Assembly (NCBI GenBank): GCA_902624105.1
Contig: CACNWH010000001.1
Location: 1-64,000, forward strand
Direction of reading: 5' to 3'
Source: an uncultured Prochlorococcus sp.
GTDB lineage: Bacteria > Cyanobacteriota > Cyanobacteriia > PCC-6307 > Cyanobiaceae
DNA length: 64,000 bases
Notes under the pieces: model-generated
Databases searched by the model: none
What the model was told of the DNA's origin: nothing
What the model saw: only the letters and a program-made list of their open reading frames with translations
Shown: piece after piece, positions 1 through 64,000 of the stretch
How positions within the stretch are numbered: the first letter of the stretch is position 1
How the letters are laid out: each line of letters starts with the position of its first letter
Program-made: the position numbers and the translations under genes

Positions 1-526
1 TGATAAACATGGACAAAATCATTTTGATATCGTCAGTGCTTTTATTAAGTCTATAAGAGGTTCTGATCCTGATGCTACTCTATATTGGCTAGCAAATATG
101 ATTGAAGCGGGTGAGGATCCAAACTACATTTTCAGAAGATTATTGATTTCAGCAAGTGAAGATATTGGTTTAGCTGACCCTAATGCAATAGTAGTTGTAA
201 ATTCATGTTATGTGGCATTTGAGAAGGTAGGTTATCCAGAAGGTTATTATTTTCTTTCACAAGCATCGTTATTTTTAGCAATTTCCCCAAAAAGTAATAG
301 TACAAAATATGTATTTAATGCTATTGAGAAAGTAAGATCAAATAAATTATCTTTAGTGCCAGACCATTTGAAATATAAATCAAAAACTTATAAAAATCCC
401 CATGATCATAAGAAAAATGATCTAGTTCAAAAATATATGCCAGATAATCTTATTAACGATAAAATCTGGCATCCTAATAAAAGTGATTGGGAGTACTATA
501 AGAATCATTCAATTTCTGATTTATAA
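1..526 (+). CDS. rarA: RarA/MgsA-type AAA+ ATPase, C-terminal part (5' end outside window)
   Basis: The reading frame is open from base 2, so this is the 3' end of a gene that begins upstream. The visible part has the conserved C-terminal signature of RarA (MgsA/WRNIP1) clamp-loader-like ATPases: FIKSIRGSDPDATLYWLA, then a stretch around ASEDIGLADPNA. RarA family proteins act at stalled replication forks and on SSB-coated DNA ends. The ATPase domain itself is not visible. The stop codon overlaps the convergent phosphopantetheinyl transferase gene by 6 bases. Family identity is confident; cellular role is inferred from the family. Confidence 0.88.
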   Translation, partial: DKHGQNHFDIVSAFIKSIRGSDPDATLYWLANMIEAGEDPNYIFRRLLISASEDIGLADPNAIVVVNSCYVAFEKVGYPEGYYFLSQASLFLAISPKSNSTKYVFNAIEKVRSNKLSLVPDHLKYKSKTYKNPHDHKKNDLVQKYMPDNLINDKIWHPNKSDWEYYKNHSISDL

Positions 527-1168
527 ATTACTACAAATTATTGTTGGTGGGTGAAATAAATTTTTGTTTTTATAGGCTATCGAAATAATCCAATCTAAGA
601 AAGGTAATTGAGTTAAATTTAATTTAATCTTCTTGCTGTTATGGTACAAATTCTCTTTATCCATTCCATATCTCCATTCCATTATATCTTTTGATAATTT
701 TCCTCTATCAAATTTTATAGCTGCTTCAATAGCACTCCATTCTTTCAGGATTAAATATTTGTTCAGATTAGAATTTATAATATTTTCTTGTCGGAAATAT
801 TTTTTTGCTAGTGATTTATAATCAAAATCTCTATCAGATCTTTCGATATCAATACCAATCTTTTTATGATGCCAGCAAATTATAAAAGCATCTTTACAAT
901 GACTTATACTGATAAATCCCATCCCAATAGGTAGTTTCGGAGGCTCTCCTGGAGGTGCAATAATAGGAACTCTAATTGGCTCAATTTCAAAAAGTGCTGA
1001 TAAAGCATCTCTCATGTAATGTCTTGTTTCTAAAAATATTTTTGCTCTTGATTTAGAAAGCTTTGAAGCAATTCGTAATTCATTAGAAGTTGAGATATGT
1101 GTTAAGTAACCCATCTTATATAACCAAATTTTTGGTAAATTATTCGGATAGTTATCTATTATGTTCAA
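521..1168 (-). CDS. 4'-phosphopantetheinyl transferase (Sfp/HetI type)
   Basis: Transfers phosphopantetheine from CoA to acyl carrier protein. The 215-residue protein has the PPTase motifs SISHC (about 87-91) and IGIDIE (104-109, with the metal-binding Asp and Glu). The third motif reads KEWSAIEAAIK (142-152), where Ile occupies the position of the usual Lys in WxxKEA. The start is TTG at 1168, chosen because the N-terminal LPKIWLY stretch fits the family; the first ATG lies at codon 19. This TTG overlaps the ATG of the divergent peroxiredoxin gene by one base. It probably activates the ACP used by the fab genes near 60-62 kb. Confidence 0.85.
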   Translation of the reverse strand: MNIIDNYPNNLPKIWLYKMGYLTHISTSNELRIASKLSKSRAKIFLETRHYMRDALSALFEIEPIRVPIIAPPGEPPKLPIGMGFISISHCKDAFIICWHHKKIGIDIERSDRDFDYKSLAKKYFRQENIINSNLNKYLILKEWSAIEAAIKFDRGKLSKDIMEWRYGMDKENLYHNSKKIKLNLTQLPFLDWIISIAYKNKNLFHPPTIICSNL

Positions 1169-1635
1169 TGGTTCTTCAAATTGGTGATAAGGCGCCTCAA
1201 TTTACCTTAAAGGATGCTTTTGAGAAAGAAATATCTTTAAGTAATTTTCAAGGTAAAAGAGTAATAATTTATTTTTATCCTAAGGATAATACACCTGGAT
1301 GTACGAAAGAAGCATGCAATTTTAAAGACAATTGGGATATTATTCAAAAAAATAATATAGTTGTCTTAGGTATAAGTAAAGATAATTCATCATCTCATCA
1401 AAAATTTTTAGATAAATTTGAACTCCCATTTATACTTTTAACAGATCCAGTACCTTGTAAAGTTGCATCTGATTATGAAAGTTATGGTTTAAAGAAATTT
1501 ATGGGCAAAGAATATATGGGTATGATCAGAAACACATTTGTCGTTGATCCTAGCGGCAATATTGAGAAAATATATACCAAGGTTAAGGCAGCAATTATGG
1601 CTGACCATATTATTACTGATTTGCAATTATCTTGA
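1168..1635 (+). CDS. bcp: Peroxiredoxin, Bcp/PrxQ family
   Basis: Thiol peroxidase of 155 residues that reduces hydroperoxides using thioredoxin. The thioredoxin-fold active site FYPKDNTPGCTKEACNF carries the peroxidatic Cys at 45 and the likely resolving Cys at 50, the five-residue spacing typical of the PrxQ/Bcp subgroup. The frame is open further upstream to 1090, but the ATG at 1168 gives the family-standard N terminus (MVLQIGDKAPQFTL). It is divergent from the PPTase gene with overlapping start codons, so its promoter must lie inside that gene. Confidence 0.92.
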   Translation: MVLQIGDKAPQFTLKDAFEKEISLSNFQGKRVIIYFYPKDNTPGCTKEACNFKDNWDIIQKNNIVVLGISKDNSSSHQKFLDKFELPFILLTDPVPCKVASDYESYGLKKFMGKEYMGMIRNTFVVDPSGNIEKIYTKVKAAIMADHIITDLQLS

Positions 1636-1654
1636 GTTAATTTTCAAAAATAAT

Positions 1655-2335
1655 CTATTTTTTATTTAAAAATATCATTCCATTCATGACTAAATTTGGC
1701 TCTAATATAAAATTTTGTATATCTTTTTTTAATGAATTGCCTATTAAATTAGCATCTCCTCCACACAAAATTAATATGTCTTTTGTTCTATCAAATGATA
1801 TATTAATAACTCCTATTATTGAATTATAAACTCCACTCAGCATTGCATTCTTTGTTGATATTTCAAACTTATTCTTAGGAATAAATAGTTTGTTAGGGGA
1901 AACAAGATTCTTGGTATTTTGTTCCATAGATTTTAATTGTGTTGTAAAACCTGGAAATAATTGTCCTCCTAAAAAATTTCCTTGATTATCTACTTTTGTT
2001 ATCGATACTGTTGTCCCTAAGTCAACTATTAATAAGTTTTTTCTTAATTTATTTTCCATCATTCTTAATGCGGCAAAACAAGCTAAGGCTCTGTCAATTC
2101 CTATAAAATGAGGCATATTATTTAAATTTATTTCTTTGAGAGTAATTCTATTTTTATTTAATAAATCATTCGTAGGGTATTTCCCAACTGAAGCCCAAAT
2201 TAGATTTTTAAAATCAATATTTTTTGGAAGTTTCTCGTTAATTAATGTATGGCTAAATTCATATGAATTATTTTTCTTAAAAGCCCAATGAAATCTTGTA
2301 TTGCCGATGAGTAAATAATCAACAATATTCATCAT
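1655..2335 (-). CDS. coaX: Type III pantothenate kinase
   Basis: Phosphorylates pantothenate, the first step of CoA synthesis. The 226-residue protein has the ASKHA-type phosphate motif IVDLGTTVS (about 103-111) and the substrate-site motif GIDRALA (79-85), both diagnostic of CoaX. It ends 20 bases from the convergent bcp gene and starts 9 bases after cysH on the same strand, so cysH and coaX are probably co-transcribed. A second Met directly follows the chosen ATG, so the start is uncertain by one codon. Confidence 0.9.
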   Translation of the reverse strand: MMNIVDYLLIGNTRFHWAFKKNNSYEFSHTLINEKLPKNIDFKNLIWASVGKYPTNDLLNKNRITLKEINLNNMPHFIGIDRALACFAALRMMENKLRKNLLIVDLGTTVSITKVDNQGNFLGGQLFPGFTTQLKSMEQNTKNLVSPNKLFIPKNKFEISTKNAMLSGVYNSIIGVINISFDRTKDILILCGGDANLIGNSLKKDIQNFILEPNLVMNGMIFLNKK

Positions 2336-2343
2336 TGCTTATC

Positions 2344-3075
2344 TTAAATTTGATAATCATTAATATGTAGTCCGCATTCTTGCTTTATCCCCCCAAAACG
2401 TGTAGATCTACCCTTGGAATTAGATGATTCAGCAGAACTTGAATGCCAATCTCCAACAGTAGAATACCCTTTAGAAAAGAGAGGATGTTGCGGTAAGTTT
2501 TTTTCTTTCATGTAATAAAATATATCTTTTTGACTCCATCCAAGTAATGGTCTTATTGAGAGAGTATCCCTAATTAATTCTATAAATTTCATCTGGCTCC
2601 TATTTATAGTTTGTTGTGCTCTAACTCCGCTCCCCCAGCAATTGATAGAAAATTTTTTAAGGGCCTTATCTAAAGGATCAACTTTTCTTATTTGATGATA
2701 TTTATTGATATCGTCTTCTCTATTACTTTCCCATAATTTGCCATGAATTGCCTCCATATGAGCAGGTGATAACTCACTTTGAAGAATAGTAATATTTAAT
2801 GATAGTTTATTTATGAGTGTGTTGGCATATAAATAAGTTTCTTTTGGCAGGTATCCAGTATCTATCCAAAAAATTTTTACCTTATTTTTTAATGATGAAC
2901 TCTGGATTAAATGTAATAGAACTGAAGATTGAATTCCAAAACTTGTTGTAAAAGCTAAATTATTCTCAAATTTTTTTAAGCTCCACTCAAGTATTTCCAA
3001 AGAACTTAACTTTATAAGTTCTTCGTTAAATTTTTCTAAATTATATTTAGTTGTTTTTACAGGTTTGGGATCCAT
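2344..3075 (-). CDS. cysH: Phosphoadenylyl-sulfate (PAPS) reductase
   Basis: Reduces activated sulfate to sulfite for cysteine synthesis. The 243-residue protein contains the PP-loop-like TTSFGIQSS, TGYLPKETY, GVRAQQ, and the C-terminal ECGLH with its catalytic Cys at 234. There are no paired cysteines for a 4Fe-4S cluster, so the sequence fits the thioredoxin-dependent PAPS reductase type rather than the APS reductase type. It forms a likely two-gene unit with coaX and works in the same pathway as cysK at 35.8 kb. Confidence 0.92.
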   Translation of the reverse strand: MDPKPVKTTKYNLEKFNEELIKLSSLEILEWSLKKFENNLAFTTSFGIQSSVLLHLIQSSSLKNKVKIFWIDTGYLPKETYLYANTLINKLSLNITILQSELSPAHMEAIHGKLWESNREDDINKYHQIRKVDPLDKALKKFSINCWGSGVRAQQTINRSQMKFIELIRDTLSIRPLLGWSQKDIFYYMKEKNLPQHPLFSKGYSTVGDWHSSSAESSNSKGRSTRFGGIKQECGLHINDYQI

Positions 3076-3169
3076 TTGTTGGTAGTATTGTAATTTTAGT
3101 AAATCACACTCGAATTAAAACATATTCGTTTACCTTAATAATACATATACGACTATTTATAACTATTAA

Positions 3170-4345
3170 ATGAATAATATAAAAAAACCAATAGTAATAG
3201 TTGGCAGTGGCTTCGGAGGTATAAATGCTGCTTTACATTTGAGAAATAATAATGATGATTTTTCAATATTAGTTATTGATTCAAAAACAAACTTTGAATT
3301 TAAACCATTGTTATATGAAGTTTTCAGCAGTGAAATTAAATCTTGGGAAGTTAATCCAACTTTTGATTCTATTTATGCAAATTCTGGAATAACTTTTATA
3401 AGAAACCATGTTCAATTTATTGATTTCGATAGAAATTTATTGATTCTTCAAGATGATTTAAAAGTTGAGTTTGAATATTTAGTTCTGGCCACAGGTTCAT
3501 CTCCGAATGATTTTTCAATTAAAGGAGTTAAAGAGTATTGTTCATATTTTAATACGAATAAAGATCGACTCAATTTAAAAAAATCTTTAGCAAAACCTAC
3601 TTCTGTTGGAACAAATAATAAAATTTTTATTGTTGGAGCAGGCCCTTCAGGAGTAGAGCTAGCTTGCAAAGTGCGAGATTTATATAAATTAAAGTTTGAA
3701 ATTTATATTATTGAGAAAACTTCAGAGATTTTAAACAATAGCAAGAGTTTTAATAAAGAGGAGGCTGAAAAGACTATTGAAAGAAAGAATATAAATTTAA
3801 TAAAAAATTGTTCAGTTATTGAAATTACTGATGAAGAAATCTCCTTAATTAATAATTTTAATCAAGTAGAGAAATTTTCATATTTTGAGGTAATTTGGAC
3901 AGCTGGAATTAAACCTAATTTGCCAGAATTTAATAAGCAAATCCAAAGAAATAATAATAAGATTTTAATTAATAATCAGCTTCAATTAAAAGAATTCCCA
4001 AATGTTTTCGCTATAGGAGACATTTCGCAAATAGAAAATAATAATAGTATGCCTGTGACTGCTCAAGTCGCTATGCAGCAGGGAGAACATGTAGCTCTTA
4101 ATTTAAAATTACTAATTAATAATGAAAAATTATTGCCTTTTAAATTTAATGACATTGGAGAGATGATGAGTTTAGGGATAGGGAAGGCCTCTATCTCTGG
4201 ACTTGGTTTAACTATCTCAGGAGAATTAGCATTCGATCTTAGGAGGATAATCTATGCTTCGAAAATGCCAAAAATTAGGAAAAGTCTGAAGTCTACTGCA
4301 TCTTGGTTTTTAGAGAAGAAATCAATTTTTAAGGGTATATTGTAA
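3170..4345 (+). CDS. ndbB: Type II NAD(P)H dehydrogenase (NDH-2-like)
   Basis: Single-subunit flavoprotein of 391 residues that would pass electrons from NAD(P)H to quinone without pumping protons. It has an N-terminal FAD-binding Rossmann motif (VGSGFGG, 11-17), a second dinucleotide motif (IVGAGPSGVELA), and an FAIGD motif near the C-terminal third that contacts FAD. The C-terminal amphipathic segment fits peripheral membrane attachment. It is divergent from cysH, with about 95 bases between. Assignment as NDH-2 is by family resemblance; related ferredoxin-type reductases are possible. Confidence 0.8.
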   Translation: MNNIKKPIVIVGSGFGGINAALHLRNNNDDFSILVIDSKTNFEFKPLLYEVFSSEIKSWEVNPTFDSIYANSGITFIRNHVQFIDFDRNLLILQDDLKVEFEYLVLATGSSPNDFSIKGVKEYCSYFNTNKDRLNLKKSLAKPTSVGTNNKIFIVGAGPSGVELACKVRDLYKLKFEIYIIEKTSEILNNSKSFNKEEAEKTIERKNINLIKNCSVIEITDEEISLINNFNQVEKFSYFEVIWTAGIKPNLPEFNKQIQRNNNKILINNQLQLKEFPNVFAIGDISQIENNNSMPVTAQVAMQQGEHVALNLKLLINNEKLLPFKFNDIGEMMSLGIGKASISGLGLTISGELAFDLRRIIYASKMPKIRKSLKSTASWFLEKKSIFKGIL

Positions 4346-4410
4346 AAGGGGTATAAATTACAAGAATTTTTTTATATCCTTAGAGCTATATTTAGTGAAA
4401 CGCCAAAAAT

Positions 4411-6219
4411 ATGAATCTAGTTATTCTTCTAAATGAAAATTATGAAGCCTTGATAACGATATTAGTTTTATGCTTATCTATTTTTTTATTTATTAGAAAT
4501 ACAATAGTTCCTGAATTGACAGGATTATTATGCGTAGCAATTTTTATTGTTACGGGAGTTTTATCACCTCAAAAAGCCTTGTCTGGATTTGGAAGTCCTT
4601 CTTTAATCACACTGATGGGATTATTTTCAATTTCATCTGCATTAGTTAAGAGTGGTTCTTTTGATCGGGTAAGAGAATTATTAGCTTCTGAAAGTATTAA
4701 AACTTCTAAAAGATTTATCACATTATTAGCGTTAGTAGTTGCACCTATTTCAGGAATTGTTCCAAATACTCCATTAGTTGCTTCGCTTTTGCCGCTTGCT
4801 GAAGGGTGGTGTATGAAAAGAAATATTTCACCTTCAAAAGTACTTCTACCATTATCATTTTCAGTGTTGCTTGGAGGAACCATAACTCTTTTAGGTAGTT
4901 CAGTAAACCTTCTCGTGAGTGATATTAGCGAGCAATTAGGCTATGGAGCTTTAGAACTATTTAGTATTACCAAGATTGGTATTCCAGTATGGATTATTGG
5001 TACCGCTTATTTATTAATTGTTTCTGATTCTTTACTTCCTGATAGAGGAATAAGTACTTCTTTAACAAATAATGTTAATTTAAATAATTATTGCACTGAA
5101 GTCACTATTCCTTCGGATTCAAAATTGGTTGGCCAATCAATTCGAAATAGTAGATTGCAAAGAAGATTTGATGTGGATGTTATCCAACTCCAAAGGAATG
5201 GTAAAACAATTCTTCCTCCTCTAGCTGATAGAAAAATTGAACCTGATGATAGGTTATTAATAAGAGTTACTCGTTCAGATTTATTAAGATTAGAGCAAGA
5301 ACGAACTATTTTATTAGCTGAAAAAAGAGAAACAAATAGAAATGATAATTTTATAGATTCTTCTGAAGGTACTAAGACTTTTGAATCTTTACTGCCTGCA
5401 GGTTCAACTTTAGCAGGTGCAAGTTTAAGAGAATTAAGATTTAGGCAGAGATATAATGCGACTGTTTTGGCCTTAAGAAGGGGGCGACAGACAATTCAAG
5501 AAAGATTAGGTCAATGTATCCTTAGGGCTGGGGATGTATTGTTAATACAAGCGCCCTTAGATTCTATTAGGGGCTTACAAACTAGTAATGACTTGCTTGT
5601 GTTAGATCAGGTTGAAGATGACCTTCCTGTATTGAGAAAAAAACCAATAGCAATAGCTATTGCTATTCTCATGATTATTTTACCATCTACTACTAATATC
5701 CCTCTCGTTGGATCTGTCCTTTTAGCTGTAATTGCTATGGTTATTTTTGGTTGTTTGCGACCTGCTGAAATTAAAAGATCTATTAGGTTAGATGTTCTTT
5801 TATTATTGGGATCACTATCAAGTTTTAGCGTAGCGATTCAAACTTCAGGTTTGGCTGATTTAATAGTTTTAAATTTAAATTTTTTATTGTCAGGACTTTC
5901 TTTATATTCTGCTTTGCTTGTTATTTTTATATTTACTGTAGTCATTACGCAATTTCTTAGTAATGCTGCTTCAGTGGCCTTAATTTTGCCTGTTGCAATT
6001 CAATTCTCTCCCAATCTTGGAATTTCGACAAATGCGATTGTCATTACTGTTTTATTTGCTGCAAGCCAATCTTTTTTAACTCCAATGGGTTATCAAACAA
6101 ATTTAATGGTTTATGGCCCAGGAAGGTATAAATTCTTTGATATCGCAAAATATGGTATAGGATTAACTATTATAATGTCATTAATCATCCCTGCTTTAAT
6201 AATAATCAATTACAGTTAA
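4411..6219 (+). CDS. SLC13/DASS-type permease with central RCK_C (TrkA-C) domains
   Basis: Membrane transporter of 602 residues. N-terminal and C-terminal blocks of hydrophobic helices enclose a soluble region (about 220-390) with two TrkA-C-like repeats, recognisable from LVGQSIRNSRLQRRF and LAGASLRELRFRQRY and the two closing DDRLLIR/AGDVLLIQ stretches. This layout is known from anion transporters (sulfate or dicarboxylate) with ligand-sensing domains. Only 12 bases separate it from ktrB, suggesting an operon of three ion-transport genes. The substrate cannot be read from the sequence; sulfate and sodium-coupled anions are candidates. Confidence 0.82.
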   Translation: MNLVILLNENYEALITILVLCLSIFLFIRNTIVPELTGLLCVAIFIVTGVLSPQKALSGFGSPSLITLMGLFSISSALVKSGSFDRVRELLASESIKTSKRFITLLALVVAPISGIVPNTPLVASLLPLAEGWCMKRNISPSKVLLPLSFSVLLGGTITLLGSSVNLLVSDISEQLGYGALELFSITKIGIPVWIIGTAYLLIVSDSLLPDRGISTSLTNNVNLNNYCTEVTIPSDSKLVGQSIRNSRLQRRFDVDVIQLQRNGKTILPPLADRKIEPDDRLLIRVTRSDLLRLEQERTILLAEKRETNRNDNFIDSSEGTKTFESLLPAGSTLAGASLRELRFRQRYNATVLALRRGRQTIQERLGQCILRAGDVLLIQAPLDSIRGLQTSNDLLVLDQVEDDLPVLRKKPIAIAIAILMIILPSTTNIPLVGSVLLAVIAMVIFGCLRPAEIKRSIRLDVLLLLGSLSSFSVAIQTSGLADLIVLNLNFLLSGLSLYSALLVIFIFTVVITQFLSNAASVALILPVAIQFSPNLGISTNAIVITVLFAASQSFLTPMGYQTNLMVYGPGRYKFFDIAKYGIGLTIIMSLIIPALIIINYS

Positions 6220-6231
6220 TCATTTTTAAAA

Positions 6232-7635
6232 GTGAAATTTGATATTTTAATAATTAAATTAAAAGATTTTTATAAAAAGCTAACAATACCTCAGTTCACT
6301 ATTATCACTGGGTTTATAATAATTTGCCTTGGGACTTTAATACTAAGTTCACCTTTATGTTCTAGTAGTGATGTTGGCATCTGGGAAGCATTTTTTACTG
6401 CTACATCAGCAATTACCGTAACTGGTTTAACAGTAATTGATATTGAAAAAGATTTAACAGTTTTAGGTCAAATATTTTTAGCATTTATGCTTTTGTCTGG
6501 CGGTTTAGGTCTAATGGCAATAACTACCTTCCTTCAAGGTTTTGTAGTTAAAGGAGCCAAGTTAAGAACAAGACTAGACAAAGGAAATACTCTTGATGAG
6601 TTTGGAGTTGGAGGTATTGGTAGAACCTTTAAAAGTATAACTATTACAGCTGCAGTAATAATTTGTGCAGGTTCTTTAATTTTATATTGTTTTGGATTTA
6701 TTGATATTTCCAATAAGTGGGAAAGACTATGGACTTCAATTTTTCATAGTATTTCTGCTTATAACAATGCTGGTTTCTCAATATGGTCTTCTAGTATGTA
6801 CGAATATAGAACAAATTTATTAGTAAATTTTGTATTTATTGCTTTAATAATTCTAGGAGGACTTGGATGGAGAGTCATAGATGATATTTGGAATAATAGA
6901 CATAATCTGAGATACAAGAAACTTAGTTTACACAGTAAGTTGGTACTGAGAACAACATTAACTTTAATAATATTTGGTTCTTTTGGTTTCTTCATTACAG
7001 AATCACTTTTGAATGGTAAGTTTTTTGATGATTTAAATTTTGGAGAGAGATTGTTGGCCTCTTTGTTTGAGACAGTGAGTGCAAGAACTGCTGGCTTTAC
7101 AAATTATTCAATATCCTTAAATACAATTTCAGATACTGGTATTTTGCTTTTGATGACATTAATGTTTATTGGTGCAAGTCCTGGCGGGACTGGAGGTGGA
7201 ATTAAAACAACAACTTTTATTGCATTAATGGCTGCAACAAGATCAACTTTGCGAGGGCAAAAGGACGTAATTATAAGTAATCGCTTAATTTCAGATAAAG
7301 TAATACTCAAAGCTGTAGGAATAACAGTGGGTTCTTTATTATTTGTTTTATTAATGGCAATGTTATTGAGTACAACAAATACATTTATTACTAAAGAAAA
7401 ATTTACATTTTTAGAGATGCTATTTACTTGTATTTCAGCTTTTGCAACAGTTGGATTTGATATTGGACTCACAATCAAGCTGAATCATTTTGGACAATTT
7501 ATTCTCATAGTTGGGATGTTTGTAGGTAGACTTGGAATCCTCTTATTTTTAAGCGCTCTTTGGGAGGCTCTCTATAAGAGTAGAATAAATAAACAAAAAC
7601 GTATTGGTTACCCTAAAGCTGATCTTTATGTTTAG
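6232..7635 (+). CDS. ktrB: KtrB/TrkH-type potassium transporter membrane subunit
   Basis: Pore-forming subunit of a Ktr-type K+ uptake system, 467 residues with about 8-10 hydrophobic helices. The repeated selectivity-filter-like stretches are visible: ATSAITVTGLTV, SAYNNAGFSI, SARTAGFTN and SAFATVGFDIG, each with the central Gly of the Trk/Ktr filter. Start is GTG at 6232, 12 bases after the preceding permease. Ktr systems are usually Na+-coupled, which fits a marine cell. The partner KtrA follows 18 bases downstream. Confidence 0.93.
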   Translation: MKFDILIIKLKDFYKKLTIPQFTIITGFIIICLGTLILSSPLCSSSDVGIWEAFFTATSAITVTGLTVIDIEKDLTVLGQIFLAFMLLSGGLGLMAITTFLQGFVVKGAKLRTRLDKGNTLDEFGVGGIGRTFKSITITAAVIICAGSLILYCFGFIDISNKWERLWTSIFHSISAYNNAGFSIWSSSMYEYRTNLLVNFVFIALIILGGLGWRVIDDIWNNRHNLRYKKLSLHSKLVLRTTLTLIIFGSFGFFITESLLNGKFFDDLNFGERLLASLFETVSARTAGFTNYSISLNTISDTGILLLMTLMFIGASPGGTGGGIKTTTFIALMAATRSTLRGQKDVIISNRLISDKVILKAVGITVGSLLFVLLMAMLLSTTNTFITKEKFTFLEMLFTCISAFATVGFDIGLTIKLNHFGQFILIVGMFVGRLGILLFLSALWEALYKSRINKQKRIGYPKADLYV

Positions 7636-7653
7636 TAATTACTGAATTTTATT

Positions 7654-8358
7654 ATGGTTGACTGGTGGCAATGGTCTCCTCAAAAAGAAAATGAAGCCCT
7701 AACATTCGCAGTTGTTGGAGTTGGGAGATTCGGAACGGCGGTTTGTCGAGAGCTTATTAATAATGGTGCAGATGTTTTAGCTGCTGATTATTCAGAAAAA
7801 GCTATTGATGATTTAAGACAGATAGAGCCAACTATTGAAGCAAGAGTTGTAGATTGTACCGATGAAGAATCTATGAAGGAATCTGGAATATTAGAGATGA
7901 ATACATTAGTTGTGGGAATTAGTGAGCCTATAGAAGCTAGTATTACGACAACTTTAATTGCGAAAGATAGTGATGGGACCAAGGTGAAAAGTGTTATTGC
8001 TAGAGCTACAAGTGATTTACATGAAAAGATGTTAATCAGAGTTGGTGCTGATAGAGTTGTTTTCCCCTCAAGGATGCAGGGTGAAAGGTTAGGTTTAGAG
8101 CTCGTAAGGCCTAACCTCATAGAGAGATTAGAATTAGATCATCAAACAGGCATAGACGAAATAACAGTGCCAGAGGATTTTATTGGTAGGTCTTTAAGGG
8201 ATCTAAATTTAAGAAAAAATTATCTTGTTAATGTCTTAGCTGCTGGCCCTGCTGATAATTTAAAAGTTAATCCGCCTGCTAAATATGTATTAGAGAGAGG
8301 GAATGTATTAGTTGTAATGGGATCTATGGAAGCACTCCAGAAATTACCTCAAACCTAA
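7654..8358 (+). CDS. ktrA: KtrA/TrkA-type regulatory subunit of potassium uptake
   Basis: Cytoplasmic gating ring protein of 234 residues. It has an RCK_N Rossmann domain with the nucleotide motif VGVGRFG (21-27) and a C-terminal RCK_C domain that starts near ITVPEDFIGRSLRDLNLR. It binds ATP/ADP or NAD(H) and controls the KtrB channel encoded just upstream. Same strand and short spacing with the previous two genes support one operon. Confidence 0.93.
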   Translation: MVDWWQWSPQKENEALTFAVVGVGRFGTAVCRELINNGADVLAADYSEKAIDDLRQIEPTIEARVVDCTDEESMKESGILEMNTLVVGISEPIEASITTTLIAKDSDGTKVKSVIARATSDLHEKMLIRVGADRVVFPSRMQGERLGLELVRPNLIERLELDHQTGIDEITVPEDFIGRSLRDLNLRKNYLVNVLAAGPADNLKVNPPAKYVLERGNVLVVMGSMEALQKLPQT

Positions 8359-8360
8359 AA

Positions 8361-8666
8361 TTAATTATTTAAATTTTTAAAATAACGTATTCTTTTGGGT
8401 GGACCTTTGAGTCTTTTGACACTTTGTTTTTCTAACTTATCTCTAAAAGTATCTGTATCAGTATTTAAGTTTGATTTAATTAAATCAGTTGGCTTATTAA
8501 TGTAGTTATTGATTCCTTGTTGAATCAAGACTTTCGCCATATTGCTTATAGTTCTAGATTCTTCTTCTGCTAACTCTGCTAATTGCTCACATAATGACTC
8601 GGGAAGCACTACTTGGATTCTTGGAGACTTTGGCTTTCCATTCGTTGAATTTTGCCTAGTGGCCAT
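8361..8666 (-). CDS. Small ribbon-helix-helix-like protein
   Basis: The 101-residue protein starts MATRQNSTNG and contains PRIQVVLPESLCEQLAELA followed by a second helix, EEESRTISNMAKVLIQQGI. This strand-helix-helix layout matches the CopG/Arc-type RHH fold, a DNA-binding dimer fold common in small regulators. The frame extends upstream to 8753, but the ATG at 8666 gives the expected RHH N terminus. No toxin partner is visible nearby. It is convergent with ktrA. DNA binding is inferred. Confidence 0.6.
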   Translation of the reverse strand: MATRQNSTNGKPKSPRIQVVLPESLCEQLAELAEEESRTISNMAKVLIQQGINNYINKPTDLIKSNLNTDTDTFRDKLEKQSVKRLKGPPKRIRYFKNLNN

Positions 8667-8773
8667 GAATAACAAATAATAACTGTTACTTATAAGTATA
8701 CACAATGAGTCAAGGATAGTATCTTTGTGTATAATATTAGGAAAGATGTTCATTACTTTTTAATGATTTGATC

Positions 8774-9112
8774 ATGAAAAATTCAGCAAGGGTAAATTCT
8801 AAGAAAGACTTAATTACTAGTCCAAGAAAAAAAAGATTGTTAAATTCAAAGAATTCACTCAAACAAAGTAGTGATGTTTTAGTTTCTGCTGTTATTAGTC
8901 CATATTTACTAACTCATTTACATCAAATCCTTCAAAAATCTGAATTGAATGCAAAGCAAGATGGACGATTATCTCATGCTGCAAACTTTGCAAAATTGAG
9001 AAAAGTTTTGTGTCTTGATGCGAGGAGTATGGAAGATGCATCGGCTAAAGAGATGAGAGAGTCTGAAAGTGATTTATTTTTTAATACAAAAAATACACAA
9101 AATGTGGCTTAA
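8774..9112 (+). CDS. Hypothetical protein, basic N terminus
   Basis: A 112-residue product of unknown function. The first 35 residues are rich in Lys, Arg and Ser (MKNSARVNSKKDL...), and the rest is helical and mixed-charge, with a central stretch SPYLLTHLHQILQKSELNAK. A TTG two codons upstream (8768) would add Met-Ile; the ATG at 8774 is preferred. It is divergent from the RHH-like gene and about 30 bases upstream of another small gene on the same strand. I do not recognise a family. Confidence 0.55.
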   Translation: MKNSARVNSKKDLITSPRKKRLLNSKNSLKQSSDVLVSAVISPYLLTHLHQILQKSELNAKQDGRLSHAANFAKLRKVLCLDARSMEDASAKEMRESESDLFFNTKNTQNVA

Positions 9113-9144
9113 ATAATATCCTAGTAAAAAAGATTTTTTATCAA

Positions 9145-9375
9145 ATGAAGAACAACGCTGAAAAACTTTATAAAATTATTTCTGAGGATAAGGAGAAAAA
9201 ACAAAGTTTATTTCGTACGGCTTTAACAAATCCGAAATCTGCTTTGAAAGAAATTTGTAAAATTGGTGAGGATTTAAATATTAAAGTATCAGAAGAGGAG
9301 GTGATAGAACATCTAAGTACTCTAGATGATATTCAAACAAAATTATGGCTTATTAAAGTTAGAGGAGGACTGTAA
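9145..9375 (+). CDS. Small hypothetical protein resembling NHLP/Nif11-type leader sequences
   Basis: A 76-residue protein. The stretch FRTALTNPKSALKEICKIG resembles the F..LL.DP..AL.ELG signature of nitrile-hydratase-like leader peptides, and the C terminus ends in VRGGL, a double glycine close to the stop. In other picocyanobacteria such leaders precede lanthipeptide cores (prochlorosins), but here only one residue follows GG, so there is no core. It may simply be a small protein related to that fold. Its last 33 bases overlap a convergent 58-codon ORF. Confidence 0.5.
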   Translation: MKNNAEKLYKIISEDKEKKQSLFRTALTNPKSALKEICKIGEDLNIKVSEEEVIEHLSTLDDIQTKLWLIKVRGGL

Positions 9376-9519
9376 TGTTTTTTGGGAATTTTTTTCTATG
9401 ACTGGTTTTACTCTTTTTTCGTAACCGCCTCCACCAGCCAGTGTCCAGAAAAACCAATAACTAGGTATTGATAATCCTGCTGCTATGAAAATAGCCACAA
9501 TTTGTTCTATTCTCTTCAT
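9343..9519 (-). CDS. Small single-pass membrane protein, hypothetical
   Basis: A 58-codon ORF opening ATG AAG AGA ATA GAA. It encodes a hydrophobic helix (IVAIFIAAGLSIPSYWFFWT), then GGGGYEKR and a short polar tail. The pattern of one N-terminal transmembrane segment with a basic stop-transfer stretch looks real, and no competing gene occupies 9376-9519. It overlaps the end of the preceding gene by 33 bases. Function unknown. Confidence 0.5.
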   Translation of the reverse strand: MKRIEQIVAIFIAAGLSIPSYWFFWTLAGGGGYEKRVKPVIEKNSQKTLQSSSNFNKP

Positions 9520-9587
9520 ATTATGATTTTATTCCACTAATTATTTTTTGGAAGCAAATAACCCTCTTATGTAAATTAATTTTTAAA

Positions 9588-11222
9588 GTGTTAAGACTAG
9601 AAAATATAACTAAAATTTATGCTACCGATTTAGTTCTTAAAAACATCAATTGGGAAATTAAAAAAGGTGAAAAGATTGGGTTAATAGGTTCTAATGGTTC
9701 TGGCAAAACAACCCAACTAAAAATATTAACTGGTGAAGAAGAGCAAACTAGTGGTTCAATTATCAAAGAGGGTAATATTAAAATTTCATATTTAAAGCAG
9801 GAATTTGATTTGAATATGAATAATTCGGTTAGAGATGAATTGATTGGTGCATTTGAAGAAATTCAAATAATTAGTCAGAAAATAATGGCATTAGAAGTAG
9901 AGATGCTTAATAAAAAAGAGTCAAGAGACCTAGGTCATTTAAATACTTTAATAACCAAGATAGGAAATTATCAGAGAAAGTTTGAAGATTTAGGTGGTTA
10001 TTTAATAAAAGCAAAAGTTGATAAGATTCTGCCAATACTTGGATTCTCTCAAGAGGATGCTGATGAGTTGGTGTCAAATTTTTCATGCGGTTGGCAAATG
10101 AAAATAGCATTGGGTAAAATAATGCTGTCACAACCAGATTTACTATTACTTGACGAACCAACTAATCACCTTGATTTAGATACCATATGCTGGCTAGAAG
10201 AATATTTATTACCACTCAAAACTTCAATTGTAGTTATAAGCCATGACCGCTTTTTTATAGATAAATTATGCAAAAAAATTGTTTTTATTGAAAACGGTAT
10301 CTCAACAACTTATAACGGAAATTATTCTTTTTTTATAGAACAAAAATTATTAGATGAAAAATCTCAAAATAAAGCATATCAGTTACAACAAAAGGAGCTC
10401 GAAGTTCAAAAAAGATATATAGAAAGATTTAGAGCAAGTGCTACAAGAAGTTCTCAAGCTAAGAGTAGAGAAAAACAAATAAGTAAGATTAAAAAAGTTG
10501 ATAATGTTTTAAAGAAGAGAAAGAGTCTTATTTTTAAATTTCCAGAATGCAAACCTTCAGGAAAATCTGTATTAGAAATTAAAAATTTATGTCATGGATT
10601 CTCTGATAAAATAATTTTTTTTGAGTCAAATCTAAAGATTAATAGTGGAGAAAAAGTTGCATTTTTAGGCCCTAATGGTGTCGGTAAATCTACATTATTT
10701 AAGTTAATAATGAAGCAACTTAATCCTGAGATTGGAGAAATCTATTTAGGTAAGCATAATTTAATTACAAGTTATTATGAGCAAAATCAATCAGAGGCGC
10801 TTGACCCAGATAAAATCATTATTGATTTAATATTCGAAATGGTGCCAGATTGGCCACAAAAAAAAGTTAGAACATTTTTAGGTGGTTTTGGTTTTTATAG
10901 TGAAACTGTTTTTAAAAAGGTTAATCAATTGAGTGGGGGTGAGAAAGCGAGGTTGGCAATGGCGTTAATAATTTTGAAGCCAAGTAATTTTTTACTTCTT
11001 GATGAACCAACTAATCATCTTGATCTCCAATCTAAAGAAAATTTAGAAATTGCCTTAAATTCCTATAAAGGAACAGTTTTGATTATTTCTCATGATAGAT
11101 TTTTTATATCAAAAGTAGCAAATAGGATTGTTGAAATAAAAAATTTAAATTTTCAATCTTTTAATGGTGGCTACGAATATTATTTAGAAAAGAAGAGGAG
11201 AATAAAGTCCAATAATAATTAA
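9588..11222 (+). CDS. ABC-F family ATPase (Uup/EttA-like)
   Basis: Soluble protein of 544 residues with two ABC ATPase domains and no membrane segments. Domain 1 has Walker A GSNGSGKTT and Walker B LLLLDEPTNHLD; domain 2 has GPNGVGKST, the signature LSGGEKARLAMA and LLLDEPTNHLD. A charged linker near residues 240-310 separates them. ABC-F proteins act on ribosomes in translation quality control. Start is GTG at 9588. Which ABC-F subgroup it belongs to cannot be settled from the motifs alone. Confidence 0.9.
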   Translation: MLRLENITKIYATDLVLKNINWEIKKGEKIGLIGSNGSGKTTQLKILTGEEEQTSGSIIKEGNIKISYLKQEFDLNMNNSVRDELIGAFEEIQIISQKIMALEVEMLNKKESRDLGHLNTLITKIGNYQRKFEDLGGYLIKAKVDKILPILGFSQEDADELVSNFSCGWQMKIALGKIMLSQPDLLLLDEPTNHLDLDTICWLEEYLLPLKTSIVVISHDRFFIDKLCKKIVFIENGISTTYNGNYSFFIEQKLLDEKSQNKAYQLQQKELEVQKRYIERFRASATRSSQAKSREKQISKIKKVDNVLKKRKSLIFKFPECKPSGKSVLEIKNLCHGFSDKIIFFESNLKINSGEKVAFLGPNGVGKSTLFKLIMKQLNPEIGEIYLGKHNLITSYYEQNQSEALDPDKIIIDLIFEMVPDWPQKKVRTFLGGFGFYSETVFKKVNQLSGGEKARLAMALIILKPSNFLLLDEPTNHLDLQSKENLEIALNSYKGTVLIISHDRFFISKVANRIVEIKNLNFQSFNGGYEYYLEKKRRIKSNNN

Positions 11223-11360
11223 GTATTAATTCTTAATCTTTATTTTTAAAATCATTTTTTTTAAGAAATCTTTACATTTAACTAGGCAAGATCACTCATT
11301 TATCTTTACATTATTCTTACTCTTTGTTTAATCTTATTACTACCTATTTAATTAAGTTAA

Positions 11361-11510
11361 ATGTATAAAGAAAAGGATGATTTTTCTAGTTTGAATAATT
11401 TACATGTTGATAAAATTGATAATTATTTTGAATGTATTTCTTCTTGTGATATCTTAGATGGACAATGTATCTCTAGATGTGTAGAAATACTTAAAGATCA
11501 TGAAAGATAA
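11361..11510 (+). CDS. Small protein with twin CX3C motif
   Basis: A 49-codon ORF in the gap between the ABC-F and HtrA genes. After a polar N-terminal half it reads YFECISSCDILDGQCISRCVE: two CX3C motifs separated by six residues, followed by a short charged helix. This arrangement suggests either metal binding or a disulfide-linked helical hairpin. The regular cysteine spacing and the clean ATG and stop argue for a real gene. It is convergent with the protease gene, ending 3 bases before it. Confidence 0.6.
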   Translation: MYKEKDDFSSLNNLHVDKIDNYFECISSCDILDGQCISRCVEILKDHER

Positions 11511-11512
11511 AA

Positions 11513-12649
11513 TTATTTATTTTTAGAAAGATCTCTTATATCAATTGGTCTTACATTAATATTAATTAATCTATTATTTCTTTCGACTAAAATATTTGCA
11601 AATTTATTTACGCCATTTTTATTTATAGCATCAACAACATCTGATGATTTGTATATATATTCTTTTTCAACTTTTAAAATAATATCATTTACTAAAAAGC
11701 CGCTTTTAGCAGCTGGACTTTTCGGTACTACATAACCAACTTTGACCTTTATGTTATTTGTATCTAAAGAAGTTTCATTTATTAGACTAATACCTATCAT
11801 AGGATGAATAACTTTACCGTTAACCAATAATTCATTCACTATTGTTTTGACTTTATTTATCGGAATAGCAAAACTTAATCCAGCACCTGGACCAGATCTA
11901 ATTAAAGTGTTAATACCAATTACTTCGCCTTTACTATTAAGTAAAGGCCCCCCTGAGTTGCCAGGATTGATAGCCGCATCAGTTTGAATAAGGTCAATCT
12001 TTTTATCATAAATACCTAATTGTGAAACATTTCGATTGAGATTACTTATTATTCCAAGTGTTACTGTGTTTTCTAATCCATAGGGGTTGCCTACTGCAAT
12101 GGCCCAATCACCAACTTTGATCTGATCAGAATTTCCCAGGGTAGCTTTAGGCCATGGTCCTTTGCCTTTTAGTTTAATAACTGCTAAGTCTGTAAGCATA
12201 TCTTGACCTAAAACTTTTCCTGAAAATTTTCTCCCATCCTGTAATCCTACAATTAATTTTTCAGATTGATTTACTACATGTGCGTTGGTAAGAACAATGC
12301 CATTATCGATTATTACACCGCTACCTTGCCCTTGCTCTATTCTTTCTTGAGAATCATAAGGTATCGTTAAACCAAAAAATCTTTCAAAATAAGGATCTAT
12401 CAATATTTTAGAATTCCTTGAAATTTTATTCGATTTTACAAGTCTCTGAGTATCAATAGTTACTACAGCAGGACCAGACTTTTCAATGGCTCTTGTTACG
12501 AAAGATTTATTTTCATTTGCAATTAATGAATTATCAATTCTTTTTTTATAGCTAGAAGAAAATGACTCAGGATTAAATGAGAAGCCCAGTAATATTACTG
12601 AAAGACAAAGAATCTGGTTAGGTTTAAAAAATTTTTTTGTCAAAAGCAT
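11513..12649 (-). CDS. HtrA/Deg-family serine protease with PDZ domain
   Basis: Secreted or lumenal serine protease, 378 residues from this start. An N-terminal signal peptide (LTKKFF...LCLSVILLGFS) is followed by a trypsin-like domain with the catalytic triad His124 (LTNAHVV), Asp154 (LTDLAVIKL) and Ser232 (GNSGGPLL), then one PDZ domain at the C terminus. The frame is open upstream to a TTG at 12709, but the ATG at 12649 places the signal peptide at the N terminus. Likely role is protein quality control in the periplasm or thylakoid lumen. Confidence 0.9.
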   Translation of the reverse strand: MLLTKKFFKPNQILCLSVILLGFSFNPESFSSSYKKRIDNSLIANENKSFVTRAIEKSGPAVVTIDTQRLVKSNKISRNSKILIDPYFERFFGLTIPYDSQERIEQGQGSGVIIDNGIVLTNAHVVNQSEKLIVGLQDGRKFSGKVLGQDMLTDLAVIKLKGKGPWPKATLGNSDQIKVGDWAIAVGNPYGLENTVTLGIISNLNRNVSQLGIYDKKIDLIQTDAAINPGNSGGPLLNSKGEVIGINTLIRSGPGAGLSFAIPINKVKTIVNELLVNGKVIHPMIGISLINETSLDTNNIKVKVGYVVPKSPAAKSGFLVNDIILKVEKEYIYKSSDVVDAINKNGVNKFANILVERNNRLININVRPIDIRDLSKNK

Positions 12650-12799
12650 AATCTTTAAAATATTAAAAACTTGTGATTTTCTTTTTATTGTTGATCTTAT
12701 AATACTCAAAATAACTAATTAATTAAATTTGGCGAATTTCTTATTTTTTCTAACTATTATGGCTAACATAGATTTACAATAATAATATAATATTCTCTT

Positions 12800-13057
12800 A
12801 TGACTCTTTTATTCCCCTTAATTTATTTAGCAGCACTTTGTTTCCTTATTTGGAAGGCTTTTACTGTAATGTCAAATGGATGGAGTGCATATGATAAAGA
12901 TAAAAAAAATAAATTTATTCCTAATAATCAAAGAAAATATACTATACATCCTGAATTACTTGATAAATCTGGAAATATAACAGACGAGGAATTGTTAACT
13001 GTAAGGTTCTCTAATGATAGTGATTCTACAGTGGAGAAAGGAACTACACCTGACTAA
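12800..13057 (+). CDS. DUF2973-type small membrane protein
   Basis: An 85-residue protein with one N-terminal transmembrane helix (LIYLAALCFLIWKAFTVM), then a soluble tail with YTIHPELLDKSGNITDEELLTVRF. This matches my memory of the cyanobacterial DUF2973 family. It is likely transcribed with the next gene, 31 bases downstream. Function unknown; a membrane-associated role in photosynthetic cells is only suggested by its distribution. Confidence 0.7.
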   Translation: MTLLFPLIYLAALCFLIWKAFTVMSNGWSAYDKDKKNKFIPNNQRKYTIHPELLDKSGNITDEELLTVRFSNDSDSTVEKGTTPD

Positions 13058-13088
13058 CTTTTTTTACATTTTCTAATAGGAGAACAAA

Positions 13089-13472
13089 TTGGAACAAAGA
13101 ACAAAAATAGTAGCTTCTGTTATAAGAACTCTTAAATTACCCCCTAGATTTAGATTGAAACTGTTAAAAGAAGACCCCGTGAGATTAGAGTTAAGTTTAA
13201 CACCATCTTATGGCAAGAGTCCTGTGGTTGTAGGCTTAGTTGAATCTTTAGATCTTGTGGCCCGTAGAGATAGAGAGGGACGAATGCCTAGGGATTTACA
13301 GGGGACATGGGATTGGACTGTTAGACACGGTAAGGTTAGTACTGGTGGTTGGAATCCTTTTTTAAAAGAAGCCTTGCAAACTATGTTTGAGACAGGATTG
13401 CCTGCGATCATATATGAAGAACTCACTGGCGATGAATATAAACCTGTTGATGGAATTAAACACATTAAATAA
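13089..13472 (+). CDS. Conserved cyanobacterial hypothetical protein
   Basis: A 127-residue soluble protein with highly conserved-looking blocks (LELSLTPSYGKSPVVVGLVE, RMPRDLQGTWDWTVRHG, GWNPFLKEALQTMFETG). Start is TTG at 13089, supported by an AGGAG ribosome binding site at 13079-13083. It sits between DUF2973 and an Hli gene, a context that points to photosynthesis-related physiology. No family function is known to me. Confidence 0.75.
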   Translation: MEQRTKIVASVIRTLKLPPRFRLKLLKEDPVRLELSLTPSYGKSPVVVGLVESLDLVARRDREGRMPRDLQGTWDWTVRHGKVSTGGWNPFLKEALQTMFETGLPAIIYEELTGDEYKPVDGIKHIK

Positions 13473-13533
13473 AAAAATAAATTTAATTCATATATTGATC
13501 AATAAGACGCTAAAATAAAAAAAAAATATCGCT

Positions 13534-13680
13534 ATGAATGAGGAAAATCAAACAAGATTTGGATTTGTCAATTTTGCAGAAACCTGGAATGGTCGTTTAG
13601 CAATGATGGGTATACTTATTGGTTTAGGAACTGAATTAATTACAGGACAAAGTATTCTTAGACAAATTGGAATTGGTTAA
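13534..13680 (+). CDS. hli: High-light-inducible protein (Hli/Scp)
   Basis: A 48-residue one-helix protein with the chlorophyll-a/b-binding signature FAETWNGRLAMMGILIGLGTE, containing ExxNGRxAMxG. Hli proteins bind chlorophyll and carotenoid in thylakoid membranes and protect photosystem assembly under high light. It is short, lacking a long N-terminal extension, as in the Prochlorococcus-type Hlis. It lies 61 bases after the previous gene. Confidence 0.95.
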   Translation: MNEENQTRFGFVNFAETWNGRLAMMGILIGLGTELITGQSILRQIGIG

Positions 13681-13705
13681 TATTTTAACCTTCAATTAAA
13701 TAAAC

Positions 13706-14029
13706 TTATTGTATTTCTTCCGCATCAATTTCAATAGTTTCATTACTAGCATTCTCAGAGTAACTTTTATTATTTTCAATTTTATTAAAATTTGATCCAC
13801 AATATAGGCATCTTTCACTTTCGCTTATTAATGTTGTACCACAATTTGTACAAACTTTAAATTTTGATTTGAATGAGTTAATTCCTAAAAAAGCTAAAAT
13901 TATAAATAATATTGGAACGAAAAATAATAAAATTAAAATATTTCCCAATAAACTTAACAAGAAATTAAATCCAAAAAAGAAAACTATAAGGAAAGAAACT
14001 ATACTATAAGTTATCAAACTGTTGTTCAT
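13706..14029 (-). CDS. Membrane protein with C-terminal zinc ribbon
   Basis: A 107-residue protein with two N-terminal transmembrane helices (about 5-48), then a zinc-ribbon pair CTNCG...CLYCG (58-77 region) and an acidic, Asn-rich tail. Metal binding is inferred from the paired CXXC motifs. It lies on the same strand as, and just downstream of, the YihY-family gene. Function unknown. Confidence 0.65.
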   Translation of the reverse strand: MNNSLITYSIVSFLIVFFFGFNFLLSLLGNILILLFFVPILFIILAFLGINSFKSKFKVCTNCGTTLISESERCLYCGSNFNKIENNKSYSENASNETIEIDAEEIQ

Positions 14030-14043
14030 TAAATCATAATAAC

Positions 14044-14976
14044 CTATCTATACAATTTCTTTCTAAGTTTATTTTTTTGAATTTCCACTATAGACATACT
14101 CGCAATAACTACACTCCAGCATTGGCCAAAGTATATGATTACTCCCAAAAGCCATACCCATAAAGTTAATACCAAAAAACCACCTATAAATCCATAAGCT
14201 TGGAATCTTACCCCAAGGGATAAGATACTTTTACTTACAGCTAAATTTAACGTTGTTAATAAAATACCTATCAATATTGCTCCAGGTATTAATGGCTTTA
14301 AAGGTACTTTTCTGCTAGGCAAAAGAGCTTGTAATAATAAAGCCATTAAAGAGAAACCTATTAAAGGTACTGCAAATTGTCCCACTTGAAGTAAAGGTAA
14401 TTTTAAAATAACTTCTGATAGCCAATTACTTGAAGAAGATATCTCTTTTAGCACTTCACCAGGAATCATTCTTAGATTAGCACTTATTTGATCTAGGACC
14501 ATAAGAAAACCAATAAAGAAAACTATTAAGAATGCTTCTACTCTATTCCTTAGAAACTTGGATGCTTGTTCTTGCCATGGTAAATAACTTTTTTTTGAAG
14601 GTAAGGCATCTTCCCATAGTCTTTCAGAACCTCTTTGTAATGACAAATAGGCATTTCCTGCTGTGAACAATAGAAACATTGCACCTAATACACCTGCTCC
14701 AAAGCCCTGATCAATTAATTTAAATAGAGTTGTCTCAACTAGTTCTACGACTGATGGAGGCAAAATTTGTGCTGCTACCTCAATAATCTTTTCGTCTAAA
14801 CCTTCTTGTTTACCAAGGAACCAAGATGCAACAGACAAAGATATTAGTAAAATTGGAAAAAAAGATTGTAATGCATAATAAGCGAATGCAGCACTTAAAT
14901 CTATACAATCAGATTTACTCCATCTTTCACAAGCACCCCATAAACTCTTAAGAATCCATTTAGTGCTACGTTGCAT
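14044..14976 (-). CDS. YihY/BrkB-family membrane protein
   Basis: Integral membrane protein of 310 residues with about six hydrophobic helices. The N-terminal hallmark SAAFAYYALQSFFPILLI matches the family pattern AAALAYYALLSLFPLLL. The family was once called ribonuclease BN and is now treated as a membrane protein of unclear function. A TTG at 14991 would extend the frame by five codons; the ATG at 14976 is preferred because a GAAGAGAA stretch precedes it at ribosome-binding distance. Confidence 0.85.
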   Translation of the reverse strand: MQRSTKWILKSLWGACERWSKSDCIDLSAAFAYYALQSFFPILLISLSVASWFLGKQEGLDEKIIEVAAQILPPSVVELVETTLFKLIDQGFGAGVLGAMFLLFTAGNAYLSLQRGSERLWEDALPSKKSYLPWQEQASKFLRNRVEAFLIVFFIGFLMVLDQISANLRMIPGEVLKEISSSSNWLSEVILKLPLLQVGQFAVPLIGFSLMALLLQALLPSRKVPLKPLIPGAILIGILLTTLNLAVSKSILSLGVRFQAYGFIGGFLVLTLWVWLLGVIIYFGQCWSVVIASMSIVEIQKNKLRKKLYR

Positions 14977-15061
14977 ATTAATTCTCTTCAAATATTTATT
15001 TAATATCTTATTTATTTTAACTAAAAAGTATATTTTGCAAGTAAGGTATCGCTTTTAGATT

Positions 15062-15880
15062 TTAACTTAAAAGAAGATTGCCCCACTCTTTTAAATTTTG
15101 TATATGATTTTCTGTTCTTCCAGCTATCAAAGGAAAGTTTACATTTGTGAGATCCATTCCTGCATGCAAGTTTCCAGGATTAGCTTTTAACCAATCAATC
15201 TTACAATTTAATTCTTCAAGGATTAACCATGCTGCCGCGATATCCCATATTTTAGGAGTTGATTCAATCGCTCCAAATGTTTGCCCCATAGCAACACTTG
15301 TTAAATTAAGACTTGATACACCTAGAAGCCTTATTTTTCCAGGAAAAATTTTATTAGGTTTTTTCTGCAGGATTTTTATAGATCTACTACATAAAGAAAC
15401 ACATTGGCTTCTTTGCTCATTATTACTTCTTATAATTTTCTTATCATTCATCCAAACTCCTTCACCTTGAATTGCTAGAAATTTTTTCTTTAATGTTGGA
15501 ATTATGAGAAATGAGGATTGTGGTTTGCCCTTTACAAATCTTCCAATTGAAATGGACCAGTATGGTATTCCTGCCGCAAAATTTGTAGTACCATCTAAAG
15601 GATCTACTACCCAATATGCGTCATTTTTAGGAACAATTTTGTCTCCTTCTTCACTCAGAACACCTTCATTTGGAGCTATCTTTGAAAGACCCTCTACAAT
15701 TGTTTGATCACTCCATATGTCGCAGCTTGTAATAAGAGAACCATCTGCTTTATTACTAGCAGAAATATTACCAAAATCTTTTAGCTGTCGATCACTTATA
15801 GAATTAAAAAGATTATTTAATTCATTTAATTGTTCTTTGTTTAATTGATTTGATGAAGTTTTCATGCTCTTATTATGCAT
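15062..15880 (-). CDS. Inositol monophosphatase family protein
   Basis: Mg2+-dependent sugar or nucleotide phosphatase of 272 residues. Metal-site motifs are visible: LSEEGD (E and E-x-D region), WVVDPLDGTTNFAAGIPY (DPxDGT), and the C-terminal WDIAAAWLILEE. Substrate could be inositol phosphate, histidinol phosphate or PAP; the sequence does not decide. The ATG immediately follows the tolC-like stop codon; a second ATG five codons in, at 15865, is an alternative start. Confidence 0.88.
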   Translation of the reverse strand: MHNKSMKTSSNQLNKEQLNELNNLFNSISDRQLKDFGNISASNKADGSLITSCDIWSDQTIVEGLSKIAPNEGVLSEEGDKIVPKNDAYWVVDPLDGTTNFAAGIPYWSISIGRFVKGKPQSSFLIIPTLKKKFLAIQGEGVWMNDKKIIRSNNEQRSQCVSLCSRSIKILQKKPNKIFPGKIRLLGVSSLNLTSVAMGQTFGAIESTPKIWDIAAAWLILEELNCKIDWLKANPGNLHAGMDLTNVNFPLIAGRTENHIQNLKEWGNLLLS

Positions 15881-17314
15881 TTAATAATCGCAAATGGAAT
15901 CCTTATAATTTTTATTTGTATTAATATCGTTATTACATTTTTTATTTCTTTTAAGAAAAGTTAATCTTTCTAATTTGTCTATATTAATATTGTAATTATA
16001 AATGGCATCAATATTCTTAGACTGAGACAGAGTTAATTCTTTTTGCCTGATTAATACATCTTTTAAAGTAGATATTCCTATTTCGTATCTTAATCTTGCT
16101 AGCCTTAATGCCTCTTTACTCGCAATAATATCTCGTTTAGTAGATATTATTTTATCTTTATTTTTCAATAAATTTAAATATGCCTCACTAATATTTGTTT
16201 TAATAATATTTTGAAGATTTAGATACTTTAATTTTTCAGCTTCAGCTTCAGCTTGTTTAGCTTTAAAAGAATTATTATTTTGGCCAGCATTAAAAAAATT
16301 CCACGTTAAGTTTAGGCTTATTTTATTGGAGTATGTAGAAGAGGATATGTCAGGATCAATTTGTTGAGTAAGAGCGCTTCCTTTAGAAAATGAACTGGAA
16401 AGACTATTACTAATATAAATAATCGGTAAATTTGCATTCTTAAAGTTTTTAGCTTGATTTCTTTTTATAGAATCTTGAAGAGATAAATTTTTTAATGAAT
16501 AACTATTATTTAAACCACTTTTTAAAATTTTTTCTAGTGGATGAGTCCAAAATCCAATTAATTTTTGTTTCTTTTCTATGGATAAATCTTCTTCAAAATT
16601 GACATTAAAAATTTGTTTCAGTGATATCAAATTTACTTCTTTTGCAATATTCTTTTCTTTAAGTAGCTGTTTATCTTTTTCTAGCTGAGAACTAGCTTCT
16701 AAAAATTCAAATTTAGTTCCTATACCAACCTCTAATTTGGCTTTGGCATCCTTTAAGCTTGTCTTGGATAATTCAACAGCTATTTGGGCATTTTTTTCAT
16801 CTTCTATAGATTTTTGATATTTATGATATCGAGCTTTAGCTTCCTGTATTAAATCTTTTTTCTTTATTTCATAATTATTTCTTGCTATTTCATATCTATT
16901 TTTAAAAGATAAAATCTCAAGACCTCTTGTAGGATCAATGATATCCCACCTTAAATTAAGGGATGGATTAATTTTAAATTGAGATGTCTTAGTATCATTT
17001 GTATTATTATTAAAACTCTCTGAGTAAAGATATTCAGGGAGGCCGTTAGCGCTTAAATTTAGCTTGGGATATCTTTGAGATAATTTGCTTGATAAATTGA
17101 AAGATGATGCTTGTTCCAATTTTTTTAAAGACTTTAATTCTAAATTGCTGCTTGATAAAATATCTGGAATATCCTCAAGCCTAATTAATCTTTGTTTTAG
17201 TAATTTTTTTACTGATGTTTCTTCGGTATTTCTTTCAACTTGCGCGACGCCTCTAGTAGGTATTATCAAAAAGACAGGTATTATCAAACAAAAATTAATT
17301 AAGTTTCTAAACAT
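15881..17314 (-). CDS. TolC-like outer membrane efflux protein
   Basis: A 477-residue protein with a signal peptide (NFCLIIPVFLIIPTRGVAQ). Two long helical repeat halves follow, each with the OEP pattern: YEIGISTLKDVLIRQKELTLSQ near the C terminus and LEVGIGTKFEFLEASSQLEKDK in the first half. TolC proteins form trimeric outer-membrane channels for type I secretion and drug efflux. Its first eight bases overlap the end of the DUF512 gene, so translation is probably coupled. No inner-membrane partner lies nearby. Confidence 0.87.
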   Translation of the reverse strand: MFRNLINFCLIIPVFLIIPTRGVAQVERNTEETSVKKLLKQRLIRLEDIPDILSSSNLELKSLKKLEQASSFNLSSKLSQRYPKLNLSANGLPEYLYSESFNNNTNDTKTSQFKINPSLNLRWDIIDPTRGLEILSFKNRYEIARNNYEIKKKDLIQEAKARYHKYQKSIEDEKNAQIAVELSKTSLKDAKAKLEVGIGTKFEFLEASSQLEKDKQLLKEKNIAKEVNLISLKQIFNVNFEEDLSIEKKQKLIGFWTHPLEKILKSGLNNSYSLKNLSLQDSIKRNQAKNFKNANLPIIYISNSLSSSFSKGSALTQQIDPDISSSTYSNKISLNLTWNFFNAGQNNNSFKAKQAEAEAEKLKYLNLQNIIKTNISEAYLNLLKNKDKIISTKRDIIASKEALRLARLRYEIGISTLKDVLIRQKELTLSQSKNIDAIYNYNINIDKLERLTFLKRNKKCNNDINTNKNYKDSICDY

Positions 17315-18719
17315 GATTAACTAAATTTTTACCAGAACTTTGTCCAACTAGAGCTTTAATAATATCATTTGCTTCATATACAACGTGAATTTTAGTACTT
17401 AATTCTTTTTCAACGTCTTCTATTCTTTTATCATCTAAAAAAAGATCACTACCTATCTTTAACATCATCGCAGGGATATAAATTGCTTCCCCAAGAGATT
17501 TATCTTTTAAGCCTAGAATTAAGTCTTCTCCAGTTAAAAGTCCAGTAACTACTTGTTCTTGCCCCCAGTATCTACTTGGTAATCCATAAAGATTAATTTT
17601 TAAGTTTTCTATTTGATTCAATTTTTGTTGAGTGGGGATAAGAGCTTCATAAACTAATTTACCAACTACCCAACTTACATTTCTTCTTTTAGTTAATCTT
17701 GTTGGTAGAGATTTTGTCTCAGTGTCTAACATATTTAAAAAGCTACGAATTGTTCCCACACCATTGGATTCTTGTGGCATATTCTCATAGGATTTGTATT
17801 GGGGTAGATTTTCGCCTGCAATCAAGTACCATTCATCAGATAACCAACAGAATCTTGTCCCAAGTTTTTTTTGCATAATTTCTTGAATATTTTCAACTTG
17901 GAGAATTGTTTTTTTTGCATAACATTTATCAATAGCTATTAATCCATCATCTTCTGGTCTAAATCTTGTTAATCCTACTGGAACAATTGCTACCGATAAT
18001 ACTGTTTGTTTATCTTTAGACCAAAACTCTGACAGATCTAGAATTGATTTTTCAAGTATTTTTTTGTCATTTATTTCTGGACAAACAACTATTTGTGCAT
18101 GTATTTGTAAAGAGTTTTGTTCGAACCACATAATATGATTTAAAATTTCTCTAGCATTTTTGTTTTTTAAGAGTTTTTCTCTTATATCAGGATTAGTTGC
18201 ATGAATAGATATGTATAGGGGAGAAAGATTTTGAGTGGATATTCTCTTCCAATCTTTTTCCTTTAAATTAGTTAAAGTTAAATATGATCCGTATAAAAAA
18301 CTTAATCTATAATCATCATCTTTAAGGTATAGGCTTTTTCTCTTTCCTGGAGGTTGTTGATCAATAAAACAAAATGGACATTTATTATTACATTCTTTGA
18401 GAGAATCAAATAAAGCCTCTGTAAAATTTATACCTAGGTTAGAATCTTCATCTTTCTCTATTGTGATGTTATGAACTTTATTATTTTTATCCAAAACTGC
18501 TATTTCTAAGATTTCATCGCAGATCAATATTTGGTAGTCTATTAAATCTCTAGGCTTTATACCATTGATGCTTAAAATAGCATCTCCAGGTTCTAACCCA
18601 ACTTCATATGCAATTGAATTATTTTCAATACTTTCTATTAAAGCAGGGTTTATTTTGTGACTATTTTCTGGAATTAATACATCATTTGAATTTTCTAGAT
18701 AATTAGTTTCTTGCCACAC
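17307..18719 (-). CDS. DUF512-family radical-SAM-like Fe-S protein with PDZ-like N terminus
   Basis: A 470-residue protein. Residues about 35-60 read like a PDZ fragment (VGLEPGDAILSINGIKP). It is followed by CNNKCPFCF, Cys 110-114-117, the CX3CX2C pattern of a radical-SAM 4Fe-4S site, and a C-terminal DUF512 region with GxGTIRSFL. Annotated in cyanobacteria as a putative FeS-containing oxidoreductase; the reaction is unknown. Start is GTG at 18719. The family is universal in cyanobacteria, which suggests a housekeeping role. Confidence 0.8.
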   Translation of the reverse strand: MWQETNYLENSNDVLIPENSHKINPALIESIENNSIAYEVGLEPGDAILSINGIKPRDLIDYQILICDEILEIAVLDKNNKVHNITIEKDEDSNLGINFTEALFDSLKECNNKCPFCFIDQQPPGKRKSLYLKDDDYRLSFLYGSYLTLTNLKEKDWKRISTQNLSPLYISIHATNPDIREKLLKNKNAREILNHIMWFEQNSLQIHAQIVVCPEINDKKILEKSILDLSEFWSKDKQTVLSVAIVPVGLTRFRPEDDGLIAIDKCYAKKTILQVENIQEIMQKKLGTRFCWLSDEWYLIAGENLPQYKSYENMPQESNGVGTIRSFLNMLDTETKSLPTRLTKRRNVSWVVGKLVYEALIPTQQKLNQIENLKINLYGLPSRYWGQEQVVTGLLTGEDLILGLKDKSLGEAIYIPAMMLKIGSDLFLDDKRIEDVEKELSTKIHVVYEANDIIKALVGQSSGKNLVNHV

Positions 18720-18905
18720 AGTACAAATGCTAGATTGCTGTAATATTCTTATTCTAAACCTATAAAAGACTCAAAGCCTATGAAATGTTTTTAGTATATT
18801 TAATATATTTTGGTTTTTGTAGTTTTAGTTCTACTGAATATGAACTACATCTTTTATTTAACTTAAGTCAAAATTTAAAAAGTCTCACTTGTCATTATTA
18901 ATTCA

Positions 18906-19673
18906 TTGAAAGAAGTAATCTCTAAAAATTTGTTTAAAGAAGATCATTTAAAATCGATGTTTATTGAAGATGTTCATATCGTTGAGGGTACCTATCTTAC
19001 AAATGCAAAAACTTTAAGATTTTGGTCATCTTTCTTTGTAATATTGCCAATATTTTTACAAGCTCCTTGGGTAAGATTCCAACCAAATAGTGCCTTAATA
19101 TTTACATTTTTTATATTGGCAACAGGAATATTTTTGTCTAGTGAGCCTTCAAAAAAATTTTTTATTATTGGATCATTATTGTTAGGCGTCGCAGGTAGCT
19201 GGCTGGGTGGGTCACTATTTTGGGGTTGGTTAAGTGCTCATCCTATCCTTCATATTCCTGTTGAGGCTGTAGCTCTTCCTCTTGCTTTAATTGGATTAGG
19301 TACAAAGTGGAAGATAGGATCAAGCTTTTATATAGCATCCTTATTTGGGACTGCAATTACAGACTTAACTATATTTTTTACTGGTTTAATGGATAGATGG
19401 ATGGAAGTAATCAATGCTGATTCCGAAATTGCTCCTTTAATACTTCAAAAAACCTCTGAAAATCTCATTAATCTTAAGCCTTTATCTATTATTTTCATTA
19501 TTGGTTTTTCTTTATGGTTCCTTTCTAAGAAAATTGCTGACTATTCTTCTATAAATACTTCTAATGGTAGATCTGCATTAGTATCTAGCTATGTTTTACA
19601 AACTACATTAATAGTAGATGGCATTTTTATGTTGCTTGCAATAATACAGCCAAATTTAAGTGGATTGGTCTAA
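18906..19673 (+). CDS. DUF3120-type integral membrane protein
   Basis: A 255-residue protein with about six hydrophobic helices and a conserved central block GSWLGGSLFWGWLSAHPILHIPVEA. I associate this with the cyanobacterial/plastid DUF3120 family of unknown function, from memory. Start is TTG at 18906. Its stop codon overlaps the nadB ATG (TAATG), so the two genes are translationally linked. Confidence 0.65.
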   Translation: MKEVISKNLFKEDHLKSMFIEDVHIVEGTYLTNAKTLRFWSSFFVILPIFLQAPWVRFQPNSALIFTFFILATGIFLSSEPSKKFFIIGSLLLGVAGSWLGGSLFWGWLSAHPILHIPVEAVALPLALIGLGTKWKIGSSFYIASLFGTAITDLTIFFTGLMDRWMEVINADSEIAPLILQKTSENLINLKPLSIIFIIGFSLWFLSKKIADYSSINTSNGRSALVSSYVLQTTLIVDGIFMLLAIIQPNLSGLV

Positions 19674-21337
19674 TGTTAAGGCCCCCATTCTCTAAAAAAC
19701 TCATTGAATTTAATAATTGGGACGTCATCGTGATTGGTGCGGGAGCAGCAGGTTTAATGGCTTCTTTAGAATTGCCAGAAAATTTAAATGTTCTTCTTCT
19801 TAATAGAAATACTAGTAAAGTATCGTCAAGCAGGTGGGCTCAAGGAGGTATAGCTTCTGTAATTAGACCTGATGATTCTTTTGACTTGCATATTGCCGAT
19901 ACATTAAAAGCTGGAGATGGATTATGTGATATTAAAGCTGTTGAGATGTTAGTTAGAGAAGCACCAAGTTGTGTGGATAATTTACAAAGGCTAGGAATGA
20001 CATTTGATAAGAATTTAGATCAATTATCTACAACTTTAGAAGCGGCTCATTCTTGTAGAAGAGTACTACATGTAAAAGATAGAACTGGTCGAGCTCTGGT
20101 TGAAGTCCTCGAAGATCATGTCGAATCTAGGGAAAATATTCTTCATTGTAGGGGTGTAAGGGTTACAGAATTACTTGTAGAAGATAAAATCTGTAAAGGA
20201 GTACAAGTCTTAGATGGATCTAATTTGTATTGGATTGCTTCTAAAGCAGTTATATTAGCTACGGGTGGAGGTGGACATTTATTTACTAATACAACAAATC
20301 CTTCCCAGTCAGCTGGGGAGGGAATTTCACTTGCTTGGAAAGCAGGTGCTTTGATCCAGGATTTAGAATTTATTCAGTTTCATCCTACTGCCTTAAAATT
20401 TTATGGAGCACCTTGTTTTTTGATCACAGAAGCTCTGAGAGGAGAAGGTGCTGTCCTAATTGATAAACATGGTAATAGTCCAGTTGATCATCTTAAAGAT
20501 AAAGAATTGTCCTCCAGAGACCAAGTGAGTAGAGCTATTATGAATAATATGCTTGATAATAATTCTGATCATGTTGGTTTAGATCTAAGATTTATTGATC
20601 CAGATAATATTGTTAAAAGATTTCCGACGATATTAAATAGATGCCAAGAATATGGAGTAAATCCATTAAACGAAGTAATTCCAGTTGCGCCAGCTGCGCA
20701 TTATTGGATGGGTGGAGTTTATACAGATCTAAATGCATCTACAACTATTAAAAATTTATATGCTGTTGGTGAAGTTGCTTCAACAGGAGTTCATGGAGCT
20801 AATAGATTAGCAAGTAATTCATTAATGGAATGCCTTGTCTTTGCTAAAAAAATGTCAACAATAAATTTAGAATTGTTTAAAACTAAATCTATAAATCGTA
20901 TTAATAAAAGTGTTCATATGAAAGATGTTGATAAAGATTTATTTAGTAAGATTTCAAATCATATTGAAACTTTAAGGAAGTCTTGTTGGGAATATATTGG
21001 TGTATCTCGTTCAAAAAATAACATGGATTTATTTTTACATAGTTTAGAAAACGACAAAGCTACTCTCCTTGATAACACTTTTTTAAATGAAGTAAAACAA
21101 CTTGAAATTGATCAAAAGTTATGTTTTGACGAACAACATAGAAGAGCAATAAATTTGTTAATCGATTTACAAAATAGGCAAATTACGACAAAACTTTTAG
21201 TTGAGGCTTGTCTTTTTAGAGAGGAAAGTAGGGGAGGTCATTATAGAATTGACTATACAAATAAAAATGATATTTGGAAATGTCATTCAATTCAAAGAAG
21301 AAATCAAGAAATTAAAAAAAGTCCTATTCAAAGTTAA
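19673..21337 (+). CDS. nadB: L-aspartate oxidase
   Basis: FAD enzyme of 554 residues that oxidises aspartate to iminoaspartate, the first step of NAD synthesis. It has the dinucleotide-binding motif VIGAGAAGLMA (about 20-30), SSRWAQGG, the active-site blocks QFHPTAL, LITEALRGEGA and GVHGANRLASNSLMEC that distinguish the NadB/SdhA family, and a C-terminal REESRGGHYR. Length is normal. Its 3' end overlaps the convergent VKOR gene by 14 bases. Confidence 0.95.
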   Translation: MLRPPFSKKLIEFNNWDVIVIGAGAAGLMASLELPENLNVLLLNRNTSKVSSSRWAQGGIASVIRPDDSFDLHIADTLKAGDGLCDIKAVEMLVREAPSCVDNLQRLGMTFDKNLDQLSTTLEAAHSCRRVLHVKDRTGRALVEVLEDHVESRENILHCRGVRVTELLVEDKICKGVQVLDGSNLYWIASKAVILATGGGGHLFTNTTNPSQSAGEGISLAWKAGALIQDLEFIQFHPTALKFYGAPCFLITEALRGEGAVLIDKHGNSPVDHLKDKELSSRDQVSRAIMNNMLDNNSDHVGLDLRFIDPDNIVKRFPTILNRCQEYGVNPLNEVIPVAPAAHYWMGGVYTDLNASTTIKNLYAVGEVASTGVHGANRLASNSLMECLVFAKKMSTINLELFKTKSINRINKSVHMKDVDKDLFSKISNHIETLRKSCWEYIGVSRSKNNMDLFLHSLENDKATLLDNTFLNEVKQLEIDQKLCFDEQHRRAINLLIDLQNRQITTKLLVEACLFREESRGGHYRIDYTNKNDIWKCHSIQRRNQEIKKSPIQS

Positions 21338-22262
21338 GCGACCCTTTATAATTAGTCATTTGTGAAAGTTCTTTTAAACTCCTAGTACCACTATATATTT
21401 CATTATTAATTTCCCATGATGGAAATCCTTCAATTCCTTTGTCCTGACAGAGCTTATATTTATTATTTTTACCATCCTTTGCACATTCAATAATTACTAA
21501 TTTGTTAATTGCTTCTTTCCCAAAAAGTTGCTTCTGGTCATTGCAATGAGGGCACCAATAAGCACTGTACATTACCACTTTGTTATCACTAAGATACTTT
21601 GCAAAATCAACCTTTGCTTTTGAACTCACAGTAGTAACAGGAGGAGATATTTTCTCATTGGATAAGTTGATTTCATTTGCTCTAGCAGGATCAACTTGAT
21701 TAGACCAGATTAGTCCTCCCATTAAAACTGTAAGAGCAACAATTAAACCTCTATAAAACATAGTTTCTCTGTTATCAAATCTTGCTCCAATAATAGTGAG
21801 AATAAAGATAGAGAAAGATAAAATTGCAGAAAGTAAACAAAAGAAACAGAAAGATTTAATTTTCATAATCATTATGATTATTAGCAAGATACTGAATATT
21901 GAAGATCCGCAAGATATTAGATATAAAAGCCACCAAAAATTTTTATAAATTTTTTGTTTTGTAGATAAAAAATTTAAGCTCAAAATTAATGTTATTACTA
22001 ATATGGTTGAATATGTTACAAGGCCTGCAAATGAAAGAGGTATATCGAATTGATCATTTTTTATGAGAGTTCCCCACGGACTATTCAGGACCGCTTCACA
22101 TCCTTGATTTACCCCAGGACAACTTAATGAATTAAATAAACCCCAATTCTTGAGAGTTATTGATCCAGTATCAGCAATTCCAATAGTGCTTAAAATGGCT
22201 ATTAGTATTTTTGGCCATTTTAAAAATTTTTCATTCTTAATTTTTATTCTATTTAGAGACAT
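21324..22262 (-). CDS. Vitamin K epoxide reductase (VKOR)-thioredoxin fusion, LTO1-like
   Basis: Membrane oxidoreductase of 312 residues that forms disulfides in lumenal or periplasmic proteins. The N-terminal four-helix VKOR domain has the loop cysteines 48 and 55 and the quinone-site CFFC at 139-142. The C-terminal thioredoxin-like domain has WCPHC (237-240 for CPHC). The fusion architecture matches cyanobacterial and plastid proteins needed for photosystem II assembly. The redox chain would run from substrate thiols to the thioredoxin domain, the VKOR domain and plastoquinone. Confidence 0.92.
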   Translation of the reverse strand: MSLNRIKIKNEKFLKWPKILIAILSTIGIADTGSITLKNWGLFNSLSCPGVNQGCEAVLNSPWGTLIKNDQFDIPLSFAGLVTYSTILVITLILSLNFLSTKQKIYKNFWWLLYLISCGSSIFSILLIIIMIMKIKSFCFFCLLSAILSFSIFILTIIGARFDNRETMFYRGLIVALTVLMGGLIWSNQVDPARANEINLSNEKISPPVTTVSSKAKVDFAKYLSDNKVVMYSAYWCPHCNDQKQLFGKEAINKLVIIECAKDGKNNKYKLCQDKGIEGFPSWEINNEIYSGTRSLKELSQMTNYKGSLNFE

Positions 22263-22368
22263 GCCCTTTTAGTTAGTCTATATATTAATATGATTGCTTA
22301 TTTTAATATTATTTTGTGGTTATATAAATAATATTTTTATAAATATTTGTTGTAATCAAATATTTTTC

Positions 22369-22461
22369 TTAAATTAATTTGACAGCTCTAAGAAGTTTAT
22401 CTAATGCAAATGCAGCGCCAAATCCAAATGCAAGAAAACCTAAATACAAAATAATGTTCAT
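22369..22461 (-). CDS. petL: PetL-like small subunit of the cytochrome b6f complex
   Basis: A 30-codon ORF starting ATG AAC ATT ATT, with an AAGGG ribosome binding site five bases upstream. It encodes one transmembrane helix ending in LLRAVKLI. The terminal KLI and the length resemble PetL, the ~31-residue subunit VI of cytochrome b6f. Very short hydrophobic peptides look alike, so another photosynthetic mini-protein is possible. Confidence 0.55.
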   Translation of the reverse strand: MNIILYLGFLAFGFGAAFALDKLLRAVKLI

Positions 22462-22519
22462 AGCCCTTTTTTTTAAATTTAGCACTAAGTTTATATATGG
22501 TTTAATTTAGTTTAAATTC

Positions 22520-22906
22520 TTAATCTTGTATATACTCATGATCTTTCAATAAGCACTCTTCTGCCTTTTGTAATTCTCTGCCAAGATACAAAGCATGATC
22601 TAATTTTGAAATTAAATTCTTATTTTTTTCTGTAATTAAAATCCCAATTTCCTTAGCAGTATTACCTTCAAAAATTTTATTGTATTGTCTTTTATTCTGC
22701 TTATCACATTTTATTGGTTTATTAGTAATGGGATCTAAAGCTATTCCTTTCTCATTAATATTATTGAGATAATGTTCAACAATTATTTTTTTATTAATTT
22801 GATCTATCTTGACAATAAAATATCCAGATGAGTCAAGGACTATATCTCTTTGAGATAATTTCTTATCAATAATTTCATTTTTTCTTTTTAAATCCTCAAT
22901 AGCCAT
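22520..22906 (-). CDS. DUF4346-type conserved cyanobacterial protein
   Basis: A 128-residue soluble protein with strongly conserved-looking blocks: LDSSGYFIVKIDQ, VEHYLNNINEKGIALDPITN, EGNTAKEIGILITE and the C-terminal LDHALYLGRELQKAEECL. The last block matches what I recall of DUF4346. In other bacteria related domains sit beside dihydropteroate-synthase-like proteins. Function unknown; cytosolic by absence of signal or membrane segments. Confidence 0.7.
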   Translation of the reverse strand: MAIEDLKRKNEIIDKKLSQRDIVLDSSGYFIVKIDQINKKIIVEHYLNNINEKGIALDPITNKPIKCDKQNKRQYNKIFEGNTAKEIGILITEKNKNLISKLDHALYLGRELQKAEECLLKDHEYIQD

Positions 22907-23059
22907 GTGATTAAAAAATTATTCTTATTATACTTTCCTTACGAATTTTTATTTGAATATTCCTTTTATGCTTACAAAGAAATGAACCTATATTTAAAAT
23001 TTTCTTTTACTATTTTGTTAAATCTAGAAATTTAGAATTTTAGTTTATAAATTAAAATA

Positions 23060-24217
23060 TTATTTTTTAAAAGGAATAGAATTATTTTCATCTTGTATGC
23101 TATTTAAAGTCTCTATATTGACTTTGTTTAACCACTGAACGATTATATTTTCCATATTATTATTAAACCATTTATGTAAACTGTTTGTTTCTATGGCATA
23201 AAACCCTCTTCTCCTTTTGTGTTGCCCACCAGCACCTGGGTCAAAATATTTAATTTTATTTTTAATTGCCCATTCGATTGGCTGATAGTAACATAATTCA
23301 AAATGCAAGTAATTTATTTCTTTTAAGGAACCCCAATATCTGCCCCATAAATTCTCTTTATTTTTGACACACATTGACATAGCTATAGGTTGAGTTGATG
23401 TCTCCTCAAAGGCGCTAAAGATAATTAAATTTTCTTTTGTTTTGAGGCTATTTTTAAAGAAATCATCGGTAAGATATTTGCTACCCCATACACCCCATCT
23501 CAAGCAATGTTGTTCATAAAAAAAATGCATAATATTCATTAAATCCTCATTAATATTTTTTTCAGTAAAAGTTTTGATTTTAATTTTTTGATTATTAATT
23601 GATTTTCTTTCTTTTCTGATATTTTTTCTTTGATTTGAATTAAATCTATTCAAGAATTCTTCAAAATTTTCTTCTCCTATTGATTCCCATTGGCTTCTTA
23701 TATTGATCCATTTGTGATAATTATATTTATTTAATAGTTTCTCCCATTCTTTATCAATATATAAAAAATTACAGCTGAGTATATTATTCTTTTCAGCAAA
23801 AACTTCAATATAATTCAAAAGTATTTCAGTTATTTCTTGCTTATTTGAATTTTCTTTATATATAAATTGATATCCCTCTATAGGACTATAAGGACTCATA
23901 CCAATAAGTTTTGGATAATAAGCTAAATTTAAATCTTGGGCTAATCTTGCAAATGATTGATCAAAAATAAATTCGCCGTAACTATGATTCTTCAAAAAAA
24001 GAGGTGCAATCCCATATAATTCTTTATCAAGATAAAGAAGAAAGTATAGCGGTTGCCATCCTGTTTTTTGAGACACACTTTTTGATATCTCAAGATTTAA
24101 AAGCCATTCCCATTCATAAAAAGGGTTATCTAATTTTTTTGAAAGATTATTCCAAACATCTTTCTCTATATCTTGAATCCTTAATTTAATTTCTATATTA
24201 TATTTTTCATTAATCAT
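23060..24217 (-). CDS. GNAT-like/FemAB-related protein (DUF482, COG3146)
   Basis: A 385-residue soluble protein. The C-terminal block KYFDPGAGGQHKRRRGF and the central NQRKNIRKERKS are hallmarks of the DUF482 family, which has an acyltransferase (GNAT) fold and is sometimes called peptidoglycan biosynthesis-like. Tryptophan and tyrosine content is high, as usual in this family. Substrate unknown. It lies just downstream of the reductase gene on the same strand. Confidence 0.78.
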   Translation of the reverse strand: MINEKYNIEIKLRIQDIEKDVWNNLSKKLDNPFYEWEWLLNLEISKSVSQKTGWQPLYFLLYLDKELYGIAPLFLKNHSYGEFIFDQSFARLAQDLNLAYYPKLIGMSPYSPIEGYQFIYKENSNKQEITEILLNYIEVFAEKNNILSCNFLYIDKEWEKLLNKYNYHKWINIRSQWESIGEENFEEFLNRFNSNQRKNIRKERKSINNQKIKIKTFTEKNINEDLMNIMHFFYEQHCLRWGVWGSKYLTDDFFKNSLKTKENLIIFSAFEETSTQPIAMSMCVKNKENLWGRYWGSLKEINYLHFELCYYQPIEWAIKNKIKYFDPGAGGQHKRRRGFYAIETNSLHKWFNNNMENIIVQWLNKVNIETLNSIQDENNSIPFKK

Positions 24218-24229
24218 GAGTAATAATCT

Positions 24230-24889
24230 TTAATTAATCTTTTTTGTGTAATGAATGAAGACTTCGCTTGTTTTTAATACCTTAGTCATTTTAATTTTCC
24301 ATTTATTTTCAAAATTGAAAATTTCATTTTTTTCTTTAAAAGGGATCCATGTGTATTTGCCTCCAATAACTTTTGGACAAATAGTTATTTTAATTTCATC
24401 TATCAGATCTTCTTTAAAGAAAGATTCTATTAACTTAGCCCCTCCTAACAAGGCGATTCTTTTTATACCCTCCTTTCTTAAAATATTTAATGTATGAAGC
24501 CATGAATTTTGATAAAGTAGTTTTTTATCAAAATCAACGTTTGAATCTTTTATATTTCTATTTGAGCTGATTAACCATCTTCTTATAGGTTGATTGAAAT
24601 AACCCCAACTTTTTGAGAAATTTTCACTATTTCCAGCAATAATGGATATTGGTTGATTAACTGATATTTCTTGTTTATTTTTTAAGAAATTCTTTTTTTT
24701 TATTAAGAAAGTCCCTTGATGCGCTTTTAATGTGCCAGAACCAAACAAAGTCGCATCAACTTTTGTAAGAGATGTATTTAGTAATTGTTTATCATATTCG
24801 CTCCCAAGATGTGTTTCTCCACCTTCAGGGAAAGCAATTCTTCCATCTAAACTACTAGCTATAACGAGTATTATTTCAGGTCTTTTCAA
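24230..24889 (-). CDS. RibD C-terminal-type reductase (DHFR-like fold)
   Basis: A 219-residue protein matching the reductase half of RibD: SSLDGRIAFPEGGETHLGS at the N terminus, VDATLFGSGTL, and the C-terminal LLGGAKLIESFF, DEIKITICPKVIGG. It lacks a deaminase domain. Likely an NADPH-dependent pyrimidine reductase acting in riboflavin or a related pterin pathway. It overlaps the upstream PTPS-like gene by 4 bases, so the two are co-transcribed. Confidence 0.8.
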   Translation of the reverse strand: MKRPEIILVIASSLDGRIAFPEGGETHLGSEYDKQLLNTSLTKVDATLFGSGTLKAHQGTFLIKKKNFLKNKQEISVNQPISIIAGNSENFSKSWGYFNQPIRRWLISSNRNIKDSNVDFDKKLLYQNSWLHTLNILRKEGIKRIALLGGAKLIESFFKEDLIDEIKITICPKVIGGKYTWIPFKEKNEIFNFENKWKIKMTKVLKTSEVFIHYTKKIN

Positions 24890-25812
24890 ACTTGAGTTAC
24901 AAGACTATTTTTAAGATTAATTTGTAGAGAATTACTTAAACTTTGTTCAACATAAATTTCGGCGGCGTTGTTTGGACTTTCTTGAAGTCTAATTTTATGC
25001 AGATTTGCTCCTATGTTTTTTATAGGATTGGATAATATATCAGAAATATATAAGGCGATGTTTTCACAGGTAGGTACACAAGTCTTAAAGTATTCAATAT
25101 CTTTATTTAAAAATGTATGATCAAGTTGCTCAATAATTAGATCATCAATAATATTTTGAAGTGAAGGTAAATCACATATCATTCCAGTCCTTGGATCTAT
25201 ATTTCCTCTAACAGTTACATCAAGAAAATAGTTATGTCCATGGCCGTTAATTCTTGCACATTTTCCATAGATTTTTTTATTTTCATTAAGAGAAATCTCA
25301 TCTTTAGCTAATCTATGAGCTGCATTAAAATGAGTTTGAACTGTTAATAAAGCTTCCATTTCTTTTCCATGATAATCTGCCCAAAGAGTAGGGCTTTCGT
25401 ATAGTCTTAATGATGTTAATGGTAAATCATATTTTAGACGATTCCAAATAATTCTAACAAGAGCTTCCGTTGTAGGGAGGATTCCTGCATCATTAGACAT
25501 ATCAAATTCTGGCCAAACTTCATTTAGAAAACGGAAGTCTAATGGTCCAGTTACTTTATCTTTAATAGAATGTTTGACATCAGAAAGATTTAAAACCATC
25601 CCGTATGGATCTAGTTCACCTCCCATTGATACAATAAGCTCATAATTATGACCATGTCCTGGAGAAAAACTACATTTCCCAAAAAGAGCAAAATTTTCTT
25701 CAGGACTTTTTTCTGGAAGCCAATAGCGATGACTAGAACTAAAGCAGGCACGGCGAGTAATAACGCATTCACGTCCTTCCCCATGTTTATGATTGGAATA
25801 ATTTAGTGCCAT
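24886..25812 (-). CDS. Tandem-duplicated 6-pyruvoyl/6-carboxytetrahydropterin synthase (QueD/PTPS)
   Basis: A 308-residue protein made of two PTPS domains. Domain 1 has zinc ligands His28, His53 and His55 and the cysteine in GKC (47). Domain 2 has His166, His191, His193 and Cys185. Both keep the ES(P) substrate-binding Glu (139 and 279). Domain 2 carries the catalytic Asp-His pair in LDHTFLN (231-232), but domain 1 reads LDFRFLN, with Phe93 in place of the His. PTPS enzymes convert dihydroneopterin triphosphate into tetrahydropterins for queuosine or pterin synthesis. Confidence 0.88.
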   Translation of the reverse strand: MALNYSNHKHGEGRECVITRRACFSSSHRYWLPEKSPEENFALFGKCSFSPGHGHNYELIVSMGGELDPYGMVLNLSDVKHSIKDKVTGPLDFRFLNEVWPEFDMSNDAGILPTTEALVRIIWNRLKYDLPLTSLRLYESPTLWADYHGKEMEALLTVQTHFNAAHRLAKDEISLNENKKIYGKCARINGHGHNYFLDVTVRGNIDPRTGMICDLPSLQNIIDDLIIEQLDHTFLNKDIEYFKTCVPTCENIALYISDILSNPIKNIGANLHKIRLQESPNNAAEIYVEQSLSNSLQINLKNSLVTQV

Positions 25813-25862
25813 CTTTGCCTGTATTATTACTATCTTAAGGGCTCAAATACAAATTTGTCTTC

Positions 25863-26420
25863 ATGGAAGAAACTTTTATCAATAACATTACTAATCTTTT
25901 AAAAGGTAGAAGTATATTTTTAATAGGTATGATGGCTTGTGGAAAGTCAAAAACAGGGCCAAAACTAGCTCACCTACTTAAATATAAATTTATTGATTTA
26001 GATTCATTAATTGAAAAAGTAGCTAAAAAATCGATTTCAAAAATCTTTGAAGAAGATGGAGAAAAGAAATTTAGAGTTTATGAGAGACAATGTCTCCAAG
26101 AAATTATTAAATATCCTTCACTTGTAGTTTCAACTGGTGGTGGGGTCATAACAAAAAACGAGAATTGGGGTATCTTAAGGCAAGGTATTGTAATCTGGAT
26201 TGATCTTGAGAAAAAATATGCGATAGAAAGACTGAAAAATGATATTACAAATAGACCTTTGCTTAAGGGAAGAGATATAAAGGAAAATTATACTGAGATT
26301 TTCAAATCAAGGAAAAGCTTATATGAAAAAGCAGATTTAAGAATTAAAGTTCAACATGAAAATATCGAGCAAGTTACGAAAAAAATTATTAGTGAATTAC
26401 ATAAAAGAATATCTTCTTAA
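25863..26420 (+). CDS. aroK: Shikimate kinase
   Basis: Phosphorylates shikimate in aromatic amino-acid synthesis. The 185-residue protein has Walker A GMMACGKS (22-29), the shikimate-binding DLDSLIE and FRVYERQ, STGGGVI, and the lid segment RPLLKG. Length is family-standard. It is divergent from the PTPS gene and overlaps the convergent small gene by 4 bases. Confidence 0.95.
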   Translation: MEETFINNITNLLKGRSIFLIGMMACGKSKTGPKLAHLLKYKFIDLDSLIEKVAKKSISKIFEEDGEKKFRVYERQCLQEIIKYPSLVVSTGGGVITKNENWGILRQGIVIWIDLEKKYAIERLKNDITNRPLLKGRDIKENYTEIFKSRKSLYEKADLRIKVQHENIEQVTKKIISELHKRISS

Positions 26421-26674
26421 TTTGGATCAATTCTTACAGCAAACCATTTTATAACATAGCCATTACTAACCTCTAGTTCACAGGTATCTTCTAGAAATTT
26501 TGATATAGTTTCTTCCTTTTCAAAATTTTCATTTTGATTTATTGTTGTAATATCAATCTTTTTAAACCAATCTTTTAACCAATTTATAGCTTCTTCTCTT
26601 GAAACGATTCTCTCTTTCTTATCAGGTTCTAATAAAACAAAATGATCTTCAGATCTTATTAATGGATTTGACAT
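26417..26674 (-). CDS. CRR7-like protein (NDH-1 complex associated)
   Basis: An 85-residue soluble protein: an N-terminal DHFVLLEPDKKERIVSREEA, then LEDTCELEVSNGYVIKWFAVRI at the C terminus. This matches my recollection of the cyanobacterial/plastid 'chlororespiratory reduction 7' family, linked to NDH-1 assembly. Its ATG overlaps the ATG of the divergent gene by two bases (CATG). Assignment is by pattern memory only. Confidence 0.6.
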   Translation of the reverse strand: MSNPLIRSEDHFVLLEPDKKERIVSREEAINWLKDWFKKIDITTINQNENFEKEETISKFLEDTCELEVSNGYVIKWFAVRIDPN

Positions 26675-27386
26675 GATAAATTTTTTTTTAGGCCTGATTT
26701 GCTTGTTTTTTTCTCAAGTAATTAATTTTACCGAAGTATACGCATTGCCTAGTAAAAATATAGAGCAATTTTTAATTAATAGGGAAAATATATGGCCTAA
26801 TTGGAATTTAACTAAATTAAAATCATCAAATATAAATCAGGATTTAATTTATCCTAAATGGTTTGAAGGTGACTGGATTGTAAAATCTGAAGATTTAAAT
26901 AATAATTTGCAAAAACCAATAATTTATAAGGTCAATTTTTTAAAAAATGAAATGGGTAGTATTGTGGGTAATAGATCTAAAAATTCAGAGTCAATAGGAA
27001 AAGAAATCTTTGGTGATCAGCTTCAAAAAGTAAAAATTGATCCAAAGTCTTTTAATAACCAAGTTATATATTTAAAAGATAATGAATATATAGATTCTAG
27101 AGTAACAGGAAGAAATCAAATCTTTGATAGTGACCTGTTTTTTTCAGATGAGTTTTTTATTCAAACAAACCATAAAAATGGTATGTCTCGTATGAATCAG
27201 GTAGAAATTATGAGCAAATTTTATAAATGTAATTCAAAAGATAATACCAGTAACAAAATAAATGATGATATTTGTGGTTTCCAATATGTGGCAACTTATG
27301 GGTCAAGAGTAGGGGAACCAAATATAAAAGCAATAACTACTAATAAATATAGATTAACTTTTAAATCTTCTGAGATTGAGCACTAA
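26673..27386 (+). CDS. Conserved cyanobacterial secreted or lumenal protein of unknown function
   Basis: A 237-residue protein with an N-terminal signal peptide (NFFLGLICLFFSQVINFTEV) and a soluble body with PKWFEGDWIV, VTGRNQIFD and YVATYGSR. I think it belongs to a family shared with plants and annotated as a thylakoid lumen protein (possibly DUF6816), but I am not certain. The start ATG shares two bases with the divergent CRR7-like gene, and the 3' end overlaps the convergent GST gene by 26 bases. Confidence 0.65.
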   Translation: MINFFLGLICLFFSQVINFTEVYALPSKNIEQFLINRENIWPNWNLTKLKSSNINQDLIYPKWFEGDWIVKSEDLNNNLQKPIIYKVNFLKNEMGSIVGNRSKNSESIGKEIFGDQLQKVKIDPKSFNNQVIYLKDNEYIDSRVTGRNQIFDSDLFFSDEFFIQTNHKNGMSRMNQVEIMSKFYKCNSKDNTSNKINDDICGFQYVATYGSRVGEPNIKAITTNKYRLTFKSSEIEH

Positions 27387-28092
27387 ATATTAATTCTTCT
27401 AAATTATCTCTCCACTGGAATATATTTTCTAAGTAAGGATTATTTATGAATTCTTGACAACCTTCCCCCTCTAAAATTGAACCGGAGGAGGTTGGGAATT
27501 TTAATAAGGATAGTTGAGCAGCAATTGATATATCAGCTATCGATAAAGTATCCCCAATTAAGAAATCTTTATTTATCAATGATTTAGATAAAGCTTCTAA
27601 AATCTTTTGTAAGTCAATATTGCTTTTATTTGATAAAACAATATTGGATAGTTTACTAACATTATTAAAAGGTAATTTATCAATTACACCTTTTAAAGAA
27701 GAGGGAAAATCATCTGGAACTAATGCACTTCTCAATCGAGGATTTTCTAAGGCCGATGTTATCAAAACTTTTTTACAAGTAGAAGCCATTGTTGTATCTG
27801 CCCAGTCTTCAATTAATTTCGATTGAGCTAATAACATTGGATCCTCAGGAAATAATTTATTTGATTCATATTTATTGTCTATATATTCGCAGATCTTTGA
27901 AGAATCACTAATAATTTGGTCATTATCATCTTTGATAACTGGTAATTGCTTTTGACCAGATATTTGGAAAATTTCAATTTGGCCTATGCCAGGCTTAACT
28001 TCTTCAATACGATATGGGATTTTTTTTGCATGAAGCGCCATTCTTACTTTTAGACAAAAAGCGCTATGCCTAAATTGATATAATGTAATCAT
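27361..28092 (-). CDS. Glutathione S-transferase-like protein
   Basis: A 243-residue protein with the thioredoxin-like N-terminal GST domain (FRHSAFCLKVRMALHAKKIPY; cis-Pro in KQLPVIKDD; DSSKICEYID binding glutathione) and a helical C-terminal domain (LIGDTLSIADISIAAQLSLL). It probably conjugates or reduces with glutathione. The active residue cannot be assigned with certainty; Ser or Cys in HSAFC are candidates. Confidence 0.85.
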   Translation of the reverse strand: MITLYQFRHSAFCLKVRMALHAKKIPYRIEEVKPGIGQIEIFQISGQKQLPVIKDDNDQIISDSSKICEYIDNKYESNKLFPEDPMLLAQSKLIEDWADTTMASTCKKVLITSALENPRLRSALVPDDFPSSLKGVIDKLPFNNVSKLSNIVLSNKSNIDLQKILEALSKSLINKDFLIGDTLSIADISIAAQLSLLKFPTSSGSILEGEGCQEFINNPYLENIFQWRDNLEELIFSAQSQKI

Positions 28093-28145
28093 AAAACTAT
28101 GGTTTTTAAAAACTTAGCTAAAAAAGCAATCTTTTTGTGGGGTTT

Positions 28146-28349
28146 ATGGGCGAATTCTTTTCTAATGTAGCAAGATACCCTAAATACTTAATTACAATTA
28201 TTGTTGGTGGAATTGTCGCTTTATTAGGACCTTTATTTAAAAATATATCAAATCCTGTAACCGCTGTTGCTTTAATCTCTTCTATTATCAGTGCAATCAT
28301 TACAATCTTTTTTGTTTTGCAGGCAATGACTAATTCCAATCAATTATAA
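28146..28349 (+). CDS. DUF751/Ycf33-like small membrane protein
   Basis: A 67-residue protein with two hydrophobic helices. The N-terminal NVARYPKYLITIIVGGI and PLFKNISNPVTA match the DUF751 family, related to plastid Ycf33. A GTG at 28137 would add three codons; the ATG at 28146 gives the better N terminus. It is 4 bases upstream of rbfA on the same strand, so co-transcription is likely. Function unknown. Confidence 0.75.
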   Translation: MGEFFSNVARYPKYLITIIVGGIVALLGPLFKNISNPVTAVALISSIISAIITIFFVLQAMTNSNQL

Positions 28350-28353
28350 ATTT

Positions 28354-28719
28354 ATGTCGCAAACTCGTCGAATACAAAGAGTTTCTTCTCTTTTAAAAAA
28401 AGAATTAAGCTTAATATTAAATAATGACCTAGACGAACCAATAATTTCAGATAATTTTATATCTATTTCTAAAATTGAAATTTCCCCAGATTTGTATTAT
28501 TGCAAAATCTATATCACTAGTGCAGTTGAGGATGAAAAAAAAGAGAAAATGGTTGATAACTTGAATAGTTTGAAAAGTTTTATTAGACATAAGTTAACTC
28601 AAAGGGTTGAAATGAGAAGAATTCCTGAATTAACTTTTAAGATAGATAGAGCTTTAGAAAAAGGTTTAGCTGTATTGAAAGTCCTTGATAAATTAAGAGA
28701 TCAAAAAAATAACTTATAA
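28354..28719 (+). CDS. rbfA: Ribosome-binding factor A
   Basis: A 121-residue KH-like protein that binds the 30S subunit and helps 16S rRNA maturation. The signature MSQTRRIQRVSSLLKKELS starts the protein, and VEMRRIPELTFKIDRALEKG ends the domain, as in RbfA. It lies in a four-gene run with DUF751 upstream and hemD 8 bases downstream. Confidence 0.95.
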   Translation: MSQTRRIQRVSSLLKKELSLILNNDLDEPIISDNFISISKIEISPDLYYCKIYITSAVEDEKKEKMVDNLNSLKSFIRHKLTQRVEMRRIPELTFKIDRALEKGLAVLKVLDKLRDQKNNL

Positions 28720-28727
28720 ATTGAATT

Positions 28728-29534
28728 ATGAAAGAAATTAAATTACCTTTGCAAGATAGAAATATTGTAATTACACGTGCTAAAGGTCAAATTTCTGAGG
28801 TAAAAACAATTTTTAAGAATGCAGGGGCTTTCATCTTTGATTTGCCTGCGTTGATTATTGATTATCCCGATGATATGACACGTTTAGATAAGGTAATAGA
28901 TCAAATAAATAAATTTGATTGGATTATTTTTTTAAGTAGTAATGGGATCAAGTATTTAAACAAAAGATTATTAGATAAAGGTTTATCTTTAAAAACATGT
29001 TCTAATGAGTTTAAAATCGCTGTTGTAGGTGAAAAAACTGCCCAATATTTAAGTGGTGCTGGTATAGTTGCTGATTATATCCCTCCAGACTTTATAGCTG
29101 AGAGTTTAGTAAAACATTTCCCTTCCCCTTTAAAAGACTTGAGTATTTTAATTCCAAGAGTTCAAAGTGGCGGAAATAATCTTATTATCGATAATTTGCT
29201 TAGCCGCGGAGCTTTGGTAAAAGAAGTAGCTGCATATGAATCAAGATGTCCAGAATCAATTCCTTTGGAGACAATAAATGCTTTTCAAAGTAGAACCATT
29301 GATGCAATATTATTCTCAAGTGGTAAGACAGTTAAAAATACTGCTTTTTTATTACAAAAGCATTTCGGTCGAGAATGGAAAGCCATCCTTCGTGAAGTAA
29401 AGTTATTTAGTATTGGTCCTCAAACGACTTTGGAGTGTCACAGAAATTTTGGAAGAGTTGATAAAGAAGCTGATAAATATACTTTTGAAGGTTTACTTAA
29501 AGCAACCATAAATTATTTTAGTGAGGAATATTAA
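28728..29534 (+). CDS. hemD: Uroporphyrinogen-III synthase
   Basis: Closes the tetrapyrrole ring for chlorophyll and heme synthesis. The 268-residue protein has the loosely conserved HemD pattern: NIVITRAKGQISE at the N terminus, DWIIFLSSNGIKYL, a central VQSGGNNLI, AAYESRCPES and DAILFSSGKTVKN, and FSIGPQTTLE near the C terminus. HemD sequences diverge strongly, but the order of these blocks is convincing. Its 3' end overlaps the convergent SRPBCC gene by 17 bases. Confidence 0.9.
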   Translation: MKEIKLPLQDRNIVITRAKGQISEVKTIFKNAGAFIFDLPALIIDYPDDMTRLDKVIDQINKFDWIIFLSSNGIKYLNKRLLDKGLSLKTCSNEFKIAVVGEKTAQYLSGAGIVADYIPPDFIAESLVKHFPSPLKDLSILIPRVQSGGNNLIIDNLLSRGALVKEVAAYESRCPESIPLETINAFQSRTIDAILFSSGKTVKNTAFLLQKHFGREWKAILREVKLFSIGPQTTLECHRNFGRVDKEADKYTFEGLLKATINYFSEEY

Positions 29535-29988
29535 GTGAATAGTTTTTTTCGACAAGATTTTTGAATCTATCTATATTTGCCTGTAATTCATTGGTTACCA
29601 TTTTCCCTAAAATATTTTCTTCCATTAATCTTGCAATCATTTTTGGCAATTCATAAGTTACTGAAAGATTGACTGATGTTGAGTTTGTATTTTCTGAACT
29701 AAATATTACTGAACCCTTTGTTGGTAAGCCTCCAATTGATTCCCATTTTAATTTTTGTCGTTCAATTCTTTCTGTGATTTGAGCTTTCCATTTAAATCTA
29801 AAACCATTTGCTGCAAGAGTCCACTCAGTTAAATCAGGAAGTGTTGATGTCTCTTGATCAATTGTTTTAACGGACTCTATCCAGCTCATCCAAAGAGGCA
29901 TGGAATCTAAATCACTCCAGGTATACCAAACATTTTCTAATGGAGCATTTACAGTCGTTATAACATCATGCTTAAGCCAAATTCCCAT
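29518..29988 (-). CDS. SRPBCC (START-like) domain protein
   Basis: A 156-residue single-domain protein opening with VITTVNAPLENVWYTWSDLDSMPLWMSWIESV, the cyclase/dehydrase or polyketide-cyclase-like SRPBCC signature. The fold binds hydrophobic ligands. It lies 2 bases downstream of crtQ on the same strand, and in cyanobacteria this pair is frequently linked, suggesting a role connected with carotenoids. Ligand unknown. Confidence 0.82.
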   Translation of the reverse strand: MGIWLKHDVITTVNAPLENVWYTWSDLDSMPLWMSWIESVKTIDQETSTLPDLTEWTLAANGFRFKWKAQITERIERQKLKWESIGGLPTKGSVIFSSENTNSTSVNLSVTYELPKMIARLMEENILGKMVTNELQANIDRFKNLVEKNYSLNIPH

Positions 29989-29990
29989 AA

Positions 29991-31448
29991 TTAGCTAACA
30001 GCGAGATTTTTCGCTAATTTTACTTCTTTATTAAGCATAACTGAGGCTGCTAAATGACCACTCATTGTAGCACCTTCCATTGAATCTATGTAGTCTTGCT
30101 TAGTATAACTTCCTGCAAGGTAAAAGTTTTCTATCGAAGTTTTTTGATTAGGTCTAAATGGATCCATCCCAGGTGATTCTCTATAGAGAGATTGCGGTAT
30201 TTGGACAACATTGCTCCATAAAAGTTTTAAATTCTTGGATGATGGGAATAATCTTCTCACTTCTTTATCAATTTCTTCAGTAATTTTTTCTTTCGATCTA
30301 CCCATCCAGCGATCTCCTGGAGTAAGGACGCACTGCAGTAATGAACCCATATTTTCTTTTTTGTAGTCAACAGGACTTGTTAGTGCAAGATCAGCAAAAC
30401 AACTAAATGATGCATCTGCAGAGTATAAAAGATTATTTAATCCTGAAGGCTTATTTACATTTGTATTCTTTTTATTTAATTCAGTAACCCAGCCGTCATA
30501 TCTTAGTTGAATTGTCGCTACGGCAACAGCTCTCAATTTATTGATACCTTGAAATTCCTTTAATTCATACCATTCTTTAGGAATTATTTTTTTTATTCCA
30601 GGGACATCACAAGCTGCCAAGTATTTATCTGCGGATATAGATTTTTCCCCTTCAGATGTATCTATTAATAATTTATCAACAATATATGATGAAGAGTTCT
30701 TTTGATAACAGATTTTTTTAACTTTGTGATTTAAGTGTATTTTCGCACCTTTTTTTGTTAAGTAATCTACGATTGGCTTAGTTAGCCACTTATGGGGTGA
30801 TCCTTTTAATAAATTAAGCTTAGATGCTTCTGTTTTTGCCGCAAACATCATAAAAATCGTCAACATACAACGAGCAGATATATCATTGCAATTTATAAAG
30901 CCTAAGGCATACGCTATCGGGTCCCACATTCTTTTTAAACTTCTTTCACTTCCCCCATGGTTTATGAACCATTGTTTGAAACTTATTTTATCAAGATCTC
31001 TTATGATCACCATCGCTCCTTCATAATCAATTAATCCTCTCACGATAGGACTAGTTCCTAATGCGAGTGCATTTCTAATTTTATCAACTATATTTAATTG
31101 TTCAGTTGTAAAAAAAGCCTTTAAGCCATTAAAGGGTGCTCCAATAGGAAATCTAAAATCCAATGATTTAAGATCTCCCCCATTATTTATGAAAAGATGT
31201 GTGTGCTCTTTAGGAAGTACATTTTCTAAAGCCCCAACCTTCTTCATTAATTTAAAAAGGTTTGCGTAATTATAAAAAAACACATGCAGACCCATTTCTA
31301 TATGGTTACCTTCATTATCTTCCCAACTTCCTACTTTGCCTCCCCAAAAGGATCGGCTTTCATATACGTCAACAGAATGACCAGAATCTACAAGATCTAC
31401 TGCTGCTGTCAACCCAGCCAAACCAGAACCAACTATCGCTATTTTCAC
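29991..31448 (-). CDS. crtQ: Zeta-carotene desaturase (plant type)
   Basis: FAD enzyme of 485 residues converting zeta-carotene to lycopene via neurosporene. N-terminal Rossmann motif VGSGLAGLTAA (6-16) and DVYESRSFWGGKVGSW, then GLHVFFYNYANLFKLM, and the C-terminal LAGSYTKQDYIDSMEGATMSG typical of the PDS/ZDS family. The segment around HVFFYNY favours ZDS over phytoene desaturase. It is likely in an operon with the SRPBCC gene. Confidence 0.9.
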   Translation of the reverse strand: MKIAIVGSGLAGLTAAVDLVDSGHSVDVYESRSFWGGKVGSWEDNEGNHIEMGLHVFFYNYANLFKLMKKVGALENVLPKEHTHLFINNGGDLKSLDFRFPIGAPFNGLKAFFTTEQLNIVDKIRNALALGTSPIVRGLIDYEGAMVIIRDLDKISFKQWFINHGGSERSLKRMWDPIAYALGFINCNDISARCMLTIFMMFAAKTEASKLNLLKGSPHKWLTKPIVDYLTKKGAKIHLNHKVKKICYQKNSSSYIVDKLLIDTSEGEKSISADKYLAACDVPGIKKIIPKEWYELKEFQGINKLRAVAVATIQLRYDGWVTELNKKNTNVNKPSGLNNLLYSADASFSCFADLALTSPVDYKKENMGSLLQCVLTPGDRWMGRSKEKITEEIDKEVRRLFPSSKNLKLLWSNVVQIPQSLYRESPGMDPFRPNQKTSIENFYLAGSYTKQDYIDSMEGATMSGHLAASVMLNKEVKLAKNLAVS

Positions 31449-31565
31449 GTTTTAATTTAATTATAACAAAAATAATACGTATTTATAACAAAAGAATGTC
31501 CTAAGGGTATTAGGAATGCACCAAGCTAATCATTCTTATAATATAGGTAATGAGTTACTTCAAAT

Positions 31566-31958
31566 ATGACAGAAACCAAAATTAATGAAAAATTAAAAAA
31601 TTCTGATGATGGGAAGGGAATACTTATTACTGGTACCGCAATACAACAAATATCGAATTTGATTAAAAATCAAGTTGATAAAAAGGCACTGAGAGTTGGA
31701 GTAAGATCTGGAGGATGCAGTGGAATGAGTTATACAATGGATTTTATTGGAGAAGATGAGATAAATTCAGATGATAAAATTTATGATTATTCACTAAGCG
31801 AGGATGTCGCTTTTCAAGTTGTATGTGATCCGAAAAGTTTACTTTATATCTATGGGATGCAGTTAGATTTTAGTACTGAACTTATTGGGGGAGGATTTAA
31901 CTTTACTAATCCCAATGCATCGCAAACATGCGGATGTGGTAGTTCTTTTGCTGTTTAA
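31566..31958 (+). CDS. A-type iron-sulfur carrier (HesB/IscA/SufA family)
   Basis: A 130-residue protein that binds and passes on Fe-S clusters. The three cluster-binding cysteines are at 51 (RSGGCSGMSY) and 122 and 124 (QTCGCGSSF). It is the first gene of a four-gene run on the plus strand, divergent from crtQ. The N-terminal ~20 residues are variable and polar. Confidence 0.93.
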   Translation: MTETKINEKLKNSDDGKGILITGTAIQQISNLIKNQVDKKALRVGVRSGGCSGMSYTMDFIGEDEINSDDKIYDYSLSEDVAFQVVCDPKSLLYIYGMQLDFSTELIGGGFNFTNPNASQTCGCGSSFAV

Positions 31959-31972
31959 ACAACTTTAGAAAT

Positions 31973-32389
31973 ATGAATGATATTGAAGCAGAATTTAATG
32001 CAGCTTTATCTAGATATGAAGCAGGAGAAGATTTAATACCTTTAGTGGATGATTTTAAAAAAATAATTAATCAAATTCCTAATCATTTTGCTGCTTGGAC
32101 TTGTTTATCATGGCTTTATTTGTTGCTAAAAAATAATAACGAAGCACTATTAGCAGCTAAACAAGCTGTTAAATTAAATGGTCAAGATTTGCAAGCACGT
32201 ATGAATCTATCTTTAGCTTTATTAGCTACAAATACAAAAGGTGTGAGAGAGAATATTGATTTAATTAAAAGGATTATGATTATGGCTCCTGATTTAGAGA
32301 AGGATCTTAAATTATCAGTTGAAGACGGGTTCTCAAAATATCCAGAATGGCCAGAATTAAAAAAAATTAAAAAGTGGTTGGATTTTTAG
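31973..32389 (+). CDS. TPR-repeat protein
   Basis: A 138-residue soluble helical protein. At least two tetratricopeptide-like units are visible, the clearest FAAWTCLSWLYLLLKNNNEA followed by LLAAKQAVKLNGQD and ARMNLSLALLA. It follows the HesB gene by 15 bases and precedes the next gene by 2 bases. TPR proteins are protein-interaction scaffolds; the partner is unknown. Confidence 0.75.
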   Translation: MNDIEAEFNAALSRYEAGEDLIPLVDDFKKIINQIPNHFAAWTCLSWLYLLLKNNNEALLAAKQAVKLNGQDLQARMNLSLALLATNTKGVRENIDLIKRIMIMAPDLEKDLKLSVEDGFSKYPEWPELKKIKKWLDF

Positions 32390-32390
32390 T

Positions 32391-33593
32391 TTGCCCAGAA
32401 TTTTAGTATTAAGTAATGGTCATGGTGAAGATGTATCTGGATGCATCTTAGCGAGAAGATTAATTTCAATTGGAAATAAAGTTGAAGCTTTACCGATAGT
32501 TGGTTCAGGGGAAGCGTATAAAAAAGAAAAAATAAATATTATTGGCAAAACAAGAAAATTTAATACTGGAGGATTAGGTTATAACTCACTAAAAGGGAGA
32601 TTATGTGATTTATTTAATGGTCAGATAAATTATTTTTTAAGAAAAATGTGGCTTCTTATTTTAATAAGAAAAAAATATGATTATTTCCTGGTAGTTGGGG
32701 ATGTAGTTCCAATTTTTTTTGCATGGTTATCTAGAAAAAAATATTTTACATACTTGGTTGCATATTCAAGTCATTATGAAGGTAAATTGTCTCTCCCTTG
32801 GCCATGCAAATACTTTTTAAAGTCTTCAAATTCAATAAGAATTTATACGAGAGATCTTCTTACCTCTTTTGATTTAAGCAATCAATTAAAAAAAGAAGTT
32901 CTTTTCTTAGGTAATCCATTTATGGATAAATTATTAAAAAATAATTTTAAGTTTTCAAATAATTCATTTAATATTGCTTTATTACCTGGAAGTAGGATTA
33001 ATGAGCTAATAAATAATTTTGATTTAATGCTAGATATTATTCAGAAACTTGCTAATTATAAATTTTTTAAAAAAATTGAATTTAATTTTGCTCTTTCATC
33101 AGATCTGAAGATGGAAAATGTTCAAAATAAATTAAAGATGAGAGATTGGCAAGTTGAGGAGATATTTTCTAATAATCTTAAACTTTTATATAGTTATAAA
33201 TCTATTAAGGTTTTTTTTAACTGGAATTCATTTGAGAATATTTTAAGTAAATCTGATTTGGCAATAAGTATGTCTGGGACTGCGGCTGAACAAGTTGTAG
33301 GGATGTCAAGACCTGTAATACAAGTAGAGGGCAAGGGTCCTCAGTTTACCAGAGCATTTGCAGAAGCACAGCGTAGATTATTAGGTCAGCATGTTTATTG
33401 CTTTACAAATTTTTCTAGTAAAAATGAGCAGATTAATGGAACTATAGATTTGATTATCAAAATTATTTATCTAATGAAGTTAGATAATTCTTTCTTAAAA
33501 TCTTGTAAAGAGAATGCTAGAAATAGACTTGGAAATAAAAATGCTACTGTAAAAATAACATCTGACATAGAAAAGTATTTAATCAGTGATTGA
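32391..33593 (+). CDS. Lipid-A-disaccharide-synthase-related glycosyltransferase-like protein
   Basis: A 400-residue protein of GT-B type fold resembling LpxB-related proteins of cyanobacteria. Visible blocks are ILVLSNGHGEDVSG at the N terminus, VVGDVVPIFFAW, the donor-site region IALLPGSRINELINNF, and SMSGTAAEQVVGMSRPVIQ. The start is TTG at 32391, 2 bases after the preceding stop. The substrate is unknown; marine cyanobacteria have a simplified lipid A pathway, so it need not act on lipid A. Confidence 0.8.
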   Translation: MPRILVLSNGHGEDVSGCILARRLISIGNKVEALPIVGSGEAYKKEKINIIGKTRKFNTGGLGYNSLKGRLCDLFNGQINYFLRKMWLLILIRKKYDYFLVVGDVVPIFFAWLSRKKYFTYLVAYSSHYEGKLSLPWPCKYFLKSSNSIRIYTRDLLTSFDLSNQLKKEVLFLGNPFMDKLLKNNFKFSNNSFNIALLPGSRINELINNFDLMLDIIQKLANYKFFKKIEFNFALSSDLKMENVQNKLKMRDWQVEEIFSNNLKLLYSYKSIKVFFNWNSFENILSKSDLAISMSGTAAEQVVGMSRPVIQVEGKGPQFTRAFAEAQRRLLGQHVYCFTNFSSKNEQINGTIDLIIKIIYLMKLDNSFLKSCKENARNRLGNKNATVKITSDIEKYLISD

Positions 33594-33855
33594 TTTTATT
33601 TCAAGATTTGATTTTAAAAAATATTTGGATAATTTTTTATTATGTAATTTATTTATAGTAATTTTTAGTGCATTATTTTTTATATTTTCGTTGGTTATGG
33701 ACATCAATGGCAAATCTATTTTTCTTAACTTTTTTAGGAGAATTTGGGAGCCTGTTATATTACCTGCAATATCAATTTTAATCTTTAGTACATTATTAAT
33801 AGCATTTATTTCTTGGTTAAAGAATAAAGTGCTTCCTGAAGAAGAGGATATTTAA
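33586..33855 (+). CDS. Small hydrophobic membrane protein, hypothetical
   Basis: An 89-residue protein with two transmembrane helices (about 17-40 and 57-78) and an acidic C-terminal PEEEDI. Start is GTG at 33586, overlapping the preceding gene by 8 bases, which suggests coupled translation. Its 3' end runs 50 bases into the convergent epimerase gene, the longest convergent overlap in the window. I do not recognise it. Confidence 0.6.
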   Translation: MIDFISRFDFKKYLDNFLLCNLFIVIFSALFFIFSLVMDINGKSIFLNFFRRIWEPVILPAISILIFSTLLIAFISWLKNKVLPEEEDI

Positions 33856-34735
33856 ATTTAAAGAAATTATTTAACTTAATGCTTTTTATCTTTTGACCTT
33901 CTAGCAATAATTTAGCACCATCACCTAAAATTAATTTTAAGGTTGCACCTGGAACAGGTAATAAATTAGGCCTTTGAAGGCACTTCGCTAACGTTGATGA
34001 AAATTCTTTCATTTTGACAGGTTCTGGAGATACAGCATTAATTATTCCAGAATATTTTTTATCTTTTATTGCGTTAGCAATAATATCGCATAAGTCATCT
34101 ATGTGAATCCAACTCATCCATTGATTACCGTTCCCAATAGGGCCTCCTAATCCAACTTTAAAGATTGGTAGCATTTTACCTAAGGCTCCACCATTAACTC
34201 CTAGTACTATACCAATCCGTAGAATGACTAATCTTGTAAAGAATGGTTTTTGAGAAGCGGCTTCTTCCCAATTTATGCATAACTTTGCAAGAAAATCTTC
34301 GCCACCAGGGCTTGTCTCATCAAATGTTTGATCTAAACTATTCCCGTAAAATCCAATAGCTGAGGCATTGATGATAACTTTTGGATTGATCTTATTTTTT
34401 TTTAGATTTTTCATCAAATTAGAAGTGGTATTTATTCGGCTCTTTTCAATCTCTAGTTTTTGTTCCTCTGACCATCTCTTATCAGTAATAGGTTCGCCAC
34501 TAAGATTGATTATGCCATCGCAACTTTTAAGTTGATTTAAAAGGTTAATATCATTCCAACTTTTCTCTTTAGCCAAATTCAATTTCAAAAATGCAATCTT
34601 TTCAAAAGAAGAATTAATCTTTAACTGATTAATATTTTTTCTACTAATTAGACATAATTCATGCCCATCAGATATTAATTTTGGGATTAAACTCTTTCCA
34701 ATAAACCCAGTGCAACCTAACAATAAAATTCGCAT
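33806..34735 (-). CDS. TIGR01777-type NAD-dependent epimerase (SulA-like)
   Basis: A 309-residue extended-SDR protein: MRILLLGCTGFIGKSLIPKL (Rossmann), GIINLSGEPITDKRWSEEQK, and the diagnostic NASAIGFYGNS and MSWIHIDDL. Members are widespread in cyanobacteria and plastids, where related proteins affect cell or plastid division. The C-terminal DUF1731-like segment (LQRPNLLPVPGATLKLILGD) is intact. Substrate unknown. Confidence 0.9.
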   Translation of the reverse strand: MRILLLGCTGFIGKSLIPKLISDGHELCLISRKNINQLKINSSFEKIAFLKLNLAKEKSWNDINLLNQLKSCDGIINLSGEPITDKRWSEEQKLEIEKSRINTTSNLMKNLKKNKINPKVIINASAIGFYGNSLDQTFDETSPGGEDFLAKLCINWEEAASQKPFFTRLVILRIGIVLGVNGGALGKMLPIFKVGLGGPIGNGNQWMSWIHIDDLCDIIANAIKDKKYSGIINAVSPEPVKMKEFSSTLAKCLQRPNLLPVPGATLKLILGDGAKLLLEGQKIKSIKLNNFFKFKYPLLQEALYSLTKK

Positions 34736-34873
34736 TTTTTTTTTAATATTATTAAACCTTAGATAATTTTTTTATTTTCTGTAGCTATTTTGGAAATATT
34801 CCTTGTTTTATTTTGTAAGATGTATTTTTATCTCTAAATTAATAGATTATCATTAAATTTTGATCTTGAATTT

Positions 34874-35119
34874 ATGACAGAATCAATACAAAAGAAACCA
34901 CTAAAAAAAGGAAGTTTAGTCGTCCTTAATTGGGAGAAATATACAAACAGCGTTGAATCTTTAGCTAGTGATACTGAATTACCAAATTATGTATTTGAGG
35001 GTCCAGGTGAAATTCTTGCTATTAAAGAGGATTATGCTCAAGTAAGATGGAGAAGGCCAGTGCCGGATGTATGGTTTAAGCTAGAGCAGCTTAAAGAATA
35101 TACTCCGGAGGAGAGTTGA
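34874..35119 (+). CDS. ndhO: NDH-1 subunit O
   Basis: An 81-residue subunit of the photosynthetic NDH-1 complex, which carries cyclic electron flow and respiration on thylakoids. The KGSLVVLNWEKYTNSVESLA and VRWRRPVPDVWFKLEQLKEY segments are diagnostic of NdhO. Monocistronic, flanked by minus-strand genes on both sides. Confidence 0.93.
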   Translation: MTESIQKKPLKKGSLVVLNWEKYTNSVESLASDTELPNYVFEGPGEILAIKEDYAQVRWRRPVPDVWFKLEQLKEYTPEES

Positions 35120-35122
35120 TAT

Positions 35123-35797
35123 TTAAAAGGAAATATTTCTCTTATCAATGTTCATCTTTGATTGAATTCTTTTAGCCTCTTTCATCATTTGCTTTCCATC
35201 AAATAAATAGTCATCAACATATCCTTGTGTATATCTATCTAATTCATCTATTGCATCTTGAACTTGAGAGAAACAATGATACAAGTCCAAGCCAATAGAG
35301 GAAATAGAACTTGGAACTGCCTGAGATTTAAAAAGAGATGAGGCCTTTTCAATTTTTTTTCTACTTTCATTTAAATAAGAACTAAATTCATCCATTAGTT
35401 CATCATCGTAAGGATCAGCTGAGAGCTTTTTAATTTCATCATTTAAAGGTTTTATTACTTGCGAGATGACTCTATTGATGGGACTATATATCGTTTTTAT
35501 CCAATTTTTAATATCTTGATCTTTATTTGTTGAGTTATTTTTTTTATTTTTTAGTTCTGATGACCAATTTTCATTTTTACTAACAGCATATTTTTCGTTA
35601 TTAAAAAGTGATTTGTCAAGGATGGCTTTTTTTTGGGGATCATTCAAAGTCTCCCACGCGAGCTGTAAAGCTAGGAACTTTTCATTATCTCCTCCAGTAT
35701 CAGGATGGTATTTTTTAGCTAATAAACGATATGCAGACTTTATTTCATCTCTGGAAGCATTTTTCTTTAAACCTAGTTCTTTATAAAAATTTTTCAT
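35123..35797 (-). CDS. DnaJ-domain protein
   Basis: A 224-residue protein with an N-terminal J domain (FYKELGLKKNASRDEIKSAY; HPD at 31-33) and a long, mostly helical, unrelated C-terminal region. It lacks the Gly/Phe and zinc-finger regions of DnaJ, so it is a type III J protein that recruits a Hsp70 to a specific client. It lies 11 bases downstream of cysK on the same strand. The client is unknown. Confidence 0.87.
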   Translation of the reverse strand: MKNFYKELGLKKNASRDEIKSAYRLLAKKYHPDTGGDNEKFLALQLAWETLNDPQKKAILDKSLFNNEKYAVSKNENWSSELKNKKNNSTNKDQDIKNWIKTIYSPINRVISQVIKPLNDEIKKLSADPYDDELMDEFSSYLNESRKKIEKASSLFKSQAVPSSISSIGLDLYHCFSQVQDAIDELDRYTQGYVDDYLFDGKQMMKEAKRIQSKMNIDKRNISF

Positions 35798-35808
35798 TAC
35801 TAATTTTG

Positions 35809-36777
35809 TTATAAATATCCATCATTTCTAGCTTGAATAGATGTATTCGAATCAAACATGGCCGTAGATAAATATCTTTCTCCAAAGCTTGGCAAGATTA
35901 CAATAATTCTTTTATCCTTAAATTCTTTTCTCTTTCCTATTTGTATTGTTGCTGCGAGTGCAGCACCACTACTGATCCCTGATAAGAGGCCTTCCGTGTT
36001 AGCTAAAACTCTTCCAAAATAAAATGCTTCCTCATCTTTAATTGTTAAGATTTCATCAATTAAATCTTTTTTTAATACTTTTGGAATAAAACCAGCTCCG
36101 ATTCCTTGAATTTGGTGAGCGCCAGGACTTTTACCTGATATAACAGCGCTTTTTTCGGGTTCAACAGCAAAGATCTTACATCTTGGATTTACTTCTTTGA
36201 GAAAACTAGCGCAGCCAGTAACAGTGCCACCTGTACCTACTCCAGTAACCAGACCATCTATATTATGATTGGATTGTTCCCATATTTCCTTGGCTGTTGT
36301 TTTTGCGTGAATTTCAGGATTTGCAGGATTTTCAAATTGATTAAATTGAAAGCTATTATTTATTTTGTTTGCTAGTTCTTTCGCTAGGTTTAGGGCTCCT
36401 TTCATTCCCTCATAACCAGGCGTTAGTCTTAATTCTGCTCCGTATGCCCTTAACATTGCTCTTCTCTCGATACTCATTGTATCTGGCATGGTAAGTATTA
36501 ATTTATATCCTTTAGCAGCTGATACCATGGCTAGGGCAATTCCAGTATTTCCACTAGTAGCTTCTATTAAAGTTGTTTTCCTGGGAGATATAAGACCTTG
36601 CTTTTCTGCTGATAGTATCATTGAATAAGCGATTCTGTCCTTGACAGATGCAGAAGGATTAAAACTCTCTAATTTAGCAATGATTTCTGGATAACATTTA
36701 TATACTTTTCTAATTTTATTCAGTTTTACCAATGGTGTGTTACCAACAAGGTCAGTAATATCGTTAGCAATATCCAT
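35809..36777 (-). CDS. cysK: Cysteine synthase A (O-acetylserine sulfhydrylase)
   Basis: PLP enzyme of 322 residues that makes cysteine from O-acetylserine and sulfide. It has the PLP-lysine motif NPSASVKDR (Lys46), the substrate loop EATSGNTG, the phosphate-binding GTGGT, and SSGAA near the C-terminal Ser that contacts the pyridine nitrogen. It acts downstream of cysH at 2.3 kb. Confidence 0.95.
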   Translation of the reverse strand: MDIANDITDLVGNTPLVKLNKIRKVYKCYPEIIAKLESFNPSASVKDRIAYSMILSAEKQGLISPRKTTLIEATSGNTGIALAMVSAAKGYKLILTMPDTMSIERRAMLRAYGAELRLTPGYEGMKGALNLAKELANKINNSFQFNQFENPANPEIHAKTTAKEIWEQSNHNIDGLVTGVGTGGTVTGCASFLKEVNPRCKIFAVEPEKSAVISGKSPGAHQIQGIGAGFIPKVLKKDLIDEILTIKDEEAFYFGRVLANTEGLLSGISSGAALAATIQIGKRKEFKDKRIIVILPSFGERYLSTAMFDSNTSIQARNDGYL

Positions 36778-36931
36778 ATTTTGGTAATTTCTAAATTAAT
36801 TAAAAAAAATCAATAATATATTAATAATAAACTTAATTTATTATTTTTTAAGGAAATACTCTATTTTTACATATATCTTTTTTCATTGGAACTTTCTATA
36901 GTTAATCTATATATTAGGTTTAAAAATTTTT

Positions 36932-37198
36932 ATGTTCACTTTAGAAATATCTCTAAGATATTCACCATTTCCAATTTCCATACAAAAGAAAGAACATGAT
37001 GATGTTTTAAGGGTTTTTGAGCAGATTAAAAACGCAATGAGAGGAAATGAAAATTCTGTATTAATTGATTTGTCATGTGACAAAATTAAGAGTAAGTCTA
37101 TAGCCGTGTTGTCTAGCGAAATTATTGCTGTGCAAATTTATGAAAAGTCCGCAATAGCTGGGGGTTCAAAAAGGCCAGGTTTCTCTTTAGAAAGCTAA
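36932..37198 (+). CDS. UPF0367 family protein
   Basis: An 88-residue cyanobacterial protein of unknown function. The opening FTLEISLRYSPFPISIQKKE, the central LIDLSCDK, and the ending AVLSSEIIAVQIYEKS...KRPGFSLE match the UPF0367 pattern. It precedes the ABC ATPase by 3 bases on the same strand. Confidence 0.85.
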   Translation: MFTLEISLRYSPFPISIQKKEHDDVLRVFEQIKNAMRGNENSVLIDLSCDKIKSKSIAVLSSEIIAVQIYEKSAIAGGSKRPGFSLES

Positions 37199-37201
37199 CT
37201 A

Positions 37202-37885
37202 ATGTCTAACTATGGAAAATTAAAAAAGAATCAAAGTACAAAATTAATTTTTCAAGATGTACATTTTGCTTGGCATGATAAAAAAGATTCTGTTATTAAA
37301 AATTGTAGTTTTTCTCTTTCAAAACCAGGTTTATGGATGCTAGTTGGAGAAAACGGATGTGGTAAAAGTACACTCCTAAAACTAATAAAAGGAATTTTGC
37401 AACCAACTCATGGATATATTAATAGACCTTCAAATTTATCTTTAGTATTTCAAAACCCAGATCATCAAATATTGATGCCTACTTGTGGAAGTGAATTAAT
37501 TTTAAATATTAAAGGTAATTTTAGTAAAAGAGTTATTAGTCACAAAGTTAAAAGTTCTTTAAATTCTGTAGGTTTAGAAGGTTTTTGGAAAAGACCTATA
37601 CATACTTTAAGTGGGGGGCAAAAACAGAGACTGGCAATAGCTTCTGCACTTATAAGTGAAAGTAATTTTATTTTAATGGATGAGCCAACGGCACTTTTAG
37701 ATAAACTGAGTAGAAGAAAAATACTTGATATCACAAAATCTTTGATTCAAGATGAAACTCATCCTAAAACTGTTTTATGGATTACTCATAGGTTAGATGA
37801 ATTAGTTTATGCAGATAAGGTATCTGTAATGAAAATGGGTAAATTATCATCTTGGCAAGATCCAAATAATTTAAAATATAATTAA
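37202..37885 (+). CDS. ABC transporter ATP-binding protein (CbiO/ECF-like)
   Basis: A single ABC ATPase domain of 227 residues: Walker A GENGCGKST, Q-loop FQNPDHQILMPT, signature LSGGQKQRLAIA and Walker B FILMDEPT. The Q-loop sequence NPDHQ is typical of energy-coupling-factor (cobalt/biotin-type) ATPases. No membrane partner is adjacent. It is the last core gene before the tRNA and the island. Confidence 0.87.
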   Translation: MSNYGKLKKNQSTKLIFQDVHFAWHDKKDSVIKNCSFSLSKPGLWMLVGENGCGKSTLLKLIKGILQPTHGYINRPSNLSLVFQNPDHQILMPTCGSELILNIKGNFSKRVISHKVKSSLNSVGLEGFWKRPIHTLSGGQKQRLAIASALISESNFILMDEPTALLDKLSRRKILDITKSLIQDETHPKTVLWITHRLDELVYADKVSVMKMGKLSSWQDPNNLKYN

Positions 37886-37930
37886 CCCCCCCTTGTCATT
37901 TGGTGGGTATAAGAGCTAAATTTTTATTAT

Positions 37931-38002
37931 TCCTCGGTAGCTCAGCGGTAGAGCGATCGGCTGTTAACCGATTGGTCGCAGGTTCGAATCCCGCCCGGGG
38001 AG
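37931..38002 (+). tRNA. tRNA-Asn (GUU anticodon)
   Basis: A complete cloverleaf of 72 nt. The acceptor stem TCCTCGG pairs with CCGGGGA (one G-T wobble), the D-arm is GCTCAGCGGTAGAGC, the anticodon loop is CTGTTAA (anticodon GTT), and the T-arm contains GGTTCGAATCC. The gene is encoded without CCA. It marks the left edge of the low-density region that follows, and tRNA genes are common island integration sites. Confidence 0.97.
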
Positions 38003-38026
38003 TTTTTATGTCTTGAAAAGTCATGC

Positions 38027-38053
38027 AAAGTCACCTACTTGGTGACTTTTTTT
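38027..38053 (+). terminator. Rho-independent terminator after tRNA-Asn
   Basis: AAAGTCACC, loop TACTT, GGTGACTTT, then a T run: a nine-pair stem with a U tract, 25 bases after the tRNA. Confidence 0.85.
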
Positions 38054-38180
38054 ATTTCTATGTCTAGGTTCTGAAAGAAAATGTCTAGACGAATGATAAC
38101 ATTGTAGTGCAATTATATAGGTCTTTTTATTCGTCTTTTAGTAAGAATATTCGTCCATATTTTTATCACTTCTAAGATAT

Positions 38181-38277
38181 AAAAAAAGACCTCTATTTCT
38201 AGAGGTCTTTTTAAGGTCTTATTGAATCAAGTGTATCCTTGTTTCCACTGATTTAGTAAAACCACTCCTACACACAT
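38181..38277 (-). ncRNA. Yfr2-family small RNA, copy 1
   Basis: On the minus strand the predicted RNA starts near TGTGTGTAGGAG, contains CAGTGGAAACAAGGATACACTT with the GGAAACA element that defines the cyanobacterial Yfr2 (Cyano-2) family, and ends at a hairpin (AGACCTCTAGAAATAGAGGTCT) with a T run. The same layout recurs at 42.6 and 50.5 kb. A TATATA sequence lies just upstream as a -10 candidate. Start position is estimated. Confidence 0.82.
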
Positions 38278-38330
38278 ATATAAGTTATCCCACATATTCT
38301 TCTTCTGTGGGAGGGAGCATTGAAATGTTA

Positions 38331-38355
38331 CTTAACTGTCACATGTGCCAATTAT
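38331..38355. promoter_or_regulatory. Imperfect palindrome upstream of Yfr2-like RNA copy 1
   Basis: TTAACTGTCACATGTG followed by CCAATTA: the left arm and centre match the perfect palindrome at 50384, with two mismatches in the right arm. It lies about 54-78 bases upstream of the estimated RNA start, the same distance as at the other two copies. Confidence 0.55.
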
Positions 38356-38370
38356 GAAAAAAATTATTAA

Positions 38371-38440
38371 AAAACACCCTAATCTTTTGAATCGGGGCGT
38401 TTAGTGATCAGAAATTATTGTGTGAGGAGTTTTCTGATGT
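38371..38440 (-). ncRNA. Yfr1-like small RNA
   Basis: On the minus strand the sequence reads ATCAGAAA-ACTCCTCACAC-AATAATTTCTGAT, then a rho-independent terminator (AAACGCCC...GGGTGTTT plus a T run, 38371-38402). ACTCCTCACAC is the invariant unpaired 11-mer of the cyanobacterial RNA Yfr1, here flanked by complementary ATCAGAAA/TTTCTGAT arms. Yfr1 is Hfq-independent and base-pairs with ribosome binding sites of membrane-protein mRNAs. The 5' end is estimated. Whether this is the genome's only Yfr1 or a paralogue cannot be seen here. Confidence 0.75.
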
Positions 38441-38528
38441 ATCTAATCTAATCCTAAAAGTATTAATTACTAATTAATCTTTTAAGATTGACAGGATATT
38501 TAAAATAAAGAAATTATTAGATTTATTG

Positions 38529-38657
38529 ATGTATAAGGAACTTAATTACGATAATGATGGATTAGATCCATCAGAAGAATATTTCAGAAAGAAGAAAAAA
38601 GGTGATGATGAGGATACGTATTTCCCTCCAGAAGAATCAGAACCTCCACATTATTGA
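38529..38657 (+). CDS. Small acidic hypothetical protein
   Basis: A 42-codon ORF beginning ATG TAT AAG GAA. It has a basic cluster FRKKKKGDDED in the middle and an acidic, proline-rich C terminus (PPEESEPPHY). No membrane segment. The charge pattern is not what random AT-rich sequence would give, but there is no supporting homology. Confidence 0.4.
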   Translation: MYKELNYDNDGLDPSEEYFRKKKKGDDEDTYFPPEESEPPHY

Positions 38658-38670
38658 GAGCATAAGAAAC

Positions 38671-39330
38671 TTGGAAGAGATATTAAAAATATCTTGTTGG
38701 AATTCAGATTAGGCAACTCCCTCTTCAAAGAGAGGTAAGTTTTTTATTGAGAAATTTGATTCTGATGTTATTTTTCTTAAAGAAGGATATGAGACTCTCC
38801 TTCCAATAGATGGATATATAATTTCTTCTCATGAGGATTATGGTTATAGAACTAAAAATGGTCGTAAGAAGGTAATTCTTTGGTCAAGAAATGAATGGAC
38901 TCAAATTGATCAATTAGGTTCAAAGGCAATTTCATCAGGAAGATTTATTTCAAGTTTTACAAACGGCATAAGAGTTATAGGTGTTTGTATACCATGGAGA
39001 TTTGCTCATGTCAGCACAGGTAGAAAAGATCGCAAACCATGGGAAGATCATCTTTCTTTTACTCAACATTTAAGTTTTCCAAATCAAAGAACTATTATTC
39101 TTGGAGATTTTAATCAGAATATTCCCAATAAGAGTCAACCAGAAATCGTTTTTTCCTCTCTAAAAAATATGATTGATGGGTTTAATTTATTGACTACAAA
39201 TATGGGTCTTATTCATATAGTTACTTCAAGTGATTTAAATGCAGAGGGTATAAAGAGAATTGCAACTGGCAATAATAGTGACCATGATGGAATAATTTGC
39301 TTAATTAATTTAAAAAAATTTAACCAATGA
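38671..39330 (+). pseudogene. Endonuclease/exonuclease/phosphatase family protein, interrupted by one amber codon
   Basis: From a TTG at 38671 the frame reads ILKISCWNSD, then TAG at 38710-38712, then ATPSSKRGKFF and an open frame of 205 codons to a TGA at 39330. The downstream protein has DSDVIFLKE, VIGVCIPWRFAH, the metal-site block ILGDFNQNIP and the C-terminal NNSDHDGII, which are EEP-superfamily catalytic motifs. The N-terminal WN of the fold lies just before the stop. No alternative start follows until far downstream. The last four bases overlap the next gene (ATGA). Readthrough or a very recent mutation would both fit. Confidence 0.78.
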
Positions 39331-39740
39331 AAATAAACTTTTATAAAAGTCTTTTACCTTATCTTCCTTGGTTAACTTTTATCTTTGGATTATTTCACTT
39401 AATAGGTGATTTAGGTAGGCAAAATGGATTTGGTCAAATTTGGAATATTGGTTTATTAATTGCACTCTTATCTCAACAATATTGTCAAAGAAAAGGGGCA
39501 TTTAAATTTCATTTTTTATTGAGTAATTACAATCTAAATTCCGACATATCAACAATATTTGGATATTTTCTAGGATTTTTATTATGGGGTGCAAGTTCCC
39601 AATACCTCTTTGTAGATATCCTCGTTAAATATAGAGATTTGATTCCATCATTTGTAGAACCCTTTCTATATCTAATAGGGATCTTTATTTTATTTATTGG
39701 TTCTTTTTTTCCCTTTTATGAGAGTCAAAAAAAAGGTTAA
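39327..39740 (+). CDS. Small integral membrane protein, hypothetical
   Basis: A 137-residue protein with about four hydrophobic helices; notable segments are WLTFIFGLFHLIGDLGRQNG and IFGYFLGFLLWGASSQYLFV. Its ATG overlaps the stop codon of the broken EEP gene (ATGA), a classic sign of translational coupling, so the two were probably one operon. Unrecognised. Confidence 0.6.
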   Translation: MKINFYKSLLPYLPWLTFIFGLFHLIGDLGRQNGFGQIWNIGLLIALLSQQYCQRKGAFKFHFLLSNYNLNSDISTIFGYFLGFLLWGASSQYLFVDILVKYRDLIPSFVEPFLYLIGIFILFIGSFFPFYESQKKG

Positions 39741-39758
39741 ATCATTAAAAAATTTAAA

Positions 39759-39917
39759 TTAATAAACTTTGCAATGAGCACTTGTTGGATGCTCTATACA
39801 TTCTTTATCCCAGAAATCTTGCTTTGCTTCTTTTGGTAATTTGTAATTAAAATCATGCATTCTCCACATATCTGAAGTGGCATTTCTAAGAGCATTGAAC
39901 GGAGTAGTGAGTTTCAT
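39759..39917 (-). CDS. MKL-family micro-protein, copy 1 (intact)
   Basis: A 52-codon ORF starting MKLTTPFNALRNATSDMW and ending FWDKECIEHPTSAHCKVY. It shares its start (MKL-TP), its ribosome binding site context and the terminal Glu-Cys...His-Cys pattern with five other sites in the island. A derivative of this copy, with two in-frame stops, lies at 43999-44157. Family unknown; two cysteines near the C terminus suggest a disulfide or metal site. Confidence 0.6.
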   Translation of the reverse strand: MKLTTPFNALRNATSDMWRMHDFNYKLPKEAKQDFWDKECIEHPTSAHCKVY

Positions 39918-40029
39918 AAAGCGTCCTAAATCTCTACTCTTTAATTATCCCACATATCTTAAATTTTAACTTTCATCATTAAGACAATTAATAAATCTAA
40001 ATTTTAAAAATTAATTTTATAATTTATTA

Positions 40030-40647
40030 ATGGATTTATTTATTTCATCAATAAAGGGCAAATTAGTACAAAATAATAAAGTTTTAAAAAATACTAAACT
40101 TTTTATCCCTAAAGAAAAATACATTAAAGGAGATTTAACAACTCCTGCATCAATTAAAAATATTCAATCAATATCTGAATCAATTTTGGATATCTTTATA
40201 AGACCGATGGGTTTAAATATTTCTTCTAGAGAAATGCTAGAACTTAGTCAAATAGATATTTGTAAGAAATACACTAATGGAGAATGTCCTCCAAATAGAA
40301 GCAAAGATAATTTAACGAGAGGATGGAGTTATTTGGTTGCAGGAGTAATGCATAGATTTTTCCATACAAATTTTGATTTATATAAGGTCTTATGCCCTCT
40401 TGATAAAAATATGAGAGATTATCACTGGTGGTTAGAATCTAAATGTAGAAATTATGTGATTGATCTAACTGAAGAGCAATATTTAAATCAAGGAATTACA
40501 AATATTAGAGACAATGGTCAAATAACAAAAAGTATGGGTCACTCCTATGGGAATAAAACAAAATATATGGCGTATATTATCGCAACAAAAAATGCACCAG
40601 ATGCAGTATTTATTAAAGATATAAAATCAAGGTCTTATATAAAATAA
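40030..40647 (+). CDS. Hypothetical protein resembling YunG/phage-type small domains
   Basis: A 205-residue protein. Its central portion (YLVAGVMHRFFH, DYHWWLESKCRNYVIDLTEEQY) resembles the His/Trp...Asp-Leu-Thr pattern of YunG-like and phage-encoded proteins, a transglutaminase-like fold. The first 60 residues are unrelated. Catalytic activity is not established. It follows 380 bases of mostly minus-strand sequence and has no operon partner. Confidence 0.6.
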   Translation: MDLFISSIKGKLVQNNKVLKNTKLFIPKEKYIKGDLTTPASIKNIQSISESILDIFIRPMGLNISSREMLELSQIDICKKYTNGECPPNRSKDNLTRGWSYLVAGVMHRFFHTNFDLYKVLCPLDKNMRDYHWWLESKCRNYVIDLTEEQYLNQGITNIRDNGQITKSMGHSYGNKTKYMAYIIATKNAPDAVFIKDIKSRSYIK

Positions 40648-40680
40648 TTAACTTCTACTAATTTAAATCTTTCGAAAAAA

Positions 40681-40875
40681 TTAAACATATCCATTACTTA
40701 TAGTTGGAGATTCTTCATCACAATACATGATACAAGGATCAGATTTAAATATTTTTCTATAGTCATCATGCAATCTTTCAGTTGCAAACCTTTCTTTTGA
40801 TTTTAAAGCATGTCTTATCAAATCCATCTCATTGAATTTTCGATTAAGGATGGTGAAAGGAGTAGTTAGTTTCAT
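40681..40875 (-). CDS. MKL-family micro-protein, copy 2 (intact)
   Basis: A 64-codon ORF: MKLTTPFTILNRKFNEMDLI ... HDDYRKIFKSDPCIMYCDEE. The CIMYCD end parallels CLIYCD in the copies at 41602 and 47742. AGGAG lies at ribosome-binding distance before the ATG. The frame stays open upstream to an ATG at 41028 through part of the leader repeat, giving a 115-codon alternative; the short start is preferred because it matches the other family members. Confidence 0.6.
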   Translation of the reverse strand: MKLTTPFTILNRKFNEMDLIRHALKSKERFATERLHDDYRKIFKSDPCIMYCDEESPTISNGYV

Positions 40876-40924
40876 GAGTTCTCCTAGATCTTTTTTATAT
40901 TGTCGCTCGATTTGTATTTTATTT

Positions 40925-41082
40925 GTAGAGTGTTTTTGCTCAAGTAATAATGCTTTGTGGTTCTCAGCACTATATTTTTCTATCTGATAGGAGTATAAAA
41001 ATACAGGAGTCAAGTTAACTTCAAACATTTAGGCGAACGAAGTTCAAGACTCGAAAGGGGCAAAAACATGCCCCCTTTATTT
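40925..41082. repeat. Leader repeat, copy A
   Basis: About 160 bp shared with 42129-42292 and 44209-44362. The common blocks, read on the plus strand, are AGAGTGTTTTTGCTCAAGTA, ATAATGCTTTGTGGTTCTCA, and AAGTTCAAGACTCGAAAGGG followed by a small hairpin (GGGGCA...TGCCCC). Each copy lies immediately upstream (minus strand) of an MKL-family gene or its remnant, so it is probably the promoter and leader of that family. Confidence 0.8.
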
Positions 41083-41137
41083 TTTGGAATATAGTTGTTA
41101 TTTTTTTACTTTTTATCAAATCCACAATATTATTTTT

Positions 41138-41281
41138 TCATAAAATTATTATTCTTGTTATTATTTTTAATTTTTTTGGAAGGTCTCCTTCTTTGAACAA
41201 ACGATGAATTGTTGATATTGAAATCCCAAGAAACTCAGAAACTTCCTTAATCGTGAAAAGGGGGATATTTTGTGTATCCAA
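41138..41281 (-). CDS. Excisionase-like helix-turn-helix protein, probably truncated
   Basis: A 47-codon ORF starting at a TTG, with IPLFTIKEVSEFLGISISTI HRLFKEGDLP: the MerR/excisionase type HTH (HTH_17) used by small phage and island regulators. The usual beta-wing after GDLP (K-x-G-R-R-W-R) is replaced by KKLKIITRIII and a stop, so the gene looks truncated. No ribosome binding site is evident. Confidence 0.55.
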   Translation of the reverse strand: MDTQNIPLFTIKEVSEFLGISISTIHRLFKEGDLPKKLKIITRIIIL

Positions 41282-41601
41282 GTATCGGTGATTTAGTCTT
41301 AAAAGAGAAATGAATCAATGAATGTTTTGGTGATTCAAAAAAATCTTAAAAAAAAATAGTTAGTGTAATACAAAAATATAATGAAATAGGTTTGATAGTA
41401 GTAATACTGGTTCATTATATACTGCTTTTAAATTCGCTCAGGGAGTTATATCACATAAACATTACTGTGTCATAAGATCATTAACGGTCTTTCTTAATAG
41501 CCATAACAGTAAAATCAAAAAAATCACTAGACCACAAACATTTATAATTGGTTGTCTTTTTGTGCGAAATGTTTTTTATTTGATCGCTATGTTCGTTATC
41601 C
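41282..41601. other. Gap with no supported gene
   Basis: About 320 bases. The minus strand contains a hydrophobic stretch (VIFLILLLWLLRK) open between stops near 41478-41590 but lacking an ATG or ribosome binding site. Nothing else can be supported. Confidence 0.5.
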
Positions 41602-41784
41602 TCAGTCGCAATAGATTAAACAATGATTATTGGTTGGATTTTCCATGCATTCTTTCTCCCAGAAGTTCTTAATTGCAGGTGGACATTTCTCAAGTTCTTT
41701 TGGTGTTTCCTTCATCTTTTCGCCTGCATAATTAAATGCATTTAAGTATCTTGGAAGGATTGAAAATTGATTGAATAGTTTCAT
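41602..41784 (-). CDS. MKL-family micro-protein, copy 3 (intact)
   Basis: A 60-codon ORF: MKLFNQFSILPRYLNAFNYA ... NFWEKECMENPTNNHCLIYCD. A full AGGAGGTCTC ribosome binding site precedes the ATG. The C-terminal FWEKECMENPTNNHC block is nearly identical in layout to the copies at 39759 and 47742. Four residues end in CLIYCD, with two Cys flanking an aromatic residue. Confidence 0.65.
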   Translation of the reverse strand: MKLFNQFSILPRYLNAFNYAGEKMKETPKELEKCPPAIKNFWEKECMENPTNNHCLIYCD

Positions 41785-41899
41785 GAGACCTCCTAGATCT
41801 ATACTTTAATTATCCTCCTATTGTTATTAGATTTAAAGGTCGGTTTTAGGAACAAGAATGCATGTGTTAATAACTAATTAATTAAGTAATAATAAATCA

Positions 41900-42091
41900 C
41901 TAATACCCATTTCTAATATTTGAATTTTCTTTTATGTAAAATATAAAAAAGCGATCAGATTTAAACATTTTCTTATAATCATCATGCATTCTTTCAGTTG
42001 CAGATTGTTCTTGTAATATGTTTCCATTTCTTATAAAATTTATTTCGCGTAATTTTCGATTAAGACTGGTGAAAGGAGTAGTTAGTTACAA
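41900..42091 (-). pseudogene. MKL-family micro-gene, copy 4 (start codon lost)
   Basis: Sixty-four codons align with copy 2 (LTTPFTSLNRKLREINFIRN ... ATERMHDDYKKMFKSD), but the position of ATG AAA reads TTG TAA, so translation cannot start as in the others, and the CIMYCD end is replaced. The rest of the frame is open. A leader repeat lies just upstream. Confidence 0.7.
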
Positions 42092-42128
42092 AAGTTCTTC
42101 TAGACCTTTTTTTATTTTCTCCCGATTT

Positions 42129-42292
42129 GTAGAGTGTTTTTGCTCAAGTAATAATGCTTTGTGGTTCTCAGCACAATATTTCTCTAATTGACAGGATTAT
42201 AAAGAATACAGGAGTCACAAGAACTTCAAATCACCACTCATTTTGGGAAAGAAGTTCAAGACTCGAAAGGGCAAAAATATGCCTCTTTATTT
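42129..42292. repeat. Leader repeat, copy B
   Basis: Shares AGAGTGTTTTTGCTCAAGTA, ATAATGCTTTGTGGTTCTCA, CAGGAGTCA and AAGTTCAAGACTCGAAAGGG with copy A. The terminal hairpin is weaker than in copy A (GGGCA...TGCC). It is upstream, on the minus strand, of the decayed copy 4. Confidence 0.8.
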
Positions 42293-42454
42293 GTGTCATT
42301 CAAAACGATTGTATGAACCTCAAAATATTTGTGAGAAATATTTTTTAACTCTGCTAATTTAATTGGAATGGATAATTCAGGTGTCGAACTTATCCATTAA
42401 TAGAGAGACATTAATATGGATTAGTGTCTTGTATGTACTTCTTACTCTCTACAT

Positions 42455-42496
42455 AAATGACCTTGAGAGATCGTTCACTTTCAAGGTCATTTTTGT
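42455..42496 (+). terminator. Strong rho-independent terminator, possibly of a small RNA
   Basis: AAATGACCTTGA ... TCAAGGTCATTTTT, a stem of 11 or more pairs followed by a T run. There is no protein-coding gene on the plus strand for at least 700 bases upstream, so the terminator suggests a short untranslated transcript starting near 42380-42420 (a TTAATATGG stretch lies there). The transcript is inferred, not shown. Confidence 0.65.
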
Positions 42497-42573
42497 TTTC
42501 ATTAATATTTTAATAAGAGCTGTTTTATGAATCTAAAATTATCGCAATGAAAATTTCAAGATGATACTTGCAT

Positions 42574-42669
42574 AAAAAAAGGACCCTATTTCTAGAGGTC
42601 TTTTTCCGTGTCTACCGAATTAAGTGTATCCTTGTTTCCACTGCTTCAGTAAAAACACTCCTGCACACA
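42574..42669 (-). ncRNA. Yfr2-family small RNA, copy 2
   Basis: On the minus strand the RNA begins near TGTGTGCAGGAGTG, contains CAGTGGAAACAAGGATACACTT with the GGAAACA core, and ends in a hairpin (GACCTCTAGAAATAGGGTCC) plus T run. It is the closest relative of copy 1 (38181), including the terminator. The terminator has one compensating mismatch. Start position estimated. Confidence 0.8.
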
Positions 42670-42723
42670 TATTAAACACTATGCTATTTATTTTTTCTGT
42701 GAGAGGGGAAAGTAGAATGTTTC

Positions 42724-42746
42724 TAAACTGTTATATATGCCAATTT
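42724..42746. promoter_or_regulatory. Degenerate palindrome upstream of Yfr2-like RNA copy 2
   Basis: TAAACTGTTATATATGCCAA: alignable with the palindromes at 38331 and 50384 but eroded in the centre and right arm. It sits at about -55 to -77 from the estimated RNA start. Confidence 0.4.
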
Positions 42747-43158
42747 TCATAAAATTTATTTAAGGGTCCACTGTTTTTTGAATTTATTCGTTTACTGACC
42801 TTAACTCAATTTTTGTTAACGATTTAAGTATTAATATATAATCGATAAGCATTAAATTAATGCAATATAAATTTCTATTTTTTCCAAAAATAGATAAACA
42901 TTTGATAACTGATTTTTAGAATCAATAGTTGCTTTATTTGTTTAGATTAATCTCCATCCAAAATATTCCTTTTTTGATAATTGCTGTAAGTTCACTTTCT
43001 TAACTTTGAGTATTCGCATTGCCTAATCCTATAATTACTATCAAGATCATTTTCAAATTGTGGCATTATAAATATGTTGATTTGTTTAAATTTAATATTA
43101 CACAATCTTTCATCATAATTTTATAGGATTCGATAGAATTAAAAAAAATCTGTTTTAT
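42747..43158. other. Gap with no supported gene
   Basis: About 410 bases of AT-rich sequence upstream of the small membrane ORF at 43159. No ORF over 30 codons with a convincing start, no tRNA and no strong hairpin was seen. Confidence 0.5.
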
Positions 43159-43263
43159 ATGGTTTTGCCTTCCTCTCAAGTTGTAATTGGATTATTGTTC
43201 ATAAGCATTGGAATAGCGGTGACTTTTGATATCAGAATTGATTTATTGAAAAATAAAGAATAA
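43159..43263 (+). CDS. Small single-pass membrane peptide, hypothetical
   Basis: A 34-codon ORF: MVLPSSQVVIGLLFISIGIA followed by VTFDIRIDLLKNKE. One clean transmembrane helix with a charged C-terminal end. Similar short peptides are common in picocyanobacteria. Evidence is only the composition and the clean start and stop. Confidence 0.4.
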   Translation: MVLPSSQVVIGLLFISIGIAVTFDIRIDLLKNKE

Positions 43264-43302
43264 GTTAAAAAATTAATTTCATAAAATGCTAATTAGTCAA
43301 AT

Positions 43303-43908
43303 TTAGATAATGAATAATAAGCACCCAGTAATAAATCCACTTATATGTCCTAATAGACTTACTCCTGGGAATAAAGAGAAAATCAATCCCATAAAGCAAA
43401 TTGTTTTTGACATTTTTTGAATTTCATAATTCGATTTCAACCCAATTTTTTTTCTTAAAAAATAACCCTTACCATAAAAAGAAGTTAATAGTAAGAATCC
43501 AAATGAAGCATAAATTATTCCACTAAATCCTAAAGCGGCATAATTTGGATAGATATTCAAAAAATATGATAATAGCCTCTCGTAAACCCAGATAATAAAA
43601 AAATTTAAAAAAGAACAAATTAAAATAAATTTCAGATAAAAAAATCTGCTTTGCATTTTAAGTCTTATCAAAAAATATCTAGTTATAATAATTCCACCAA
43701 GATTGCTTAATAAATGATTTATATCTGCATGTATCAGAATTGATGTCAAAATTCTATAGGGTTGTTCACTAATTAATCCTGGTATAAAGTATAAATTTTC
43801 TTTATTAATTAATCTAATTAAGTCTGTAAGAATGAAAAATAAAATTAAAATAGAAGCACTTACAATGTACTGCCAATCATATTTAGATATTGAATAATTA
43901 ATAGCCAT
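43303..43908 (-). CDS. Rhomboid-family intramembrane serine protease
   Basis: A 201-residue protein with about six hydrophobic helices. The rhomboid signatures are present: ILIHADINHLLSNLGG (His60, His65, Asn69), ALGFSGIIYASFG with the catalytic Ser129 in GFSG, and GHISGFITG with the catalytic His188. All catalytic residues are kept, so it should be active. It cleaves membrane proteins within the bilayer. Substrates unknown. It sits alone in the island. Confidence 0.85.
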   Translation of the reverse strand: MAINYSISKYDWQYIVSASILILFFILTDLIRLINKENLYFIPGLISEQPYRILTSILIHADINHLLSNLGGIIITRYFLIRLKMQSRFFYLKFILICSFLNFFIIWVYERLLSYFLNIYPNYAALGFSGIIYASFGFLLLTSFYGKGYFLRKKIGLKSNYEIQKMSKTICFMGLIFSLFPGVSLLGHISGFITGCLLFII

Positions 43909-43998
43909 GAGTATCTTTTTTATAAATTAAAAATATTTCTTATTAAGAATAATAGAGCCTGAACAGGGGCTTATAAATCTCTTGACTTTATATTATCT

Positions 43999-44157
43999 TC
44001 AGTAAACTTTGCAATTATTACTTGATGAATGATGTATACATTCTTTTCCCACTTAATCTTGCTTTGCTTCTTTTGGTAATTTTTAATAAAAATCATGCAT
44101 TCTCCAAATATCTGAAGTTGCATTTTTTAAAGCAGCGAATGGAGAAGTGAGTTTCAT
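43999..44157 (-). pseudogene. MKL-family micro-gene, copy 5 (two in-frame stops)
   Basis: Exactly the same 53-codon length as copy 1, starting MKLTSPFAALKNATSDIW with an AGGAGGTTTT ribosome binding site. The frame then has a TAA after HDFY and another TAA after KQD, where copy 1 has Tyr-Lys and Phe-Trp codons. Downstream codons keep the family pattern (ECIHHSSSNNCKVY). A clear decayed duplicate. Confidence 0.75.
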
Positions 44158-44208
44158 AAAACCTCCTAGAGCTTTACTTCTATTTTCGCGCCATTTTTAT
44201 TAGATTTA

Positions 44209-44362
44209 TAGAGTGTTTTGCTCAAGTAATAATGCTTTGTGCTTCTCAGGACTATATTTCTTTATTTGAATTGAGTAGATAGAATATATAATTGAAAAGA
44301 GATTCAAACCTTTAGGAAAAAGAAGTGCAAGAATCGAAAAGGGGAACATATGCCCCTTTATT
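44209..44362. repeat. Leader repeat, copy C
   Basis: Shares AGAGTGTTTTGCTCAAGTAA, TAATGCTTTGTG and AAGTGCAAGAATCGAAAAGG with copies A and B. Here the plus-strand ATG inside the hairpin (ATGCCCCTTTATTTA) is in frame with the 191-codon gene that follows, with AAAAGGGG just upstream. Confidence 0.75.
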
Positions 44363-44925
44363 TAGCTTTAATTGCTAAGTATATTGCCAAAAAATTTGGA
44401 CAAAAATTATCGATGTCAAAGTTAAAAAAAGATATTAAGGGCCGAGAATATATTTTTTGTGAAGAAAAAAATATGAGGGAGTATGCCTGTTGTAATTTAT
44501 GGAATAAAGAAAAAGTATTATCTTTTAATAAGTATGAAGCTGCAGCAGTAGAAATATTTAATAATGATGTCACTGAATATTTTACTTTTACACCACAATT
44601 CGGAAGATTTGAAGGATTTACAGATCTTTTTAATTATATAGAGTTTTGGTTAAAAGAGAATGAGATTCTATTTACTAAAGTCGATGTAAATGTATATGAA
44701 TTAAGTGCTCTGATTTTTAAGATAGATTTAGAGACAATGGAGTTAGGCTTAGAGATAGAAAGAATTAGTGGAGGTGAATGTTTTACCTATAGATACAGAG
44801 AAGAAGAAAAATCATTTTTTGACATAAATAATAATAAGGATTTAACTGTGAAAGAATGGGGATGGTATGAGGCATCTTATGAAGACGAAGAATATGAATA
44901 TGAGGATATTGATCCACAATTTTAA
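44350..44925 (+). CDS. Acidic hypothetical protein
   Basis: A 191-residue protein. After an optional N terminus (MPLYLALIAKYIAKKFGQ) it has CEEKNMREYACCNLW, an aromatic-rich core (VTEYFTFTPQFGRFEGFTD) and a strongly acidic C terminus (YEDEEYEYEDIDPQF). The first ATG overlaps the leader-repeat hairpin and has a ribosome-binding-like AAGGGG; Met22 (44413) is an alternative. Unrecognised. Confidence 0.55.
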   Translation: MPLYLALIAKYIAKKFGQKLSMSKLKKDIKGREYIFCEEKNMREYACCNLWNKEKVLSFNKYEAAAVEIFNNDVTEYFTFTPQFGRFEGFTDLFNYIEFWLKENEILFTKVDVNVYELSALIFKIDLETMELGLEIERISGGECFTYRYREEEKSFFDINNNKDLTVKEWGWYEASYEDEEYEYEDIDPQF

Positions 44926-45340
44926 TTTTGTCTTATTGATAATATTTGATAACCTCCACGAAAAATATAGTATTAAATTTAGATTTTATTAATCCAATAT
45001 TTTTTGCGAACAAGAGAATTACTTTAGTTTTAAATGGCCTTTCATATTTAAACGAATGTTTCCTTGTTTACATTTTTCCTGAAATAAATAATTTACACAA
45101 ATTTAAAATTAGACATAAATTTTTATAGGTAAGCCACTTAGGTAAAAAAAATTCTCACATAGCAATATTTTCAATAAAAAATAAATTAATAAGCATAAAG
45201 TATTTATTGCTGAATTAGAAATTAATTTATTAATTGCCCTAATTTCATATTTTAATTTGCCTTAATATAAAATTACTGAAATATTAAATACAAAAAAATA
45301 TTTTTTGTAAATAGTTATTAATCTAGATAATCTATAGCAG
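44926..45340. other. Gap with no supported gene
   Basis: About 415 bases. A 60-codon ORF at 44946-45128 on the plus strand has a TTG start, no ribosome binding site and no recognisable composition; it is not called. No hairpins of note. Confidence 0.5.
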
Positions 45341-46225
45341 ATGAATATTATTTTCTGCATTGTAAATGTAATGATTGATCTAAAAAGAAATAGCAAAAAG
45401 GAACCAACAAGAGCTACTGGATTAAGATCTAGGAACTCATCTATTTATTCTCCTAATCAAAAAGAAGATTTTAAAATTAGTAGAGGAAAATTTTCTAATT
45501 TTTTAACTTGCAAGAGATGTTTTTACTTGGATAGAGTGAAAGGTTTAGATCCTCCAGGTACTCCTGGATGGACTTTGAATGAAACAACAGATTTATTATT
45601 AAAGAAGGAATTCGATTATTGCCGAGAGAGACAAATTCCTCATCGATTATTTATCGAAAATCAATTAAATAATGTTGTGCCTTTTGATCATCCAGAAATA
45701 GATAATTGGAGGGATTCTCTCCATAAAGGACTAATGCTTCGTCATAAAAATACTAATATTATTTTAACTGGAGGAGTAGATGATATTTGGCAGCATAATA
45801 TTTCAAAGCAATTAATCATTGTTGATTACAAATCACAGGCAAAACTTGGAAGAGTAGATAAACAAGACTATCTTGAAGATCCCTATCATGAGGCATATAA
45901 AATTCAAATGGATTTTTATGCTTATCTTCTTTCTGGGATGGGATTTGATCTCCATCAAACGTCATATTTCTTAGTTTGTAATGCAAAAAGAGATCATCAA
46001 GAATTCAATAAAAGAATGAATTTTGACGAATATTTAGTACCCTACAATTGGAATATTAATTGGATTGAAAAAAAAATTGATGAAATGGTCAACTTAATGA
46101 ATGATAGTCAAATCCCAGAACAGAACCTATCATGCAAAAACTGTGCTTATTCAGAACAATATGCCAAAGTGATTAGTCATGAATTAAAAGAAGATAAAGT
46201 AGAAATTCAAGGCAGTCTTTTTTAG
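45341..46225 (+). CDS. PD-(D/E)XK nuclease-family protein
   Basis: A 294-residue protein with the nuclease core: FLTCKRCFYLDRV at the N terminus, GGVDDIW (144-150) and IIVDYKSQ (160-166, Asp162 and Lys164 forming the PD-(D/E)XK site), then the RecB-type KIQMDFYAYLLSGM with its conserved Gln. A C-terminal pair CKNC follows. The two Cys pairs recall the Fe-S cluster of Cas4/AddB nucleases, though the spacing is not the usual one-plus-three. No CRISPR array or other cas genes are near. Met11 (45371) is an alternative start. Confidence 0.8.
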   Translation: MNIIFCIVNVMIDLKRNSKKEPTRATGLRSRNSSIYSPNQKEDFKISRGKFSNFLTCKRCFYLDRVKGLDPPGTPGWTLNETTDLLLKKEFDYCRERQIPHRLFIENQLNNVVPFDHPEIDNWRDSLHKGLMLRHKNTNIILTGGVDDIWQHNISKQLIIVDYKSQAKLGRVDKQDYLEDPYHEAYKIQMDFYAYLLSGMGFDLHQTSYFLVCNAKRDHQEFNKRMNFDEYLVPYNWNINWIEKKIDEMVNLMNDSQIPEQNLSCKNCAYSEQYAKVISHELKEDKVEIQGSLF

Positions 46226-46246
46226 AAAATTAATTATTTAAAAAAT

Positions 46247-46948
46247 TTATTTCCAATTTATTTGATCCCACCACTCCCTAACTTTTGAAATGCTGCCATA
46301 CCAATTCTTTCCAAAAATTCCTCCATGTACTGTTTTAGGTAAAATAATTTTTTGAGAATTCTTTAAAAGTGATGATGACAATGGAACTAAACCATCTCCA
46401 CTTTCATTTTTATCTCCTGAAATTGATTTATATGAATTTCTCGCAATAAGTTTTGTTAAAAGAGAAGTTTGTCTCGAATTTATTTCTACTTCACCTCCAA
46501 TAGAAACATAATTAATATGCTTAAAAAAATTGCCTGGATATTTTTCATCCACAAATCTTCTCAGTTTAGTTGCTTTAACTGCTTGATGAGGACTCCCTAA
46601 GGTAATTAAATTTCTGGTAGTAGATTGTCCGTTATATATTGCATTCTGGAATGGCTCACTTGAAAGATAAAGTCTTAGCATAACTCCACCTGAACTATGT
46701 CCAATGAGATCAATTTGTTTTGCTTTAGTTTCTTTCAATGCGAAAGCAACTTGATTGTTTACTTTATTTAAAATATTTATCCATCCTTCTGCTGAGTTGC
46801 TTTTTAACCAATCTCCTCTTGTCACATCTACCACATATACTTGCCTACCAGAAATATTTTTAATAGTATTTTTTGCATGGTTATATGCCTCTGAAGTGAT
46901 AAGAAAACCTCCGAGAATAATTATTGGATTTTTGATATTCTGATTCAC
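46247..46948 (-). CDS. Alpha/beta hydrolase, lipase-like
   Basis: A 233-residue protein. IILGGFLITSEAYNHAKN forms the oxyanion region, LIGHSSGGVMLRLYL is the nucleophile elbow (GHSSG), NLITLGSPHQAV follows, and a C-terminal KTVHGGIFG carries the likely catalytic His. It resembles PGAP1/lipase-like esterases. No signal peptide is seen. The substrate is unknown. Confidence 0.8.
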   Translation of the reverse strand: MNQNIKNPIIILGGFLITSEAYNHAKNTIKNISGRQVYVVDVTRGDWLKSNSAEGWINILNKVNNQVAFALKETKAKQIDLIGHSSGGVMLRLYLSSEPFQNAIYNGQSTTRNLITLGSPHQAVKATKLRRFVDEKYPGNFFKHINYVSIGGEVEINSRQTSLLTKLIARNSYKSISGDKNESGDGLVPLSSSLLKNSQKIILPKTVHGGIFGKNWYGSISKVREWWDQINWK

Positions 46949-47243
46949 AGGTTTATAGTTACATATGTGAGCTAATCAGATCAAGAAATATTATAAAAAT
47001 ATAAATAATTTTTTTAATTTGAAAATTTATTATTAAAAATAATTATCTCATGATTGATTATTTACTATATTTAATATCTAGGCTTGACAGATATTTTTTT
47101 ATTGTCAATAAATAATGTAGATTTTGTATAACCTTAAATATTTTTAAATAGTACTTATAGAAGCAACAGTTGTATAATTATGAGCTTTTATTTTTTGTTT
47201 AAAATTTATTTAATTAAGTAATCTGTCATTTTATTGGAATTTA

Positions 47244-47630
47244 ATGATTAATAAAAAAATAACTCTCATCATTGGTAATGATATTCATAAAGTAAATCCA
47301 AAATTATTTGATAATTTCAAATGCCATGAATACAAAGAATTCTTTATTGATGAATTTGGTTCCAAACGGACCATGGATTATTGGTCTGGAGATAAATTTT
47401 TTGGTAATTATATGGAAATATTTTATTTTTTTGGAATTGATTATGAGGAAGAGAGTACAAAGTGTAAAGGTTTAAAAATTTGGTTTAGGGAGTATGCAAA
47501 ATTTAATGAAAAGGATAAAAATTTTTGGATGGATATTGCAAAAGATTCTGGATATCCCAAACAGATAAAAATAAATACATCTTTCGGAGAAGTAAAAGAC
47601 TTTGAATATTATGAATTAAAAGATTTATAA
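47244..47630 (+). CDS. Hypothetical protein
   Basis: A 128-residue protein rich in aromatic and charged residues (WSGDKFFGNYMEIFYFFGID, KGLKIWFREYAKF). The N-terminal INKKITLIIGNDIH is hydrophobic but too short for a membrane helix. About 295 bases separate it from the divergent hydrolase gene, enough for a promoter. Unrecognised. Confidence 0.55.
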   Translation: MINKKITLIIGNDIHKVNPKLFDNFKCHEYKEFFIDEFGSKRTMDYWSGDKFFGNYMEIFYFFGIDYEEESTKCKGLKIWFREYAKFNEKDKNFWMDIAKDSGYPKQIKINTSFGEVKDFEYYELKDL

Positions 47631-47741
47631 AAGTAAATCCTCTTCAAGATTTTTATAAAATAATTTGTTAGGTTATTATTTTTATAGAAATTAAGAAATT
47701 ACAATTTATATTTTAAATAATTAGTTTTACAAAATTATTAA

Positions 47742-47909
47742 CTAATCACAGTAAATCAGACAAGAATGATTCGTTGGATGTTCTAAGCATTCTTGATCCC
47801 AATAATCATACTTCATATAATTATCACTTTTGTTTTGAACATGCATTTCTTTATTATTAAATGCATTTAGGAATCTGGGAAGGATTTTTAATGGAGTAGC
47901 CAGTTTCAT
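47742..47909 (-). CDS. MKL-family micro-protein, copy 6 (intact)
   Basis: A 55-codon ORF: MKLATPLKILPRFLNAFNNK ... YWDQECLEHPTNHSCLIYCD. A perfect AAGGAGGTCTT ribosome binding site precedes the ATG. It is the best-preserved member together with copy 3, sharing PRFLNAF and ECxExPTNxxCLIYCD. No leader repeat lies upstream. Confidence 0.68.
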   Translation of the reverse strand: MKLATPLKILPRFLNAFNNKEMHVQNKSDNYMKYDYWDQECLEHPTNHSCLIYCD

Positions 47910-48162
47910 AAGACCTCCTTATATTGCTACACTTCTATTATCTAATAATTAATAGAGAATTTATATAGTTGTTTATGCTTAACTAATTAATCATCATATT
48001 CTTTCATGAGAGAATAATTTATAAGCCTTACTTGTAAAAATTTAAATGATTATGAAACAATATTATTCACAAACACAACTTCGAAAATACTAATTAATAT
48101 GAGAATCCTATAGAAATTTTCAATGAATTCATTTATAAGATCAACATAATAATCTTTAATAT

Positions 48163-48372
48163 TTATATTTCACTAATTTTTCCCAAGGAATCATCATTTT
48201 TAAGTCTATTAAAAATACATTTACTATGAATTATCAATCCTTCATATCCAAAGAGCTTTAACTCTTGTATCCATAAATCAATATTAATAGGGTTTCTATA
48301 ATCATTTGAAATATAAAAAATGACTTCTTTGCTTTTATGTAAAATTATGTGTGATGGAGTTTTATATTCCAT
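48163..48372 (-). CDS. Small hypothetical protein
   Basis: A 69-residue ORF: EYKTPSHIILHKSKEVIFYI, then LWIQELKLFGYEGLIIHSKC. Amphipathic, no membrane segment. ATG start at 48372. No ribosome binding site of note. Accepted weakly because the composition is balanced. Confidence 0.4.
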   Translation of the reverse strand: MEYKTPSHIILHKSKEVIFYISNDYRNPINIDLWIQELKLFGYEGLIIHSKCIFNRLKNDDSLGKISEI

Positions 48373-48609
48373 GAAATTTTTTAGAAAGTTAATTAGTAAA
48401 TTACAATCTTCTCTTAAGTGAAAATCTTAAATAGATAATATAAATTAAATTAGTAGGATTATAGCTAAAATATTAAATCAATTATATTTTTTAAATTTCT
48501 TTCCCAAAAATTTTATGGTTTGAAATTATATATTTTTTTATTTAATAAGAATTTTTATCCATAAAAGTCATTCATTGATTGGAGCTTTATTTATATTATT
48601 GATTATTTA

Positions 48610-49374
48610 TTAATTTAGAACCAATCCCCCATCAACTATAAGATTTTGTCCTGTTACGGCTCTAGACCAAGGAGAAGCAAAAAATAATGTAGCATCTGAA
48701 AAATCATCAGTTGTAGTTACTTTTCTTAGAGGAGTGATACTTTTTATATAATCAAAAACCTCTTCTGGTGTGCCTTTACTAGCATCTGTTGTTTTCAATA
48801 GGCCCCCTGAAATCATATTCACAGTTATATTAAATTGTCCTAAATCTATTGCAGCAGTTCTTGTTAGAGATAATAATCCACCTTTTGCCGCAGTATAATC
48901 ATGATAGGGAACTACAGGATTTTGAAATAAATTTGTTCCTACTGTTATAAATCTTCCAAATTTTTCTTTTTTCATACTTGGTGTGAAAGTATTTAGCAAA
49001 TTTAAAAAACCTTTTTGACTAGTTTCAATTTGATTTTGAAAATCTAGCCAATCTATTTCATGAATTTTTTTTCTTTGTTCTCCGTTAAATTTATAATCAT
49101 TAATAGCGTTATGTACAATCGTATTAACAATGATTTTTTGATTTGATAATTCTTTACTCATTTGGATGACTTCATCTTTATTTCTGATATCTCCTTTAAT
49201 TAAGATCGCATTATCTCCAAGGGAATTACACAATCTTTTTGCACTCTCATATGATTTTCTATAGTTAATAATTACCTTGGCACCCTCTCTATGGAAAGAT
49301 TCTGATATTGTGGAACCTAATCCTCTCCCAGCACCAGTAATTAATACAGTTTGTTTATTAATTGGTAAGATCAT
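48610..49374 (-). CDS. Short-chain dehydrogenase/reductase
   Basis: A 254-residue SDR: NAD(P) motif TGAGRGLGS (14-22), and the active-site Tyr and Lys in YTAAKGGL; the Ser is likely in FITVGTNLF or nearby. The C-terminal AVTGQNLIVDGGL is the FabG-like ending. It resembles 3-oxoacyl-ACP reductases and other SDRs; the substrate is unknown. The real FabG is expected elsewhere in the genome, so this is probably an accessory enzyme. Confidence 0.85.
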   Translation of the reverse strand: MILPINKQTVLITGAGRGLGSTISESFHREGAKVIINYRKSYESAKRLCNSLGDNAILIKGDIRNKDEVIQMSKELSNQKIIVNTIVHNAINDYKFNGEQRKKIHEIDWLDFQNQIETSQKGFLNLLNTFTPSMKKEKFGRFITVGTNLFQNPVVPYHDYTAAKGGLLSLTRTAAIDLGQFNITVNMISGGLLKTTDASKGTPEEVFDYIKSITPLRKVTTTDDFSDATLFFASPWSRAVTGQNLIVDGGLVLN

Positions 49375-50007
49375 TTAATTTCGCTGTGATTTTTTCTTTT
49401 AATTAAATTCTAATAAGATTGTCTTAAAAGTAATCATTACATTTCTTTTATGAAAATAATGAAATAATTTTGTATTAATTATAATAGTTTTTAGAACATG
49501 TTTGTCTTTAGAATTAGCTTTTTTATTCTTGCTTTTGTAATGCTTATAGTTAATTAAAATTTTTAAAATAAGTTCGATTAGTGTTATTATTAGAACATTA
49601 TTTAATATAGTAAAAATAACAGTAATAATTAAAATCTTTAATTTTCTCCAGAATCATATTTTTCAAAAGTTTTTAATGTCTCTAAATCATTTAATAAATA
49701 TTTCTAATTTATCGTTTATGTTACTCAGATCTTAATCCCATGTAATTGCTGTAATTTGTAACTTTTTGAAAGATTATTCTTTGAGGTATTTTCTGAATTG
49801 ATAGTTTTAAAGGAACTAGTATCTATGATTTTTTTTTGAAATTTTCTGATTATTTATTTGCCAATAACTTTAAAAATGTTTTTGTTTATTGAAGATATAA
49901 TTTTTTCAGTACATTAAAGTACATCATTTTGTATATTTAATTATTTAGAATTTTAAGTCATATTAAATTTCTTTACTTTAGTAAGAGATCTTTTGAGATA
50001 AACAATT
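49375..50007. other. Long gap with no supported gene
   Basis: About 630 bases of AT-rich sequence, the longest stretch without a supported gene in the window. A 19-codon hydrophobic ORF (MFVFRISFFILAFVMLIVN) at 49498-49557 is the only candidate, too short to call. No tRNA or strong hairpin was seen. Confidence 0.55.
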
Positions 50008-50247
50008 ATGGATTGCATTTCATCCTCACTAGATGAAAATATGAAGAATTTTCAAAATTATGTTTTTTCTTTTTATGGAGAAGGGGGTATTGAAGATATT
50101 GGAGCTTCTAAAGAACAAATATATCAAGCAACTTTGAAAGTTTATGAATACTGTTTAGAGTCTGGGGAGTCTGATATTCAAGGCCCATTCACTTCAGATT
50201 TACAGTTAATCAAAGAGATACTTATTAAAGAATTTAAATTAGGCTAA
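50008..50247 (+). CDS. Small hypothetical protein
   Basis: A 79-residue acidic, soluble protein: FQNYVFSFYGEGGIEDIGAS, KEQIYQATLKVYEYCLESGE, then a helical C terminus. The pattern looks structured and may match short picocyanobacterial or cyanophage proteins, but I cannot name a family. ATG start; no operon partner. Confidence 0.5.
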   Translation: MDCISSSLDENMKNFQNYVFSFYGEGGIEDIGASKEQIYQATLKVYEYCLESGESDIQGPFTSDLQLIKEILIKEFKLG

Positions 50248-50383
50248 ATCAAATTTTATAAATAAATAAATTTCTAGAAAAAAATTTGGATTCTAAATTA
50301 ATTTCATGATTTAATTTGTTTAGGTTTTTAAATATTTTTGTAAAAGAAATATCTTTATAAATTGCATTGTGAGTCTATGCTTT

Positions 50384-50409
50384 TTTAACTGTCACATGTG
50401 ACAGTTAAA
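50384..50409. promoter_or_regulatory. Perfect 26-bp palindrome upstream of Yfr2-like RNA copy 3
   Basis: Thirteen bases (TTTAACTGTCACA) are followed directly by their reverse complement. The centre is TGTCACATGTGACA. It lies about 52-77 bases upstream of the estimated RNA start. Centre near -65, where upstream activators typically bind. It does not match the NtcA consensus (GTA-N8-TAC). Confidence 0.7.
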
Positions 50410-50460
50410 CTAGATAAACATTAAGTGTACACATACATAAATAAATTAGGCTACTATAAG

Positions 50461-50554
50461 GTTGTGTGTAGGAGAAGTTGATTATTCAGTGGAAACATGG
50501 ATACACTTGTTTTAATCAACTTGAAAAAGACCCTTTTTAAGGGTCTTTTTTTTT
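50461..50554 (+). ncRNA. Yfr2-family small RNA, copy 3
   Basis: Plus-strand RNA starting near GTTGTGTGTAGGAG after a TACTAT -10 candidate. It contains CAGTGGAAACATGGATACACTT (GGAAACA core) and ends in AAGACCC...GGGTCTT plus a T run (50524-50554). It is the only copy on the plus strand and the only one with a perfect upstream palindrome. Confidence 0.85.
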
Positions 50555-50565
50555 AGTATATCAAT

Positions 50566-50916
50566 TTAGTCTTCCCACATATCAAGTTTTTTATCTTCTC
50601 TTTTTTCTTCAGTTTCAATATTTACTTCTCTGAAATTCGAATTAGATTTATCACCTTTTTTTTCCCCTAACTTTACTTTAATTTCCTTTATTGTATTCTC
50701 AAAGTCATCTTTAAAGAAATCTTCCATCTCGTTCCAAGCCTCTAATTCTTCGTCGTTTCCAATAGTATTTTTAATTTGAAGGGAAATATTGTCAATAACA
50801 AAATCTTTTAAATCATTGTTATTCATGCTTTTAACTTTTAGATCTATGTAGATATCTTTTAATAGTTCAAGTTCTTTCGGAGATAAATCTGAATAATTAA
50901 TTTGTTTTTTAGCCAT
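50566..50916 (-). CDS. Small acidic hypothetical protein
   Basis: A 116-residue protein from MAKKQINYSDLSPKELELLK; an ATG three codons upstream (50925) is the alternative. Highly charged and helical, with a Lys/Glu-rich C terminus (EEKREDKKLDMWED). It is convergent with the Yfr2-like RNA, 11 bases away, and marks the right edge of the island. Unrecognised. Confidence 0.55.
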   Translation of the reverse strand: MAKKQINYSDLSPKELELLKDIYIDLKVKSMNNNDLKDFVIDNISLQIKNTIGNDEELEAWNEMEDFFKDDFENTIKEIKVKLGEKKGDKSNSNFREVNIETEEKREDKKLDMWED

Positions 50917-50925
50917 TTTACTCAA

Positions 50926-51280
50926 TTTATATCTTCATAAGATAATTCTTTTAAGCGCAAAAAAGATTAATCTTAATTTTCTCAAACAGGAAATTTAAGA
51001 TTTTTTAAGAAAAGTCAGGTCTTCTCAAGTAATTAAATCATCGAAAAACAATGTTATATTGAGAAATTATAAAAAATATATTGTATATTATTAAGTAAAA
51101 GTTAAGAAAAACGGAAGAATTTATAAAATTTCTTTAGGTTTAGATCGGTTTAATTGTGTAAAAACTGTTGCTATCATTCATTTTATTCAGTTTTTTAAGG
51201 TTAAGTCGATTTTAAGCATTAATCTGCAATAAATAAAAATTATTGAGAGAATATTAAAAATTTTATTTTTTGTAATCAAT
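50926..51280. promoter_or_regulatory. Upstream region of rpaA
   Basis: About 355 bases between divergent genes, AT-rich, with no ORF. It should contain the rpaA promoter. The repeated TTTTAAGAAAAG-like stretches and several TATTAT boxes offer candidates, but none is decisive. Confidence 0.4.
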
Positions 51281-52054
51281 ATGAAAACTACCATTCTTTT
51301 AATTGAAGACGATCGCGACATGCGAGATTTAGTTTCGGGACATCTTGAACATTCTGGTTTTGATGTTTTAAAGTCTGATGACGGAATTAAAGGTCAAGCT
51401 TTGGCTTTGCAATATTCTCCAGATATCATCTTGCTAGACTTAATGCTCCCAAACGTTGACGGCCTTACTTTATGCCAAAGGTTGAGAAGAGATGATAGAA
51501 CGTCAGGTATACCCATATTAATGATTACAGCACTAGGCGGATTAAAAGATAAGGTTACTGGTTTTAATTCTGGAGCTGATGATTACATTACAAAACCTTT
51601 TGATCTAGAAGAGCTTCATGTCCGTATCAAAGCTCTTTTGAGAAGAACTAACAGAGCTGCATTAAATTCTACAAATCAGCAAGAAATACTCAATTATGGT
51701 CCACTCACGCTTGTGCCAGAAAGGTTTGAGGTGATTTGGTTTAATTCTCCAGTAAGACTTACTCATTTAGAATTCGAATTATTACATTGTTTACTTCAAA
51801 GACATGGTCAAACTGTCTCACCCGCATTAATTTTAAAAGAAGTATGGGGTTATGAGCCAGATGATGATATTGAGACCATTAGAGTTCATGTTAGGCACTT
51901 AAGAACAAAATTAGAACCTGATCCCAGGAAACCACAGTTTATTAAAACCGTTTATGGAGCTGGATATTGTCTAGAACTTCCTACAAGTAATCAAGCAGAT
52001 GTCGCTAAGGACGAATTTATCAATTCAAGAGAGTCAAATTTAATCAACTCATAA
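51281..52054 (+). CDS. rpaA: Response regulator RpaA
   Basis: OmpR-family response regulator of 257 residues. N-terminal receiver with phosphoacceptor Asp53 (LLDLMLP) and the Lys in TKPF; C-terminal winged helix with [18 protein letters not shown] and [13 protein letters not shown]. The [20 protein letters not shown] stretch identifies RpaA, the clock output regulator phosphorylated by SasA in other cyanobacteria. It converges with holB, one base apart. Confidence 0.95.
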
Positions 52055-52055
52055 C

Positions 52056-53015
52056 CTAAAAGTTTTCAAGTTTTAACTTTAATAAGCCCACTTCCCAAGC
52101 TGTTCTTGGCTGTATATTCGAAATAATATTTGTTTTGATGGTTTCTAATGTTTCAACTATTTTTTTATCTTGTGTTTTTTTCCACCAATTACATTGCATG
52201 TAATTTAGCAGGAATTCTTGTTCATTCAGATTTAGATGAGTGATGATATTTTTAGCTAAAAAAAGTATATTTTCATAATTTTTGAGTGGGAATTTTATTT
52301 CATATTTAATGTTTGAAGGGATTTGATTCCAAATTTTTAAATATTCTAATAATTTTCCTGGAGATCCATTAGATATAAAAATCAAGTTTTCCAAAACTTC
52401 ATTATCTGACATGAGATCGATATTTTTATCTGGTGTTTGCTCAATCAATTGTTTTAATTCTTCATACGAATATGGCTTAAATCTTATTATTTGACATCTT
52501 GAAATAATTGTATCTATTAATAAATTTAAGTTTGAAGTTAATAAAATAAAAACTCCATTTGTTGGCTCTTCTAAAGTTTTTAATAAACAATTTGATGCAG
52601 ACTCATTCAATAAGTGAGCATCCTCAATTAATATAAATTTCTTTGTAGTTCTGATCGATTTTTTGCCTAAGAAAACTTTAATTTTGCGTATTTGTTCAAT
52701 TCGTATCAAAGATTTAGTTGTTTGATTTTTTTCTTTAGATATTTCTGATTGATTAATAAGGCTTCCTTTTGATATAAATGTTGGTTCAATTTTTAAAAAA
52801 TCAGCATAATTATTGTTTTTAATTTTTTTGTATGTGTCAAAATCAGAATCATTGGTTTTGATTATTTCTGCTATGAATCTTAATGCTGTTTCTTTTTTGC
52901 CGATATTTTCAGGACCATAAAAAATGTAAGCATTTGATATGACGTTCTTATTTATAATTTTATCTATTTTAAATTTGATTTCAGTTGCAGATTTAGTATC
53001 TATAAAATTAATCAT
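52056..53015 (-). CDS. holB: DNA polymerase III delta' subunit
   Basis: Clamp-loader subunit of 319 residues. A Walker-A-like GPENIGKKETA (34-44), ILIEDAHLLNESASNCLLKT LEEP, and SRCQIIRFKPYSYEEL follow the RFC/clamp-loader order. The family's usual Lys-Ser/Thr is Lys-Lys here, consistent with a delta' that does not hydrolyse ATP. It lies 7 bases downstream of tmk, a conserved pairing in bacteria. Confidence 0.9.
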   Translation of the reverse strand: MINFIDTKSATEIKFKIDKIINKNVISNAYIFYGPENIGKKETALRFIAEIIKTNDSDFDTYKKIKNNNYADFLKIEPTFISKGSLINQSEISKEKNQTTKSLIRIEQIRKIKVFLGKKSIRTTKKFILIEDAHLLNESASNCLLKTLEEPTNGVFILLTSNLNLLIDTIISRCQIIRFKPYSYEELKQLIEQTPDKNIDLMSDNEVLENLIFISNGSPGKLLEYLKIWNQIPSNIKYEIKFPLKNYENILFLAKNIITHLNLNEQEFLLNYMQCNWWKKTQDKKIVETLETIKTNIISNIQPRTAWEVGLLKLKLENF

Positions 53016-53022
53016 TACTTGT

Positions 53023-53652
53023 TTAAAGAAATTTATTGATTAATGAAGTTTGAATTTGTTGTGATATTGATTGTAAATCTTCAGAAGCTTTTATTATTTC
53101 CCAATTGTTTTCTAAAGCAATTAATTTAAATCCATGATTTACTTTCTTTAAAAATTCCAAGCCTTCAGATTCAATTCTATCTGCCACTTTATTCTTTCTC
53201 CGTAATATACTTTCTTCTGGTGATATCTCTAAAAAAAATGTTAAGTCTGGTTTTATGTTTTGACAAACAATATTTTCTAATTTTTTTATAATATCGATAT
53301 TTATTTCTCTCCCATAACCTTGATAAGCAAGAGTTGAGCCTGAAAATCTATCACTTATTATCCAATTTCCATTTTGTAATGCAGGTAATATTATTTTAGA
53401 TATATGTTCTGCTCTGTCAGCAGAATATAAAAGTAATTCTGTAAGGATAGAGGGTGAATTTGATTCATTATTTTTTAAAATCATATCTCTTATTTCTCTC
53501 CCTAAAATACTACCCCCAGGTTCTCGTGTTTTAATTAAAGTTGCATTTTTGTTGATTAAACCACTCTTTGGTAACCATTTAGAAAGTTCATTAATTTGGG
53601 TTGTTTTCCCACAACCATCGATTCCCTCCAGAACAATAAATTTTCCTTCCAT
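53023..53652 (-). CDS. tmk: Thymidylate kinase
   Basis: A 209-residue enzyme making dTDP from dTMP. P-loop [13 protein letters not shown] (7-19), the DR(Y/H)-type motif [28 protein letters not shown], and the lid-region [12 protein letters not shown]. It starts directly after the P-type ATPase stop, so the three minus-strand genes (ATPase-tmk-holB) are probably co-transcribed. Confidence 0.95.
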
Positions 53653-55956
53653 TCAGTCTAAATATAATGCATTAACTACCACTGTAATTGAACTAATAGC
53701 CATTAATAATGCTGCAATTGAAGGGGATAAAAGTATTCCAAATTTAGGGTATAAAACCCCTGCGGCTAAAGGAATTGCTATTAGATTATATCCAAAGGCC
53801 CAAAACAGATTCTGTTGAATTTTTCTTAAAGTCTTTTTTGCAAGCTTAAAAGCATAGTTAAGACCATTTAATTTATCACCCATTAGGACAATATCTGCAT
53901 TAGCTTTTGCAATTTGAGTCCCTGAACCAACAGCAATACCAAGGTTTGATCCTGCTAAAGCAGGGGCGTCATTGATTCCATCTCCAACCATTGCGACTTT
54001 CTTATTATCATAATTTTTTAATTTCTCAATATTGTTTAATTTATCTTCAGGTAGTAGTCCCCATTTTAGTTCGTTCATTTTGCAATTAAGTTTTCTGCCT
54101 AAATCAACAACACATTCTTTTCTATCTCCACTGAAAATATAAATGTCTAGATTATCTTCTCTTAATCTTTTAATTGAAGTGATAGCATCGTCTCTTAATG
54201 TGTCTCCCAATAGAATACAACCTATAAGATTTGCAGAGATGCTTACTCCAATAATTGTATATTTGCTCATCTGTGTTGAAATTATCGTATCTTTGATTTC
54301 ATCGCTTATTTCAACATTTTGATTCTCTAACCATTTTAAATTTCCAACTTTTACTTCTCCATTAATTGATTGTAATTCACCTGATATTCCTCGCCCTGTT
54401 TCAGTTTTAATATTTTTGATTGGAAATAAATTGATATTCTTCTTTTTTGCTTCTTCAATCAGTGATTTTGCTATTGGATGTCTACTTTCCTTCTCTAAAC
54501 TTGCAGATATTTGTAGAAGATAAGTTTCATCCTTGCTTCCAACATAGCCAACAACATAAGGTGATCCTTTGGTCAATGTACCAGTTTTATCAAAAATAAT
54601 TGAATCTATTTTTGATGCGATCTCTATTTTATCTCCGCCTTTAAAAAGGATTCCTTTTTTTGCTGCTTTACCAGAGGCAACTGTTATTACAGTAGGAGTT
54701 GCTAAGCCTAATGCACATGGACAGGCAATTACCAATACTGCTATAGATAGTTGTATCGCAAGAGTAAGAGGGTTATCCGCGTTACTCCCTAAAGAGCTAT
54801 GTAATGAGTGATTATTATGTATAGATAAACCAATATTTTCAGTTTGAATTAGATTTGGCCATATTCTAAAAGCTATTTGCCACCAAAAAATGAAGCTTAA
54901 TATTGATGTAAACAGTACAAAATATGTAAATTTACCTGCTATTTGATCTGCTAATCTTTGAATAGAGGGCTTCTGTGATTGAACAGATTCAATAAGATTT
55001 ACAAGCTTGGCTAATGAAGAATCAGATCCTACCTTGAGCACTTTTAAGCGTAAACTTGAATTTAAATTGAGAGAGCCATTCAGTAAGTTATCACCTTCAT
55101 TTGCTTCAATAGGTTTTGATTCTCCAGTAATATGAGAAACATCTATAAGTGAATTACCTTTTATAATAATACAATCTGCAGGTATCCTATCGCCCGCTAA
55201 GACTTTGATTTCATCATTAGGTCTTAAAGTATTAACTCTAATTTCCTTAGTATCATTGTTCTTATCATAAATAAGAGTTTTTTCAGGCTGCAAATCTAAT
55301 AATTCACTAATTGAAGATCCTGTTTGATATTTAGCTCTGTCCTCTAAAAAACGTCCAAGAAGTATAAATCCTAATAACATGACAGGTTCATTAAAAAAAC
55401 AGGGGAAGCCACTTTCGGGGAAAATTAAAGATACGAGACTAGTGAAATAAGCACTTGTTACTCCAAGGGCTACGAGTGTATCCATATCTGGTCTCTTCAA
55501 TAAAAATGATTTGAAACCTTTAAGAATGATTGGTCTTCCTGGGAAAACAAGTGCAGTAGTAGCAATAGATGCATGAAAATAAATATTTCCAAGTAGTGAT
55601 GAATTAATATAACCTCCCTCAGCTAAGTGCCCTAAGACTGAAACGAATAAAAGAACAAATGCAAAATTAAGCTTTTTCCATTTATTGACCCATTTTTCTT
55701 TTTTATCTAATTCTGCCTTATTAATTTTTTCTGAAAAATCATTTGTATAAACTTTTGAAGGAAAGCCATGGGTTGAAAGATTATCTAATATTTCTTGTAT
55801 ATCAAAGTTGTTATTTTTTATATCAAAATAAGCACTTTCTGTTAAAAGATTTACAGTTACATTTTTCGTGCCCTCGCTATCATTTAATATTCTTTCAACA
55901 GTTTGAACACACCCTCCACATTTCATTCCAGTAATATTAAGTTGTATGCTTTTCAT
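53653..55956 (-). CDS. Copper-transporting P-type ATPase
   Basis: A 767-residue P1B-type ATPase: one N-terminal heavy-metal domain (GMKCGGC, 10-16), transmembrane CPC motif in IACPCALGLATP, phosphorylation site DKTGTLTKG, and the ATP-site motifs HPIAKSL and GDGINDAPAL. CPC makes it a Cu+ transporter. In cyanobacteria it is either CtaA/CopA (plasma membrane) or PacS (thylakoid); which one cannot be decided here. Copper supply for plastocyanin is the likely purpose. Confidence 0.93.
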   Translation of the reverse strand: MKSIQLNITGMKCGGCVQTVERILNDSEGTKNVTVNLLTESAYFDIKNNNFDIQEILDNLSTHGFPSKVYTNDFSEKINKAELDKKEKWVNKWKKLNFAFVLLFVSVLGHLAEGGYINSSLLGNIYFHASIATTALVFPGRPIILKGFKSFLLKRPDMDTLVALGVTSAYFTSLVSLIFPESGFPCFFNEPVMLLGFILLGRFLEDRAKYQTGSSISELLDLQPEKTLIYDKNNDTKEIRVNTLRPNDEIKVLAGDRIPADCIIIKGNSLIDVSHITGESKPIEANEGDNLLNGSLNLNSSLRLKVLKVGSDSSLAKLVNLIESVQSQKPSIQRLADQIAGKFTYFVLFTSILSFIFWWQIAFRIWPNLIQTENIGLSIHNNHSLHSSLGSNADNPLTLAIQLSIAVLVIACPCALGLATPTVITVASGKAAKKGILFKGGDKIEIASKIDSIIFDKTGTLTKGSPYVVGYVGSKDETYLLQISASLEKESRHPIAKSLIEEAKKKNINLFPIKNIKTETGRGISGELQSINGEVKVGNLKWLENQNVEISDEIKDTIISTQMSKYTIIGVSISANLIGCILLGDTLRDDAITSIKRLREDNLDIYIFSGDRKECVVDLGRKLNCKMNELKWGLLPEDKLNNIEKLKNYDNKKVAMVGDGINDAPALAGSNLGIAVGSGTQIAKANADIVLMGDKLNGLNYAFKLAKKTLRKIQQNLFWAFGYNLIAIPLAAGVLYPKFGILLSPSIAALLMAISSITVVVNALYLD

Positions 55957-56073
55957 ATGTCTTTTAAATAGCTTAATATACTTTTAGTTTATTAATTACT
56001 ATCATAAATGTTAGTGATTTTTTTTAAATAGTTTAATCTTAATTTTCTATTATTTTTTTATTAAAAATTTAAA

Positions 56074-56595
56074 GTGCCTAGTAATCAAAACAGAGACAAT
56101 TTTATTGATAAAGCTTTTACAGTAATAGCAGAATCTATTGTAAAAGTTCTCCCAATAGCTGAGAAAGAAAAGAAGGCATACATCTATTACCGAGATGGTT
56201 TGGCTGCACAAAATAATGGAGATTATTCAGAAGCTCTTGAATATTATCAAGAAAGTTTATTGCTAGAAGAAAGTCCTATAGATAGAGGGGAGACTTTAAA
56301 AAATATGGCAATTATCTACATGAGTAATGGTGATGAAGATCTTGCTATTGAAACCTATAAAAAAGCATTAATTGAAAATCCTAAACAACCTTCTTGTCTT
56401 AAAAATATTGGATTAATTTATGAAAAGAGAGGAAGGTATGCTGAACAAAGTGGAGATTATGATCAACGGGATATTTGGTTTGATAAAGCGGCAGAGGTTT
56501 GGATTAAGGCTGTCAGGTTATACCCTGGTGGCTATCTCGATATTGAAAATTGGCTTAAAAACACTGGTAGAAGTAATATAGACGTTTATTTATAG
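56074..56595 (+). CDS. ycf3: Photosystem I assembly protein Ycf3
   Basis: A 173-residue TPR protein that chaperones PSI assembly. Three TPR units are visible, with [20 protein letters not shown] first and [20 protein letters not shown] third; [20 protein letters not shown] ends it. Start is GTG at 56074. It overlaps the convergent radA by 6 bases. Confidence 0.95.
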
Positions 56596-57963
56596 CTTTT
56601 GTAAATTTTTTAAAGCAATATCTACTGCTATTTTGATATTATCAACTTCAATTAAAGTTATTGAATTTTTAAATTTCAAAACTATTTCGTTATCAGCCTG
56701 TGGAATTAACATTTTTTTGTAACCTAATCTTATGCACTCTTCGACTTTTGATTTTAGATTGTTAGTCCTTCTCACTTGACCATTTAAGCCAAGTTCTCCG
56801 ATAAATGCACAATCTTTTATGGGATTTTGATTTATGAGGCTAGAAATAATTGATATTGCTACACACAAGTCTGACGAGGGATCATTAATTTCAAAACCGC
56901 CAGCTGTAGCTACATAACAATCAAATTCATATAATTTTAAATCAATCTGCTTTTCAATTACAGCAATTATCTGGTGCAATCTATTAATATTTAGTCCAGT
57001 AGTAGCTCTTTTAGGATTGTTAAAAAAAGTTTTATTTACTAGTGATTGAATATCAACTGCGAAAGATCTAGTACCCTCAAGGGTAATTGTTGTAGCTACT
57101 CCAGCTATATTTTCTCGAGTCGTAAAGTTAGAACTTGGATTTCTAATTTCATTTAATCCATTTTCAAGCATTTCAAAAATGCCTAATTCAAATGTTGCAC
57201 CAAATCTATTTTTTATTCCTCTTAACAATCTATGACTAGCGATGTGATCACCTTCAAAATTAAGAACAACATCTACTAAATGTTCTAAAGTCTTAGGTCC
57301 AGCTAATGATCCATCTTTAGTTACATGTCCGATAATGAGAAGAGCAATATTATTTTCTTTTGCAAATTTTTGTAATTCAGTAGAGCATGATCTTACTTGT
57401 GATACTGATCCAGATGCACTTTCTAAGTCACTATTATTAATCGCCTGAATACTATCTATAATTGCGATAGTTGGTTTATTATCCTCTATTTCTTGAATAA
57501 TTATTGATAAGTTATTTTCTGCAAAAACTTTTAAATCAGAGTTTATTTGGTTTAGCCTGGTCCATCTTATTTTGACCTGCTCTAATGATTCCTCTGCAGT
57601 CACATAAAGAACCTTATGAGATAATGACATACTGCTTGCGGCTTGTAAAACAAGCGTACTTTTGCCAATGCCTGGCTCTCCTCCCAGTAAAGTGATTGAA
57701 CCATGAACGAATCCTCCACCTAAAACTCTATCAAATTCATTAAAACCAGTCTTAATTCTAGAGATTTCTTGAATTTTAATTTCTGTAAAGAGTTTTGATT
57801 TTTTACTTTTTTTAATAATATTTTTGCTGGAAACAGAACTTTTTTTTTCTTCTATAATTGAATTCCATTCTTTACAATTCACACATCTGCCAAAGTATTG
57901 AGAAGTTTCATACCCGCAATTTTGACAAACATATTTTGAGGATTTATTTAGCATTTTGCTCAT
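56590..57963 (-). CDS. radA: DNA repair protein RadA
   Basis: A 457-residue protein for branch migration in recombination. N-terminal zinc finger CQNCGY...CVNCKEW (Cys 13, 16, 27, 30), RecA-like ATPase with Walker [11 protein letters not shown] (95-103), the RadA-specific KNRFGA motif, and a C-terminal Lon-protease-like domain ([20 protein letters not shown]). Confidence 0.95.
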
Positions 57964-58062
57964 GAAGATAAAATTACTACAAAAGTTGTTTTGGATATTG
58001 CCCCTTCACAAGTTAGATTAGGTATAGATTAAATACTCATGCTGATTAGCTAATAGCAACAA

Positions 58063-58809
58063 ATGGCTGCATCAAGTCAAACAAAAGAAACAATTCTCGT
58101 CGCAGATGATGAGGCAAGTATCAGAAGAATACTAGAAACAAGGCTCTCTATGATTGGTTATAAGGTTGTAACCGCTTCTGATGGGAAAGAGGCTCTTAAA
58201 TTGTTTAGGGATTATGAGCCAGATTTAGTAGTTCTTGACGTAATGATGCCAAAATTAGATGGTTATGGTGTCTGTCAAGAATTGAGAAAAGATTCTGATG
58301 TTCCTATCGTAATGTTAACCGCATTAGGAGACGTTGCAGATAGGATTACTGGATTAGAGTTAGGTGCTGACGATTATGTTGTGAAACCTTTTAGTCCTAA
58401 GGAACTTGAGGCAAGAATTAGATGCGTGTTGAGAAGAATAGATAAAGAACAAATTGCGGGTATGCCTAATTCTGGGCTAATACAAGTCACAGATATAAAA
58501 ATTGACACAAATCGAAGACAAGTTTTTAAAAGTGATGAGCGGATAAGATTAACAGGAATGGAATTTAGTTTATTGGAATTACTGGTCAGTAGGTCAGGCG
58601 AGCCTTTTAGTCGGGGAGAAATATTAAAAGAGGTTTGGGGATATACGCCTGAAAGACATGTTGATACAAGAGTCGTTGATGTACATATCTCTAGACTTAG
58701 ATCAAAACTAGAGGCTGATCCTGCTAATCCTGAATTAATTCTTACGGCGAGGGGTACAGGTTATTTATTTCAGAGGATTGTTGATATTGCTCCCTTTGAA
58801 GGTAATTAA
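58063..58809 (+). CDS. rpaB: Response regulator RpaB (Ycf27-like)
   Basis: A 248-residue OmpR-family regulator with receiver Asp59 (VVLDVMMPKLDG), KPFSPKELEARIRCVLRR, and a winged-helix domain ending GTGYLFQRIVD. It matches RpaB, the essential light-stress regulator of cyanobacteria and red algal plastids, which binds HLR1 elements of hli and psb genes. It directly precedes plsX. Confidence 0.93.
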   Translation: MAASSQTKETILVADDEASIRRILETRLSMIGYKVVTASDGKEALKLFRDYEPDLVVLDVMMPKLDGYGVCQELRKDSDVPIVMLTALGDVADRITGLELGADDYVVKPFSPKELEARIRCVLRRIDKEQIAGMPNSGLIQVTDIKIDTNRRQVFKSDERIRLTGMEFSLLELLVSRSGEPFSRGEILKEVWGYTPERHVDTRVVDVHISRLRSKLEADPANPELILTARGTGYLFQRIVDIAPFEGN

Positions 58810-60216
58810 ATGACTAAAGAAAATTACAGGAAAATAAATAAATCAAGAGCTATTAGGAGATTAGTTATTTGGTATAAGAGAAATACTGCTGTTACTTCTA
58901 TTGTTGATTCTGCTGCTAATTCTGCAGCTACCGCAACTAATGTAGCCGAAAATGTAGTTTCAAGTGCGGGCTCAGTTGTAAGTACTGCAAGTAATGTGGC
59001 TGGGAATGTAGTTTCCAGTGCAGGATCAGTTGTAAATACTGCAAGTAATGTAGCTGGTAACGTCGTTTCAAGTGCAGGTTCTCTCGCGAAAAATACATTG
59101 CAGCCCTTAGTCTTTGACCCATTGAAACGTCTCCAAGCTAATGAGAATGATAATGATCAAGAAGATGTTAATACTAGTAAAAGAGTTTGGATCGCTGTTG
59201 ATGGTATGGGAGGAGATCATGCTCCAGGTCCTATACTCGAAGGCTGTTTAGATGCAATACAAAGATTTCCAATTAATATTAAATTTGTAGGTCAGCTTGA
59301 TAAAATCAATGAGGCTTCTAAGGAAATTGGATTATATGAATTAATGGAGAAAGAAATACAAAATAATCGTTTTGAACTCGTTGCTAGTGGTTCACCCATA
59401 GGTATGAACGAAGAAGCAACAGCTGTCCGTAAGAAGAAGGAAGCTAGTATCAATGTAGCCATGAATTTAGTAAAAAATAATGAAGCAAAAGCAGTATATT
59501 CTGCAGGTAATTCTGGAGCTTTAATGGCATCAGCAATATTTAGAATTGGGAGGCTTAAGGGCATAGATAGACCAGCAATAGGAGCATTATTTCCAACTAG
59601 AGACCAAAGTCGACCAGTTTTAGTATTAGATGTTGGCGCAAATACTGATTGTAAGCCAAACTATTTGCTTCAATTTGCATTATTAGGAAATATCTATGCA
59701 AAGGATGTTTTGCAAATAAATAGTCCAAAAATAGGTCTTTTAAATATTGGTGAAGAGGATTGTAAAGGTAATGAACTCTCATTACAAACATATAAATTGC
59801 TTTCAAAAGAAAAAGACTTAAATTTTTTAGGAAACTGCGAAGGGAGAGATGTTTTAAGTGGAGAATTTGATGTTGTTGTTTGTGATGGTTTTACTGGTAA
59901 TGTCCTTTTAAAATTTTTAGAGTCAGTTGGTGGTGTTTTATTGGATATTTTAAAATCTGAATTACCAAGAGGAAGAAGAGGAAAAGTTGGATCTGCTTTC
60001 TTAAAAAGTAATCTGATTAGGATAAAAAAAAGATTAGATCATGCAGAGCATGGAGGAGCATTGTTACTTGGTGTAAATGGTATTTGTGTAATTGGTCATG
60101 GAAGTAGTAAGTCATTATCTGTGGTAAGCGCTTTAAGATTGGCTCATTCAGCAGTGAGTCACGATGTTATGGAGCACTTAATCCAACTTCAAAAACAACC
60201 AGTTTTAAATTCATAA
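58810..60216 (+). CDS. plsX: Phosphate acyltransferase PlsX with repeat-containing N-terminal extension
   Basis: Makes acyl-phosphate from acyl-ACP for phospholipid synthesis. Residues about 125-468 are a normal PlsX (VAVDGMGGDHAP region, SAGNSGALMASA, GEEDCKGN, DGFTGNVLLK). The first 120 residues are extra: a basic start, then three 18-residue repeats (44-97) of the type NVAGNVVSSAGSVVNTAS. Start is the ATG right after rpaB. Next genes are fabH, fabD and plsC. Confidence 0.92.
   Translation: MTKENYRKINKSRAIRRLVIWYKRNTAVTSIVDSAANSAATATNVAENVVSSAGSVVSTASNVAGNVVSSAGSVVNTASNVAGNVVSSAGSLAKNTLQPLVFDPLKRLQANENDNDQEDVNTSKRVWIAVDGMGGDHAPGPILEGCLDAIQRFPINIKFVGQLDKINEASKEIGLYELMEKEIQNNRFELVASGSPIGMNEEATAVRKKKEASINVAMNLVKNNEAKAVYSAGNSGALMASAIFRIGRLKGIDRPAIGALFPTRDQSRPVLVLDVGANTDCKPNYLLQFALLGNIYAKDVLQINSPKIGLLNIGEEDCKGNELSLQTYKLLSKEKDLNFLGNCEGRDVLSGEFDVVVCDGFTGNVLLKFLESVGGVLLDILKSELPRGRRGKVGSAFLKSNLIRIKKRLDHAEHGGALLLGVNGICVIGHGSSKSLSVVSALRLAHSAVSHDVMEHLIQLQKQPVLNS
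58939..59100 (+). repeat. Three 54-bp tandem repeats inside plsX
   Basis: Three imperfect 54-base units encode three 18-residue units (NVAENVVSSAGSVVSTAS, then NVAGNVVSSAGSVVNTAS, then NVAGNVVSSAGSLAKNTL). The DNA of the units differs at several synonymous positions, so the repeat is not brand new. Confidence 0.85.
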
Positions 60217-60267
60217 ACATATTGTGTCTAATTTATGTTTGACTTATATAAGGTATAGTTAATTTTC

Positions 60268-61275
60268 TTGAAAGGTCCAAACTTTGTCAATAATGGAATA
60301 ACCTTCAAGGGTTGCGGCAGTTATTTACCTACTCAAGTCTTGAGTAATGAAAAGATCAGCCAAATAGTAGATACTAGTGATGAGTGGATTAAAACAAGAA
60401 CTGGTATAGAAAGTAGAAGAATAGCTGAAGTAGATGAAAATGTTTCAGAAATGGGTTTTAAAGCAGCAGTATCAGCAATGGCTATGGCGGACTGGAATTC
60501 TGAATCTGTTGATTTAATAATATTGGCTACTTCTACGCCAAGTGATCTTTTTGGCTCTGCACCTATGATTCAGTCTAAATTACGAGCAAAGAATGCTTTA
60601 GCTTTTGATCTTACTGCTGCTTGCAGTGGATTCTTATTTGCTTTAATTACGGCCTCCCAATATCTAAGTTCAGGTAAATATAAAAGAGCATTAGTCATAG
60701 GCTCTGATCAATTATCAAGCTATGTTGATTGGAAAGATAGGGGGAGTTGCATCCTTTTCGGAGATGGTGCAGGAGCATTGGCTATTGAAGCTTCCAATGA
60801 TCAAAACAATTTATTTGGTTTTAATTTGAGGACTGATGGAGCAAGAGGCAGTTTTCTAAATCTTTATAATAAAAAGTTAGATGGTAATATTGTTGATCAA
60901 ATAAAATTTCGTAAAGGAGAATTTTCAAATATCTCGATGAATGGGCAAGAAGTTTACAAATTTGCTGTTAGAGAGGTACCTATTATTATTAGTGAGTTAT
61001 TAAAAGAAACAAATTTTGATAGTGAAGATATTGATTGGCTAATTCTACATCAAGCAAATCAGAGAATATTGGATGCTGTAGGAGATAGATTAAAAATAAA
61101 TAAAAGAAAAATATTAACTAATTTAAATAAATATGGTAATACTTCTGCAGCAACAATCCCTTTGGTTTTGGACGAATTCATAAGAAATCATAAGATTAAA
61201 AAAAATGACATAATCTTAACAAGCGGTTTTGGTGCAGGGTTAAGTTGGGGAGCTGCCCTATTAAAATGGGGTTAA
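60268..61275 (+). CDS. fabH: 3-oxoacyl-ACP synthase III
   Basis: Condensing enzyme of 335 residues that starts fatty-acid chains from acetyl-CoA. Active-site Cys119 (DLTAACSGFLF), His261 (LHQANQR) and Asn291 (NKYGNTSA) form the triad. Start is TTG at 60268, 51 bases after plsX; the N terminus reads FVNNGITFKGCGSYLP, as expected for the fold. Confidence 0.95.
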   Translation: MKGPNFVNNGITFKGCGSYLPTQVLSNEKISQIVDTSDEWIKTRTGIESRRIAEVDENVSEMGFKAAVSAMAMADWNSESVDLIILATSTPSDLFGSAPMIQSKLRAKNALAFDLTAACSGFLFALITASQYLSSGKYKRALVIGSDQLSSYVDWKDRGSCILFGDGAGALAIEASNDQNNLFGFNLRTDGARGSFLNLYNKKLDGNIVDQIKFRKGEFSNISMNGQEVYKFAVREVPIIISELLKETNFDSEDIDWLILHQANQRILDAVGDRLKINKRKILTNLNKYGNTSAATIPLVLDEFIRNHKIKKNDIILTSGFGAGLSWGAALLKWG

Positions 61276-61294
61276 TAAAATAAAAACTTTAAAA

Positions 61295-62194
61295 ATGCTG
61301 ACTGCATGGTTATTCCCTGGTCAAGGTTCACAAAAACTTGGAATGGGACATGATGTTATTGAATTGAATGATGCAAAAAGAAGATTTGATTTAGCATCAA
61401 ATATCTTTAATAAAGATTTATATCAAATTTGCAGTTTGCAGACTGATGCAAATAGTGATGAATTGAATCTCAATAATACAAAAAATACTCAGATATGCCT
61501 TTTTTTGGTTGAGTCAATACTTTTAGATGCTTTAAAGTCAAAAGGATATAAACCAGACTATTTGGCAGGCCATAGTTTAGGAGAAATTACAGCTTTATAT
61601 GGAGCAGAGGTATTATCTTTTGAAGACTGTGTATCGCTAATTAAGATTAGATCTGAATTAATGTCATCAGCAGTTAAAGGTAGTATGGCAGCTTTAATAG
61701 GTTTTGATATAGATGAACTTAGAAAATCAGTTGATGCTCTAGATGATGTTGTAATCGCAAATGATAATAGTTCTTCTCAGGTTGTTCTTTCTGGGAAAAG
61801 AGAAGCTTTAGAAAGTTTATCTCAAAAAATCACATGCAAAAGATTTATTTTTTTAAATGTTTCAGGAGCTTTTCATTCACATTTTATGAGAGAGCCTTCA
61901 CAAAAATTTTCTAGTTATTTAGATGACCTTAATTTCAAAGAACCCATATTACCTGTAATAAGTAATTCTAATCCTACACTGTGTAATGATTCTAAAGAAT
62001 TAAAAATTCGTTTAAAAGATCAAATGTGTAATGGAGTGAGATGGCGTGAAACAATGGATTTAATTAAAGAGCAAGGTAAAGATATTCATCTCGTTGAGAT
62101 CGGCCCTTCTAATGTTCTTGGAGGACTGGCTAAGCGACATTTAAAAAATATTATGATTAGTCAAGTATCATCGGCTAAAGAAATTACTTATTAA
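61295..62194 (+). CDS. fabD: Malonyl-CoA:ACP transacylase
   Basis: A 299-residue enzyme that loads malonate onto ACP. PGQGSQKLGMG starts the fold, the nucleophile Ser94 is in AGHSLGEIT, and a His in GAFHSHFM (about 194-196) completes the site. It follows fabH by 19 bases. Confidence 0.95.
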   Translation: MLTAWLFPGQGSQKLGMGHDVIELNDAKRRFDLASNIFNKDLYQICSLQTDANSDELNLNNTKNTQICLFLVESILLDALKSKGYKPDYLAGHSLGEITALYGAEVLSFEDCVSLIKIRSELMSSAVKGSMAALIGFDIDELRKSVDALDDVVIANDNSSSQVVLSGKREALESLSQKITCKRFIFLNVSGAFHSHFMREPSQKFSSYLDDLNFKEPILPVISNSNPTLCNDSKELKIRLKDQMCNGVRWRETMDLIKEQGKDIHLVEIGPSNVLGGLAKRHLKNIMISQVSSAKEITY

Positions 62195-62198
62195 CTTT

Positions 62199-62819
62199 AT
62201 GGGTTATTTGTTTATTAATAAAATTACTTATCAATTTATTAGCAATTTTATAGTTTTTCCTATTTTTAAATTTTTATTTCGTGGAGAATTAGATGGAGCT
62301 AATAATATTCCTGATGAAAACTCATTCATTCTTGTTTCCAATCATGGTTCTTTGCTAGATCCTCCATTTTTAGGCCATGCATTAGGAAGAAAAGTATCCT
62401 TTATGGCAAAGCAAGAATTATTTCGCATACCTGTTCTTTCACAAATTATTAGAGCATGTGGAGCTTATCCAGTTAAAAGAGGTTTAGTTGATAAAAGTTC
62501 AATTATCGAGGCATCCAAAAAACTAATTAATAATGAAATTATTGGTATTTTTATTGATGGCACTAGACAAAAAGACGGATTTGTAAATAATCCTAAAAAT
62601 GGTGCAGCCTTAATAGCTTCAAAAACAAAGAAATTATTATTACCAGTTGCAATAATAAATTCTCATAGATTGGTGAGATTTAAATTTTTTCTACCTTACT
62701 TTAATAAAGTCATAATTAGAATAGGTAAACCAATTAATTATCCGTTAAGTACCTCAAAGGCGGATATAACTGAAATAACAATAAAACTGAGAAATGAAAT
62801 TAATTTTTTATTAGATTAA
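62199..62819 (+). CDS. plsC: 1-acyl-sn-glycerol-3-phosphate acyltransferase
   Basis: A 206-residue membrane-associated enzyme that makes phosphatidic acid. The catalytic HX4D motif is NHGSLLD (His49, Asp54), followed by FIDGTRQKDG (variant of the FPEGTRS block) and PVAIINSHR. It ends the plsX-fabH-fabD-plsC run and overlaps the convergent tsaB by 4 bases. Confidence 0.9.
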   Translation: MGYLFINKITYQFISNFIVFPIFKFLFRGELDGANNIPDENSFILVSNHGSLLDPPFLGHALGRKVSFMAKQELFRIPVLSQIIRACGAYPVKRGLVDKSSIIEASKKLINNEIIGIFIDGTRQKDGFVNNPKNGAALIASKTKKLLLPVAIINSHRLVRFKFFLPYFNKVIIRIGKPINYPLSTSKADITEITIKLRNEINFLLD

Positions 62820-63472
62820 TTAACTGGTTCTATAGGGTAAATAGGTAATACATTTTTCCAATGATTTTGGATTAGATTTTTATGGTTTCTGGCAGATGAT
62901 TCTAGTAGCTGTTTTAGCTCATCTGCAATATCATATTCGGCCTCAAAGAATAGCTCTGCTCCTGTGAAATCTTTATACAGTTTGGGACTAATTACCTCTT
63001 CAATATATAAATTTGAATTTAATTTGTCCAAAATATTTATTCTGTATTTACCAGCTATATAGCCTCTAGTCTTTAATCTTTTTATAATCCAGAAATTTTT
63101 ATTATTCTCTAAAATGTCATTCTTAATAGCAATTCTTTTTGCCATAATTTTAAAAGAACTATATTTATCTAGAGGACAATTTAGCTGTTGAGAAATTGCT
63201 CTTGCACAAACAACAATCTGACGAGAAGCATTAAAGTTTGCTGGCCCTATACTTACAGAAATCCTTGCGATAGAGGCAAATTGCTTGTTTCTTAAGAATT
63301 CAGCCAAGGTGCTTATTAAATTTTGTGATAGATCTTTATTTAATTTTTTTATAAAAAAGTTATCTTTAATAGTTGTATTTTTTAAATCTTTATAACCAAA
63401 ACCAAAAAAATCATTTGTGCTGTGAATTGCAAGTATAAATTTATTATTATCACTATTTTGCGTAGGCAGCAT
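62816..63472 (-). CDS. tsaB: TsaB-like tRNA threonylcarbamoyladenosine factor
   Basis: A 218-residue protein resembling TsaB/YeaZ, the partner of TsaD in making t6A at tRNA position 37. The fold's first strand ILAIHSTNDFFGFG and the diagnostic VSIGPANFNASRQIVVCARAI (family: GPGSFTGLR) are recognisable but diverged. It lacks a functional ATPase site, as normal for TsaB. Confidence 0.75.
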   Translation of the reverse strand: MLPTQNSDNNKFILAIHSTNDFFGFGYKDLKNTTIKDNFFIKKLNKDLSQNLISTLAEFLRNKQFASIARISVSIGPANFNASRQIVVCARAISQQLNCPLDKYSSFKIMAKRIAIKNDILENNKNFWIIKRLKTRGYIAGKYRINILDKLNSNLYIEEVISPKLYKDFTGAELFFEAEYDIADELKQLLESSARNHKNLIQNHWKNVLPIYPIEPVN

Positions 63473-63681
63473 TTTACTTTTTAAATTTTTATCTAAAATT
63501 TATTCTTAGATGCAACTAACTTGTTTGGCACATAGAATATAAATATTATAAAAAATTAGTGAATTAATTTTATTTTCCTTTATTTTAGTAAATATGACAT
63601 ATATTGCTTTAAGTTGAATATTAATAATTATTTGTATAGTGATTTATCTTTCTAATTTTTTAATTAAGCAATCAAGTAAAA

Positions 63682-64000
63682 ATGGAAATAAAAAAAAGTC
63701 TTAATGATCAAAATTTATCAATACAACATTCTTTAATAGTTTCTAAGATTAAAGATAAAATAAAAAAATATCAAAATTTAGTCAATATTGTATCTGAATT
63801 ACCGAGTGGATCAATTCTTGTCGGTGGTTATATAAGAGATCTTATATTGGATAGGATAAGTCCCTATCCTGATATTGATATTGTTGTACCAAATAAATCT
63901 ATAGAGATAGGAAAAAATATTGCAGAAAAATTTTCTGGTAAATTTTTATTACTTGATCCAAATAGAAACATTGTAAGAATTATATTTACAGATTTTGTTT
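63682..64000 (+). CDS. CCA-adding enzyme/poly(A) polymerase-type nucleotidyltransferase, N-terminal part
   Basis: The gene runs off the window end. The N terminus shows SILVGGYIRDLILDRISPYP then DIDIVVPNKS, the nucleotidyltransferase motif GG-x-x-RD...D-x-D of class II CCA-adding enzymes. It would add or repair CCA ends on tRNAs such as the CCA-less tRNA-Asn above. About 210 bases separate it from tsaB. Confidence 0.82.
   Translation, partial: MEIKKSLNDQNLSIQHSLIVSKIKDKIKKYQNLVNIVSELPSGSILVGGYIRDLILDRISPYPDIDIVVPNKSIEIGKNIAEKFSGKFLLLDPNRNIVRIIFTDFV

Follow-up and report, generated by a model that had tools for sequence, protein, structure and literature searches.

A tRNA-Asn island of an HNLC1-like Prochlorococcus carries a Yfr10 gene together with its partner Yfr2

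We analyzed a 64,000-nt stretch, here called the window, from the draft genome of an uncultured Prochlorococcus (1.10 Mb, 67% complete), in which a variable slot beside a tRNA-Asn gene carries two small RNA genes on the minus strand (Table 1). The 11-mer ACTCCTCACAC occurs only once in the window, against a chance expectation of 0.02, and the RNA that surrounds it matches the Rfam model of Yfr10 (RF02362) over its full length (positions 1-78 of 78). The first-pass annotation had recognized a Yfr1-type 11-mer with complementary arms and a terminator, which exact matching and folding bear out on the minus strand; the interval that it gave, 38371-38440, was a few bases off, with the element running from 38359 to 38438. 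In the minimum free energy (MFE) structure, with which the centroid agrees, an 8-bp stem formed by ATCAGAAA and TTTCTGAT closes a 16-nt loop that holds the motif, and a terminator hairpin with a U run comes next. The predicted folding energy of these 80 nt is -16.3 kcal/mol (z -3.72), and none of 200 shuffled sequences is equally stable. Both hairpins covary among relatives: 92.9% of the cells are paired versus 43-56% when the partners are slid, and 20 cells have changes on both sides versus 5.9 after shuffling (0 of 500), although both counts come from an alignment that was fitted to the structure and thus favors this result. A strict terminator scan flagged the terminator of the neighboring Yfr2 RNA but not the terminator hairpin of Yfr10. 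The element is a Yfr10 copy next to its partner Yfr2 in variable DNA, which is the normal arrangement for this RNA.

Table 1. Features of the tRNA-Asn slot and its borders (positions in the window)
Feature	Position	Strand	Evidence
tRNA-Asn(GTT), left border of the variable slot	37930..38003	+	ARAGORN
Terminator of the Yfr2 RNA	38183..38212	-	Stem of 13 pairs, 4-nt loop, T run
Yfr2-family small RNA (Cyano-1, RF01701), downstream partner	38210..38277	-	Rfam 66.3 bits (gathering 41)
Palindrome-like box TTGGCACATGTGACAG, candidate GntR (CGRE1-type) operator	38336..38351	-	2 mismatches to CTGTCACATGTGACAG
Yfr10 small RNA (RF02362)	38359..38438	-	Rfam 68.2 bits (gathering 43); own model R1, 73.9 bits
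Terminator hairpin of Yfr10, U run at end	38371..38402	-	Fold; 5/9 pairs changed on both sides among relatives
3' arm of motif hairpin, TTTCTGAT	38407..38414	-	Fold; pairs with ATCAGAAA
Motif ACUCCUCACAC in hairpin loop	38420..38430	-	Exact match; unpaired in MFE and centroid folds
5' arm of motif hairpin, ATCAGAAA	38431..38438	-	Fold; covariation counts, 73 distinct relatives
Yfr2-family RNA inside the island, no Yfr10 partner detected	42603..42672	-	Rfam 48.5 bits
Yfr2-family RNA near the right border, no Yfr10 partner detected	50462..50526	+	Rfam 60.2 bits
DUF7326 gene, first of the conserved right flank	50566..50916	-	Pfam; syntenic in relatives
Right anchor, a response regulator gene with receiver and C-terminal DNA-binding domains	51281..52054	+	Pfam

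The downstream partner belongs to the Yfr2 family by both its match to RF01701 and its complementary 5' tail. Among the two Yfr2-family RNAs that have no detected Yfr10 partner, the one near the right border has a counterpart at the same place in three related genomes (G121, G080 and G107). A faint Yfr2-like match also lies at 45036-45101 on the minus strand (28.9 bits, E 0.014), and all clear copies of Yfr2 that the draft genome yielded, three in number, are inside the window.

A location beside tRNA-Asn, within an island and head to tail with a Yfr2-like RNA, had been noted at the outset and is confirmed, but it had also been called unexpected, whereas tandem order with Yfr2 is the rule for Yfr10 and the published arrangement. 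In high-light strains, Yfr10 homologs lie upstream of Yfr2 homologs (PMC6778093, sections consulted), and the window element is likewise followed on the same strand by the Cyano-1 RNA at 38210-38277. By text pattern, a Yfr2 core comes after Yfr10 on the same strand in 97 of the 103 relatives examined (the window plus places among the Yfr10 matches listed, with part of the core-type places omitted). Five loci missed by the text pattern are outside this count (L023, L024, L025, L027 and L029), and model R1 finds Yfr10 in all of them; among the six relatives without Yfr2 by text pattern, one (L058) has it by model R2.

The spacing from the end of the Yfr10 match to the Yfr2 core is 89-99 nt in one group of 39 pairs and 110-121 nt in a second group of 58. 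The first includes Yfr18-Yfr5 of MED4 and has a shared gene context where this was checked (MED4, G050 and G093); in HNLC1 and HNLC2 the neighboring gene of this core pair is kept beside one of their copies, and in a tree of the pairs the six core rows included split from the 61 others with support of 100/99. When the count is limited to pairs flanked by 4 kb or more on each side, a tRNA lies within 4 kb of 20 of 31 pairs in the 110-121 nt group (17 tRNA-Ser and 3 tRNA-Asn hits) versus none of 37 in the 89-99 nt group. Because a tRNA is often near, we named the 110-121 nt group the island class, although island location is shown for only part of it. The gene neighboring the core Yfr18-like pair was not found in the 67% complete draft, so the absence of that pair is uninformative. 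Several pairs at tRNA-Ser loci (L048, L050, L119, L125, L134 and similar ones), mostly some 1.7 kb from the tRNA gene, have an altered motif (for example ACTCTTCACAC), many of them together with a GUGUGAAGGAG Yfr2 tail.

Between the two RNAs of the window lies a palindrome-like box, 103 nt upstream of the Yfr2 core. Of the 58 island-class pairs, 46 have a palindrome with at most four mismatches to CTGTCACATGTGACAG at a distance of 100-104 nt on the upstream side of the Yfr2 core; such palindromes are not exclusive to this class (15 of 39 core-class pairs), but within two mismatches the counts are 32 of 58 versus 0 of 39; shuffled intergenic sequence gave 6 of 1160 for the island class and 2 of 780 for the core class. 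The GntR factor PMM1637 binds the CGRE1 motif in yfr2 promoters (PMC6778093, sections consulted), and we infer that the box is CGRE1 and bound by a GntR protein; one GntR-domain gene was detected in the draft genome, on contig C20. Elsewhere in the window, a perfect 16-base palindrome stands at 50389-50404, upstream of the partnerless Yfr2 RNA at 50462, and the one at 42603-42672 has a weak palindrome with five mismatches. The distinction of core and island classes and the fixed place of the palindrome are new here.

The borders of the slot are conserved, with the left flank and its tRNA-Asn syntenic in G042 and G143, and the response regulator on the right 83-97% identical in the relatives mapped. 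We took the distance from tRNA-Asn to the response regulator gene as slot length in 75 stretches, 62 of them spanning both borders; this sample is not random. The tRNA-Asn pattern occurs in 121 genomes of the genus, from which we used 73, for the most part those of higher completeness; among the 73 are the five further genomes with the exact tRNA and four in which Yfr10 had already been seen close to tRNA-Asn. HNLC1 and HNLC2 complete the set. Slot length ranges from 0.9 to 12 kb among the 62 fully spanned slots and is about 13.3 kb in the window. In the 26 short slots of about 0.9-1.3 kb (up to 1,335 bp), the text patterns found neither Yfr10 nor Yfr2, and the models R1 and R2 gave no match with an E value of 0.01 or less, with weak Yfr10-model matches in the short slot L315 (26.4 bits, E 0.36) and in HNLC2 (L305; 24.8 bits, E 0.7) counted as negative. 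Yfr10 is present in six of the 62 (L058, L059, L061, L064, L077 and L108), all of them longer, and slot L060 holds Yfr2 only. The other 13 stretches end before the right anchor; four of these hold Yfr10, among them HNLC1, where two tandem Yfr10-Yfr2 pairs separated by about 850 bp stand next to tRNA-Asn (L304, 1571-2653). A small island open reading frame (ORF) that lies between the two HNLC1 pairs is also found in the window. Even within the tRNA-Asn group of the window, the pair varies in place, orientation and number, with two in HNLC1, one each in the slot stretches of G080, G088 and G121, and none in the 3.5-kb slot of G107 (the stretch of G097 is incomplete).

Because none of the 26 short slots but six longer ones hold Yfr10, and because place, orientation and number differ within the same tRNA-Asn group, the Yfr10-Yfr2 pair is accessory island cargo, not a core RNA around which an island has grown. 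The first-pass annotation had left both options standing and had proposed comparing strains with and without the island: this comparison, together with the Yfr1 found elsewhere in the genome, supports an island paralog, and the short slot forms that lack the RNA leave insertion around a core RNA unsupported. The mapping of this slot is new here. Yfr10 at the tRNA-Asn slot is not named in the parts of the Yfr10 literature examined, and the consulted sections of PMC7368042 and PMC5069720 have nothing further on the tRNA-Asn locus.

A word search with the 185-base tRNA region against the window gave no convincing partial copy of tRNA-Asn as a far-end attachment site, and no integrase was found among ten proteins of the island and right flank scanned against Pfam. 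As for a phage origin, the exact Yfr10 pattern is in none of the IMG/VR contigs, and the pair matched phage records by blastn in just 31 bases of its A+T-rich leader, in Bacillus phage G, which we took as chance. Four non-cyanobacterial pattern matches (L197, L238, L260 and L263) have no Yfr10 by Rfam and were also taken as chance. Of ten IMG/VR contigs filed as viral and holding the Yfr2 core pattern, seven, putatively viral, score just above the Cyano-1 cut-off (42.3-42.9 versus 41 bits; L176, L177, L179, L180, L181, L183 and L184). The island also encodes a family of four small proteins of 52-115 aa on the minus strand (39759-39917, 40681-41028, 41602-41784 and 47742-47909) that have an MKL stretch in common and mostly a tail like WDKECxEHPTNxHCLIYCD. 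On the plus strand, 38728-39330 is an open frame of about 200 codons with no upstream start codon, possibly a truncated gene, which by eye we take to resemble the end of an endonuclease/exonuclease/phosphatase protein.

In the tree, the window pair groups with one of the HNLC1 tRNA-Asn pairs (support 99/87), and these two lie inside a larger cluster (100/98) whose six rows all come from the tRNA-Asn group of the window. The remaining tRNA-Asn pairs are found elsewhere, G042 with G143, and G092, G031 and G028. Limited by short sequences and many open forks, the tree suggests that the pair was inherited and locally duplicated in the HNLC1-like lineage and that it arrived separately in others. 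It is unlikely, in our estimation, that the tRNA-Asn pair was instead ancestral to the genus and lost with the island in most lineages: occupancy of the slot in several of them (G042, G143, G092, G031, G028 and the HNLC1 group) speaks for such a history, but the tRNA-Asn pairs are scattered over about five places of the tree among pairs from other sites, which repeated arrival fits better.

The island copy might be a decaying, untranscribed relic, as other island copies have altered motifs and CUCCUCACACA is absent in 17 of 58 island-class pairs, but we judge this very improbable for the window, where the motif, both hairpins and the 5' tail of the partner are all intact. The idea that the element is the Yfr1 of the genome with an island inserted around it, which drew on the exact 11-base Yfr1 motif that it has in common with Yfr10, can be set aside with near certainty: Rfam assigns the RNA to Yfr10, the Yfr1 model (RF01116) has no match at 38359-38438 up to E 0.5, the motif sits in the loop of the first hairpin whereas Yfr1 carries it in a single-stranded linker between two hairpins, the RNA is absent from the short slots, and the search for a second 11-mer RNA that had been proposed at first found exactly one other exact copy in the draft genome, on contig C18, a true Yfr1 (53.8 bits, motif between two hairpins). 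Across the genus, Yfr1 was found in 118 of 151 genomes, with one match per matched genome among the matches listed, and Yfr10 in 123 of 151, often in several copies. The locus thus appeared surprising because Yfr10 had been mistaken for Yfr1; the apparent oddity is removed, and no core RNA has been displaced.

Yfr10 of MED4 has the same family model, loop motif and two-hairpin anatomy as the window RNA and likewise lies directly upstream of a Yfr2 gene in a genomic island. As described in the consulted sections of PMC2518516, it maps to 346661-346738 within island 1 and immediately precedes Yfr2, its transcript being about 78 nt long and the joint precursor 270 nt; the motif is complementary to the 5' end of each of the three MED4 RNAs Yfr2, Yfr4 and Yfr5, and ncRNAs are concentrated in islands. 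The two differ in that the window copy occupies the tRNA-Asn slot, which in MED4 (L068) is without a pair, and in one extra A before the motif that gives the 16-nt loop. MED4 Yfr18-Yfr5 and Yfr12-Yfr4 follow the same tandem plan of a motif RNA upstream of a Yfr2-family RNA, the former being core class (89-99 nt spacing) with a different terminator, the latter island class with a changed motif. Binding of Yfr2 to Yfr10 was shown by pull-down in MED4, the targets of Yfr10 partly overlap those of Yfr1, and Yfr10 rises in darkness (PMC6778093, sections consulted).

The two RNAs of the window have the potential to pair, with a modeled interaction of -13.3 kcal/mol versus a mean of -2.7 when the loop is shuffled (0 of 1000), while whole-RNA duplexfold energies, dominated by stems and terminators, are mostly no better than shuffled. 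Neighbors are not specially matched: in the island class, pairing in cis has a mean of -12.01 versus -11.80 for permuted partners (p 0.095), and co-evolution of neighboring Yfr10 and Yfr2 is unsupported in either class (p 0.34 in the core class). Most likely, therefore, the pair would act within one pool that all motif RNAs and Yfr2 RNAs share rather than as a private couple. By analogy with MED4, we infer for the source genome that both RNAs are transcribed, bind and regulate. Yfr10 would be expressed from its own start and display the CUCCUCACAC motif in its hairpin loop, which may pair with the Yfr2 5' tail (GUGUGUAGGAG) and with sites in mRNAs, part of which would also be bound by Yfr1, the constitutive core RNA. 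A separate promoter, whose palindromic box is probably GntR-bound, would drive Yfr2 just downstream, and Yfr2 would bind both Yfr10 and Yfr1 and so relieve or block their action, and read-through could yield a joint precursor as in MED4. Extra island copies would be expected to shift the dose of the motif RNA and its antagonist. With this proposed mechanism included, we consider it highly probable that a Yfr10 gene with its Yfr2 gene is cargo of a tRNA-Asn island in Prochlorococcus close to HNLC1.

These results extend Yfr10 to the HNLC1-like lineage and provide a mapped tRNA-Asn slot with clean presence and absence states among related genomes. We also offer, tentatively and with considerable doubt, a broader reading in which Yfr10-Yfr2 is a recurrent cargo module of Prochlorococcus tRNA-Ser and tRNA-Asn islands, where a regulator RNA and its antagonist arrive together repeatedly, with fixed spacing and an operator for the host GntR factor, and plug island-borne dose control into the Yfr1 network. 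Prochlorococcus is without genetic tools (PMC6778093, sections consulted). If this reading is true, the dose effect of Yfr10 and Yfr2 on the Yfr1 network could be measured by comparing natural strains that have island copies with strains that lack them.

Follow-up and report, generated by a model that had tools for sequence, protein, structure and literature searches.

We consider it highly probable that the palindrome upstream of the third Yfr2-like gene in the window (the whole stretch of 64,000 nucleotides that was analysed) is a CGRE1 operator through which the GntR-family regulator PlmA activates yfr2, and that this operator is reused before genes of the PF24653 family in several cyanophage lineages, probably under the control of the host PlmA. 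The host element itself is already known, and the window adds one more strain to it. Beyond CGRE1 as described, we report that some strains have a second host target, that the operator centre comes in two lengths, and that cyanophages carry copies. The motif, its positions, its distribution in hosts and phages, its association with particular genes and the absence of a GntR gene from four phage records are results of the present analysis; PlmA binding and the induction of yfr2 are taken from the literature.

The palindrome and its copies in the window

An earlier, sequence-only reading had described a perfect 26-bp palindrome at a conserved distance upstream of three Yfr2-like genes, and had proposed a protein-binding site at the distance typical of a class I activator. 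The palindrome was confirmed exactly: all 13 pairs of positions 50384-50409 are complementary and the 14th is not, the coordinates given earlier being off by no more than about 3 nt. The elements of the region are as follows.

38210-38277, minus strand: Yfr2-family sRNA, copy 1 (Rfam RF01701)
38334-38353, minus strand: operator of copy 1, AATTGGCACATGTGACAGTT on the minus strand; 18 of 18 half-site letters, 2 mismatches
38359-38438, minus strand: Yfr10 sRNA (RF02362), ending 5 bp before the operator of copy 1
42603-42672, minus strand: Yfr2-family sRNA, copy 2 (Rfam RF01701)
42726-42745, minus strand: degenerate operator of copy 2, AATTGGCATATATAACAGTT; 15 of 18 half-site letters
50384-50409, no strand: palindrome of copy 3, with the core operator AACTGTCACATGTGACAGTT at 50387-50406; CGRE1-type site
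50462-50526, plus strand: Yfr2-family sRNA, copy 3 (Rfam RF01701), with an intrinsic terminator at 50523-50551

The three genes next to the palindrome and its two copies all match RF01701, the Rfam family Cyano-1, which is Yfr2, and no further RF01701 gene was found in the draft genome (1.10 Mb, 67% complete). Relative to the 5' end of the Rfam match, the 20-mer lies at -76 to -57 in copy 1, at -73 to -54 in copy 2 and at -75 to -56 in copy 3, which bears out the conserved distance (-76 to -54 across the three copies). The site is centred some 65 bp before the start of Yfr2, which supports the class I distance, and the prediction of a protein-binding site at a fixed distance, linked to Yfr2, is likewise supported. 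At copy 1, the order Yfr10, site, Yfr2 is that of strain MED4 (MED4 coordinates from PMC2518516).

In the window, the 22-mer TAACTGTCACATGTGACAGTTA is matched perfectly at 50386-50407 and with two mismatches at 38333-38354; no other copy was present within 3 mismatches, and 100 dinucleotide shuffles yielded no match at all. A search of the whole draft genome with the 20-mer, allowing up to 3 mismatches, returned nothing beyond the sites of copies 1 and 3. The copy 2 site scores higher than any of the 40 control regions and any of the 40 shuffles from the same genus, among which the maximum was 13. Around the Yfr2 cluster, the minus strand also carries four short, seemingly related ORFs (39759-39917, 40681-41028, 41602-41784 and 47742-47909; 52-115 aa), which share an MKL(T/F/A) stretch, three of them with a C-terminal EC(I/M/L)E(H/N)PTxxxCxxY motif, and which may represent a small repeated gene family.

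Distribution of the site in host genomes

The host survey covered the upstream DNA of 111 Yfr2 genes in six genus groups, the window's genus and its relatives; a pair of half-sites of 9 bases each, separated by 0-4 bp, was scored, up to a maximum of 18 letters. Scores of at least 14 were reached by 71 of the 111 Yfr2 upstream regions, by 0/111 control regions and by 3/111 shuffles, and the host consensus upstream of Yfr2 across marine picocyanobacteria is AAYTGKCAC-N1/2-GTGMCARTT. Where the full palindrome is present in the window's genus, it spans about -74 to -55 relative to Yfr2. The copy common to most strains of this genus has the promoter-proximal half-site GTGACAGTT alone, ending at about -55. 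Of 40 same-genus regions, 36 have a proximal half-site with at least 8 of its 9 letters, but 10 have a distal one of that quality; many of these regions are one orthologous locus and not independent. More than 20 regions have the proximal half-site without the distal. The graded decay that the sequence-only reading had seen in the window consists mostly of the loss of the promoter-distal half-site, with the proximal one kept.

A centre of 1 bp (for example AACTGGCACAGTGACAGTT) is found in several related genera, where the site occupies either about -70 to -50 or about -33 to -14. In some Synechococcus-like genera (L053, L070, L076, L083, L086, L087, L092 and L107) the full site at about -33 to -14 lies over the core promoter, sometimes with an extra half-site-like stretch upstream of it. 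This position suggests a different sign of control in those genera and better fits a repressor.

Searches starting from the motif found it in 106 of 200 same-genus genomes, and its reversed control in none of the 200. When the 1-bp-centre form was searched in this way, 28 of 30 loci adjoined a Yfr2 gene as judged by eye, and RF01701 was detected at the gathering score in 15 of the 18 loci scanned with Rfam. MED4 has exactly two sites within 2 mismatches (346753-346772 and 383312-383331), located at yfr2 and yfr4; the RF01701 positions in this genome agree with the published MED4 sRNA coordinates (PMC2518516). Six loci of the same genus (L116, L122, L126, L127, L129 and L142) constitute a second host target, in which the perfect palindrome, at positions 1501-1520 of each locus, precedes a gene of about 147 aa by 90-92 nt. 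The encoded protein (MKILIATLILGASFPVNA...) has a signal-peptide-like start and a glycine-zipper-like end, and matches Pfam PF05433 only below the cut-off. In L127, a Yfr2-like start lies divergently on the other side of the palindrome. That the motif always precedes Yfr2, a check put forward with the sequence-only reading, holds nearly throughout the hosts, but it also stands before this secreted host protein in some strains and before PF24653 genes in phages.

CGRE1 and the GntR-family regulator PlmA

According to PMC6778093, yfr2 promoters carrying the CGRE1 motif are bound by the GntR regulator PMM1637, which regulates two Yfr2 homologues in MED4; the same paper places CGRE1 nowhere else in MED4 and gives Lambrecht et al. 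2018 (DNA Res 25:489) as the source of the motif. PMM1637 is PlmA by name (PMC7344720), and the statements on activation of yfr2 expression come from a later paper of the CGRE1 group. Like the CGRE1/PMM1637 system, the palindrome is found upstream of yfr2 homologues in marine picocyanobacteria and at two MED4 loci and no others. Since this MED4 distribution, two sites at yfr2 and yfr4 only, matches the published description, we strongly infer that the palindrome is CGRE1, the match being one of location and MED4 distribution as described.

The draft genome encodes one GntR protein, which shares 78% identity with its MED4 counterpart; compared with ten other genomes, its DNA-binding domain is 88-94% identical and the rest of the protein 64-74%. 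GntR-family operators follow the palindromic consensus NyGTNxACNy (PMC4494728), and the palindrome contains GT and AC (TGTCAC/GTGACA), but this consensus was not derived from the PlmA subfamily.

Binding by a CRP-family protein, whether NtcA or one of the other Crp-type regulators, of which MED4 has three (PMC6778093), is highly improbable. The half-sites do contain TGTGA/TCACA-like letters, the resemblance to which the sequence-only reading had pointed, but only 1-2 bp separate the CAC half from the GTG half, and their orientation is opposite to that of CRP sites. The latter have the form TGTGA-N6-TCACA. The palindrome also lacks the NtcA arrangement GTA-N8-TAC (PMC3037559), in agreement with the earlier statement that it is not an NtcA site, and the published binder of yfr2 promoters is a GntR protein (PMC6778093). 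With neither arrangement in the palindrome and the literature also against it, a CRP/NtcA operator was rejected, and the suggested CRP resemblance gives way to the regulator on record, PMM1637/PlmA acting via CGRE1.

The site in cyanophage genomes

The pattern ACTGKCACATGTGMCAGT, with the 2-bp centre, was present in at least 93 viral contigs, and its reversed control in none. The 1-bp form was present in 80 viral contigs; about half of these matches fall for the most part within genes of phages that are unrelated and were discounted as chance, leaving about 40. A PF24653 gene begins no more than 320 nt downstream of 78/80 of the 2-bp sites and 39/80 of the 1-bp sites examined. This family is annotated as 'Cyanophage outer membrane protein like beta barrel domain' and corresponds to phrog_417. 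One exception among the 2-bp sites, L210, lies near a contig end; L205:773-790 is the sole examined 2-bp viral site that is neither beside a PF24653 gene nor near a contig end. At the 2-bp viral sites, the bases just outside the search pattern are A in 78 of 78 and T in 76 of 78, as in hosts. In a relaxed scan, a PF24653 gene was found downstream of 54/54 host-type variants and of 0/26 others (Fisher test, 1e-21, a value that overstates the evidence because the contigs are not independent). Many viral contigs are near-copies of one another, and 44 non-redundant sites remain.

Host-type sites beside the phage gene occur in genuine phage genomes, those of the T4-like isolates S-CAM9 and S-PRM1, where the site (at 156376-156395 in S-CAM9) lies between a glucosyltransferase gene and the PF24653 gene; downstream of the latter come hli and petE, and in S-PRM1 also psbA. 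The second lineage is siphovirus-like, with lambda-like tail genes and a protein similar to PF24653, and no isolate relatives of it were found by DNA similarity. L241, L244, L246 and about 20 other siphovirus-like contigs carry an extra half-site-like CACAGTGACAC some 10-20 bp upstream of the palindrome. No Yfr2-like RNA was seen beside the phage sites, nor did Rfam detect one in the S-CAM9 stretch. A search of four phage records, two of which are possibly fragments, revealed no GntR gene, and this makes the host PlmA the probable binder in phages.

The phage site might instead be a decoy, or the relic of a promoter-gene cassette derived from the host, and leave the gene unaffected. In favour of such a reading, the site is present at a minority of PF24653 genes (3 of the 62 nearest homologues), and site and gene co-occur. 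However, the full strength of the 20-mer is kept within divergent flanks, in both T4-like and siphovirus-like genomes and with both centre lengths, and the distances to the late promoter are fixed. Moreover, a tree of 134 PF24653 proteins, built on few columns and giving no direction of change, requires at least 7 gains or losses of the site, 5 of them forced by well-supported branches, and about 9 changes of centre length. We therefore regard a decoy or relic as unlikely, and keep to an operator that acts on the PF24653 gene.

Position of the phage site relative to promoters

ATAAATA ends 1-9 nt before the palindrome in 20 of the 44 non-redundant sites, in 18 of them at 5, 6 or 9 nt; in the same test it was found at no site on the opposite strand or in the control window. 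Cyanophage late promoters have the form NATAAATA (PMC2984593), and with this form and the observed spacing the palindrome would cover the first transcribed bases. A class I distance to a host-type -10 box was rejected as the general arrangement in phages: a good TATAAT-like box, 28-46 nt downstream, was found at about 5 of the 44 sites, and the association with the late promoter is stronger.

This position, which for many phage sites is the expected start of the late transcript, would also suit a palindrome that works as RNA, as a stabilising or processing hairpin at the 5' end of that transcript or in a Yfr10-Yfr2 precursor. At copy 1 and in MED4 the site does have Yfr10 on one side and Yfr2 on the other, and a precursor common to these two RNAs has been reported (PMC2518516); the copy 3 sequence is predicted to fold well (-10.3 kcal/mol, z -3.6). 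Nevertheless, the form most frequent in hosts (45/75), with G..A at the variable pair, is unpaired there and folds no better than shuffles, the pair of the phage 2-bp form is matched in 29/45 cases against 27 expected under independence, and more than 20 same-genus regions have kept just the proximal half-site. No terminator was found at the palindrome. The mismatched commonest form, the folding and the missing terminator disfavour a hairpin or terminator, and we judge a role as RNA very unlikely, the preferred reading being that of a DNA site for PlmA.

Proposed regulation in hosts and phages

In the host, a dimer of the single GntR-family regulator PlmA (PMM1637 in MED4) would bind the CGRE1 operator and, from its position at about -65, would most likely activate yfr2 in a class-I-like manner when nitrogen runs out or light is high. 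Activation is deduced from the position of the site and from the expression statements of the later paper. In the phage, the host PlmA probably makes expression of the PF24653 gene dependent on the host's nitrogen or redox state. Judging from the arrangement of the sites, PlmA placed over the late start would be more likely to block the late promoter than to activate it, with release when the state of the host changes, and at the phage sites with a sigma-70-like box downstream it could act as an activator.

Precedents and implications

Two host regulators provide precedents. Cyanophage genes are placed under the host PhoBR system via PhoB and the Pho box (PMC10976474), which is likewise a case of a phage gene under a nutrient-responsive host regulator through the host's own kind of site; the regulator family and the gene differ, and in the present case the site is predicted from sequence and often lies over a late promoter. 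NtcA sites have been described in cyanophage genomes (PMC3037559), again involving a nitrogen-linked host regulator and T4-like cyanophages, but those are GTA-N8-TAC sites occurring 1-16 times per genome, whereas the 20-mer is tied to one gene family. We found no paper on GntR or PlmA sites in phages in the open-access literature.

It seems reasonably likely that at least two unrelated groups of cyanophages, T4-like and siphovirus-like, have acquired and kept the host's PlmA operator over the promoter of one outer-membrane beta-barrel gene, so that the regulator of the host, known on the chromosome for its control of the sRNA Yfr2, decides when, or whether, this envelope protein is made. The extra host target and the phage target both look exported, which hints at a single circuit comprising PlmA, Yfr2 and envelope proteins. 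Together, these results suggest that viruses of marine cyanobacteria have borrowed a control switch of their hosts. PlmA would thereby join PhoB and NtcA among the host regulators whose sites are carried by marine viruses, and the phage sites would offer a first lead on the regulation of a widespread viral membrane protein.
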